Assembly (NCBI GenBank): GCA_902556405.1
Contig: CACDWF010000013.1
Coordinates: 1-43,591, forward strand
Reading direction: 5' to 3'
Length of the DNA stretch: 43,591 nt
Source of the DNA: an uncultured Alphaproteobacteria bacterium
GTDB lineage: Bacteria > Pseudomonadota > Alphaproteobacteria > Rhodobacterales > Rhodobacteraceae
Below, piece by piece: positions 1-43,591 of the stretch. The translations under genes were made by a program, and so were the position numbers. A model generated the notes under the pieces. That model was not told the origin of the DNA and did not search any database. It saw only the letters and a list, made by a program, of their open reading frames with translations. Within the stretch, counting starts at the first letter, position 1, and each line of letters starts with the position of its first letter.

Positions 1-47
1 AAGAACATACTACGTGAGTACCCCCTGTGTCCCATTCTTGGGAAGGG
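1..47. repeat. dispersed intergenic repeat, copy 1 (cut by window edge)
   Basis: This is the partial first copy of a repeat family seen three times in the first 2.1 kb. It shares AAGA, TACGTG (11-16), TGTGTCCCAT (26-35) and AAGGG (43-47) with copy 2. The spacing is identical for the first three blocks and one base off for the last. The upstream half would lie outside the window. It sits downstream of the cyclase gene. Confidence 0.6.
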
Positions 48-119
48 AAAGCAAAATTTTTTACTCTAGCCAAGCGCTGTTTTAAATTGAAAAAGGCATT
101 AATTGGAGTTACTAAAAAA

Positions 120-1406
120 TTAGAAAATAACTTTATGTAGGTCCACTTTTTCCTTACGGCCTCTAATTGAGAAGTTCTTAATTACTTCCGACTTTGGCTT
201 CTCACTTAAGTGTCTCATAAATTCATCTGAGATTAAAAAGTTGCAACCAACTTCTTTGCAAGCTTCACAAATTCTACTAGCCAGATTTACAGCATCTCCT
301 ATCACAGTATATTCAATTCTCTGATCACTTCCTGCGTTTCCAGCAAAACAGTTCCCATAATGAATACCGATCCTGTGCTTTATTTTTAAATTACTTGGAA
401 CCGACATATCGCTATTCCAATTATCCATTACAATCTGCATTTGTTTCGCACAATTCAAAGCATTCTGAGCATCGTTCCCTCTAGATACAGGTGTTCCAAA
501 AGTAGCCATCACGGAGTCTCCGATGAATTTATCCACTGTTCCCCCATTTGCGAAAATGGCATCAACCATCTTTGTTTGATACTTGGAAAGCAACTCCAAT
601 ACCTGATTAGGCTCCATGTTTTCAGAGAGCTTAGTAAAACCAACTATATCTGTAAAAAGTATGGCTACTTTTTTTTCCTTGCTAGATTTTGTGTCAAGAG
701 AACTTTCATTCTCTATTTCATGTCTTATATCTGGTGAGAAATATCTTCCAAGAGTAACAGATGAACGCTCTTGCTTTGCGGCATCATCTGTTACTTTTTC
801 TAATCGCCAAGCAATCCAAATTGTACCGAGGATCAAAATAACAGAAACTTGAATATTTCCCAGAAAAACCACTTTGTTCATAACCAATACATCAGAAACT
901 ATAGTTTGAGGGTCAGAAGAAAAATAGAATACAGGGACTGTTAGAGTCTTGTATAACAGTTGTGCCAAATTTAGGAGAGAGATTGCTAAAAGAGTAAGAG
1001 TTGCATAGACATTTGCAAAACAAAGCGCGATCACGCAATTAACTCCCACAAAAGTAAAAACGTAATCAAGAAACTTTCCGCCAAAAATAGCATATAAATT
1101 CCAAGCTTGATGATTAAGTTCAAATGCTTGGGCACCTAAGTAAAATCGATCGAAACTGTGCCAAAGAATTGTAATTATCAATAAAATTAAATAATTCTTT
1201 CTTGTTAAAAATATAATTATTGTGGAATAAAATGCTATCGAAAATAAAAGGCGAGAAATATGTATTTTGAAAGCTGTTTCGTTTGGGTTCAATTCTGGAA
1301 AAATTAAGTAGTATGACAATGAAAACAAGGCGCTTAGTATAAACAGAGAGCATCCTGCCTTAAGCCCTGTTATATAACGTTTATATTTTAAATCTGATAC
1401 AATCAT
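120..1406 (-). CDS. membrane-anchored class III adenylate/guanylate cyclase
   Basis: Predicted nucleotide cyclase making cAMP or cGMP from the nucleoside triphosphate. The N-terminal ~200 residues are hydrophobic, with about six membrane segments and no recognisable HAMP or PAS domain. A ~45-residue linker leads to the catalytic domain (about 245-428). The two metal-binding aspartates are visible in FTDIVGFT (D253) and FIGDSVMATFG (D297), and the transition-state pair N374/R378 in VNLASRIC, so the enzyme looks active. The nearest gene on either side is separated by copies of a dispersed repeat, and no operon partner is visible. The membrane part could sense membrane or periplasmic cues, but this is inference. 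Whether it makes cAMP or cGMP was not resolved. Confidence 0.9.
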   Translation of the reverse strand: MIVSDLKYKRYITGLKAGCSLFILSALFSLSYYLIFPELNPNETAFKIHISRLLFSIAFYSTIIIFLTRKNYLILLIITILWHSFDRFYLGAQAFELNHQAWNLYAIFGGKFLDYVFTFVGVNCVIALCFANVYATLTLLAISLLNLAQLLYKTLTVPVFYFSSDPQTIVSDVLVMNKVVFLGNIQVSVILILGTIWIAWRLEKVTDDAAKQERSSVTLGRYFSPDIRHEIENESSLDTKSSKEKKVAILFTDIVGFTKLSENMEPNQVLELLSKYQTKMVDAIFANGGTVDKFIGDSVMATFGTPVSRGNDAQNALNCAKQMQIVMDNWNSDMSVPSNLKIKHRIGIHYGNCFAGNAGSDQRIEYTVIGDAVNLASRICEACKEVGCNFLISDEFMRHLSEKPKSEVIKNFSIRGRKEKVDLHKVIF

Positions 1407-1440
1407 ACTTTACTCTATTAGATAAAATTAATGCAAGTCA

Positions 1441-1455
1441 GTTCCTATAATGAAC
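1441..1455. promoter_or_regulatory. palindrome GTTC-N7-GAAC upstream of the cyclase gene
   Basis: A perfect 4-bp inverted repeat with a 7-base spacer lies 35 bp upstream of the cyclase start, where an operator could sit. It is an inverted repeat, not the direct-repeat LexA box of alphaproteobacteria. It is short enough to arise by chance. Confidence 0.2.
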
Positions 1456-1476
1456 TTAACAGGTAAAGTTGTAAAC

Positions 1477-1545
1477 ACCCCATCTGCTGCACACTCCAAG
1501 AATATTCTACGTGTACACACTCTGTGTCCCATGGATGAATAAGGG
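1477..1545. repeat. dispersed intergenic repeat, copy 2
   Basis: The first 25 bases (1477-1501) match copy 3 (1988-2012) at 24 positions. TACGTGT follows at the same offset of 31 bases in both. The second half matches copy 1 through TGTGTCCCAT (1523-1532) and AAGGG. It contains a short hairpin, ACACA-CTC-TGTGT, and the palindrome AGAATATTCT. It lies between the divergent cyclase and ABM-like genes, in the same orientation as the other copies. Confidence 0.7.
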
Positions 1546-1660
1546 CTTGATAATTTATTATATCTTGGGTAATTCTGAATTACCAATAGAGCATTTTTTA
1601 TAAGCGCTAAATGCCATAGGCTTTATAGTAAATCTAGTTGAGTAAAAGGAAGAAATTCAG

Positions 1661-1963
1661 TTGAAAATGACTAGCGTAATAGCGATCACTCCAAAAGAGG
1701 GTTCAGCGGATGATGTGAAGCAATTAATAGTAAATAGCCGAGCAGATGGTATAGAGGGTTTAGAAAAATATAGTATCGTATTAACTAGAGAAGAGCAGTT
1801 ACTTGTTATTAATGAGTGGGTCTCGCTAGATGCTTTTATGGATTACGTGAATGGTCCTCACAATATGATTGAGTTAATTGAACATTTATGTGATCGATAT
1901 GATGAGGAAAATGTTTGTAAAGCATACTCAGGAACTGTCATTCATGAAGAATTAGCTAAATAA
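1661..1963 (+). CDS. small ABM-like (antibiotic biosynthesis monooxygenase fold) protein
   Basis: A 100-residue protein with the pattern of a dimeric alpha/beta-barrel ABM-type domain: a beta strand at the start (TSVIAITPKEG), a helix (SADDVKQLIVNSR), a middle strand (YSIVLTREEQLLVINEWVS) and a helix after LDAFMDYVNGPHN. Such small proteins act as cofactor-free monooxygenases, heme-degrading enzymes or simply oligomeric binding proteins; nothing here picks one. TTG at 1661 has an AAGGA site 10 bp upstream; the in-frame ATG at 1667 is the alternative start. The gene stands alone, flanked by two copies of the dispersed repeat about 510 bp apart, which is unusual for a single short gene. Confidence 0.7.
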   Translation: MKMTSVIAITPKEGSADDVKQLIVNSRADGIEGLEKYSIVLTREEQLLVINEWVSLDAFMDYVNGPHNMIELIEHLCDRYDEENVCKAYSGTVIHEELAK

Positions 1964-1987
1964 CGTATTAAACCGTGTTTGTGTCTT

Positions 1988-2060
1988 ACCCCATATGCTG
2001 CACACTCCAAGACTAGCATACGTGTTGAACCCGGTTGTCTGGTATGAAGAGCAGGCTTTT
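1988..2060. repeat. dispersed intergenic repeat, copy 3
   Basis: This copy is 24/25 identical to copy 2 over its first block and shares TACGTGT at 2019-2025. The second half has diverged (TTGTCTGGTATGAAG in place of TGTGTCCCATGGATG). A T-run at 2057-2064 follows, so it might act as the terminator of the ABM-like gene. It lies between that gene and the end of the tRNA-linked element. Confidence 0.65.
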
Positions 2061-2113
2061 TTTTAAATAGCAAATCGACCATCTAAATTATATAAATTTG
2101 ACATTATCTCTAC

Positions 2114-3298
2114 TCAAAGACTCTCACATGCACGGCCAACACAGATAAGGGGACAAGGCATTCCTTGCTCTGGTTCCCTAAAACAGCGCAACAGCTCTCT
2201 TGCTCCATAAATACTGTTGTTTGAGGGTGCATTATTAAACTGTTCACAGCTAAGTATCTCTAAATCTTCACACGAAGTCCCACGCTTTATACCCGCATAG
2301 TAGATTACTTCATCTTGTGGTGGATTTTTAATTGAGTTTCGGTAAGGACCAAACTTAAAACCGAGAAATTTACCTTGAGGACTAAGGTCACCTTTTATAA
2401 CACCGATAAGCCGCTCATTGACCCAAAATCTTGTAATCTCTTTGCCTTTACGCATGTCCATTTGAAATACGAAATCAAGCCATCGGTTTTTAAAATAATC
2501 ATTCATCTCCATGTTGGCTATTAACCCGGGACGTTCACAAAAATCTGATACCCTTCCCTGCATATTTTTAATTTTGCGACACTCTTCGCCCGTAGTTTTT
2601 AACTGAAAGGTCACTTGATTATTCGTGATGGTAAATGCTATCGCCGGGTCTCTTTGACGACCATTTTTTCTATCTTTTAAATCAAATGGTGAGATTGTGT
2701 GATAGTCGCTTCCAACATGATTTGGTATGAAAATCGAAAATTTATACCAGTATACTTCACCATCTCTCATCTCGTGTACCCTTGGTTTTTCTTGTATCTG
2801 TACGCGTTGCGCAGTCCCGGCTGCACCAAATCTGCCCCAATCATCTGGATGGCCTTTGTCATTCATGCTTATGGACATTCTAGCGGCTTTGCGGCCTTTG
2901 AAATCGACTATCTCAAACCCATCTACCTTATTGATGTTTCTACTATTAGGCACAAATAGTTTAGCTGTTTGTTCATCCATTATTTGTAAAAGATTTTCAT
3001 AAGAGATACCTAACCGACGGTCTGTTAAGTCGATATTTTTATCGGTTGCTATTTTTCTAAGAATTTGCAGCTCATTGCTATCAGCAACACCATCAAATTC
3101 AAGACCATGCTCTTTTAAGACGGTAAGTATTTGTTTTCTAGAATTTTTGCCGATAATACCATCAATCTGCCCTACATTATAACCAAGCGCATTTAAATAA
3201 CTTTGTATTTTAGTATTTTGTTTAATATCAGCATAGCCAACAAAAAATGGCCACGATAAGCATACAGCACATATGAAGGTATATTTTATTAGCTGCAC
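2114..3298 (-). CDS. secreted protein with peptidoglycan-binding and polysaccharide-lyase-like domains
   Basis: A 394-residue exported protein. A signal peptide spans residues 1-23 (hydrophobic run ending VGYA). A PG_binding_1-like domain follows (about 27-85, with SYLNALGYNVGQIDGIIG). The region from about 130 to 345 resembles the heparin-lyase-I/PL-type beta-jelly roll of PF14099 (EVYWYKFSIFIPNH, WLDFVFQMD, FWVNERLIG, FKFGPYRN). The C-terminus is cysteine-rich. The start is GTG at 3298 with AAGGAG eight bases upstream. It is the last gene of the alpA/HTH run. It may cleave an acidic or cell-wall-associated polysaccharide in the periplasm or outside the cell. The substrate is unknown, and the lyase match is from memory of the family pattern. 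Confidence 0.75.
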   Translation of the reverse strand: MQLIKYTFICAVCLSWPFFVGYADIKQNTKIQSYLNALGYNVGQIDGIIGKNSRKQILTVLKEHGLEFDGVADSNELQILRKIATDKNIDLTDRRLGISYENLLQIMDEQTAKLFVPNSRNINKVDGFEIVDFKGRKAARMSISMNDKGHPDDWGRFGAAGTAQRVQIQEKPRVHEMRDGEVYWYKFSIFIPNHVGSDYHTISPFDLKDRKNGRQRDPAIAFTITNNQVTFQLKTTGEECRKIKNMQGRVSDFCERPGLIANMEMNDYFKNRWLDFVFQMDMRKGKEITRFWVNERLIGVIKGDLSPQGKFLGFKFGPYRNSIKNPPQDEVIYYAGIKRGTSCEDLEILSCEQFNNAPSNNSIYGARELLRCFREPEQGMPCPLICVGRACESL

Positions 3299-3318
3299 TG
3301 AAAAACTCCTTTTTATCT

Positions 3319-3705
3319 CTAAATTCTAATTCCCAAATCTCTTGCGTCTATATACTGATTAAGATTGTCCGAAGATTTTTTCTCAATATCCTCTTTACCC
3401 TTTATTAAGCTCAAAAACCTGATTGCTAAGTTAGCTTTCTTCAATAAATCTAACCCCTCGTCATTCAAAGCGTCTGCAATAATTTTCTGAGAGGTAATTA
3501 ATAGATTTTTATGTGTATCAACAATTTCTGTTAAAACGCGTTCTGTAGCATCATTCACTGCTTCAATAAATTTATTATCCCGCCTCCAACGTGATAGCGT
3601 TTCTTCTCTAATCCCAAGCTGTTTAGAAATTTGTGAGGCTTTCACACCTGAGGCTATTAAGTGAATGGCAATAAGTTGATTTTCATTGAGTTTTGTTGAC
3701 ATCAT
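3319..3705 (-). CDS. helix-turn-helix protein, phage terminase small-subunit-like
   Basis: A 128-residue soluble protein. An N-terminal helix-turn-helix (about residues 8-45: NQLIAIHLIASGVKASQISK then LGIREETLSRWRRD) is followed by long amphipathic helices. This layout is that of phBC6A51/terminase-small-subunit-like DNA-binding proteins. The start overlaps the alpA-like gene by 23 bp and has no clear Shine-Dalgarno site, so translation is probably coupled. With no terminase large subunit or packaging genes nearby, it is more likely a regulator or remnant of a phage satellite than part of a working packaging machine. Confidence 0.65.
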   Translation of the reverse strand: MMSTKLNENQLIAIHLIASGVKASQISKQLGIREETLSRWRRDNKFIEAVNDATERVLTEIVDTHKNLLITSQKIIADALNDEGLDLLKKANLAIRFLSLIKGKEDIEKKSSDNLNQYIDARDLGIRI

Positions 3706-3922
3706 GTACCAATCTAATGGGTTTATGCCCTAAAAACCCTCTGTGCTTTTTTTGCTCGCTTATATATTTTTCAATTTCGCTTACATCCCAAACAACCTTG
3801 TTTGGTCCGAGTGGAAAAGGCTCTGGAAAATTTGAATTTGTTTTAGACCATCGTGTGACTGTAGACGGACTAATGTTCAGCATTCTTGCTACTTCTTTTT
3901 TACTGATAAAATTGGATTTCAT
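3683..3922 (-). CDS. AlpA-family excisionase/regulator
   Basis: A 79-residue winged-HTH protein. Its opening FISKKEVARMLNISPSTVTRW and the later VVWDVSEIEKYIS are typical of the AlpA/MerR-like DNA-binding fold encoded with P4-type integrases, where it controls integrase expression or excision. The ATG at 3922 is preferred because GAGG lies upstream at good spacing; a longer frame to 3964 lacks this. The upstream region (3923-4109) holds two perfect short inverted repeats, possible operators. The tail (HRGFLGHKPIRLVHDVNK) is basic. Confidence 0.85.
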   Translation of the reverse strand: MKSNFISKKEVARMLNISPSTVTRWSKTNSNFPEPFPLGPNKVVWDVSEIEKYISEQKKHRGFLGHKPIRLVHDVNKTQ

Positions 3923-3970
3923 AAAAACGACCCTCACTAAATTTAAGTTAAATTTTGGAATCATCGTCGC

Positions 3971-4012
3971 TAGATTTCGTAATCTATTTCGAAGAATAGC
4001 ATGTTTACATGC
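3971..4012. promoter_or_regulatory. two inverted repeats in the alpA upstream region, candidate operators
   Basis: TAGATT-TCGT-AATCTA (3971-3986) and GCATGT-TT-ACATGC (3999-4012) are both perfect 6-bp inverted repeats. They sit 50-90 bp upstream of the AlpA-like start and in the gap downstream of the integrase gene. Binding by AlpA or an incoming phage repressor is inference. Confidence 0.35.
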
Positions 4013-4109
4013 GCGTAATCACTCCCTAGGATTTCGCCTCGCCGTGATTCTGGCGCACAGTAGATGTGAGGTAAATTCATTATAACACCCTGTCTAAACC
4101 TAAGCAACC

Positions 4110-5291
4110 TTATGCCACATTAGATAGAACATATTTCTCCCAATCGTTCATAATAGTTTTTCTTTGCTCTATTAAATTTGACCGCATATAGGCTTTTTCC
4201 ACTTTGTCTGGCAATTGCTGCGCTTGTGAAAACTTAATGGCATAATGTTGGTATTTCCCCTGTTCTTCTGCCCAGGTTCTAAATGTTGAGCGAAAGCCAT
4301 GATTTGTGATTTTGAAATGCGGAAATCGCTTTTTCACAAATACGAGCATAGCCCCATTGGATATATGGCGTCCTGTTCCAAGGTTGGTAAACACAAATTC
4401 ATGATTATGTTTCTGTCGCATTAATGCAATAATGGATAAGGCCTCATTTGACAACGGAACCGTATGTTCTTTTCGTGCCTTCATGTTTTGATAAGGGAGC
4501 GTCCACAGCTTTTTCTTGAGATTAAATTGTTCAAACTTTGCTTTAATAACTTCACTTGTCCGAGAGGCTGTTAAAATCAACAAGCGCAATGCATACGCTG
4601 AGACCACATCATACTCACAAAGCTGTTCATAAAAATGGTGAATTTTTTCGTGCGGTAATGAGGGGTGATGCGTAATCTTTTGGATTTTATAGGGGTCTGG
4701 CATAACCTCTTGTAACCCCCCTCTCCATAGGGCTGGATTATCTCTATCGTACCATTTCTTTACTTTTGCAAACCCAAAAATTCTGAATAATCGTTGTTGT
4801 AGTCTCCGTGCCGTCTCGGTTTTCGATGACCAAATGGGTAATAAAAGCGCTTGAACATCGTTCATATTAATATCACTCAGTGGCTTTTTATCCAAATAGG
4901 GGACAGCATAATGGGTTATTGTGCTCCGCCATTGCTGTTCACTTTTGGGGTTTGTCCATTCATCTTTCTTTTTTGTTGAAATATAAATGTCAGCAATTTC
5001 GGAAAATTTTTTGTTTTGCTGTTGTCTTAAAACCTCCGCTCTATTCTTTTCGTCTATAGGGTCAATATTCTTTCTCAGTAATTGCTTGTTGCTAAGGGCA
5101 TGCTGTCGGGCATCGAAAAGGGAGACGTCTGGGAACCGCCCCAACCCCATCTCTCGTGATTTTTTGTGTGCCCTATAGCGAAAGCTCCATTTGCCTTTTC
5201 CTTTGCTCGAAATAGAAATATACAGGCCATTGCCGTCATGGTATTTGCCCTTTGGCAATACGCGTAATTGTTTTGCGTTTAGTCTCTTCAT
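4110..5291 (-). CDS. P4-type tyrosine recombinase (integrase)
   Basis: A 393-residue site-specific recombinase. The N-terminal DUF4102-type arm-binding domain is clear (KYHDGNGLYISISSKGKG, KWSFRY, REMGLGRFPDVSLFDARQ). It is followed by a core-binding SAM-like domain and the catalytic domain: Arg in LTASRTSEVI, HGFRSTFRTW (HxxR) and the nucleophile Tyr in KVEKAYMRSN. All catalytic residues appear present and the length is normal, so it may be active. The start is ATG at 5291 with GGAG eight bases upstream; an in-frame TTG at 5309 is less likely. The start faces the tRNA-Ser 3' end about 140 bp away, the usual target of this family. Confidence 0.95.
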   Translation of the reverse strand: MKRLNAKQLRVLPKGKYHDGNGLYISISSKGKGKWSFRYRAHKKSREMGLGRFPDVSLFDARQHALSNKQLLRKNIDPIDEKNRAEVLRQQQNKKFSEIADIYISTKKKDEWTNPKSEQQWRSTITHYAVPYLDKKPLSDINMNDVQALLLPIWSSKTETARRLQQRLFRIFGFAKVKKWYDRDNPALWRGGLQEVMPDPYKIQKITHHPSLPHEKIHHFYEQLCEYDVVSAYALRLLILTASRTSEVIKAKFEQFNLKKKLWTLPYQNMKARKEHTVPLSNEALSIIALMRQKHNHEFVFTNLGTGRHISNGAMLVFVKKRFPHFKITNHGFRSTFRTWAEEQGKYQHYAIKFSQAQQLPDKVEKAYMRSNLIEQRKTIMNDWEKYVLSNVA

Positions 5292-5433
5292 GTCATCTCC
5301 AGTCCACAACTCGGTCTACAAAGTGGGTTGATTTAAGATGATGTATTATGAAATAGCGTGGAGGGCTTACGTCAACAACTTCCCTTGTTTCTTTGGGTTT
5401 ATGACACAGGGTGACATAAGGAAGTTAGGTTAT

Positions 5434-5523
5434 TGGCGGAGAGACAGGGATTCGAACCCTGGAGACGGTTTCCCGCCTACACACTTTCCAGGCGTGCGCC
5501 TTCGACCACTCGGCCACCTCTCC
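5434..5523 (-). tRNA. tRNA-Ser(GGA)
   Basis: A complete 90-base class II tRNA. The acceptor GGAGAGG at 5523 downwards pairs with the 3' strand before the discriminator G and an encoded CCA (5434-5436). The anticodon stem CACGC/GTGTG encloses CTGGAAA with anticodon GGA, reading UCC/UCU. A long variable arm is present, and the T arm is CAGGG-TTCGAAT-CCCTG. Its 3' end points towards the integrase gene and is the probable integration site of the neighbouring element. Confidence 0.95.
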
Positions 5524-5551
5524 AGTATTAAAAGCATTCTACGTATTTTTA

Positions 5552-6280
5552 TTAATCTTGCAAGACCACCGAAACGCGCCTATTCATTCGGCCTTTTTTT
5601 TCCACTTTTGAAATAAAAAGCTTACCTATCTCTCCAGTTGACTTTACATGAGTCCCCCCACAAGGTTGTAAATCAATAACATTATCGGAGTTGCCTATCC
5701 TTACTAGCCTGACAAAGTCAACATTTTGCGGGGGTTTCACTGACATTGTTTTTATAAGTTGTGGTCTTTCTCTTAGTTCTTTTTGTGAGATTAGATCATA
5801 AGAAACAGCATAGTCTGCTTCTACCATAGAATTCAATTTATCTGTAATTTCTTCCTTATTAGGTGAATCCGGCATATCAAAATCCACACGACCTTTTTCA
5901 AAAGTAATTTGTCCTCCTGTTACAGGGAAAGGAAGACATACAGACAACAAGTGAAGTGCGGTGTGTGTTTTCATATATTTGTATCTAATATCCCAAGCCA
6001 ACCTTTGGGTTATTTCAGTTCCCTCCTTCAAATTGGTAACATTATCAGCATCATCAATTTTAATGTAAACCTGGCCCTCTGGCCCCTTAACCGTATCAAT
6101 TATTTTAAAGTGTGTCCCGTTAACTATAATAGTACCTGAGTCTCCTGGCTGACCTCCCCCCCTAGGATAAAAAATTGGCTCATCAAGTTTGATACCAAAC
6201 TCATTAGATATACCAATAATTCTAGCTTCATGTTCTTTTTTATAAGGAGCCTCGTTATAAACAAATTCTTGATCACTCAT
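5552..6280 (-). CDS. alanyl-tRNA editing protein (AlaX)
   Basis: A free-standing trans-editing hydrolase that removes Ser or Gly wrongly attached to tRNA-Ala. The 242 residues hold the synthetase-like GGGQPGDSG motif (41-49), the zinc-binding H106/H110 in HTALH, and C207/H211 in CGGTHV. All metal ligands of the second additional domain are therefore present. The length fits AlaX-M type proteins. The ATG overlaps the TGA of the upstream MscS gene by 4 bp (ATGA), implying translational coupling. Confidence 0.92.
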
Positions 6281-8616
6281 TTTGTATAATCCTTCTTTAC
6301 CGACACTCTTTTTTTAATATTAGAGTTTGAGTTACCTTTTATGTTTAAATCCCTTTGTGGAAATGGGATCTCGATACCTTCTTTTTTAAATAATTCAAAA
6401 ATGGAATAATGAAGCTCCGATCTGACTTGAAACATATAATTTTTATCTTTTACATAAATAATCAAATCAAAATCTAGTGAACTATCTCCAAATTGCTGAA
6501 ATCTTACAAATGGCTCTGGGCTTTTAAGAGCCATCTCATGACTTTTTCCAACTTTTAGTAATAATCTTTCAACCCTTTTTGGGTCGGTATCATAGGAAAC
6601 ACCTACCGATACCCGCACCCTGCCGGTCTCATTACTATGGGTCCAATTGAGAACGGACCCTGCAATTAATTCTGAGTTTGGAACAACAACCATTGCTCGA
6701 TCGAATGTTTCGATTTGCGTTGAACGAACGGATATCTTTTTAACAGTACCTGAGAAACCTGAGGCTTCTATCCAATCACCTTCTTTTATTGGTCTCTCGA
6801 CAAGCAAAATAATTCCGGAAACAAAATTTGATACAATAGTTTGCAAACCAAAACCAATCCCTACACTAAGAGCTCCAGCAACAATAGCGATACTTGACAA
6901 ATTGAATCCAATTGAAGATAAAGCAACAACAGCTGCCAATGTATAACCGATATACCCAACACCAGAAACCAATGCATTTTGACTTCCTTTATCCATTTTT
7001 GTTTTGGGTAAAACAGTACTCTTTACAATTCTCTGGATGACCGTTGTTGCAAAGTAACCTAGACCGAATATTACACCAAAATTCAAAATAGAAGTAGGCG
7101 TTAAATTAACATCTCCTAGTGTTAAACCTTCGTTAAATCTTACCCATAGCTCCACATATTGTGAAAACTCAACCCCTAGAGCTAGACCCAAAAGCAAGAA
7201 AGCGCCGATAAAATTAAGCAAACTAAAACCCAAAAAATATGGGTTGGTTTCATTATTCTTCCTTCTCTTTTCCGACAAAAACAGTACGCGTAATAAAAAG
7301 TCGATCAAAACGGCAAGGATGATTATACCCGTTATATAACTCATCGCTTTGATTATCTCAAAGGCAACTAAGAGATAGCCAAAAATACCTCCTATTAAAA
7401 AAACCCAAGTCAGAGCAATGGCTCCTCTGGTAATAAAATCGACTGACAAAAAGCTTAACCCCCTCTCCTTATCTGGCAGAAGGCTGGTAAGTGAAAAAAT
7501 AAGAGTTTGTATACTTCTCAAACCATAATTAAATACACTCGCAATTATTACTAAACCTATAGCGTTTAAGGTTACCTCAGCTTCAAGGGAAAGATACGAC
7601 CTCTCGGTCAAGTAGCTAATTACTGTAAAAAACCCCAAGGCAATAGCTATACAAAATATTGCTCCCTGCAGTCGTGAAAGATCCATGGTGTAGCCAAAAT
7701 TATAATTTGATAATCGGTATTTTGCTTCTGCAACGACTGTTCTAAGAAAATTTCCTAGCAAGAAAATTAAAGCTGCCACAGGCAAAGCGTCAATTAATAT
7801 TGGGAGCCCATAATTTCCACTAAGACTTTGCAGAAAATTGATTATCGACGTAGCACCAATCACTTGAATAACCAATCTAAGAAAAGGATTTAAAAAAATC
7901 AGCGTATTGTTATTTTTTATTTTCGGTGAAATGACTTTGTTGCCGAATGCAATTATTTTTTTTTGGAAAACAAGTATAATTAGGCCAATGAAAAAAGTTA
8001 TTACTGGAAGAAGTGAAACTGAAAACATCCTAACCCATCTTCCTTGAGTATTGAAATTTTTGTACAGATCAACTGCAAAATTTCCAATTAAACTTGAAAA
8101 ATCAGACGCACCTTGAGCATAGGTAGTGGGTAACAAAACAAGTTGATTAAATGAAAAAAACCTTTCATTGAATCTCACTTTCTTTAGTGCATCAATTTCC
8201 TTGATCAGTCTTTCTGCTCTTCTAAGAGAAAGCTTTGTATTAGCCAATTGAAACGTGGTTTTTTCAAGAGTACTTATAAGTTTTTGCCGCTTCAACGAAA
8301 TATATGTCCCTTGTATGGAACTCTCTGCAACTAAATCATCAATTAGCTTTAACTCTCCCCTTTGAATAAGATACTTGTTATTTATCTCTTTTTGTAAGAG
8401 AAGAGCCTTATTTCTATCTTCGAATAAGTCAGCTCTCAAATAGCTCAGCGACTCATTGGATGCTTCTCCCTTAGAAAGAATATCAGTAGCTCTTGCAGCG
8501 TTTTTATTGAAACTATCAAAAACAATTTCAAGTGTCTCTCCTTTTACATTTATTGGGCTAAGGAATAGAAATAGAGCAGTAAAGACCAAAGTTAATAGCT
8601 TTTTAAATGTACTCAT
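6277..8616 (-). CDS. large MscS-family mechanosensitive channel
   Basis: A 779-residue inner-membrane channel. A signal peptide (1-26) precedes a charged helical periplasmic region (about 30-140). About ten membrane segments follow, then the MscS pore and beta domain (about 540-740) with GIGFGLQTIVSNFVSGIILL, ERPIKEGDWIE and VVVPNSELIAGSVLNWT. The C-terminus is basic. This layout matches the large MscK/YbdG/DUF3772-type channels that release solutes on hypo-osmotic shock. It is the first gene of a two-gene operon with the AlaX gene. GGTAGGTAAG lies upstream of the ATG as a weak ribosome site. Confidence 0.93.
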   Translation of the reverse strand: MSTFKKLLTLVFTALFLFLSPINVKGETLEIVFDSFNKNAARATDILSKGEASNESLSYLRADLFEDRNKALLLQKEINNKYLIQRGELKLIDDLVAESSIQGTYISLKRQKLISTLEKTTFQLANTKLSLRRAERLIKEIDALKKVRFNERFFSFNQLVLLPTTYAQGASDFSSLIGNFAVDLYKNFNTQGRWVRMFSVSLLPVITFFIGLIILVFQKKIIAFGNKVISPKIKNNNTLIFLNPFLRLVIQVIGATSIINFLQSLSGNYGLPILIDALPVAALIFLLGNFLRTVVAEAKYRLSNYNFGYTMDLSRLQGAIFCIAIALGFFTVISYLTERSYLSLEAEVTLNAIGLVIIASVFNYGLRSIQTLIFSLTSLLPDKERGLSFLSVDFITRGAIALTWVFLIGGIFGYLLVAFEIIKAMSYITGIIILAVLIDFLLRVLFLSEKRRKNNETNPYFLGFSLLNFIGAFLLLGLALGVEFSQYVELWVRFNEGLTLGDVNLTPTSILNFGVIFGLGYFATTVIQRIVKSTVLPKTKMDKGSQNALVSGVGYIGYTLAAVVALSSIGFNLSSIAIVAGALSVGIGFGLQTIVSNFVSGIILLVERPIKEGDWIEASGFSGTVKKISVRSTQIETFDRAMVVVPNSELIAGSVLNWTHSNETGRVRVSVGVSYDTDPKRVERLLLKVGKSHEMALKSPEPFVRFQQFGDSSLDFDLIIYVKDKNYMFQVRSELHYSIFELFKKEGIEIPFPQRDLNIKGNSNSNIKKRVSVKKDYTK

Positions 8617-8822
8617 AGATTGAACTTACCTACCTTGAAGAGGATAAACAATAGTTACTTTAAACTCCAAAATTTATTCAATACATAAAGTGTCCTCAGT
8701 AAATTTGCACGAATTTTTATTGTTTTAGTAGGTATCAATAAATGTGTAAATTGATGCAATCGAAATAATATAGTATTACTACTTTATCATGCTAATTAAT
8801 TTTAACGGTAATTTCTAACAAA

Positions 8823-9500
8823 ATGGAAAGACGACACTTTCTAATTTCAAGCGTTTTGTCATTGGGCATGATTTCGCAGCAAGCGCATGCCTCAACACCC
8901 AAGACTTCAATGAGCTTTGATGTACTATTAAATGAAGAAATAGTTGGTTATTCAAATCTAACTCATAAAAAGCTTAAAAACGGCTTGGAAGTCCTAGTTG
9001 ACGTTGAAATAACGCCAAAATTTTTGGGGCTAAAATTTATGAAATATACTTTAAAAAACCGTGAGGTTTGGAAAAATAAAAAACTAATTTCCATAAATGC
9101 TAATTCATCTTGGTTTGGAAAAAGATATTATGTAAATGGCCAAAGGGAAGAAGGGGGTTTTAGAATTGAAGGCTCTGCTTTTTCAGGGGTTATCAAAGAC
9201 ACCTTTGCCACTACAAGTTATTTTACTCCAGAATTTTTAAAAAGAAAGATTTGGGTTAGCACCCAGGATGGAACACCTCTAGAGATAAAAACTCGAAAGT
9301 TGAAAAATAAAAAAGTGTCCTTTAATGATAAAAACTACTTGGTAACAGAATGGGAAATATCGGGTGATTTGGAATTAACCCTGCAATATGATAAACAAAA
9401 AAATTGGGTTGGAAGCGGTTTCTCTGTTGGAAAATATCAAGCTAGTTTCATTTTAAATAATAGAGAAAGTAATATCCACAAAATATGGAAAAGCAGTTGA
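8823..9500 (+). CDS. exported DUF6134-family protein
   Basis: A 225-residue protein of unknown function, resembling DUF6134. The N-terminus MERRHFLISSVLSLGMISQ carries RRxFL, so export could be by Tat or Sec, with a likely cleavage site after AHA (about residue 23). The remainder is beta-rich, as in lipid-handling or outer-membrane-assembly-type periplasmic proteins. It overlaps the SDR gene by 16 bp, so the two are co-translated. Close homologues often neighbour cfa-like/DUF1365/photolyase genes (recalled context), which fits the converging operon here. The 206-bp gap upstream (8617-8822) must hold its promoter; no clear motif was seen. Confidence 0.7.
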   Translation: MERRHFLISSVLSLGMISQQAHASTPKTSMSFDVLLNEEIVGYSNLTHKKLKNGLEVLVDVEITPKFLGLKFMKYTLKNREVWKNKKLISINANSSWFGKRYYVNGQREEGGFRIEGSAFSGVIKDTFATTSYFTPEFLKRKIWVSTQDGTPLEIKTRKLKNKKVSFNDKNYLVTEWEISGDLELTLQYDKQKNWVGSGFSVGKYQASFILNNRESNIHKIWKSS

Positions 9501-10342
9501 ATAAGTCAATATTGATCACAGGCTGTTCAACGGGTATTGGCGCAGCCCTGGTCACGGAGTTTTTGAAACAGGGCTTTCTTGTGTTTGGATCGATAAGAGA
9601 CAAAAAAAAGGAAGCGCCTCTAAAGAAGAAATATGGTGGCAATTTCATCCCTTTAGTTTTTGATGTAACCAACTATTCACAGATATCTAAAGCATATAAA
9701 AAAGTTAAATTTGCTTTAAAAGGGGCTAACTTAGGTATTTTGATTAATAATGCAGGAATTGCAAAATTGGGGCCTGTTGAACACATTTCTAGTGAAGAAT
9801 TTGATCTTCACCTCAAAACAATGGTTTTAGGAACTTTCAACTGTGTTCAAATATTTCTGCCATTGCTTGGCGCGAAAAACAAACGTTCTCCTGGTAAAGT
9901 TATAAATATAAGCTCCGGGGGAGGATCGATTGGACAGCCTTTTATGGCGTCTTATTGTTCAAGTAAACATGCTCTTGAAGGGTTTTCCGAGTCTCTTCGT
10001 CGAGAACTCTTAATTTATGGTATCAAAGTAATAATTGTCGCACCAAGAGCTTTTAAAACCGAGATTTGGGATAAATCAAACATAGACGGAAGAGCCGTTG
10101 ATTTTAAAAAGACAGTGTATAATCAAGCCTTCGATAAATTTACAAATTTTATCAAAGGATTATCAAAGCAAGGACAAGATGTACAAGTTTTAGCACAAAA
10201 AATCTACAAAATTTCAAGTCTAAAAAATCCTAAAGTCAAATACTCAATGGGACCATCAGGGGCACAGTTTTACCTAATCCGCACCTTACCAAAAAAATTA
10301 ATAGATAAAATACTGGGGAAATACTTTCTTCTTATTAGATAG
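9485..10342 (+). CDS. short-chain dehydrogenase/reductase
   Basis: A 285-residue classical SDR. The nucleotide-binding TGCSTGIG lies at about 13-20, INNAG at about 87-91, the catalytic Ser in INISSGGGSIG, and YCSSK (YxxxK) at about 157-161. All key residues are present, so it should be an NAD(P)-dependent oxidoreductase. The substrate is unknown; a modified fatty acid or lipid is suggested by context only. The 3' end overlaps the convergent GPH transporter gene by 8 bp. Confidence 0.88.
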   Translation: MEKQLNKSILITGCSTGIGAALVTEFLKQGFLVFGSIRDKKKEAPLKKKYGGNFIPLVFDVTNYSQISKAYKKVKFALKGANLGILINNAGIAKLGPVEHISSEEFDLHLKTMVLGTFNCVQIFLPLLGAKNKRSPGKVINISSGGGSIGQPFMASYCSSKHALEGFSESLRRELLIYGIKVIIVAPRAFKTEIWDKSNIDGRAVDFKKTVYNQAFDKFTNFIKGLSKQGQDVQVLAQKIYKISSLKNPKVKYSMGPSGAQFYLIRTLPKKLIDKILGKYFLLIR

Positions 10343-11609
10343 ATTGATCACTCTTTGTTTCAGGGAACCTAAACATTAGTAACAATGGCAAAACCTTCAG
10401 AGTAATTGGAGCGATAGCATATAAACAAGTCAACCAAAATAATATCTTCTCTGAATTACCACCTAAGGGATTAAAATCAACCGCGTAAAGAAACAACAAA
10501 ACGAATCCGCCTGAAAGAGCTGCAGCGGTCTTGTTTATAACAGATAAAATTGAGAAGAAAGTTCCAGACCGATTGCTCTTCACTATTTTAAGATCTTCAT
10601 CTAAAAGGTCTGCCTGAATAGACGTTGGAAGAGCAGAATCTGCACTCACACAAATACCGGTCAATAGACATATTACCGAGAATAGAAAAATACTATCAGT
10701 ATTCATAAAAAATACTAATGAGAAAACAATCATGGAAAAAAATATTGAGGCGCACCATAAATCACTTTTTTTAAAGAGCTTACTTATTTTAATCCAAAGT
10801 GGTACGCTTAACACGCCCGATAATAAATATAAAAGCATAAGTAACCCGACTAAATCCTCTCTTTGTAGTTTATGGATTACAAAAAAAGCAAACAAAGCTC
10901 CCGGAATTCCATTCGCAGCGGCATTAAAAAACTGACTGAGGAAAAAGTATTTTAATTTTTTGTTAACTAGTATGGTTGTGACTACACTAAATATTTCTGA
11001 CTTGTTTTGATGTGCTATACATCTTTCTTTTATAACAAAAGCGGAAATTATTATAGTTAGTGGGTGGCTAATAAAAATTACTATCGCTATATTTCTTAGG
11101 GCTTGTGTGGATCCCTCGGCCATAGCATATATTAGGGCTGCTAAAATTGTCCCCAAAAGAAAAAAGCCTTCACGAAAAAAAGTTATTCGAGATCTCTCAA
11201 AATACTCTCCACTTAATTCCGCTCCTAAACTATAAAAAGGTGGAGTAAAAAGTGATAGGCCTATGGTCAGTATCGCTATATAAAAAGCAAAGTGTTGGAA
11301 AGCAAATGTACCCAAATTAGATCCAAAGAGACCCCAGACCCCAAATAGAGTGAAGGGTAACGATATCAACAACCAAAACTTTCTTTTTCCAACGGGAACA
11401 TTCAAGTTGTCACTTGCCCAACCTACTAAAGGATCTAAAATCCCATCTAACAACCGTACAATTAAAAATATAACTCCGATCCCTAGAAGAGAGATACCAA
11501 ATTGTCTAGCGTAATGCTCGCTGACAAAAATAAATAGTGGAAATATTATCAGTGCCAAAGACAGTGCGTTTGATGCATAAATGATGTGTTGTAAATAATT
11601 TTGGCGCAA
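10335..11609 (-). CDS. GPH-family (MelB-like) MFS transporter
   Basis: A 424-residue membrane protein with twelve hydrophobic segments. The GPH-family signature loop is DGILDPLVGWASDNLNVPVGKRKFW after segment 2. The family moves sugars or other solutes with cations; here the genes around it concern membrane lipids, so the cargo may be unlike a sugar. No ATG is available near the N-terminus: the frame starts with TTG at 11609, 6 bp after the methyltransferase gene. It is the last gene of the long minus-strand run. Confidence 0.85.
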   Translation of the reverse strand: MRQNYLQHIIYASNALSLALIIFPLFIFVSEHYARQFGISLLGIGVIFLIVRLLDGILDPLVGWASDNLNVPVGKRKFWLLISLPFTLFGVWGLFGSNLGTFAFQHFAFYIAILTIGLSLFTPPFYSLGAELSGEYFERSRITFFREGFFLLGTILAALIYAMAEGSTQALRNIAIVIFISHPLTIIISAFVIKERCIAHQNKSEIFSVVTTILVNKKLKYFFLSQFFNAAANGIPGALFAFFVIHKLQREDLVGLLMLLYLLSGVLSVPLWIKISKLFKKSDLWCASIFFSMIVFSLVFFMNTDSIFLFSVICLLTGICVSADSALPTSIQADLLDEDLKIVKSNRSGTFFSILSVINKTAAALSGGFVLLFLYAVDFNPLGGNSEKILFWLTCLYAIAPITLKVLPLLLMFRFPETKSDQSI

Positions 11610-11615
11610 AAGAAG

Positions 11616-12830
11616 CTAATTTTTCTTTAGAGTCACCTGGGTTACATCACCAGCGCCAGAAAAAAAGAATGACGCACATGAGGTTAAGTAAAAGTTCCAC
11701 ATCCGCCTAAATCTATCATCAAATCCCAGCTCAGATATTCGGTCCCACTTACTGTTGAATCTTTGCGACCATATACGAAGAGTCTTAGAATAACTTTGTC
11801 CAAATTCCTTACTTCTGATAAATTCCAAGTCCGCACTACGAATTTGGTCAACAAGAGCCGCATAACTTGGGAGCATACCTCCAGGAAAAATATACTTTTG
11901 AAGAAAATCAACACTTTTCCTATATTTAGGAAAATACTTATCATCAATGGTTATAACTTGTAGACATCCTAGACCACCACTTTTGAGAGAATTTTTGACA
12001 GTTTTAAAATATAGAGGCCAATATTTTTCTCCAACGGCCTCAAACATTTCTATTGAAACAACACCATCGTAAACACCCTTTTCATCTCTATAATCTTGCA
12101 GAAGAAATGAGCTTTTATCCGCCATACCCAATTCAAACATTCTTTTTTTTGAATAATCTAATTGTTCTTTAGACAACGTCAGACCCGTGAGTTTGACACC
12201 TCTAGTCTTGATAGCATGTTCAGCGAATCCCCCCCAACCACAGCCAATTTCCAAGACGCTGTCACCCTCTTTCAAATTTAAATTTTTGCATATTGATTCA
12301 TATTTATTTGTTTGCGCGCTAGATAGCACTTCTTTTTTGTTTTTGAAAAGCGCAGACGAGTAAGTCATCGTTTTGTCGAGCCATTCTCTATAAAATTGAT
12401 TACCTAAATCGTAATGATACGAGATATTTTTCCTTGCTTGGAATTTCCAATTGGATTTCAACCAGTGGTTAAGTCTTTCATACAACCTTACAACGCTGGT
12501 TCCGATTAAATCATCATAGATATCATCGCCTGCTAGAAGGAAAAAATCTAATACTGCTTGAAGGTTTGGTGTATCCCACCAACCATCCATATATGATTCT
12601 GAAAATCCATTTTGACCCTCGCGCACAAGTCTTGAGAAGAAATGTTCATTCTTGACCACTATATAGGCATTGGCTCCGGGTTTTTTGCTCTCAACAATAA
12701 ACTTTCTGTTGTCTGGAAGTTGGATTAATAGACTACCCGCTTTAGGGCTTTGTATCATTTTAAATATTGAAGAAAACCATCTTGGTAGATTAGGTTGGCC
12801 TTTAACATCTCTTAAAAATTGTTCCTTCAT
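11616..12830 (-). CDS. cyclopropane-fatty-acid-synthase-like SAM methyltransferase, UfaM candidate
   Basis: A 404-residue enzyme of the CFA synthase superfamily, which methylates the double bond of phospholipid acyl chains using SAM. Visible motifs are the Rossmann SAM site VLEIGCGWGGFAEH, YHYDLGNQFYREWLD, MTYSSALF, IEMFEAVGEKYWP and YIFPGGMLPS. The ATG at 12830 has a G-rich ribosome site (12835-12840); an in-frame TTG at 12842 is less likely. In Rhodobacter, a related enzyme beside photolyase and FAD/DUF1365-type genes (UfaM, earlier CfaA) makes a methylated trans-unsaturated fatty acid on the way to furan fatty acids. This gene's neighbours suggest the same role rather than simple cyclopropane formation. 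Confidence 0.88.
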   Translation of the reverse strand: MKEQFLRDVKGQPNLPRWFSSIFKMIQSPKAGSLLIQLPDNRKFIVESKKPGANAYIVVKNEHFFSRLVREGQNGFSESYMDGWWDTPNLQAVLDFFLLAGDDIYDDLIGTSVVRLYERLNHWLKSNWKFQARKNISYHYDLGNQFYREWLDKTMTYSSALFKNKKEVLSSAQTNKYESICKNLNLKEGDSVLEIGCGWGGFAEHAIKTRGVKLTGLTLSKEQLDYSKKRMFELGMADKSSFLLQDYRDEKGVYDGVVSIEMFEAVGEKYWPLYFKTVKNSLKSGGLGCLQVITIDDKYFPKYRKSVDFLQKYIFPGGMLPSYAALVDQIRSADLEFIRSKEFGQSYSKTLRIWSQRFNSKWDRISELGFDDRFRRMWNFYLTSCASFFFSGAGDVTQVTLKKN

Positions 12831-12848
12831 TTTTCCCCCCAAATTAAC

Positions 12849-13577
12849 CTAACTATAAGGTACAATTTTGACTCTCTTAAGATACAAAATTAAAGCATTC
12901 CAATGTATTAAAATCAACACTTTTACCAACATAAGTGGATAACAAAAAAAAGCCTTAGCTAACGTCCAGTCATTGAAGTCCTGATATCTTCCCGTTTGAC
13001 TAGCAATTAGAAGTAACCCGTCTTCATCTTTTTCGTTAATCTTAATAGAAAGTTTTTGGTCAGGAGGTAAAATCGTAAAATGGTAAGTTTGAGCCATATC
13101 TATAAATGGAGATACATACATATTTTTCTTAATAGAGTGCCTGACCCTTCCGTCTGGGTCAGGTTCACTATCTGATATATATTCGATTTGCTCTCCATAT
13201 GTATTTTTTACTTCGTAAATAACAGAATTTAATTGGTTCTTGGAGTAGCAGAAGAAAACGGACAATGGACTAAAACCAAGCCCTAAAACCCGGGGAAAAC
13301 TTAATAAATAGACTTTATCCGGTTTAGTAAATCCCGCCCCCTTAAGCCTTTTGTTAACCCAATCTCTTAAACGTAAGGAATTTCTATCTCCATGATCCTT
13401 TTCATATAGAGAAACCAATCCCCATCTGTTTAATCTGAAAAACCAAGATGTCTTATCAAACTCTGCTAATTTATCAATATCCAAAAAAAGGCTAAAAACG
13501 TTGTAACGAAATAAATGCCTTCTTGGCTTTAATCGCATGTGCATAACAGACCCAAAATAAACACACGATTTTACCAT
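12849..13577 (-). CDS. DUF1365-family protein
   Basis: A 242-residue protein matching the DUF1365 pattern: CVYFGSVMHMRLKPRRHLFRY at the start, FSLFLDIDKL, and FSPLSVFFCY in the middle, with a hydrophobic stretch near the C-terminus (FFCYPLMLVKVLILIHW). The function of the family is unproven. It is nearly always next to FAD amine-oxidase-like and CFA-synthase-like genes, as here, and one member of such clusters may act in furan or branched lipid formation. Gaps to its neighbours are 5 and 6 bp, so it is in one operon with them. Confidence 0.85.
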   Translation of the reverse strand: MVKSCVYFGSVMHMRLKPRRHLFRYNVFSLFLDIDKLAEFDKTSWFFRLNRWGLVSLYEKDHGDRNSLRLRDWVNKRLKGAGFTKPDKVYLLSFPRVLGLGFSPLSVFFCYSKNQLNSVIYEVKNTYGEQIEYISDSEPDPDGRVRHSIKKNMYVSPFIDMAQTYHFTILPPDQKLSIKINEKDEDGLLLIASQTGRYQDFNDWTLAKAFFCYPLMLVKVLILIHWNALILYLKRVKIVPYS

Positions 13578-13582
13578 AAGTT

Positions 13583-14866
13583 TTACATCTTTCTCTTGGA
13601 CCAGTTAGGCTCACAACCTAGCAGCTTCGCAACGTATAGGCCCGATTTTAAGCCATCTTCATGAAAACCAAAACCCATTTTTGCTCCTGCAAAGTACAAA
13701 CCATTCTCACCCTGTAGTGCATTTAGTTTTTTTTGCGCATTTAATGTGTGAGAGCTATAAACAGGGTGAGAATATAAAGTTTGATAATGTACAAGACTTG
13801 GATCAATTTCTTTACTGGGGTTAAGTGAAACAAAATAATTTTTTTTGCTATTTATACTCTGAAGTTTGTTCATCCAGTAGGTGACCTCAATGGGTTTATT
13901 GAGAGAGTTTTGAATATTACTTGTAATAAAATTCCAACTAGACCATACCTTTTTTAACTTCGGCATGTGCGTGTGATCGGAGTGGAGCACCACTTTATTC
14001 TCACTTACCTTAAATAATTTTAAAGTATCCAGCTCCTCTACACTAACGTCTCCAATTATATCTATAGTTTCTGGACCATCACAAGCTAAAATAATTTTAT
14101 CAAAAACCATCTCACCAAAACCATTTCCTGCAAGTAAACTACACTTTTTTTTGCTTCTTGTGATTGCTTTTACGGGAGTACCTAGAAATACCCTTTTCCC
14201 AAGCCTTCTTATAATTTTATCTACATATTGCTTTGAACCACCGTCAACTGTTCTCCACTCAATTGGGCTAGAGAGAAGGTCCAAAAGACCATGATTTTCA
14301 AAGAATTTCAAATAACTTAACGCTGGAAAATCTAAGATACTACCTGTTGGCACAGACCAAATTGCAGCGCCCATTGGAACAACAAACATTTCCGAAAACC
14401 AAGTACCAAAATTGTAGTGCTGCAGAAATTGGCGCATATCAAAGTTTAAAAGTTTCCCATCAGCCATAAATCTTTTGGCAACATTTTTAAATCTATAAAC
14501 ATCGTAAAGACCCCTCAAATGATTTAAATTTAATAAGTTTTTACGTTGAGCAAAAAAAGAATTAAAACTTTGACCTGCGTATTCTAATTGCCCATCAGCA
14601 AGCGAGAATCCGAAAGACATATTTGAACTTTTTGTTACTACCTCTAATTCGTTAAATAATCTTGTGAGGTTAGGATAGTTTTTTTCATTAAAAACGATAA
14701 ATCCCGTATCCACATGAATATCTTCTCGCTCAAGCTCAATTTTTACAGTATTTGAATGTCCACCAAAATAGTTTTTTTTTTCGAATAATGACACTTCGTA
14801 TTTTTCAGATAGCGCCAATGCTGCTCCAAGCCCAGATATCCCCGACCCTACTACCGCTATCTTCAT
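13583..14866 (-). CDS. FAD-dependent amine-oxidase/desaturase-like protein (COG2907)
   Basis: A 427-residue flavoprotein. The FAD dinucleotide site IAVVGSGISGLGAALALSE begins at residue 3. GGHSNTV, HVDTGFIVFN, a substrate region, and the C-terminal FAD site YFAGAKMGFGFHEDGL follow. The fold is that of amine oxidases and phytoene-desaturase-type enzymes. The ATG at 14866 is one base after the photolyase stop; a longer upstream frame overlapping photolyase is unlikely. As the FAD member of a photolyase/UfaM-like operon it is a candidate fatty-acyl desaturase or oxidase (compare UfaD/UfaO). Which of these it is cannot be read from the sequence. Confidence 0.87.
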   Translation of the reverse strand: MKIAVVGSGISGLGAALALSEKYEVSLFEKKNYFGGHSNTVKIELEREDIHVDTGFIVFNEKNYPNLTRLFNELEVVTKSSNMSFGFSLADGQLEYAGQSFNSFFAQRKNLLNLNHLRGLYDVYRFKNVAKRFMADGKLLNFDMRQFLQHYNFGTWFSEMFVVPMGAAIWSVPTGSILDFPALSYLKFFENHGLLDLLSSPIEWRTVDGGSKQYVDKIIRRLGKRVFLGTPVKAITRSKKKCSLLAGNGFGEMVFDKIILACDGPETIDIIGDVSVEELDTLKLFKVSENKVVLHSDHTHMPKLKKVWSSWNFITSNIQNSLNKPIEVTYWMNKLQSINSKKNYFVSLNPSKEIDPSLVHYQTLYSHPVYSSHTLNAQKKLNALQGENGLYFAGAKMGFGFHEDGLKSGLYVAKLLGCEPNWSKRKM

Positions 14867-14867
14867 C

Positions 14868-16286
14868 TTATTTATCCGCAATAATTTTTTTAAATTTGGA
14901 GTATGTGTTAAGGGCTCTATCACGACCAAGCTTTAAATCAACTATAGAGGTGGAAGGACGGCTTTTTTCATCAATTTTCCAACTTTTGGGCACCATATTG
15001 AAAAACTTATCAACTTCGGGTGTACGTTTGAAACTTAGCCCTAAGTATTTCATTTGATATTTACTTTCTGGATCGAATTTTTTTGCTTGCAATTCAGGAT
15101 TGAATACTCTGAAAAAGGGGCTGGCGTCTGGACCTGATCCAGCCACCCACTGCCACCCCATTGCATTTGAGGCTGGATCCCAATCAATTAAACAATCTTC
15201 AAACCATTTTAAACCGTGTCTCCAGTCAATGAGAAGATGTTTAGTCAGATATGATCCTACTATCATTCTTACCCTGTTATGCATCCTACCGGTGATATAC
15301 ATTTCTCTCATTCCCGCGTCCACAATTGGTTGTCCAGTCAAGCCTCTTTTCCAGTTGTTTAGCTCATCCTCGTTCTCTCTCCAAGGAAAATAATCCCATT
15401 CCGGTTTCCAATTTTTTCGAAGAATATGGGGACTGAAGTAAGAAAGATACCAAGCAAAATCACGCCATGCTAATTGCCTTATAAACATCTCTTTCTGATC
15501 GAACTCAACATCTTTATATCCAAGGGCTGAATGAAAAATTTCTCTCGCGGAAATTTCACCATAGGCAAGGTTTTCGGAAAGGTTTGAACTTTCTGTTAAA
15601 TCAACTCTATCTCTTGCTTGTGCATAATTTTTCAACCTCTGATGCAGGAAGCTATTTAGATTTATTCTAGCCTTTTCTTCCCCAACATGTACCGTTTCAA
15701 TTAAATACTCTTTTCCTTTATCTATTCCCTTATCCAGTTCCCATTCGCTAAGATTATCACTCTTTGGCCATTTCATGGGTGCTATAATTTTAGCAGGTTT
15801 TGGTGCTGGCTGTTTTATTTCTTGTTTTGATAGTGCTCTCCAAAAAGGTGTAAATACTTTATAGTATGATCCCGAATTAGTTTGAGTTTTCCAGGGTGAG
15901 TGCAAGAGAAGTCCTTCAGTGGACTTTACCTCAACTCCTAGTGCCTTAAAATAGGATTTGATTTCAGTATCTCTTTTAACCGAATTTTCATCATAAAGCC
16001 TATTCCAAAAAATATTAAAGTCGCCTATCGATGACTTTAATTCTTTTAACACATAAAGGGGATTACCTTTTCTTAAAATAAGTTTTGAATTGTGTTTCTC
16101 TAAATCTAAAGAGAGGCTCTCTATTGACAATCCTAGCCTCCACTTAAATGCTGCTCCAGCATTATGAGTATGCTCATCCAATATAAACAGTGGGATAATG
16201 GGCCTACCATCTTGCGTGGCGCTGTAAAGAGCCGGGTTATCACTCAAACGAAGGTCTCTACGAAACCAAACTACATTTACACTCAT
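14868..16286 (-). CDS. phrB: cyclobutane pyrimidine dimer photolyase
   Basis: A 472-residue class I-type DNA photolyase that repairs UV dimers with light. The N-terminal antenna domain opens with VVWFRRDLRLSDNPAL. The C-terminal FAD domain carries FIRQLAWRDFAWYLSY, MREMYITGRMHNRVRM, SYLTKHLLIDWRHG, and DPASNAMGWQWVAGSGPDASP. Length is normal and the FAD-contacting motifs are intact. It is joined to downstream lipid genes in a tight operon, as in the Rhodobacter singlet-oxygen response. No RpoE-type promoter was found directly upstream, since the class V enzyme gene ends only 15 bp away. Confidence 0.95.
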   Translation of the reverse strand: MSVNVVWFRRDLRLSDNPALYSATQDGRPIIPLFILDEHTHNAGAAFKWRLGLSIESLSLDLEKHNSKLILRKGNPLYVLKELKSSIGDFNIFWNRLYDENSVKRDTEIKSYFKALGVEVKSTEGLLLHSPWKTQTNSGSYYKVFTPFWRALSKQEIKQPAPKPAKIIAPMKWPKSDNLSEWELDKGIDKGKEYLIETVHVGEEKARINLNSFLHQRLKNYAQARDRVDLTESSNLSENLAYGEISAREIFHSALGYKDVEFDQKEMFIRQLAWRDFAWYLSYFSPHILRKNWKPEWDYFPWRENEDELNNWKRGLTGQPIVDAGMREMYITGRMHNRVRMIVGSYLTKHLLIDWRHGLKWFEDCLIDWDPASNAMGWQWVAGSGPDASPFFRVFNPELQAKKFDPESKYQMKYLGLSFKRTPEVDKFFNMVPKSWKIDEKSRPSTSIVDLKLGRDRALNTYSKFKKIIADK

Positions 16287-16301
16287 AATAAATCCGATTA
16301 T

Positions 16302-17528
16302 CTAAAGGTATCGATCGAGGCCACTTATCAATTGCTCAACATCGTTGCCCGAGGTGTAGTGAACAAAACTCAATCTTATTACTCCCTCATGGATATCTAC
16401 ATCAAGCGCCTGAAGAAGTCGGACCGCATAAAAGTCACCACTACCTACCGAAACATTTAGTTCGTTTAATTCTTTTGCAAGCTCAATATTTGATTTTTTT
16501 GTTACTATGGCAACTGTTGGAACTCTATCTTCAATTTCGTAAGAGCCCAGCAATCTAATATTTTTTTTGGTTTTCAAAAAATCGAGCAAAGGTTTCAGTA
16601 ATTTCTTTTCTTGATTAGAAATAAGATTATTTACCCCACTAATAGATGAACTTGATGATAATTTGCTATTCAGATGATGGTCACTGAGAGAATCGTAGTA
16701 GTCATAGATGCCACCCAACGCGACGACTTGAGCATGATCAGGTCCAGCAGGTGTGAATCTCTTATTTGGAAATTCTTTATTAAAATAATGACATTGGCTC
16801 TCTAATTCTGTAGCCAAACTATCTGAAACATACATAACACCAAGATGTGGACCAAATGTTTTATAAGATGAAAACAGATATATATCCGGACTAAAATCAT
16901 TGATTTGCGGTATACCGTGAGGTGCATAGCTCACTCCATCCACACAGGTAAAGGCCCCTGCTTCTTTAGCTATTGAACAAATATCTTTAACAGGGTTTAC
17001 TTGGCCTATTATGTTAGAAACATGTGGAAACGCTATCAAACAAACAGTTTTATTGACGAGTTTTTTCAAATCATCTAAATAAAGGCTGCCATTGGACCTT
17101 ACCTTCCACTCCTTGACCTCAAAGCCTTGGCTTGCTAAATTTCTCCATACGCCAGTATTAGACTCATGATCTTGATTAGAGACTATGATGACCCTTTTTT
17201 TATTTTTTGATAACCGAAGCGCATTAGCTAAAACATACGTATTTTGAGAAGTTGAAGGACCCACATGAAGGTTTTTTAAGGGAACTCGTAATAATTGAGC
17301 AATCTTTTTACAGCTGTCATCCATTTCTTTACCAGCCTCAATAGACCCATCAAAATACCCATAAGGTTGTACTTTTGTTGTTTGATAAAAGTTTGTAAGT
17401 TTATCTACTACAAACTTACATGGGAAACTTCCCCCAGCATTTTCAAAGAATGCTTTTTCACTAAGGGGGTTGTCTGCATCGAAGGCATAAAAATGCCTTC
17501 TAACAAAGTTTAAATCAAAATCTTTCAT
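16302..17528 (-). CDS. class V aminotransferase, cysteine-desulfurase-like
   Basis: A 408-residue PLP enzyme of fold type I. The Schiff-base lysine is in FSSYKTFGPHLGVMY, with NQDHESN and FTCVDGVSYAPHG as the cofactor-contacting histidine and aspartate regions. It resembles the 'cysteine desulfurase-like' subfamily, not IscS/SufS: the cysteine-bearing loop of true desulfurases is not apparent (SVGSGDFYAVRLLQ at that position). The substrate is unknown. It lies 15 bp from both neighbours, between the Ccr-like gene and photolyase, and so seems to be co-expressed with both. Confidence 0.8.
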   Translation of the reverse strand: MKDFDLNFVRRHFYAFDADNPLSEKAFFENAGGSFPCKFVVDKLTNFYQTTKVQPYGYFDGSIEAGKEMDDSCKKIAQLLRVPLKNLHVGPSTSQNTYVLANALRLSKNKKRVIIVSNQDHESNTGVWRNLASQGFEVKEWKVRSNGSLYLDDLKKLVNKTVCLIAFPHVSNIIGQVNPVKDICSIAKEAGAFTCVDGVSYAPHGIPQINDFSPDIYLFSSYKTFGPHLGVMYVSDSLATELESQCHYFNKEFPNKRFTPAGPDHAQVVALGGIYDYYDSLSDHHLNSKLSSSSSISGVNNLISNQEKKLLKPLLDFLKTKKNIRLLGSYEIEDRVPTVAIVTKKSNIELAKELNELNVSVGSGDFYAVRLLQALDVDIHEGVIRLSFVHYTSGNDVEQLISGLDRYL

Positions 17529-17543
17529 CTCACAAAGGTGGTT

Positions 17544-18797
17544 TTACTTAGATCCTTGACCCCTAGACCTCGCATTAACTAAACAGGCCATATTTCCACT
17601 TGGATGCTTGTTTTCGTGCATTAACTGATGCGCATGACCAATCTGCTCAAAATCATATGTTTCCGACAAGCACGGATCCACCTTTTTTTGGATAACTAAT
17701 TCATTAACCGCACTTGCTTCATCGTCATTTGCTACATGTGATCCCTGCAGCCTTTTTTGATGCATCCAATGATATCTTAAGTCAAGAGTGACATTGTATC
17801 CAGTTGTACCAGCACAAACGACAACCATACCACCAAGAGCGCATACAAACCCGGATGTGGGCAAAGTAGCTTCTCCTGGATGTTCAAAAACAATTTTTGG
17901 GTTTGTTCTCTCTCCAAGGATGTCCCATATAGCTTTACCAAAAGATCTAGCTCCCGCCATCCAGTCGTTAAAAGCAGGGTCATCCGTATCGGGTAGTGGC
18001 CCCCAATGACTAAAATCATTTCTATTTATTACACCAACAGCTCCTTTTTCCATACAAAACTGTCTCTTCCCTTCATCAGATATTACAGCTATTGGCTTTC
18101 CTCCTAACGCAGAGACAATCTGTAATGCCATGGCACCAAGACCTCCAGCCGCTCCCCAAACAAGAACAACATCATCTTTTTCCACAGTATGCGGGGCCCA
18201 GCCCATTAGCTGCCTGTAAGCTGTAGACGCACAAAGCATATAACATGCTGACTCCTCCCAAGTGAGGTGGTTGGGCTTTTTCAAGATTTGATGTGATTGC
18301 GCTTTAGCAAATTGACAATATGACCCATAGTTGGTTTCATAGCCCCACACCTTAGCTGAAGGCGCGAGCATTGGGTCCTTACCTGATAATACCCAAGGGT
18401 CATCAGCTTGCCAAGTGCCGGAGTGAATCACTACTTCGTCACCCACCTTTACATTGGTAACCTCATTTCCAACTTTATACACAATACCTGAGGCATCCGA
18501 ACCACCAGCATGAAAAGTCTCAGGCTCACCTTTCTTTTGTCGTGTTGCTATAACATCTACAGGATACCCAAGAGCTGCCCAAACATTATTATAATTTATC
18601 CCAGTAGCCATAACGTAAACCAATACATCTTTAGACCCGATCTCTGGAACATCTATAACTTCACTTTTCCACGCATCAATCGGCTTACCAAATCTATCCT
18701 GTCTAACCATAAATGCATGCATTTTTGATGGAACCTCTCCAAGAGGTGGTTGGTCGCCTAAATCATATAGTTCTTTCGTGCTCACATTACTCTCCAT
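17544..18797 (-). CDS. crotonyl-CoA carboxylase/reductase-family enzyme
   Basis: A 417-residue medium-chain reductase of the Ccr subfamily, close in pattern to Rhodobacter Ccr: [91 protein letters not shown], and [12 protein letters not shown]. Ccr reduces enoyl-CoA, usually with CO2 fixation to ethylmalonyl-CoA. The cysteines that bind zinc in alcohol dehydrogenases are absent, as expected. No ethylmalonyl-CoA mutase or epimerase gene is nearby, so it may be a second, specialised paralogue using an unusual acyl-CoA. Whether the CO2-binding residues are all conserved needs an alignment. Confidence 0.88.
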
Positions 18798-18815
18798 AAA
18801 TTTGTAGTTTTTTAA

Positions 18816-19436
18816 CTAGTGTGTTCCCCATTTAATTTTGCACAATTCTGCGCTTCTACCTTCAAAATCCCATACACGACCAAACGCTCGAACCCGCCCT
18901 CGTTCAGCTGTTGAAATAATAACCTCTGGTCCCATCCAATATGTTGAGTTTTGGAAAGTTACAGGCTTCCCCTTCTCCAAACCTTCAATAGGCTTGATAA
19001 CCCCCTGAATTTTTTTTCCAACATTTACTATTCGCTTTTCACCCTCCGTTTTGTACTCAACTGGAGATCGCTCACTACCTAGGTATGTTCCAGTCAAGAT
19101 TGAAAAGAGACCCGTTGTACCACCAACTTTTCCAGAGAATATTTTATCAAGAGCATGAAAGGCCTCATCTCCTGCGCTATCATCAATAAATGCCCCAATA
19201 GTCCAATTTCCTCTTGCCATTTTCCCTGGGATTTCCATTAGCATCCCCACGTTAAGGCCTGAGAGATCCACATCACGAAAGTGTCCGTTATCTATTCTTA
19301 CAGCTAACCACGTTTGACAGTAACCTTCAGTAGGAGGATGATCTCCAAGACTTACTGCGCAAGGACAAAACACAGTACAATTACAATTTAGTGCGAGCTC
19401 CCCATTTATAGCCCAATCCACTTTCTCCGAACTCAT
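18816..19436 (-). CDS. DUF1326-family protein
   Basis: A 206-residue soluble protein of unknown function. The hallmark cysteine cluster NCNCTVFCPC lies at residues 17-26 near the N-terminus, a possible metal or Fe-S site, followed by a conserved beta-rich body (GMLMEIPGKMARGNWTIGAFID). An AGGAG-like site precedes the ATG. DUF1326 genes commonly adjoin DUF2182 genes, and here the two are 19 bp apart, so they probably work as a pair. Possible roles include metal handling or redox at the membrane, but none is established. Confidence 0.85.
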   Translation of the reverse strand: MSSEKVDWAINGELALNCNCTVFCPCAVSLGDHPPTEGYCQTWLAVRIDNGHFRDVDLSGLNVGMLMEIPGKMARGNWTIGAFIDDSAGDEAFHALDKIFSGKVGGTTGLFSILTGTYLGSERSPVEYKTEGEKRIVNVGKKIQGVIKPIEGLEKGKPVTFQNSTYWMGPEVIISTAERGRVRAFGRVWDFEGRSAELCKIKWGTH

Positions 19437-19455
19437 ATCCTATACTCCTAAAGTT

Positions 19456-20211
19456 TCAAAACCAAACTAACACGGTTCCAGAACCAATCAAGATTAAAGA
19501 TAGTGGTTTTGAAATATATTTTCCATAATCAGGAATTTTCTCTAACATCATGAAAACAGTCATTATAGCCATAAAAGCTAAATTCATAACTCCCCCAACA
19601 AAAGCGAGCGCCATCAAAGCCCAACAACAGCCAAGACAAAAGAATCCTATCGATACCCCCATGTTGAAGGACCCACTATTTCCACTCTTCCAGTTCTGAA
19701 GAAAGAAAGTAAAGGGTCTTTGGCATTTGATTAGACAGGCTTCTTTATATGAACTGAGCTGATATAATCCTGCTAATACTAGAAAGCCCGAACTGATTAG
19801 AGAGCTCACAAATGCTCCATGATCATTTAGCAAATAAAGCCTGCCAAGAAAAACCTGTGTTAAAGACATTAAAATAGAAAAAATCATCCAGACACTTAAG
19901 AAACCTGTAATGAACCACCAAAAACTATTTTCTCTTTTTCCACCACTTTCCAATATCTCTTCATATGTTTTGAGCGTTGGAATTATGGTAGGTGACATCA
20001 TTGCGATACTCATTAAAAACCACATAAAAAAAACCCCGATGATATTTAGGTCCGAAACCGAATTACTACAAATCTCTAGTACCCTTGTGAGGAAATTTGC
20101 ATTATTTGGCAAAATACTCTCTAGTGCCATTGCCACAATCACAATCCATGCAATGAATAAGACAGTGTAGAAAACAATCCAATTATTTATGCGAGTGGTT
20201 ATGTTGGCCAT
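19456..20211 (-). CDS. DUF2182 predicted metal-binding integral membrane protein
   Basis: A 251-residue membrane protein with about six to seven membrane segments. The family motifs are visible: MWFLMSIAMMSPT, LYQLSSYKEACLIKCQRP and FFCLGCCWALMALAFVGGVMNL, with cysteines and methionines in helices suggesting a metal site. It opens the long minus-strand run with DUF1326 directly after it. Its promoter shares the 223-bp gap (20212-20434) with the divergent ccm operon. Function unknown. Confidence 0.85.
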   Translation of the reverse strand: MANITTRINNWIVFYTVLFIAWIVIVAMALESILPNNANFLTRVLEICSNSVSDLNIIGVFFMWFLMSIAMMSPTIIPTLKTYEEILESGGKRENSFWWFITGFLSVWMIFSILMSLTQVFLGRLYLLNDHGAFVSSLISSGFLVLAGLYQLSSYKEACLIKCQRPFTFFLQNWKSGNSGSFNMGVSIGFFCLGCCWALMALAFVGGVMNLAFMAIMTVFMMLEKIPDYGKYISKPLSLILIGSGTVLVWF

Positions 20212-20434
20212 TTGTATGCTATTAACCGAATAAAAATCTTTTTTTGAGGATACACTTTTTTATGCTCAATGTTTTAAATTAAAGCATTTTTTTTTCTATT
20301 ATTATTAACCTTAAGCAATTTTCACAAAATTAAATGTCTTTTTCATATTGTAACCTTTTGTGCTATTGGTACTTATTAATAATCAAACCGATAATCGTTA
20401 TTCAATTCTTTTAGATAGACCATAAAAAATCAAA

Positions 20435-21061
20435 ATGAAACTAGCTCAAAGTTCTATTTCGATAAATTCATTATATTGCGCGATCGATAGCAATGTAATA
20501 CTCAGTGATATAAATTTCAATTTAAATTCGGGGCAGTCGATTACTATTACAGGCCCAAACGGAGTTGGCAAGACGCTTCTTTTGAACACAATTGTTGGAT
20601 TCAAATCAATTTTCAAAGGCAAAATATCGATAAACAAAATTAATCTTTCCAATGATCCTTCAAATAGGCAGGAACACATAGGATATTACGGGCATAAAGC
20701 CTCTATCCATACTGGGCTAACGGTAATGGAAACAATAGATTATTGGAAAGCATATTACAGCTCGGATGCTAATACTAGCGAATTAATAAAATTCTGGGAT
20801 CTACCAAATAAAACTGTTGAAAGTTGTTCCGAGGGTCAGCGAAAAAGACTAGCTTTGGTGAGACTTTCCTTGATGAATAGAAATATTTGGATACTCGATG
20901 AACCAACAACAAACCTAGATATTGTTGGCAAGAAAAAGTTTTTGGAACTACACAACTCTCATCTTAGGGCAGGAGGCTTGTCAATAATTGCTTCTCATGA
21001 ACCGGCACAAGTTAAGGGACATAAAATAATTAATCTAGAAAGACATCGCGGAAAAAATTAA
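20435..21061 (+). CDS. ccmA: heme exporter ATP-binding protein CcmA
   Basis: ATPase of the CcmABCD complex, which drives release of holo-CcmE during cytochrome c maturation. The 208 residues carry Walker A GPNGVGKT (40-47), the ABC signature CSEGQRKRLAL, Walker B IWILDEPTTNLD, and the switch histidine in IASHEPA. It is the first gene of ccmABCDG, with the ccmB start 1 bp after its stop. Confidence 0.95.
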   Translation: MKLAQSSISINSLYCAIDSNVILSDINFNLNSGQSITITGPNGVGKTLLLNTIVGFKSIFKGKISINKINLSNDPSNRQEHIGYYGHKASIHTGLTVMETIDYWKAYYSSDANTSELIKFWDLPNKTVESCSEGQRKRLALVRLSLMNRNIWILDEPTTNLDIVGKKKFLELHNSHLRAGGLSIIASHEPAQVKGHKIINLERHRGKN

Positions 21062-21062
21062 A

Positions 21063-21713
21063 ATGCTAAATATTCTTCGACTAGAATTTCTATTGGTAAT
21101 AAGGTCTGGTTCACACGTAGTTTTGGCTTTTTCCTTCTTTTTATTCTTTAGCCTCTTATTCGCGCTTTCGGCATTTGGTGATAACTTTGTGCTTAGTAAT
21201 ATAGGTCTTACTGCAGTTTGGTTAAGTCTTTTAATGTCTATCTTGCTTACTCTGAACAAAGTCATTCATGAAGATTACGAAAGTGGTATTTTGGACTATC
21301 TCTTGCTCGCTGATATTCCCCTAGAGGTAACAATGTTTTTAAAAACGATTGTTCATTGGGTTTCAGTTGTTATTCCGCTCATAATTATAATTCCAGTTGT
21401 CTTGATTACATTTCAAATAAGCTCTGATCATATTTTAAGAATTTTTATAGTACTACTGTGTGGATCTCCTTCACTCAGCTTTATAGGAACAATGATATCC
21501 TGCCTAACGTTATCAAACCGCAGTAATTTTCTTCTTACAACAATTACTATACCGTTTTATTTCCCAACTCTTCTTTTAGGAATTTTCTGCTGCAGTTCCA
21601 GCACCACCGATTTATTTGCCTTGGAATATTTGCTACTATACGCAAATACACTATTTACTGTAGTACTCAGTCCCTATATATCTGCCTATGCAATTAAACT
21701 GAATTATTCATAA
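21063..21713 (+). CDS. ccmB: heme exporter membrane protein CcmB
   Basis: A 216-residue polytopic membrane protein, the ABC permease partner of CcmA. Six hydrophobic segments are visible, with the N-terminal LRLEFLLVIRSG and the cytoplasmic HEDYESGILDYLLLADIPLE typical of CcmB. It lies 1 bp after ccmA and 1 bp before ccmC. Length and motifs are normal. Confidence 0.93.
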   Translation: MLNILRLEFLLVIRSGSHVVLAFSFFLFFSLLFALSAFGDNFVLSNIGLTAVWLSLLMSILLTLNKVIHEDYESGILDYLLLADIPLEVTMFLKTIVHWVSVVIPLIIIIPVVLITFQISSDHILRIFIVLLCGSPSLSFIGTMISCLTLSNRSNFLLTTITIPFYFPTLLLGIFCCSSSTTDLFALEYLLLYANTLFTVVLSPYISAYAIKLNYS

Positions 21714-21714
21714 A

Positions 21715-22443
21715 ATGAAAAACAGCGCGTTAAATAAATTTTGGAAGTTCTCTAACCCGGTACTTTTTAAAAAACTAGCAAAGATAATATCACCTCTTGC
21801 AGGTTTGATAGCTGTTTTAGCAATTATACCTAGTTTAGTTTGGGGGGTGTTCTTTACTGGCCCTGACTATAAGCAACTGGAGACAGTGAAAATAATTTTT
21901 ATCCATGTTCCTGCAGCATTCCTAGCAATAAACGTATATCTTATGATGACTGTAGCCTCTATCGTTTGGTTGATTAGGCGCCAATACGTTAGCGCATTAG
22001 CAGCTAAATCGTCTGCAATGATTGGTTTAATAATGACTATTGCTACAATAATTACAGGAAGTTTGTGGGGAAGCAGCACTTGGGGAACTTACTGGGTTTG
22101 GGACCCTCGACTAACCTCATTTGCAGTTCTGCTATGTTTCTACGTGGGGTACATCATCTTATGGTCGGCTATCAAACCTTTAGAAAGGGCAGCAAATGTT
22201 ACTTCTTTATTTTGCATATTAGGATCTGTTTTCGCTCTTCTATCCAGGTATATCGTTTTTTTTATAGATCAGGGTCTACATCAAGGCCCAACTTTGTCTC
22301 TTGACGAAGAAAAGAATATTGATGACAGCTACTATTTTCCACTTATTTTAGCATTAGTTGGGTTTTCATCTCTTTTTGTTTATCTTTTATTTGTACGAAC
22401 AACTACTGAGCTAAATAAATTGAAGCTGAAATTGATGGGATAG
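21715..22443 (+). CDS. ccmC: heme-handling protein CcmC
   Basis: A 242-residue member of the heme-handling protein family that loads heme onto CcmE. Six membrane segments are present, with the tryptophan-rich WWD-type motif WGTYWVWDPRLTSF. Candidate heme-ligand histidines occur in IHVPAAF before it and in QGLHQGPT after it. It sits between ccmB and the small ccmD gene. Confidence 0.94.
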   Translation: MKNSALNKFWKFSNPVLFKKLAKIISPLAGLIAVLAIIPSLVWGVFFTGPDYKQLETVKIIFIHVPAAFLAINVYLMMTVASIVWLIRRQYVSALAAKSSAMIGLIMTIATIITGSLWGSSTWGTYWVWDPRLTSFAVLLCFYVGYIILWSAIKPLERAANVTSLFCILGSVFALLSRYIVFFIDQGLHQGPTLSLDEEKNIDDSYYFPLILALVGFSSLFVYLLFVRTTTELNKLKLKLMG

Positions 22444-22453
22444 TCCGGGACCA

Positions 22454-22609
22454 ATGTTAGCAATTTTTGGGAAGTTTTCTTTTGTAATCATTGCATCTTA
22501 TGTGAGCACAATTGCTCTTATATTAGCCCTGATTATACAAACCTTAATTTCTAAGATAAAAACAGATAAAGAATTAAGAAAAAAAGAAACTAAAAATGAG
22601 TCAAATTAG
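22454..22609 (+). CDS. ccmD: small membrane protein CcmD
   Basis: A 51-residue frame starting ATG at 22454 and ending TAG at 22607-22609. One membrane helix (about 8-32, SFVIIASYVSTIALILALII) is followed by a very basic tail (KIKTDKELRKKETK). Size, topology and position between ccmC and ccmG are those of CcmD, which helps release holo-CcmE from CcmABC. It overlaps ccmG by 14 bp. It is short enough to be missed by length-filtered gene callers. Confidence 0.88.
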   Translation: MLAIFGKFSFVIIASYVSTIALILALIIQTLISKIKTDKELRKKETKNESN

Positions 22610-23162
22610 TTTCAAAATAATTTTAGTAATACCCATATTCATTTTACTTTGCCTCTCTTTGTTCGTGATTTTTGCTTACGATATCGAAATGGCAAATGGC
22701 AAATTAAGTATTAAATCAAATATATCGAAAAAAATAAAAAGTAATCTGATCGGTCAAAAAAAGCCTAACTTTTATTTAACTCCTCTGAACCACTACGAGA
22801 CTCCCCAAGAAAAACATCTTGATGTTTCAAACTACAAATTGGTGAACTTCTGGGCTAGCTGGTGTGCTCCCTGCAGAGCAGAACATAAATCCTTAATGTC
22901 AATTCAAAAGAATGGATACCGAATAATTGGCGTAAATTATAAAGATAATCCTTTAAACGCGCAAAAATTTCTTACAGAACTAGGCAATCCATATGTAGCA
23001 ATCGGTTCAGACCAATCTGGTAAAACAGCTATAGACTGGGGAGTTTATGGAATACCCGAAACTTTCCTTCTTGATAAAGAAAACAATATCTTACTGAGGA
23101 TTGCGGGACCGATAACTAGTACCATATACGAGAATACGCTTAAAACGTATCTTGAGGAGTAA
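22596..23162 (+). CDS. ccmG: thiol:disulfide interchange protein CcmG/DsbE
   Basis: A 188-residue periplasmic thioredoxin-like protein that keeps apocytochrome c cysteines reduced. An N-terminal membrane anchor (about 6-28) is followed by the thioredoxin domain with FWASWCAPCRAEH and the cis-proline loop YGIPETFLLD. It overlaps ccmD and ends 2 bp before the convergent yciB stop. Confidence 0.94.
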   Translation: MSQISFKIILVIPIFILLCLSLFVIFAYDIEMANGKLSIKSNISKKIKSNLIGQKKPNFYLTPLNHYETPQEKHLDVSNYKLVNFWASWCAPCRAEHKSLMSIQKNGYRIIGVNYKDNPLNAQKFLTELGNPYVAIGSDQSGKTAIDWGVYGIPETFLLDKENNILLRIAGPITSTIYENTLKTYLEE

Positions 23163-23164
23163 GT

Positions 23165-23767
23165 CTAGTTTTCCTTATCAATAAGATATTTCTGAAATAA
23201 CTTATATTGAAAAGCAAAAAACAGTAGGCTTAAAATTGGCATTCCAAAAGTTTTAAAATTCACCCATTGATCTTGGCCAAAATACCTCCATACCAGTTCA
23301 TTAAGAAAGGCAAGACCAATAAAAAAAATAATTATTCTCTTTGTGAGAAGCATCCACCCTTCTTCTTCTAAGGCTAACGTGGATCCCATTAAACTTTGTA
23401 ATAAGCTTCTTTTTCTCATTAGACCTATGATCAAAACTACCGCAAAACTAAGATAGATAATTGTAGGTTTCATCTTTATGAATGTGGGATCTTTGAACCA
23501 GATTGTTAATGCACCAAAAAAGATTACTAAAACCGCCGTAATAACAGACATTTTGGATATCGTTCCTAAGATCAGGTAATTTAATAACGATGCAATTAAC
23601 AAGATGGGTACGAATACTTTTGTGGCAAAGATTATCTTTTCAACCGAAAGGTCTTCGCCGGTCAGATTATTTGAGTTGGGAAAATAGTAATAAGCCAGAA
23701 AGAATGCTATCAATGGAACAAACTCCAAAATACTTTTTGTAAGTGAATTTTCTTCTTTTTTTTCCAT
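23165..23767 (-). CDS. yciB: inner-membrane septation protein A (YciB/IspZ family)
   Basis: A 200-residue protein with about five membrane segments and the YciB pattern (ILEFVPLIAFFLAYYYF, WFKDPTFIKMKPTIIY, NELVWRYFGQDQWVNFK). The family is linked to cell-envelope synthesis and septation. It is 6 bp after ftsY and forms an operon with xseA-ftsY. Confidence 0.9.
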   Translation of the reverse strand: MEKKEENSLTKSILEFVPLIAFFLAYYYFPNSNNLTGEDLSVEKIIFATKVFVPILLIASLLNYLILGTISKMSVITAVLVIFFGALTIWFKDPTFIKMKPTIIYLSFAVVLIIGLMRKRSLLQSLMGSTLALEEEGWMLLTKRIIIFFIGLAFLNELVWRYFGQDQWVNFKTFGMPILSLLFFAFQYKLFQKYLIDKEN

Positions 23768-23773
23768 TAATAA

Positions 23774-24931
23774 TTACTCTCTAAAATCACCAATCAAAGC
23801 AGTTGCAAATTCTTCAGGATCAAATGGCTGAAGGTCATCTAATGTCTCACCAACCCCTATAGCATGTATTGGCAACTGAAATCTATCGGCAACTGATATT
23901 AGTATTCCCCCTTTTGCGCTGCCATCCAACTTAGTCATTATTATTCCCGTTATATTGACCATTTGCTGGAAGATCTCTACTTGAGAAATAATGTTTTGTC
24001 CAGTGGTAGCATCGAGAACTAATATTATATTTTCAGGGGCTTCGCTTTTTACTTTTTTTATAACAGTGACAATTTTTACTAACTCCTGCATTAGATCTGT
24101 TTTGTTTTGCAATCTTCCTGCTGTATCGATAAACAAGAGGTCCATCTTTTCATTTATAGCTCTTTCAACTGACTTATACGCTAAAGAAGCTGGATCAGAT
24201 CCTTGCTCGGCCTTGATAATTGGTACATCTACTCTCTCCGCCCAAACAGATAACTGTTCAATAGCTGCAGCTCTAAAAGTATCACCCGCTCCAACCATTA
24301 CTGATTTTCCAGCCATCTTAAATTGTGATGCAAGTTTACCAATTGTTGTTGTCTTACCAGATCCATTAACGCCTACCACCACCACAATTTGCGGAGCCGT
24401 TTTATAGATTGGAATGGGCTTAGCTATTGGCTCTAATATCTTAGTTATCTCATCTATGAGATATTCTTTAAGCTGCATTACCTCTATTTTTTTTCCATAT
24501 ACTTTCGACGAAATTTTTTCTGAAATCTTTAAAGCGGTTTTACTCCCTACATCGGATGAAATCAGGATATCTTCAAGTTTCTCCAAAAACTCATCATTAA
24601 ATAAAATTTTCCTTGGGTCTGGCTTTCTCTTTAATAAGTCAAGAGCTTTTTTTACGACTGATTTAGTGTTGGTGACTTTTTGACCATCTTTAACGATATC
24701 TTTATTTTGATCAGTATCACCGTCTTGTGTGAACTGACTTTTTTCTGATTCACTAATTTTCTTCGAGTTAATTTCATTTTTTTCTGACTTTTCTGATGAA
24801 ACTTTTTTCTCAATATTCACATCGACTTCAGCTTTAGATACTTCGTTAACAGCCTCATCTAAATTTTTTGTAAATTTTGAACTGGAGTTAAATAGTTTAT
24901 TTTTAAGTTTTTTGAAAAATCCTGTCACCAT
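23774..24931 (-). CDS. ftsY: signal recognition particle receptor FtsY
   Basis: GTPase receptor for the SRP in co-translational membrane protein insertion. The 385 residues begin with a charged, low-complexity region (about 1-95, rich in Lys/Ser/Glu) that mediates membrane binding in this family. NG domains follow, with GVNGSGKTTTIGKLA, GAGDTFRAAAIEQL, DTAGRLQNK and TKLDGSAKGG. All G motifs are intact. It lies 17 bp after xseA. Confidence 0.96.
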   Translation of the reverse strand: MVTGFFKKLKNKLFNSSSKFTKNLDEAVNEVSKAEVDVNIEKKVSSEKSEKNEINSKKISESEKSQFTQDGDTDQNKDIVKDGQKVTNTKSVVKKALDLLKRKPDPRKILFNDEFLEKLEDILISSDVGSKTALKISEKISSKVYGKKIEVMQLKEYLIDEITKILEPIAKPIPIYKTAPQIVVVVGVNGSGKTTTIGKLASQFKMAGKSVMVGAGDTFRAAAIEQLSVWAERVDVPIIKAEQGSDPASLAYKSVERAINEKMDLLFIDTAGRLQNKTDLMQELVKIVTVIKKVKSEAPENIILVLDATTGQNIISQVEIFQQMVNITGIIMTKLDGSAKGGILISVADRFQLPIHAIGVGETLDDLQPFDPEEFATALIGDFRE

Positions 24932-24948
24932 TTTTTAATACCAACTTT

Positions 24949-26295
24949 CTACTTATCTGCTCTTACTCTTACCTTACCATCAGCCCATTCAATTGTAAGA
25001 GCACTTTTACTTTTCAATTGAGATTTGGTGCTGACGATTTTTTCATCTTCATCTCGTATGACAGAGTATCCCCTGGACAGGACTTTTTTATAACTTACGC
25101 TCTCTAACAATCTGGATATCGCTATAAAATTTTCTGATTTTTTTCTAAAGTTATTCCAAAGATGCTTCAAGGCCAACTCATCTAACAAACCTAATCGTTT
25201 TTTTGTATCAGAGACATAGTGGAAAATTTGCTTTAGCCTCGCTGATAGATCCTTATCAAATAATTTTACGTCGTTAGACATCTCAGAAAAAGCATCTTTA
25301 ATAATACTATCGAGTTTTAGTATGTTCATTGTAAGTGATTTTTTCATATCGTTCAGGTGTTGGTATGGGCTTTTAAGCTTTGCTGAGCATTGATTAAGCA
25401 AAGACAATTTTAAAAATTTTATCTTTTCCGCACTATTTCTTAAATTTGTAGAAAAGTAATTTAACTTCCCTAAAATTTCTGTTCGATTTGGTAAGGCAAT
25501 CTCTGCCGCTGCTGTGGGAGTGGGCGCTCTCACATCCGCAACAAGGTCTAATAGTGTTGTATCGGTTTCATGTCCAATAGCTGAAATAATGGGTATCTTT
25601 GCTTCTGATACGGCTCTAATGAGACTTTCGTCATTGAAAGGCCATAAATCTTCAAAAGATCCCCCTCCCCGGGCAATTATTAATAAGTCAGGTCTAAGGC
25701 CTTTGGTATTGGCTTTTTCCTTATGGAAGAAGTTAATTCCTTCTATAACATCTTTAGCACAACTATCTCCCTGAACAGTAACTGAGAGTATAATAACCTT
25801 TACAGGAAATCTGGCTTCCACTCTATTCAAAATATCTTTAATAACTGCCCCAGATATAGACGTTATTACTCCGATACTAAGAGGGTACGTTGGTAAAGCT
25901 AGTTTTCTTTTTTCACTAAATATACCCTCAGCCGCAAGTTTTTCCCTTCGCTTATTTAACATTGCAAGTAGAGCCCCAATCCCCGCTGAATGTATATCCT
26001 CCACTATTATTTGATATTTGCTGTGTCCAGAAAAAGATGATATGCGACCTACTAAGACAACTTCATTTCCTTCCTCGATTAGATCTCTTTTGGTTAGTTT
26101 GGTACCTCGCCATACAACGCTAGCTAATATTGATTTGTCATCTTTAAGGTCAAAATACATGTGGCCAGAGGCAGGTCTGCTAACCCTGCCGAGTTCCCCC
26201 TTTACCCTGACATATTCAAACTCCGTTTCTAATGTATTTCGTATCGATTGGGATAGGGTCGTAACAGTAAATTCCGGTATGTTCTCTTTTGTCAT
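24949..26295 (-). CDS. xseA: exodeoxyribonuclease VII large subunit
   Basis: Large subunit of ExoVII, which degrades single-stranded DNA. Of 448 residues, an N-terminal OB fold (about 20-105) is followed by the catalytic region with GVITSISGAVIKDIL, IIARGGGSFEDLWPFNDE and SAIGHETDTTLLDLVADVRAPTPTAAAE. A long coiled-coil (about 280-400) and the short C-terminal GYSVIRDEDEKIV complete it. The small subunit gene xseB is not in this window. Confidence 0.95.
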   Translation of the reverse strand: MTKENIPEFTVTTLSQSIRNTLETEFEYVRVKGELGRVSRPASGHMYFDLKDDKSILASVVWRGTKLTKRDLIEEGNEVVLVGRISSFSGHSKYQIIVEDIHSAGIGALLAMLNKRREKLAAEGIFSEKRKLALPTYPLSIGVITSISGAVIKDILNRVEARFPVKVIILSVTVQGDSCAKDVIEGINFFHKEKANTKGLRPDLLIIARGGGSFEDLWPFNDESLIRAVSEAKIPIISAIGHETDTTLLDLVADVRAPTPTAAAEIALPNRTEILGKLNYFSTNLRNSAEKIKFLKLSLLNQCSAKLKSPYQHLNDMKKSLTMNILKLDSIIKDAFSEMSNDVKLFDKDLSARLKQIFHYVSDTKKRLGLLDELALKHLWNNFRKKSENFIAISRLLESVSYKKVLSRGYSVIRDEDEKIVSTKSQLKSKSALTIEWADGKVRVRADK

Positions 26296-26376
26296 AGCCT
26301 TTAGATCACAACAAATTTTTATTTCTTTATATAATCACTCCTATGAGTATCATGATCGAAAAGGATTGGAAAGAGA

Positions 26377-27633
26377 ATGAAAATTTTGATTATTGGAAAC
26401 GGTGCACGGGAACACGCATTGACTTGGGCTATATCCCAAAATCCAAGATGTAGCAAAATTTATTGTAGCCCAGGGAATGCCGGGACCACCGAATTAGCGA
26501 CTAATGTTGATATTGATGTGACATCAAATAACGAAATCCTGGAAATGTGTTTGCTGCATTCCATTGATCTTGTAATAGTCGGACCTGAGAAGCAATTTGA
26601 GCAAGGTCTTACAAATGCTCTCAAAGAAAAAAATATATTGGTATTTGGGCCAACCATGGAAGCTTCTCAATTAGAAGCCTCAAAATCCTTTACCAAGAAT
26701 ATGTGCAAGCACAAAAAAATACCTACTGGAAATTACGAGGTTTTTTCAAGAGTTGATGATGCTAAGAAATTTTTGGAAGGACAACCTACACCCTACGTAA
26801 TTAAAGCAGATGGACTTGCTGCAGGTAAGGGAGTTTTAGTTTCAAGCGATATTGAAGAGGCCCACAATTTTATAAGTTCTATTTTTGCAGGAAAAATTGG
26901 AACAGTGAAAAGTAAGGTTATAATTGAAGAGTACCTTGAGGGCAAAGAAATGAGCGTCTTTTTTGCTATTGATAAAAAGACAATAAAATTCATCGGAAGC
27001 GCACAAGACTATAAAAGAGCTTTTGATCATGACCGTGGGCCTAATACTGGTGGTATGGGTGCCTTCTCGCCGTCTCCTTTACTAACAAAAAAAATTTTAG
27101 AAAATATCTTGAATAAAATCATTAAGCCAACAGTAGAGTACATGAAAGAAACTGGTAATGAGTTTTCCGGGATACTCTATGCAGGACTAGTTTTGAATAA
27201 GGGAGAGCCAAAACTCATTGAATATAATGTGCGTTTTGGTGATCCCGAATGTCAAGCTCTTTGTGTTCGATTAGGTGCTCAGATATTCGATATATATTTT
27301 AATGGAGCAAAAAATGAATTATCTAGTTTATCTATTAATGAGGCATGTGACAGTGCTATCACAGTTATTGTTGCAGAAAAAGGATATCCAAGAAATCCAA
27401 GAAGTGATTGTCAACTCAACGACATAGTTGATATAAAATATAATAAAGCATTAAATATATTCCACGCTGGCACTTATTTAAAAAATAACTTTTTATGCAA
27501 TACTGGAGGACGAATTTTTAGTTTTACAGTAAGAAGCAAAAATCTTAAAGACGCTAGAACAATAGTGTATAAAGCACTAACTAAGATAGAAAATGAAAAC
27601 ATTTTTTACAGAACAGATATTGGCACCTATTAA
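26377..27633 (+). CDS. purD: phosphoribosylamine-glycine ligase
   Basis: ATP-dependent enzyme of purine synthesis making GAR. The 418 residues have the ATP-grasp layout: ILIIGNGAREHALTW at the start, YCSPGNAGT, VIKADGLAAGKGV, DYKRAFDHDRGPNTGGMGAFSPSP, and LIEYNVRFGDPECQ. A GGAAAGAGA ribosome site precedes the ATG. Its start is divergent from xseA, with an 81-bp gap, and its stop is 1 bp from the convergent ferredoxin gene. Confidence 0.96.
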   Translation: MKILIIGNGAREHALTWAISQNPRCSKIYCSPGNAGTTELATNVDIDVTSNNEILEMCLLHSIDLVIVGPEKQFEQGLTNALKEKNILVFGPTMEASQLEASKSFTKNMCKHKKIPTGNYEVFSRVDDAKKFLEGQPTPYVIKADGLAAGKGVLVSSDIEEAHNFISSIFAGKIGTVKSKVIIEEYLEGKEMSVFFAIDKKTIKFIGSAQDYKRAFDHDRGPNTGGMGAFSPSPLLTKKILENILNKIIKPTVEYMKETGNEFSGILYAGLVLNKGEPKLIEYNVRFGDPECQALCVRLGAQIFDIYFNGAKNELSSLSINEACDSAITVIVAEKGYPRNPRSDCQLNDIVDIKYNKALNIFHAGTYLKNNFLCNTGGRIFSFTVRSKNLKDARTIVYKALTKIENENIFYRTDIGTY

Positions 27634-27634
27634 A

Positions 27635-27997
<363 letters not shown>

Positions 27998-28028
27998 TTA
28001 AATTTAATCTATTAATAACAAAAAATAT

Positions 28029-28043
28029 GTTCTATTTTTGTTC
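28029..28043 (+). promoter_or_regulatory. LexA (SOS) box GTTC-N7-GTTC
   Basis: The direct repeat GTTC (28029-28032), seven bases, GTTC (28040-28043) is a perfect match to the established alphaproteobacterial LexA operator. It ends two bases before the ATG at 28046, so bound LexA would block both promoter and translation start. It lies in the divergent region between the ferredoxin and OB-fold genes. Confidence 0.8.
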
Positions 28044-28045
28044 TC

Positions 28046-28381
28046 ATGAAAAATGCTCCAAAAAAAGATGCAATCTTGACTTGTGCTGAATTATGTACTT
28101 TAGAGAATAACTCTTTTGCATCAGTTGCAGGGTTTGTAATTGTTAAACAGATGCCCTCAACAGCTAAAGGGACAGTGTTTTTAACATTAGAGGATGAAAC
28201 AGGGACCTCAAATATAATTTGTTGGAATAGTGTTTACAAAAAGTTTAGGGATGAAGTTGTATTCTCTTCGTTTTTATTAGTACGTGGACAGCTACAAAGG
28301 GAAAAAGAAGTCTCTCACCTAATTGCTGATGATATAAGAGACATCTCAAGACTTCTCGAAATTATTCCAAATATAAAATAA
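28046..28381 (+). CDS. stand-alone OB-fold protein, matches the C-terminal tail of DnaE2/ImuC
   Basis: A 111-residue protein equivalent to the C-terminal linker and OB-fold of error-prone DNA polymerase III alpha (DnaE2/ImuC). It carries ILTCAEL, VAGFVIVKQMPSTAKGTVFL, TLEDETGTSNIICW and LLVRGQLQREKEVSHLIADD in the order found there. No polymerase, PHP or finger region is present. The ferredoxin gene begins 87 bp upstream on the other strand, so no hidden upstream portion exists. A perfect LexA box immediately precedes the ATG and no Shine-Dalgarno site is seen, so the mRNA may be leaderless. It could bind ssDNA or the mutasome partners, or be a maintained relic; both are inference. Confidence 0.85.
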   Translation: MKNAPKKDAILTCAELCTLENNSFASVAGFVIVKQMPSTAKGTVFLTLEDETGTSNIICWNSVYKKFRDEVVFSSFLLVRGQLQREKEVSHLIADDIRDISRLLEIIPNIK

Positions 28382-28388
28382 ACCCACA

Positions 28389-29837
28389 CTATTGAGTTGG
28401 TAGACCAATAAATCTTCTCATACCGTTTCTTAGTATCAACATTAGTATGGATGTTTTGTTTGCCTTTTTTGCCTCTTCGTTAAGTTTGTAAAGTTCATCT
28501 GTGGAAGAAATCTTTATCCTATTTATTTGGATAATTACGTCTCCCTTTTTCAACCCTTTCTCCTCCCCAACAGACCCTGCCTTTACATCTACTATAACAA
28601 CACCCTTTATATTTTGATCAATACCAAACTGTTCGGCTACATCTCTTTCTAAATTAGACAAAGTCATCCCTGCAAACTCGACTTTTTTTGTCCTTTGTCT
28701 CGATGGTTGGCTTAACGCAATGTTATCTTCTAATCGACCTAGCTTGACGGACAAGGACACTTTCTTTCCATCCCTCAGTACCTTCACAGACACCTGCTTA
28801 CCTACAGGACTGTCCCCAACTATCCTAACTAGTTCTCGAGTATCTTTTATTATTCTACCATCAAATTCAATAATAACATCTCCGGATTTTATACCCCCAG
28901 TTTTAGCAGGTCCATCAGGGACATCAGTAACTAAGGCACCATCCGTTTTTTCAATACCAAGAGCTTCCGCAACATCTTCAGTAACATCTTGTATCCTTAC
29001 CCCTAACCAACCTCTTCTTGTCTCACCAAAAGTCGTGAGCTGGTCTATTACTTTCTCAACTACAGCCGATGACATCGAGAAACCTATACCTATAGACCCA
29101 CCATTTGGAGAAAGAATTGCTGTGTTAACACCAATGACTTCACCATCCATGTTAAAAAGTGGTCCTCCTGAGTTTCCTCTATTTATTGCAGCATCGGTCT
29201 GTATGAAATCGTCATAAGATCCACTTAAAGCCCTGCCCCTCGCAGAAATTATACCAGCAGAAACAGAGAACCCTTGACCTAAGGGATTACCTATAGCTAA
29301 AACCCAGTCACCTACTTTAGCCTTGTTGCTATCTCCAAACCTAACAAACTTAAGCTTATCTTTCGCCTTAACTTTTAAAAGTGCTATGTCTGTTTTAGGG
29401 TCAGTCCCAACTACAGTTGCCTCCATCAGTCTCCCGTCAAAAAATTCAATCTCTATCTGATCCGCGTTTTCAATAACGTGATTATTTGTTACGACATACC
29501 CATCAGCCGAAACGATGAAACCAGAGCCCAGAGCCGTGCCTCTTCGCTGCCTTCTGGGTGAGCCGTTTTGTTCTCTATCCATAAAATCTCTGAATAAATC
29601 CTCAAATGGCGAGCCAGGTGGTAGTTGTGGGTTGAGCTCCTGCCTGTTAGGCACGGTGGAGCTGGTGGTAATGTTAACTACTGAAGGACTTAATTTCTCT
29701 ACGAGATCACTAAAACTACCCGGCATACCCTTTCCGTGGGATATACCACTGACAAAGATAAAAAATAAGAAAGTGCAAACTGGTAAAAAAGCATAAGAAT
29801 AAAATTTCTCTGCAGCATTTTTTCTCAAGACGTTCAT
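28389..29837 (-). CDS. degP: DegP/DegQ-type periplasmic serine protease (Do family)
   Basis: A 482-residue periplasmic protease/chaperone. A signal peptide covers about 1-36. The trypsin-like domain has the catalytic triad in TNNHVIEN, TDIALLKV and RGNSGGPLF, and two PDZ domains follow (about 275-365 and 385-475, GDVIIEFDGRIIKDT and GDVIIQINRIKISST). All catalytic residues are present. It is last in the hflK-hflC-DUF2065-degP operon, a common alphaproteobacterial order for envelope protein quality control. Confidence 0.95.
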   Translation of the reverse strand: MNVLRKNAAEKFYSYAFLPVCTFLFFIFVSGISHGKGMPGSFSDLVEKLSPSVVNITTSSTVPNRQELNPQLPPGSPFEDLFRDFMDREQNGSPRRQRRGTALGSGFIVSADGYVVTNNHVIENADQIEIEFFDGRLMEATVVGTDPKTDIALLKVKAKDKLKFVRFGDSNKAKVGDWVLAIGNPLGQGFSVSAGIISARGRALSGSYDDFIQTDAAINRGNSGGPLFNMDGEVIGVNTAILSPNGGSIGIGFSMSSAVVEKVIDQLTTFGETRRGWLGVRIQDVTEDVAEALGIEKTDGALVTDVPDGPAKTGGIKSGDVIIEFDGRIIKDTRELVRIVGDSPVGKQVSVKVLRDGKKVSLSVKLGRLEDNIALSQPSRQRTKKVEFAGMTLSNLERDVAEQFGIDQNIKGVVIVDVKAGSVGEEKGLKKGDVIIQINRIKISSTDELYKLNEEAKKANKTSILMLILRNGMRRFIGLPTQ

Positions 29838-29849
29838 GTAAATTCCATC

Positions 29850-30038
29850 CTAAATATCTGTTATACCTAAAATTATTATCCCAATAGCCATCATTACTAA
29901 ACCAATTCGAGAAAGCTGTTTATTAGGAATGATCGAAATTTGACTCAAAGTTTTTTTTAGCCTTTCTGGTATAATCGCTAAAAAAAACCCTTCAAATGCT
30001 ATTACGGATCCCAAAGCGAATAGCACCTTTTCTATCAC
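29850..30038 (-). CDS. DUF2065 small membrane protein
   Basis: A 62-residue protein with two hydrophobic helices separated by a polar loop (PERLKKTLSQISIIPNKQLS), matching DUF2065. Genes for it typically follow hflC; here its start overlaps the hflC stop by 4 bp, and degP starts 12 bp later. It may modulate the HflKC/FtsH complex, but this is unproven. Confidence 0.88.
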   Translation of the reverse strand: MIEKVLFALGSVIAFEGFFLAIIPERLKKTLSQISIIPNKQLSRIGLVMMAIGIIILGITDI

Positions 30039-30901
30039 TCTTTTTCACTTTCCTTTATATAATCAAAGAATTCAGAGTTAGGACTTATGACCATTGTGGT
30101 GTTAGATCCTGTCATTGATTGTTCGTATGCTATCAACGATCTGGTGAAAGCATAAAACTCTGGGTCTCTACCAAATGCATCTGCAAAAATTTTGGTCGTT
30201 AGCGCATCAGCAGTACCCCTTATTATTTCAGCTTCTTTCTTTGCTTCAGATACCGTCTCAACAGCTTTTCTATCAGCTTCCGCTCTGACTATTTGAGCAG
30301 CCTCTTGACCTCTCGCTCTCTCGTCTGCTGCCATTCTTTCTCTCTCTGCTTGCATTCTTCTAAAAGTGGCGGCTAAATTCTGTGTGGGTAGATCAGCTCT
30401 TTTAATCCTAACGTCAACTATTTCTACACCTAAACCTTTCGATTCTATCTTTGCACTTTCTGTTATTCTTGTCATTAGCTCAATTCTGTCTGTTGATAGA
30501 ACTGCATTGGAGGTCACAGATCCAAGCACTTCTCTTAGTGCAGCATTTAGAATCCGTTCAAGACGACTTTCAGCCGTAACAATTCCCCCAGTTCCCACTG
30601 CTTGCCTAAACTGGACAACGTTTATGATTCTGTATCTCGCGAAAGCATCTACCACCAATCTTCTGTCATCGAGCGGTGTTACTTCGAGCGGCATGGTGTC
30701 GAGGGACAGTATCCTATCATCGTACCTCACAACTTGTTGTATAAATGGTAGTTTAAATGCTAATCCAGGTTCCTCTTTCACATCAGCAACTTGTCCAAAT
30801 TGCAATACAAGCGCTTTTTGCCTTTCGTCAACTACAAAGAGTGAGGAGTATGCAACAAACGCTATGACCGCTACTACTATTGATATAATCCGTAAAACCA
30901 T
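30035..30901 (-). CDS. hflC: HflC, SPFH-domain modulator of FtsH
   Basis: A 288-residue prohibitin-like membrane protein that with HflK forms a cage around the FtsH protease. An N-terminal anchor (about 4-22) is followed by the SPFH domain (about 22-180, with FVVDERQKALVLQFGQV) and a long coiled-coil (RMQAERERMAADERARGQEA). The HflK stop and HflC start overlap as TAATG. Confidence 0.95.
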   Translation of the reverse strand: MVLRIISIVVAVIAFVAYSSLFVVDERQKALVLQFGQVADVKEEPGLAFKLPFIQQVVRYDDRILSLDTMPLEVTPLDDRRLVVDAFARYRIINVVQFRQAVGTGGIVTAESRLERILNAALREVLGSVTSNAVLSTDRIELMTRITESAKIESKGLGVEIVDVRIKRADLPTQNLAATFRRMQAERERMAADERARGQEAAQIVRAEADRKAVETVSEAKKEAEIIRGTADALTTKIFADAFGRDPEFYAFTRSLIAYEQSMTGSNTTMVISPNSEFFDYIKESEKE

Positions 30902-32040
30902 TAATTATTACCTCCTGCTCTGAGTTGATTGAGTGGAAGATACGGGACCACCCCTTGTTCCCCTCCGACATTTTGATCCAGAATAACCTTATCAACATCA
31001 CGCATGATTGACTCCATTCTCTCCAAATATAACCTTTTTCTGGTTACATCTTTAGCCTTGACATACTCTTCATAAACGGAAACAAATCTAGCGGCTTCAC
31101 CTTCACTTTCATTAACTACCCTAGCCTTATATCCTTCCGCCTCCTGAATTAATTGAGCTGCCTCCCCACGAGCTTTCGCTAATGCCTGATTAGCGTAAGC
31201 ATCTGCTTGCTTCTCCAGTGTATCCTTCTCTTGCTCTGCAGCTTGTACGTCTCTGAAAGCGTCAATAACTTCGCCAGGTGGATCTGCTTTATCAAAGTTC
31301 AAACGTACAATGTTTACTCCACTATCGTAACTGTCCAAAGTGGTTTGGATCAAAGTTCTAACCTCTGCACTGATTACAGCCCTGTCTCTGTTTAAAATGG
31401 GAGCAAGTTCCGATTTTGCAATCACTTCTCGCATAGCCGATTCAGAAACAGCTTGAATAGTTTCGCGTGGTTGAGCCAAGTTGAATAGAAATTTCGCTGG
31501 GTCAGCAATATTCCATACTACTGAAAAATCAATATCTACTATGTTTTCATCTCCGGTCAGCATCAACCCTTCATCTTGGTTAGATGACCTGTTGCCAACC
31601 CCGATATCCTCGGTATTTTCTCTCGTAACAGTAAGTACCTCATGTGTTATAAATGGCCATGGGGCAAAGTTAAGTCCCGATTCACCCGTTCTGTAGTATT
31701 CACCCAGTAAAAGTTCAATGGATTTTTCCTCTGGCTTCACAGTGTAGAAAGAAGCATATGCCCAAAACAAAACAAGCGCCAGGCCGATTAACCCGTAGGA
31801 GCCTTTTCCAATTCCAGGGGATTTTTGGCCTCTACCGCCCCTACCGCCTGATCCACCACCCCCGAGTAGAACTTTAAGCCTTTCTTGACCTTTCCTTACC
31901 ATATCGTCTATTTCAGGGATAGATGTAGGTTTGTCATCTCCAGGACCCTTACCACCACTGCCGTTACCATTACCCCAAGGGCTTTTATTTCCAGAATTAT
32001 TTCCTCCACCCCAAGGGTTGTTATTATCATCGTTCGGCAT
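30901..32040 (-). CDS. hflK: HflK, SPFH-domain modulator of FtsH
   Basis: The 379-residue partner of HflC. The N-terminal ~80 residues are rich in Gly, Asn and Pro (NNPWGGGNNSGNKSPWG), as usual for HflK. One membrane segment follows (about 83-97), then the SPFH domain beginning SFYTVKPEEKSIELLLGEY, and a helical region rich in Ala/Glu. It is first in the hfl-degP operon; its upstream gap to gor is 76 bp. Confidence 0.95.
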   Translation of the reverse strand: MPNDDNNNPWGGGNNSGNKSPWGNGNGSGGKGPGDDKPTSIPEIDDMVRKGQERLKVLLGGGGSGGRGGRGQKSPGIGKGSYGLIGLALVLFWAYASFYTVKPEEKSIELLLGEYYRTGESGLNFAPWPFITHEVLTVTRENTEDIGVGNRSSNQDEGLMLTGDENIVDIDFSVVWNIADPAKFLFNLAQPRETIQAVSESAMREVIAKSELAPILNRDRAVISAEVRTLIQTTLDSYDSGVNIVRLNFDKADPPGEVIDAFRDVQAAEQEKDTLEKQADAYANQALAKARGEAAQLIQEAEGYKARVVNESEGEAARFVSVYEEYVKAKDVTRKRLYLERMESIMRDVDKVILDQNVGGEQGVVPYLPLNQLRAGGNN

Positions 32041-32116
32041 TGCTATTCCTTTATTACGTAAAAATCTCTTGTTTGGTATAAATGCTCATTAATTTGAGAA
32101 TTTCAAGTGTATGTAA

Positions 32117-33445
32117 TTAATTTAAGGTAACTAGTTCTTCTGCAGCAGTCGGATGCACCGCACAAGTTGCGTCAAAATCTTTTTTTGTTGCTCCCATTTT
32201 AACGGCTACAGCAGCAACTTGTATAAGTTCCGCGGCACTCTCTCCGACAATGTGGATCCCAAGAATTTTATCGGTCTTCTTTTCAACTAGCATTTTCATA
32301 AGCGTTTTTTGTGGATTTCCTGATAATTGATTTTTCATCGGTTTGAACTCGGTCTTAAAAACTTCAAAAGCTTTACCTGCATTTACTACCTCTGCCTCCG
32401 ACATTCCAACTGTTCCAACCTCAGGCTTTGTAAAAACGGCTTTTGGAACCAAGTGATGGTCGGGTGTTGTAGGTTTGTTTTTAAAAACCGTATCTACAAA
32501 AGCAATACCGTCTCGTATGGCTACTGGCGTTAAATTTAATCTGTCAGTAACATCGCCTATAGCATAGACATTTGATACATTAGTCTTTTGATACTCATCA
32601 ACCAACACCACACCTTTTTTCAGATTAACCCCTAACTTTTCGAGACCAAGATTTTCAATATTTGGCTTTCTACCCACAGCACATACAACCTCGGTAACAA
32701 CCAATTGGCTTTTGTCACTCAAATCCACTGAAAGTCCTCTTGAACATTTGGTCACGCCATTGATCACAGTATTAACTAGCACCTTAATACCTTTTTCCCT
32801 TAATCCTTGTCTCACTAAACGTTGAATGTCGTAATCAAATCCTCTTAATAAATTTTCGCCTCTGTAAACTAGTGTAACATCGACACCCAATCCATTGAAA
32901 ATTGTAGCAAATTCACAGGCTATATAACCAGCACCATAAATTACGATTTTTTCTGGCAAGCTTGACATCATGAAAATATCATCAGATGACTTTGTAAACT
33001 GAACACCTGGAAACTTTGGTTTCTTAGGCTTACCACCAGTGGCTAAAAGAATGTGTTTTGCCTTTATAACTTTCTGATTATCTAGCTCAACCTCATTCAA
33101 TCCTCTTAATTTTGCAGAGTTTTCATAAATTTCAACACCCGAGTTTTTCAAATTCTTTTTATATGCTGCCTCTAGCCTGTCTACCTCGTTGTTTCTAGCT
33201 ATCACCATTCGCTGCCAATCAAAATGTGCATCTTTAATGGTCCATCCAAAACCTTTACTATCACTAAAATATTGGCTGAATTCTGCAGCGTGGACCATAA
33301 GCTTTTTCGGAACACATCCTCTTATTACGCAAGTACCACCTACGCGAGAGGACTCAGCAATACCAACACTAAAGCCTTCAGTTGCAGCTAGTCTTGCCGA
33401 ACGAACCCCACCTGATCCTGCACCGATTACAAATAAATCATACAT
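32117..33445 (-). CDS. gor: glutathione-disulfide reductase
   Basis: A 442-residue FAD- and NADPH-dependent reductase keeping glutathione reduced. The FAD site GAGSGGVRSARLAA is near residue 8. The redox-active pair lies in GGTCVIRGCVPKKLM, the NADPH domain in IYGAGYIACEFA, and the catalytic His-Glu in CAVHPTAAEE at the C-terminus. It follows rpiA with a 9-bp gap. Confidence 0.93.
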   Translation of the reverse strand: MYDLFVIGAGSGGVRSARLAATEGFSVGIAESSRVGGTCVIRGCVPKKLMVHAAEFSQYFSDSKGFGWTIKDAHFDWQRMVIARNNEVDRLEAAYKKNLKNSGVEIYENSAKLRGLNEVELDNQKVIKAKHILLATGGKPKKPKFPGVQFTKSSDDIFMMSSLPEKIVIYGAGYIACEFATIFNGLGVDVTLVYRGENLLRGFDYDIQRLVRQGLREKGIKVLVNTVINGVTKCSRGLSVDLSDKSQLVVTEVVCAVGRKPNIENLGLEKLGVNLKKGVVLVDEYQKTNVSNVYAIGDVTDRLNLTPVAIRDGIAFVDTVFKNKPTTPDHHLVPKAVFTKPEVGTVGMSEAEVVNAGKAFEVFKTEFKPMKNQLSGNPQKTLMKMLVEKKTDKILGIHIVGESAAELIQVAAVAVKMGATKKDFDATCAVHPTAAEELVTLN

Positions 33446-33454
33446 TTAAGCCTC

Positions 33455-34156
33455 CTAAATTACTCTACAGCTTCCATCATCACTACCGATAATAATTTTA
33501 GAGGCCATATTTATAAATAAACCAACTTCAACAACTCCAACAATTTGAAGCAACCCTAGAGATAACGTCTTTGGGTCTAGAATTTCATTGAGATGCAAAT
33601 CAAGAATGTAATTGTGCTGGTCAGTTACATATTTATTTGACGCAGCTCTTCTAAAAGTAACTTTGGGCATTTGATACCCTAGAGAAATTAAAAATCTCTC
33701 TACAGCGACTTTAATTCTTTCAGAACCAAATTGAACCACTTCAACTGGGAGGGGAAACTTTCCTAAGTTGGAAACAAGTTTTGAGGAGTCAACTATTATG
33801 ATTAATTGCTTAGAACAACTCGCTACAATTTTTTCCATCAAAAGCGCACCACCACCCCCTTTAATTAAATTATTTTCAGGATCAACTTCATCCGCTCCAT
33901 CAATAACGACGTTAAGTTCATCCACTTGATCCACATCTATAATGTTAATTCCAAGACTAGAAGCGAGATCAGTTGTTTCTGTTGAAGTAGATACTGCAGT
34001 TATTGATTGTCCATTTAGAATAAAAGTTTCATGGATTTTACTAATAAGGTGATTTACCGTTGATCCAGTACCAAGTCCAATAATTTTCTTTGGATCTATA
34101 AATTCCATAGATTTTGTGGCTGCAATTTTCTTTCCAGAATTTATTTTTCTCTCCAC
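33455..34156 (-). CDS. rpiA: ribose-5-phosphate isomerase A
   Basis: Interconverts ribose 5-phosphate and ribulose 5-phosphate. The 233 residues hold GLGTGSTVNHLI, STSTETTDLA, VVIDGADEVDPE and LIKGGGGALLMEKIVA, the phosphate-binding and catalytic loops. Length and motifs are normal. It lies between thiN-like and gor genes on the same strand. Confidence 0.95.
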   Translation of the reverse strand: MERKINSGKKIAATKSMEFIDPKKIIGLGTGSTVNHLISKIHETFILNGQSITAVSTSTETTDLASSLGINIIDVDQVDELNVVIDGADEVDPENNLIKGGGGALLMEKIVASCSKQLIIIVDSSKLVSNLGKFPLPVEVVQFGSERIKVAVERFLISLGYQMPKVTFRRAASNKYVTDQHNYILDLHLNEILDPKTLSLGLLQIVGVVEVGLFINMASKIIIGSDDGSCRVI

Positions 34157-34171
34157 CTTCGTTGATTAATC

Positions 34172-34834
34172 TTACATCGAATTATACAAAATATCCAGAT
34201 GCCTGCTAGAAAAGATACCAAGCATGCCTAACCCATCGTAGGATATTCTTATATTTTCTCTTGTAGAAACATTTGAAGTTCCGATTTTACCCATGGGAGA
34301 AAATTGAAGTTTTTCAACAGGATACTTCAGACCAACTGCTTCAACTGTTTTTATTTCATTCAGAGGAAATAAAGAAACGCGTGAATTTAAGGGCAGTTTA
34401 ACAGAAAGATCATTCGGCAGGTGAAACATAACATCTCTTTTGCCGACCACAAAAATCAAGCGTCTATTCTTCACAAGCGATGAACAAACGGCTAAAAAGT
34501 GATCTAGCCTTTGTTCCATAAAGCCTAACGCAATAATTTTTTTTGACTTAATAAGTGATGTGCACTTATCAAAATCCGTTGAGTCTTGATCTTCAATCTT
34601 AATTAATTCACTTCCCTTTCCAACCCACTTTTCCGGAGACCTTATAGAATCTAAATCCCCTATTATATATTTGGGAACTGTATGCGTTGGAAGAAAATTT
34701 GCTCCTCCATCAGCTGCTACCAGATCATCGGTAAGAGGTAGGCTTTTTGAAAGAAGAGTTTTGGAAAAGCCTGCGCCACCTACGAGCGTTACAGCGTCTC
34801 CTAATTCAAGTCTTTTTTCAAATTTTTTGGGCAT
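34172..34834 (-). CDS. thiN: thiamine pyrophosphokinase
   Basis: A 220-residue enzyme converting thiamine to thiamine diphosphate. Family motifs are ADGGANFL, YIIGDLDSI, DQDSTDFDKC and ALGFMEQRLDHFLA, with a beta-rich C-terminal domain (KLQFSPMGKIGTSNVSTRENIRIS). No TPP riboswitch was recognised nearby. It lies 15 bp before rpiA and 32 bp after DUF2842. Confidence 0.88.
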   Translation of the reverse strand: MPKKFEKRLELGDAVTLVGGAGFSKTLLSKSLPLTDDLVAADGGANFLPTHTVPKYIIGDLDSIRSPEKWVGKGSELIKIEDQDSTDFDKCTSLIKSKKIIALGFMEQRLDHFLAVCSSLVKNRRLIFVVGKRDVMFHLPNDLSVKLPLNSRVSLFPLNEIKTVEAVGLKYPVEKLQFSPMGKIGTSNVSTRENIRISYDGLGMLGIFSSRHLDILYNSM

Positions 34835-34866
34835 TGCAAACGTATCGCGCTTTTACATTTCTTAAG

Positions 34867-35079
34867 TTATTTTTTTTTGTTTGGTTGTCCTATTCCTTTA
34901 AAGAGAGATTTGAAAGGCCAAGCCCAAAACACACCTACTATAATATATATCAAAAGTTCTATAAATAAGTTTGGTCTCTCAAAAAAATTAAGCAAGTTCA
35001 AAACCAACACTATGTAAAAAGGTAACCAAAGCAATAAAACTAAAAGAGCGAACAATCTTTTTAATCTATATGAAGACAT
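34867..35079 (-). CDS. DUF2842 small membrane protein
   Basis: A 70-residue protein with two membrane helices (about 8-28 and 40-58) and a basic C-terminus (GIGQPNKKK), as in the alphaproteobacterial DUF2842 family. VFWAWPFKSLFKGIGQP is the conserved end. Function unknown. It sits between purA and thiN. Confidence 0.82.
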   Translation of the reverse strand: MSSYRLKRLFALLVLLLWLPFYIVLVLNLLNFFERPNLFIELLIYIIVGVFWAWPFKSLFKGIGQPNKKK

Positions 35080-35097
35080 CTCTATACTGAATTATAG

Positions 35098-36384
35098 TTA
35101 AAATGGGTCATTTATCAAAATAGTTTGGTTTCTTTCTGGCCCAGTTGAGATTATCGAAACCTTAGTCTCAGAAAGTTCCTCTATCCTTTGAATATACGCC
35201 CTTGCCTTTTTAGGCATCTGATCAATTTTTTCCAACCCAACCGTACTGGTGTTCCAACCATCGATTTCCTCGTATATTGGAGACAATTTATTAGATAAAG
35301 AAGTGGAAACAGGAAAATCCGTATATTCTTCCTTTTCAATTCTATATCCTACACAAATCTTAATTTTTTCAAGCTTATCTAAAACGTCAATTTTTGTGAG
35401 AGCAAGACTAGTGACACCATTAAGCAAACAGCTTCTTCTAACCAGCGGTGCATCAAACCAACCACATCTTCTGTCTCTACCTGTCACTGTCCCCTTTTCA
35501 TTTCCCTCTTCTGATAGATAACGTCCAATACCGTCAGTAAGCTCGGTAGGCATTGGACCCTCTCCTACCCGAGTGGTGTATGCTTTTGTTATTCCTAATA
35601 CAGATTTGATTTTATTATGAGCAACACCGCTTCCAATTGCTGCTGCTGCCGCAATTGTTGAAGAGGAGGTAACAAATGGATAAGTACCAAAATCTACATC
35701 TAGCATAGAACCTTGCGCGCCTTCAAATAAAATATTTTTATTTTTTTTAATCTGTTCGTTAAGAATTTTCCAAACGGGCTTTATGAACGTATTAATTTTT
35801 TTACCCACTTTCACCAATTCATCAAAAAGTTGTTCTTCATCTATATCAGTGGCGCCTAGTCCTGCCCTCAAAATATCATGATGATCTTTAATAATATTTA
35901 ATTTTCTCTTCACTTGGTTTGGGTCTTTCAGATCACCGGTCCTTAATGCCCTTCTTCCAACTTTGTCTTCATAAGCTGGCCCGATTCCCCTTCCGGTTGT
36001 ACCTATTTTTTCTTTTCCCGCTTTCTGTTCGCGCAAAAGATCAAGATCTTTGTGAAAGGGTAGTATAAGAGGCGTATTCTCAGAAATCAAAAACCTATCA
36101 CTATAAATCTTTATTCCCCTCGAGTTTAATTGTTCAATCTCTTCAATTAATTTCCATGGATCTAATACCACTCCGTTCCCAATTACCGCAATCTTATCTT
36201 CTCTTATGACTCCGGATGGTAAAAGTGAAAGCTTGAATACTTGATCACCAACAACTAATGTATGACCAGCGTTGTGACCTCCTTGAAATCTAACTATGGT
36301 ATCTGCCTTTGAGGAAAGCAAATCTACGATTTTTCCCTTTCCTTCGTCGCCCCACTGTGTGCCTATTACAATTAAATTACTCAT
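35098..36384 (-). CDS. purA: adenylosuccinate synthase
   Basis: First step from IMP to AMP. The 428 residues contain the GTP-binding GTQWGDEGKGKIVDLLS, GHNAGHTL, TTGRGIGPAYEDK, FEGAQGSMLDVDFGTYPFVTSS, and RRCGWFDAPLVRRS. Length is normal. It is 12 bp after serA, suggesting co-transcription with serine synthesis. Confidence 0.97.
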   Translation of the reverse strand: MSNLIVIGTQWGDEGKGKIVDLLSSKADTIVRFQGGHNAGHTLVVGDQVFKLSLLPSGVIREDKIAVIGNGVVLDPWKLIEEIEQLNSRGIKIYSDRFLISENTPLILPFHKDLDLLREQKAGKEKIGTTGRGIGPAYEDKVGRRALRTGDLKDPNQVKRKLNIIKDHHDILRAGLGATDIDEEQLFDELVKVGKKINTFIKPVWKILNEQIKKNKNILFEGAQGSMLDVDFGTYPFVTSSSTIAAAAAIGSGVAHNKIKSVLGITKAYTTRVGEGPMPTELTDGIGRYLSEEGNEKGTVTGRDRRCGWFDAPLVRRSCLLNGVTSLALTKIDVLDKLEKIKICVGYRIEKEEYTDFPVSTSLSNKLSPIYEEIDGWNTSTVGLEKIDQMPKKARAYIQRIEELSETKVSIISTGPERNQTILINDPF

Positions 36385-36396
36385 TTCTTGATCTAA

Positions 36397-38001
36397 TCAT
36401 ATTTCAAAACTCAAGGTTTTTGCCTCTTTTACACCTTTTAGCCTCTTTATTTCCTTTAAATCTTTTGGGTCAATTTTTTCATCAATCCCTAATAAAGCTA
36501 GCGCTAAGCCAGCCTTTTCCTTTCTTCCTAAAGAAAAAGTTGCAATGTTTACATTAATCTTGCCCAACGTCGTCCCTAGTAGGCCAATAAAACCTGGTGT
36601 ATCTATATTTGATGTATAAAGCATAAATTTCTGTGGCATTGTATCCATATCAATTCCATTTATTTGAATAAATCTAGGCTGCCCGTCAGAATAAACCGTC
36701 CCAGCTGCAGATCTAATGGCCCTCTCGGTCTTCACCAAAATTCTAATATACGATCCAAAGGCTCCCTGCGAGTCTTTTTTTATCTCGCTAATTACGATGC
36801 CCCTTTCACGAGCAAAAATTAAAGATGACACAAGATTGACAGACCCAATACCAACAATTGGGTTAAGGATTGAAGCTACGATTGAACAAGTCAATGGACG
36901 CGTATTCAGTTCGCCAACTGAGCCAACATATTCAATGTTTATCTCCTGTAGACCTGATTCAATAACCTGCCCAATAAAGCCACCTAATACATCAGATACT
37001 TTGACCCAAGGTTTAAGCAATGGTGCTTCTGCAGCAGATATTGAAGGTGAGTTAATAGAATTTGTTATTGTACCTTCTTTTAAATAATCTGCTATCTGTT
37101 CAGCAACTTGCACCGCAACTTTTACTTGAGCTTCTGAAGTAGAGGCTCCAAGATGTGGTGTGCAAACAACATTTTCCAGACCAAACAAAGCATTATCCAT
37201 TGCGGGCTCTGAGCCATATACATCAAAAGCAGCTCCAGCAATTGATTTTTCTTTCAGCGCTTTTGCAAGGGCGTTTTCATCTACAAGACCCCCTCTTGCA
37301 CAATTAACTAGTATCGCGGTACTTTTCATTTTTTTGATCAAAGAACCATTTATGATATTGGTGGTCTTATCTGTTTTTGGAACATGTAATGAAATTATAT
37401 CACTTTCAGCTACAAGCTTTTCGAGCGTCTTTACTCTTTCTATACCGAGACCCCGTACTTTTTCTTCGGTTAAAAAAGGATCGTAAGCTTTAACTTTAAG
37501 CTTGAGCCCCAAAGCACGATCCGCAACAATCGAACCTATATTCCCAACACCAATTAAACCCAAGGTTTTCCCTGTTAATTCTTGTCCCATAAACTTCGAT
37601 TTTTCCCACTTTCCTTGTTGCGTCGAATGGTCCGCTGCGGGAATTTGCCGACAAGAGGCGAAAATCATAGCCAGCGTGTGTTCTGCCGTAGTTATTGCAT
37701 TTCCATGAGGCGTATTCATTACCACAATTCCTTTAGAGGATGCCGCTTTAAGATCAATATTATCCACGCCTATACCCGCTCTACCAATGACCTGCAAATT
37801 TTTTCCTCGATCAATAACGTCTCTTGAGACTTTGCTAGCAGATCTAATTATTAGTCCTGAGTAAGGTTCAATGACCTCCTTAAGGCTATCACTTGTTCCG
37901 CAGTCTGGCTTGTAATCGAAATCGATATTACTTTTTTGGAGAGTTTCTAATGCTCTCTGTGATATCTTATCGGATACTAATACTCTATGCTTTTTTGCCA
38001 T
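36397..38001 (-). CDS. serA: D-3-phosphoglycerate dehydrogenase
   Basis: Committed step of serine synthesis. The 534-residue form has the NAD domain (LIGVGNIGSIVADRAL), catalytic HLGASTSEAQ, a long intervening domain, and a C-terminal ACT domain (about 455-534, YTSNIDTPGFIGLLGTTLGK) that in relatives binds regulatory ligand. It follows serC with a 12-bp gap. Confidence 0.96.
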   Translation of the reverse strand: MAKKHRVLVSDKISQRALETLQKSNIDFDYKPDCGTSDSLKEVIEPYSGLIIRSASKVSRDVIDRGKNLQVIGRAGIGVDNIDLKAASSKGIVVMNTPHGNAITTAEHTLAMIFASCRQIPAADHSTQQGKWEKSKFMGQELTGKTLGLIGVGNIGSIVADRALGLKLKVKAYDPFLTEEKVRGLGIERVKTLEKLVAESDIISLHVPKTDKTTNIINGSLIKKMKSTAILVNCARGGLVDENALAKALKEKSIAGAAFDVYGSEPAMDNALFGLENVVCTPHLGASTSEAQVKVAVQVAEQIADYLKEGTITNSINSPSISAAEAPLLKPWVKVSDVLGGFIGQVIESGLQEINIEYVGSVGELNTRPLTCSIVASILNPIVGIGSVNLVSSLIFARERGIVISEIKKDSQGAFGSYIRILVKTERAIRSAAGTVYSDGQPRFIQINGIDMDTMPQKFMLYTSNIDTPGFIGLLGTTLGKINVNIATFSLGRKEKAGLALALLGIDEKIDPKDLKEIKRLKGVKEAKTLSFEI

Positions 38002-38013
38002 TGTTGGTTACCC

Positions 38014-39174
38014 TTAGTAGCTTGATATTATTTCGTGGAAACAATATTCCAACCAAGGTAGTAATTTTTGAATATCATCCAGATTGATTGTTGCTCCACA
38101 CCAAATTCTTAAACCTGGTGGAGCATTTCTGTGACCCTTTATATCAAATGCAGCGTTTTCCGCTTCTAGCAGCGCTACAAATTCTTTCACAAAGCGAGTT
38201 TTTTCTTCTGGAATTAGTGAAATAAGCCTCTCGTCTGAAAACTTTAAGCATATTGACGTATTTGAACGGTTTCTCGGATCACTTACTAAATTTTCTATCC
38301 AAGGCGTTTTATCTACCCACCCCTGCAAGCACTCAAAGTTTTCATTACTTCTTCGGATTGTTTCAGTCAATCCACCAATCTCCTTAATCCACATCAAGCT
38401 ATCTAAGGCATCTGCTACACAAAACATGGATGGTGTATTTAACGTTTCTCCTTCATAAACTCCTTCTATCAACTTTCCATTTTTAACGAGCCTAAATATT
38501 TTAGGCATTGGTCTTTCAGGATGAAATGTTGAAAGGCGTTTTATAGCATTAGGACTCAAGACTACTACGCCATGACCTCCTTCACCACCGAGCACCTTTT
38601 GCCAAGAAAAAGAAACCGCATCAAGCTTTTCCCAATCTAATTTCTGAGAAAAAACTGCAGAAGTGGCATCACAGAGCACTAACCTTTTATCACTTTTTTC
38701 AATCCAGTTTGAGTTGGGGACACGCACGCCAGAGGTTGTTCCATTCCATGTAAAACAAATATCCGAGCTGCTAGAAACCTTATCAAGATCCGGTAGGTAT
38801 CCGTACTCTGCTTTTTCTACTTTACATCGCTCTAATTTTAATTGCTCGACAGCATCCTCTGCCCAATCGTTACCAAATGAATCCCACACTAGCATAGTCG
38901 TCTCGTTTTTTCCTAAAAGTGACCACATTAAAAGCTCAAATGCTCCTGTGTCAGAGCCCGGCACTATAGCCACTTTATAGCTCTCAGGAAGCTCTAGTAT
39001 TTCACCAGTTAAATTGATTAAATTTTTGATTTGATGGAGCGGTTTTTTTGCTCTATGTGATCTTCCAAGATAGGCAATCTTCTCTATTGCGTCTGCACTC
39101 CATCCCGGTCTTTTAGGACATGGACCAGAAGAAAAAAGGGGTCTTGAAGGCTTTTGCGATGGCTTAATATTCAT
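38014..39174 (-). CDS. serC: phosphoserine aminotransferase
   Basis: PLP enzyme making 3-phosphoserine. The 386-residue alphaproteobacterial form begins RPLFSSGPCPKRPGWS. The cofactor lysine is in FSWQKVLGGEGGHGVV, and phosphate-binding residues occur in FTWNGTTSGVRVP. It is the first of serC-serA-purA. Confidence 0.95.
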   Translation of the reverse strand: MNIKPSQKPSRPLFSSGPCPKRPGWSADAIEKIAYLGRSHRAKKPLHQIKNLINLTGEILELPESYKVAIVPGSDTGAFELLMWSLLGKNETTMLVWDSFGNDWAEDAVEQLKLERCKVEKAEYGYLPDLDKVSSSSDICFTWNGTTSGVRVPNSNWIEKSDKRLVLCDATSAVFSQKLDWEKLDAVSFSWQKVLGGEGGHGVVVLSPNAIKRLSTFHPERPMPKIFRLVKNGKLIEGVYEGETLNTPSMFCVADALDSLMWIKEIGGLTETIRRSNENFECLQGWVDKTPWIENLVSDPRNRSNTSICLKFSDERLISLIPEEKTRFVKEFVALLEAENAAFDIKGHRNAPPGLRIWCGATINLDDIQKLLPWLEYCFHEIISSY

Positions 39175-39198
39175 AACAAACTGCTTTACATTGATATC

Positions 39199-40542
39199 TT
39201 AAAAATAGGTCTTTTTCAATATAGACAAGCAAGTGGCGATAGTCTCTTCTAAATTATTTTTCTCTCTATGCTCAACCATTAATCTAATTATATTCTCGGT
39301 GCCTGATCGTCTGATGAGAATACGGCCCTTACCAGTTATTGAGCGCCTGACATCTTCCAACCTATTTTGTATTTGCTCATTGTTTTCAAAATCGTTACAT
39401 TCATGAGCGTCTATATTTACCACTGTTTGTGGGAATGGCTCGAACAAATTAAAAAGCTTACTTGCTTTTTTATTATTTTCTACCAAAACACTCAATACTT
39501 GCAATGACGTAATTAATCCATCACCTGCATTTGAATAATCCGCCAGAATCATATGACCTGACTGTTCTCCACCTAAGTTTAAACTTTGCCTATTCATACA
39601 TTTTGAGACGTTTTTGTCACCTACCTGCGTCCGAATCAAGTTTACTCCTATTTTTTCAAGGTATTGCTCCAAGGCTAGGTTAGACATAACTGTTGCTACG
39701 ACAGTATTTTTATTCAATAAATTCTTTTTCATCCAGGCTCTAGCTAGGAGCCCAATGACCTGATCTCCATTAGCTAATTTTCCCTGTTCATCTATAAATA
39801 AAACTCGGTCAGCATCCCCATCTAGACAAATTCCTATATCTGCGCAGTTCTCCAATACAGCTTTTTGGGCTTTTTCTGGCTTTGTAGAGCCACACTCCTC
39901 GTTAATATTGAACCCATCTGGAGTCACCCCTATAGATACAACTTCTGCACCGAGTTCTCTCAAAATTTGTGGTAAAATTTTGTATGCGGCGCCATTCGCG
40001 CAATCTGCTACTATCTTCATTCCACTTAAGCTAAAACTGGTTGGGATAGTAATCTTTGCAAATTCTGTATAACGGCCAAGAACATCATTTATTCTTCTTG
40101 CTCTACCCAGACCATTTGGAGCTACTAATTGTGGTTTGTTCTTAATTTCTTTACTTATCGCCTCTTCGGTTATTGTATCAATCTTCAAACCATCTTTATC
40201 AAAAAATTTTATTCCATTGTCATCAAAGGGATTGTGCGATGCTGAGATCATAATACCTAGATCTGCTCTTAAGGATTTTGTTAAAAAACTTACTGCTGGA
40301 GTGGGTAAAGGTCCTAGTAAGTTGACCTCCCAGCCCATAGAAATAAAGCCAGCTGTTAGTGCGTTCTCAACCATATAGCCAGACCTTCTGGTATCTTTAC
40401 CTAAGAGAACTTTGGGAGATTCTATATTCTTTCCCATAACATGACCGCATGACAAAGCAATCTTCAATATCGTTTCGGCATCAATTGGATAGGTATTTGT
40501 TTTTCCTCTTATTCCATCAGTTCCAAATATATTTTCTACCAT
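39199..40542 (-). CDS. glmM: phosphoglucosamine mutase
   Basis: Converts glucosamine-6-phosphate to glucosamine-1-phosphate for peptidoglycan and LPS. The 447 residues contain FGTDGIRGKTN, the phosphoserine loop GIMISASHNPFDDNGIKFF, the metal site CLDGDADRVLFID, and the phosphate loop IRRSGTENIIRLM. It lies 15 bp after folP. Confidence 0.96.
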   Translation of the reverse strand: MVENIFGTDGIRGKTNTYPIDAETILKIALSCGHVMGKNIESPKVLLGKDTRRSGYMVENALTAGFISMGWEVNLLGPLPTPAVSFLTKSLRADLGIMISASHNPFDDNGIKFFDKDGLKIDTITEEAISKEIKNKPQLVAPNGLGRARRINDVLGRYTEFAKITIPTSFSLSGMKIVADCANGAAYKILPQILRELGAEVVSIGVTPDGFNINEECGSTKPEKAQKAVLENCADIGICLDGDADRVLFIDEQGKLANGDQVIGLLARAWMKKNLLNKNTVVATVMSNLALEQYLEKIGVNLIRTQVGDKNVSKCMNRQSLNLGGEQSGHMILADYSNAGDGLITSLQVLSVLVENNKKASKLFNLFEPFPQTVVNIDAHECNDFENNEQIQNRLEDVRRSITGKGRILIRRSGTENIIRLMVEHREKNNLEETIATCLSILKKTYF

Positions 40543-40557
40543 TTCAGTGAACCTTTT

Positions 40558-41562
40558 TTATTTTAAAGTATTCCAAACTTTAATTGCATTAGCTGCCTCT
40601 TTTACGTCATGTACTCTAACTATATTGACACCCCTGTTCAACGTTGTCAGCATTGCAGCTACAGAGCCTATTAGTCGTTCTGAAGGCTCCCTTTCGCTAA
40701 TAATTTCACCTATGAAACTCTTGCGCGAAATACCTATCATAACTGGCCGTCCTAGTCCAAGAAACAGACTTATTTTGTTAATTATTTCCAAATTATGATG
40801 AAGATTTTTTCCAAATCCAATACCTGGATCTATTACTATTTTTTCTCTTGGTATACCTTTAGATTGAGCTTCTGCAATCTTCTCTCGAAAATAATCATAA
40901 AGATCAAGCAGTACTTCGTCGTAATAGGGTTTGTTTTGCATATTTTCTGGCAGTCCTTGAGAGTGCATCAAACATATCCCCGCTCTATGTTTTGCTACAA
41001 CTTCAAACATCTTTTTGTCAAATGATCCTGCTGAAATATCATTCACCATAGAAGCTCCTGCTTCCAATGCTTTTTCCGCAACAATAGATTTTCTTGTATC
41101 AACGGAAATGATAGCCGAAGGGACAGATTTTTTTATTTTTTTTATTACTCCCATTATTCTTCGTATTTCTATAGTGGACGCAACTTCTTTAGCTCCTGGT
41201 CTAGTTGACTCACCTCCTACATCTAAAACGGCACATCCAATTTTAAGCAGATGCATGCCTTTTTCAACAAACTGATTTTCTGTAAAAGACTTCTCTCCAT
41301 CATAAAAACTATCAGGAGTTACATTCAAAATCCCCATAATAGCTGGCGTCTCAAAGCTTAAGCCGAGCGTGGAAATTGGTTTTGATGTGAACCTATTTAG
41401 AAACTCTTCCTTCACCTCAGAGGTAGAAATTACTCTCGGTTTTTTGTTACGCTGGATAACTCTAAATGAATTAAAGACTTTGGAACCACCGTAAATTGTG
41501 TGAAATTTTTCAAATCCTCTACGACCATAGTTTATCTCAGGAAAAAAATATTCCATATTCAA
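40558..41562 (-). CDS. folP: dihydropteroate synthase
   Basis: A 334-residue folate enzyme joining pABA to dihydropterin. The core motifs are MGILNVTPDSFYDGE, VLDVGGESTRPGAKEV, ISVDTRKSIVAEKAL, NDISAG and VIDPGIGFGKNLHHN. About 60 residues precede the TIM barrel, as in several Rhodobacterales folP proteins. The start overlaps gph by 4 bp. Confidence 0.95.
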   Translation of the reverse strand: MNMEYFFPEINYGRRGFEKFHTIYGGSKVFNSFRVIQRNKKPRVISTSEVKEEFLNRFTSKPISTLGLSFETPAIMGILNVTPDSFYDGEKSFTENQFVEKGMHLLKIGCAVLDVGGESTRPGAKEVASTIEIRRIMGVIKKIKKSVPSAIISVDTRKSIVAEKALEAGASMVNDISAGSFDKKMFEVVAKHRAGICLMHSQGLPENMQNKPYYDEVLLDLYDYFREKIAEAQSKGIPREKIVIDPGIGFGKNLHHNLEIINKISLFLGLGRPVMIGISRKSFIGEIISEREPSERLIGSVAAMLTTLNRGVNIVRVHDVKEAANAIKVWNTLK

Positions 41563-42224
41563 ACCAGATTTTTTTCATAGTAATCAATTAATTCAATATA
41601 ACTATCGAAACAAAATTCAATTCCGTCTCTTTCGGCAGTTTCGGGCGAGTACCCCTTTTTATGAAAAAAAAAATTTGCACCAACAGCTTTTGCTAACAGT
41701 AAGTCAACTTCAGTATCACCTACATAAAAATACGTTCCATCACCCAATCCCTTTACTGAATGGTAAAAAACTTTTGGATCAGGCTTAAGCACTCCCGTGC
41801 TATCCCCAAAAGCAAATCCATCAAAGAATTTATAAACGTTAAGTTGCGACAAAACTTTTTTTGCACTGTTTTCAAACTTCTGGGTGCAAACAGTCAATTT
41901 TACTCCATAACTCTTTAAGACATCTATCAGTTCTATTACTCCTTCATAAAGATAACATTCCTTAACCGGGTCTTCGTAGTATCGATCTTGAAAAAACTTA
42001 AAATAAAAGTCTAATCCACGATCCGGGATACCGCCAGTATAATTTAAGAGCTTCTCTACCTGCTTTTTTGTCCCTCCGCCAATAAAGCCTTTATACTGTT
42101 CTAGCTCTATTGGGTTTCTTCCAATACTTCTCAAAACTTGGTTTCCGGCATTTAGTAATGCAGGTGCGGTATCAGCTAAAGTACCATCTAGATCAAAAAC
42201 AAAGATTTTGTCTTTTCCTACCAT
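41559..42224 (-). CDS. gph: phosphoglycolate phosphatase-like HAD hydrolase
   Basis: A 221-residue HAD phosphatase. The nucleophile is in FVFDLDGTLADTAPA, followed by TVCTQK (motif II), KPDPKVF (motif III) and VGDTEVDLLLA (motif IV). It probably removes 2-phosphoglycolate; related phosphatases act on other small phosphates. It is located in a folate operon, between folB and folP. Confidence 0.87.
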   Translation of the reverse strand: MVGKDKIFVFDLDGTLADTAPALLNAGNQVLRSIGRNPIELEQYKGFIGGGTKKQVEKLLNYTGGIPDRGLDFYFKFFQDRYYEDPVKECYLYEGVIELIDVLKSYGVKLTVCTQKFENSAKKVLSQLNVYKFFDGFAFGDSTGVLKPDPKVFYHSVKGLGDGTYFYVGDTEVDLLLAKAVGANFFFHKKGYSPETAERDGIEFCFDSYIELIDYYEKNLV

Positions 42225-42239
42225 TAATGAACCCTAATT

Positions 42240-43187
42240 TTAGCAATATTCAACGGTCACTCCATTGTTTTGCATAGCCTCTGTTAGTACATCAGGCAAT
42301 TTGTCCTGCTGAAATAAATAAATCTTTTTCATTAAAAGTCTCTTTGTAAGATGACAAGCCATGCTTAGTGCAAATTCTTTATTAAGAAATATATCCTTTT
42401 TAGAAAACTTATAGAGATCAGATGGACACCAAATACAGTTCATGCCTTCTTTCAACAAAAACGCTACCTCGGTATTACTTCTTGCTAGTTTCCAATTGTT
42501 AATTTTTTTGTGTAGCACGTAGGCATTTTGTGCAATTGACATTGTGAGTACTTCAATGTCAGTTTTGGGGTTCATTTCTGAAAATTCCGTAAAAATCTCT
42601 GACGGGCAGACAACCCAAGTCATTTTTGAAGTAGAAACAAATTCCTTTAAATCAGAAATATTTTCAGGTAGCAGCATCCTATTTGAAATAAATAATAGAC
42701 CAGTATTTGGAATTTTGGTCTTAATGATTAAATTACCTTTTTGAAGGGGTTTCATAGATGTTTTAGTCCCATTTGATTGAACCTTGGTTCTACTTATCTG
42801 AACCCCAAGCTTACCCAAACCCCTATCTAGCTTTTCCAGTCGCACAGTAACGGCAACGACACTATCGAGACATAGGCACGAAAGAGCGATTTTCTCTGCT
42901 AATGTTTCGAGAAGCGCTACTCTTTTCTGACCGATCTCATCTTCAATAACCTCAATTATATTGTCATATGATAATACTAAATCCACGTTATCATGAATTG
43001 GATAATTATCCGTATTCACTTCCAAAATAACATTAAAAGAAACCCTTTGCTGTATACCATATTCGGATTGAAAAGCACCGATCTCGATCTCTCTTACATA
43101 GTCTCTTACGAGAATATGATCTACATTTTCTTTTTTCTTGACGCCGAGGTATAGGAGGTCTTTTTTCTTAAATTTTTCGGTAAACAA
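42240..43187 (-). CDS. folB: dihydroneopterin aldolase with C-terminal extension
   Basis: The first ~140 residues are a complete dihydroneopterin aldolase (VRDYVREIEIGAFQSEYGIQ, LVLSYDNIIEVI, LLETLAEKIALSCL, VTVRLEKLDRG). A further ~170 residues show a second domain of unknown role, about twice the usual FolB length. Similar long FolB proteins occur in Rhodobacterales. The extension has no catalytic motif that I recognise. Confidence 0.9.
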   Translation of the reverse strand: MFTEKFKKKDLLYLGVKKKENVDHILVRDYVREIEIGAFQSEYGIQQRVSFNVILEVNTDNYPIHDNVDLVLSYDNIIEVIEDEIGQKRVALLETLAEKIALSCLCLDSVVAVTVRLEKLDRGLGKLGVQISRTKVQSNGTKTSMKPLQKGNLIIKTKIPNTGLLFISNRMLLPENISDLKEFVSTSKMTWVVCPSEIFTEFSEMNPKTDIEVLTMSIAQNAYVLHKKINNWKLARSNTEVAFLLKEGMNCIWCPSDLYKFSKKDIFLNKEFALSMACHLTKRLLMKKIYLFQQDKLPDVLTEAMQNNGVTVEYC

Positions 43188-43219
43188 TGGATGCTCCTAA
43201 TGAATTAAAGTATATATAA

Positions 43220-43591
43220 CTAATTTTTATAAAATATATGCCTGCCTATTTTTCTTGTCTTTTTAAATTTCTTTGACCAACTTGGGCTTACTTCAGATGC
43301 ATGAAAAAATGTTGCTCCGTCTGTAACATCAGAAAATGCACCATTTAATATCATTGATGCAAGTTTAACAATCCTTCTATAGGTTTTTTTGTCATGAATC
43401 AGCTCTAGTTTACCGTCACAATTATAAGAAAATTGACATGCATGTCTTTTGGGTGCACCTTCAGAAACCACTCCACAAATAGTGCTTGGAAATTGGTTAG
43501 AGTTCTTGCGATTAATAATTACATCAGCTACTGCAATCTGCCCCTCTATCTGTTCACCCCTCGCCTCAAAATATAAAGCCTCAGATAAGCA
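43220..43591 (-). CDS. SleB-type cell wall hydrolase, C-terminal part (cut by window edge)
   Basis: A continuous frame runs from the window edge to the stop at 43220, 123 residues. It shows the Hydrolase_2 hallmark CLSEALYFEARGE at its start, IAVADVIINRKNS, CQFSYNCDG, and the end SDVTDGATFFHASEVSPSWS. The catalytic Glu lies in the EARGE region. The N-terminus, probably with a signal peptide, is outside the window. It would cleave peptidoglycan, perhaps between N-acetylmuramic acid and glucosamine. Confidence 0.9.
   Translation of the reverse strand, partial: CLSEALYFEARGEQIEGQIAVADVIINRKNSNQFPSTICGVVSEGAPKRHACQFSYNCDGKLELIHDKKTYRRIVKLASMILNGAFSDVTDGATFFHASEVSPSWSKKFKKTRKIGRHIFYKN

Follow-up and report, generated by a model that had tools for sequence, protein, structure and literature searches.

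A solo OB-fold gene behind a LexA-type box, probably the detached C-terminal domain of the error-prone polymerase DnaE2 in Rhodobacteraceae

The OB domain of C-family polymerases is thought to hold the single-stranded template; to our knowledge, its role in the error-prone polymerase DnaE2 is poorly defined. The closest described system is DnaE2 (ImuC; NCBIfam NF004225) itself, with which the proteins described here share the same sequence, the OB fold and, once a solo OB-fold protein and an OB-less polymerase are combined, the whole domain set, but here they are two polypeptides from different loci. All components of the ImuA-ImuB-DnaE2 mutasome cassette are likewise present together with LexA-type boxes, but the genes are dispersed and the OB domain forms a separate component.

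Several DnaE2 sequences without the OB domain were noted by Timinskas et al. 2013 (PMC3919608), whose domain-architecture section mentions neither a separately encoded OB domain nor its regulation or lineage. Passages of PMC12926913 and PMC3765255 describe stand-alone ImuB-C and inactive PolY as split ImuB. Mutasome domains with SOS genes of their own are thus not without precedent; that case concerns ImuB, whereas here the polymerase is split. The main text of PMC12926913 does not contain the terms 'OB domain', 'OB-fold' and 'rhodobacter'. In the split-intein DnaE of cyanobacteria a C-family polymerase is likewise encoded by two genes, but the halves there belong to an intein, and none fits here. 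In a literature search, no detached DnaE2 OB domain appeared in the titles and abstracts among the matches listed; the cassette survey of 2006 (PMC1326238) lay outside the scope of this search and may hold prior notice. The OB-less DnaE2 was already known in 2013; for the detached OB gene, no report was found.

The reading that we favour, with a probability of roughly 0.8, is that the ImuA-ImuB-DnaE2 mutasome is dispersed and that the solo gene encodes the OB domain of DnaE2 (ImuC), detached by gene fission and supplied in trans. Its directly observed elements are the matching cut, the co-occurrence of the two parts, the one-sided tree, the nearby fused forms, the boxes and selection; damage induction, the interaction in trans and what the OB domain does are inferred.

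The solo OB-fold gene and its partner polymerase

The window, that is, the whole stretch of 43,591 nucleotides that was analysed, holds a solo OB-fold gene (28046..28381, + strand, ATG start, 336 bp, 111 aa). The encoded protein matched NF004225 (error-prone DNA polymerase) at model positions 939-1037 of 1047 (E 5.7e-29, 100.8 bits), which is below the curated cut-off for the whole protein (939 bits), and Pfam PF01336 (OB fold) with 42 bits (cut-off, 27). The C-terminal OB-fold of DnaE2 that the preliminary description had recognised in this 111-aa gene was borne out by both matches. An OB fold was predicted confidently by AlphaFold2 (mean pLDDT 91.2) using as input an alignment of 50 solo proteins, and PDB matches obtained with the predicted structure by Foldseek included the OB folds of Stn1, RPA32, PolD DP1 and aminoacyl-tRNA synthetases; when solved chains were searched by sequence with the same protein (P0001), no match was found at E <= 10. 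As a member of PF01336 (OB-fold nucleic acid binding domain), it is a putative binder of single-stranded nucleic acid.

The start codon is preceded by a LexA-type box, GTTC-N7-GTTC (GTTCTATTTTTGTTC, 28029..28043, + strand), which ends two bases before the ATG, as had been described, and is the only exact match to this pattern within the window. The bare pattern occurs at chance level (1 found vs 0.95 expected), so that the evidence for the box lies in its placement and conservation. A putative -10 element, TATTTT (28033..28038, + strand), lies in the spacer of the box, and would put the start codon roughly at the expected start of transcription. An alignment of 89 loci shows TATnTT conserved at box positions 4-9; the -35-like part seen in most of these loci (T(T/G)G at -18 to -16) is not evident in the source window. 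Upstream, a divergent ferredoxin gene (27635..27958, - strand) leaves 87 bp to the solo gene, again as described. It adjoins 88 of 98 solo-type loci and is taken as a conserved neighbour with no part in the mechanism.

With ImuB of the relative L033 as the query, contig C6 of the source genome was found to carry imuB (562 aa) and a DnaE2 gene (948 aa) with a methyltransferase-like ORF between them. This DnaE2 scored 1127.6 bits against NF004225, above the cut-off of 939, over model positions 5-941, and comprises the PHP, polymerase, finger and HhH domains; it ends just short of the OB fold, and no OB domain was found in a domain search of the 948-aa protein, whereas full-length L033 has its OB domain at 1014-1087. 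As the model is divided between DnaE2 (5-941) and the solo protein (939-1037), the two genes share one DnaE2 protein. The motifs PPDIDIDFEHERR and ILKIDILALG, which we take to be those with the catalytic acidic residues of DnaE2, are intact.

The ORF between imuB and dnaE2 (L137:3954-4835, - strand, contig C6) is SAM methyltransferase-like (Pfam Methyltransf_23), and is separated from its neighbours by gaps of about 20-30 nt.

The genes imuA, imuB and dnaE2 are all present in the source genome at loci other than that of the solo OB gene. The earlier statement that no polymerase accompanies the OB fold holds at the window locus only, and neither a loss of the polymerase nor a remnant of a lost imuABC cassette was borne out. 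The search for a full imuA-imuB-dnaE2 set in the same genome returned all three genes, in dispersed form and with DnaE2 devoid of its OB domain.

Occurrence of the solo OB gene with OB-less DnaE2

Among 61 genomes (the source and 60 relatives), the solo ORF was found in 15 of the 22 of the source genus. An OB match at E <= 1e-8 was obtained in 348 of 394 sampled Rhodobacteraceae genomes (46 without), and a solo OB was present in at least 149 of the 394 (frames of 110-520 aa), the one fused case among the 150 matches listed being G362 (frame of 1649 aa). Named public loci (80) and viral loci (7) were sorted by script into 50 solo, 34 full and 3 edge loci; two of those labelled solo (L122 and L129) are DnaE2 pieces, and the records of the remaining 48 are named Rhodobacteraceae or its genera (Marivita, Shimia, Ruegeria, Roseivivax, Pelagimonas and others), except three labelled only Alphaproteobacteria. 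In 385 genomes of the class Alphaproteobacteria (177 with a match), the only solos among the matches listed were those of G254 and G000, both Rhodobacteraceae. The split DnaE2 is, as judged from these sequences, a trait of a lineage, with the fission kept across Rhodobacteraceae.

Other short frames in Alphaproteobacteria were not accepted as solos: by their coordinates they lie near contig starts, except those of G710, G472 and G607, which are broken, frameshifted or close to a contig end. Seven viral loci encode DnaE2 relatives, in frames of 636-1157 aa; none is a short solo. For plasmids, the 60 matches listed of 829 fell on a polymerase annotation, outside any annotated feature, or in records lacking annotation altogether. 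One OB copy of the source genus near a contig start (L014, G005:C31) lacks the box, differs in the sequence upstream, and reflects either rearrangement or chimeric assembly.

DnaE2 presence and OB content were tested with full-length L033 as the query. An OB-less DnaE2 was found in 131 of the 137 solo genomes tested, with one match cut by a contig edge and five genomes without a match; the 131 include 11 found from the polymerase side. Left out of the counts of split genomes was G336, in which a solo OB is accompanied by a full DnaE2 and by a second DnaE2 fragment that stops at the split point, possibly at a contig edge. In the source genus, 13 of 15 solo genomes had an OB-less DnaE2, and the other two, without a match, are 72% and 62% complete. 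The DnaE2 match stopped before the OB domain in 31 of 31 solo genomes of other genera in the family (query ends, 994-1016). Among 80 further solo genomes, 77 had a DnaE2 match at E <= 1e-120, 76 of them ending at 994-1031; the remaining match, in G113, breaks off at 603 where its contig ends. No match was found in G403, G367 and G096. All 11 genomes found first by an OB-less DnaE2 have a solo OB (frames of 128-400 aa), and in all 10 genomes picked as full the OB domain is fused to DnaE2. Beyond the 150 listed matches, 68 other OB-bearing genomes had the OB in the DnaE2 frame (57) or an OB-less DnaE2 (the 11 just named). Since the same break recurs in more than 100 genomes of different genera, a local truncation or assembly error was ruled out.

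Exceptions occurred in both directions. A solo OB without DnaE2 was found in G096 (100% complete), G367 (94%) and the incomplete G403, G002 and G020, and an OB-less DnaE2 without any OB match in G089 (99%), G109 (98%) and the incomplete G143 and G187, as well as in five genomes of the source genus that are 64-90% complete (G001, G006, G012, G014 and G017). Those of G096, G367, G089 and G109 are either real losses or assembly gaps. In addition, G080 carries a split pair plus a full DnaE2, and G281 and G366 a solo OB with a full DnaE2, with no OB-less DnaE2 shown there.

These exceptions bear on the proposal that the OB protein is an independent SOS factor for ssDNA binding or for the fork, which no longer works with DnaE2. 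The OB domain without DnaE2 in G096 and G367 and the OB-less DnaE2 without OB in G089 and G109 speak for it, but we regard it as unlikely in view of the pairing in the 131 genomes, of the 20 listed genomes without an OB match, 16 of which also lack DnaE2 (several only 76-83% complete; the other four being G089, G109, G143 and G187), and of the OB sequence, which is still DnaE2-like in its match to NF004225. A partner of ImuB/DnaE is the most likely of the roles proposed in the preliminary description.

LexA-type boxes, dispersal of the cassette and selection

The 98 solo-type loci comprised 93 usable ones after exclusion of L032, L066 and L122 (DnaE2 pieces) and of L044 and L096 (contig edge). 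An exact box was present in 89 of the 93, the exceptions being L014, L021, L110 and L140, which agrees with the SOS-type control proposed earlier for the solo gene. In 78 of the 98 loci it stands 1-3 nt ahead of an in-frame ATG; as a control, among the 20,022 ATGs counted on the two strands of these loci, such a box precedes 78. The spacer usually reads TATnTTT; taken together with the T(T/G)G found in most loci at -18 to -16, this suggests that the -10 element probably lies within the box and that the mRNA, probably starting at or near the ATG, would be leaderless.

All 20 split genomes examined for it have an exact GAAC-N7-GAAC box upstream of imuB, and all 20 imuA loci (18 from split and 2 from fused genomes) have one upstream of imuA. 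Of 36 split dnaE2 genes, 31 have the box or, mostly, its variant GAAC-N7-GAAT within 200 nt, compared with 176 of 7200 randomly placed 200-nt windows in these loci (2.4%), the variant pattern having been chosen after the dnaE2 upstream sequences had been inspected. We know of no LexA binding to GAAC-N7-GAAT with its changed half-site. Three of the five split dnaE2 genes without a box are source-genus loci behind imuB, two of which have a box at the imuB start; the stretch read for the third ended short of it. Conserved LexA-type boxes at the OB gene, imuA, imuB and split dnaE2 are the promoter feature of the LexA regulon of Alphaproteobacteria.

Two further boxes were observed in L137. One, at 6540-6554, overlaps the start codon of imuB (gene-strand sequence, GAACAAAACATGAAC) and again hints at leaderless SOS transcription. 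A second exact box, at 10544-10558, is found at the beginning of a 121-aa ORF (10513-10878, + strand) just before an in-frame ATG, and this ORF is possibly a further SOS gene.

ImuA was found in 40 of 40 genomes searched and ImuB in 40 of 42, the misses being the incomplete G009, and G024, which lacks DnaE2. No imuA was found near imuB in any of 20 split loci, and in most split genomes neither gene lies beside dnaE2. Exceptions are the order imuB-methyltransferase-dnaE2 in the source genus, a divergent imuB beside dnaE2 in G076 and an imuB about 3 kb from dnaE2 in G088. The mutasome genes do not form one operon; they are mostly spread over four loci, and over three in the source genome, where imuB and dnaE2 are neighbours.

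Selection was estimated from the source genus, where the median NG86 dN/dS was 0.079 (48 usable of 56 equal-length pairs), far from 1, and the pooled pN/pS of the solo OB gene was 0.115; between the source copy and seven close kin, the 6-8 nonsynonymous and 1-5 synonymous changes are too few to judge. A decaying DnaE2 relic with a chance box, to which the chance-level frequency of the pattern in the window and the few changes on the source branch, showing no selection there, might seem to point, was rejected and retains a negligible probability: the solo frame persists in the source genus and across the family, box and box position are conserved, the genus-wide dN/dS is low, and 24 columns are invariant in the alignment of 50 solos. 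The selection on frame and operator supposed in the preliminary description was accordingly upheld, frame (15/22 in the genus) and box (89/93) both having been kept in relatives.

In 19 genomes, OB distances correlated with those of DnaE2 (r 0.78) and ImuB (r 0.81), vs 0.37 for the adjacent ferredoxin; the partial correlation of OB with DnaE2 given ImuB was only 0.18. This mirror-tree test sets the OB gene apart from ferredoxin, but does not separate OB-DnaE2 from OB-ImuB.

Position of the cut, origin and proposed function

Where measured, the split DnaE2 proteins end 13-75 residues from the HP of the motif HPxxLLRxxLTP, with tails that are not conserved beyond LTP, whereas full DnaE2 continues past this motif via a linker into the OB domain; the leader of the solo protein is short. 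The usual intein halves are larger than these tails and this leader allow, and there is therefore no room for them at the break. Rejoining of the two proteins after translation was rejected on these grounds as highly improbable, even though polymerase genes split by an intein are known from cyanobacteria, as a passage of PMC3919608 states.

A tree built from 69 polymerases placed all 31 split proteins on one side of a branch (SH-aLRT 95). They again fell on one side in a second tree from a different set of rows (57 rows, 31 split, mixture model), with a branch support of only 29 and with split G128 at the base beside the fused G362 and G320, the fused polymerases that branch nearest to the split ones. 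G362 combines an LTP-type polymerase with an OB domain of the WPRPPACL type, so that the solo-type WPRPPACL leader lies inside a fused protein. A weak tree of the OB domain only (105 columns) placed the source genus apart from the other solos. The trees fit, most simply, a single fission of DnaE2 in Rhodobacteraceae. In G362 and G025 the OB domain is still fused, dnaE2 has a LexA-type box or variant upstream, and no imuB match was found in the stretches read around it, which makes cassette, dispersal and fission the likely order of events.

Under the favoured reading of a dispersed mutasome with its OB domain supplied in trans, the OB-less DnaE2, the OB protein, ImuB and ImuA would be made from separate loci behind LexA-type boxes, all four upon cleavage of LexA after DNA damage. 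The error-prone mutasome would then be assembled from OB-less DnaE2, ImuA, ImuB and the OB protein, the last of these acting in trans and probably holding the single-stranded template. Modelled DnaE2-ImuB contacts lie mainly in the PHP and HhH regions, according to passages of PMC12926913; split DnaE2 keeps both and should still be recruited by ImuB, with the OB domain arriving separately.

The promoter-like site of the solo gene suggests that the amount of OB protein can differ from that of the polymerase, which would also suit a competitor or brake, a free OB domain that limits mutagenesis by binding DNA, ImuB or DnaE1. We consider such a brake quite improbable: the polymerase would have to work without an OB domain in 131 genomes, and a brake has no need for so close a tie to OB-less DnaE2.

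If the OB domain is indeed supplied in trans to the dispersed mutasome, the gene scoring as 'error-prone DNA polymerase' in split genomes encodes only a part of the enzyme, the remainder coming from a small OB-fold gene. A naturally OB-less polymerase with a separate OB protein is also a ready system for testing OB function. The OB domain has been cut off yet kept behind its own SOS-type site across a large, mainly marine family. Tentatively, Roseobacter-type bacteria might have a four-part SOS mutasome in which the OB domain is freely dosed and its supply switches OB-less DnaE2 to mutagenic activity; other polymerases may likewise use the free OB domain, and the few genomes with OB but without DnaE2 would be explained in this way.
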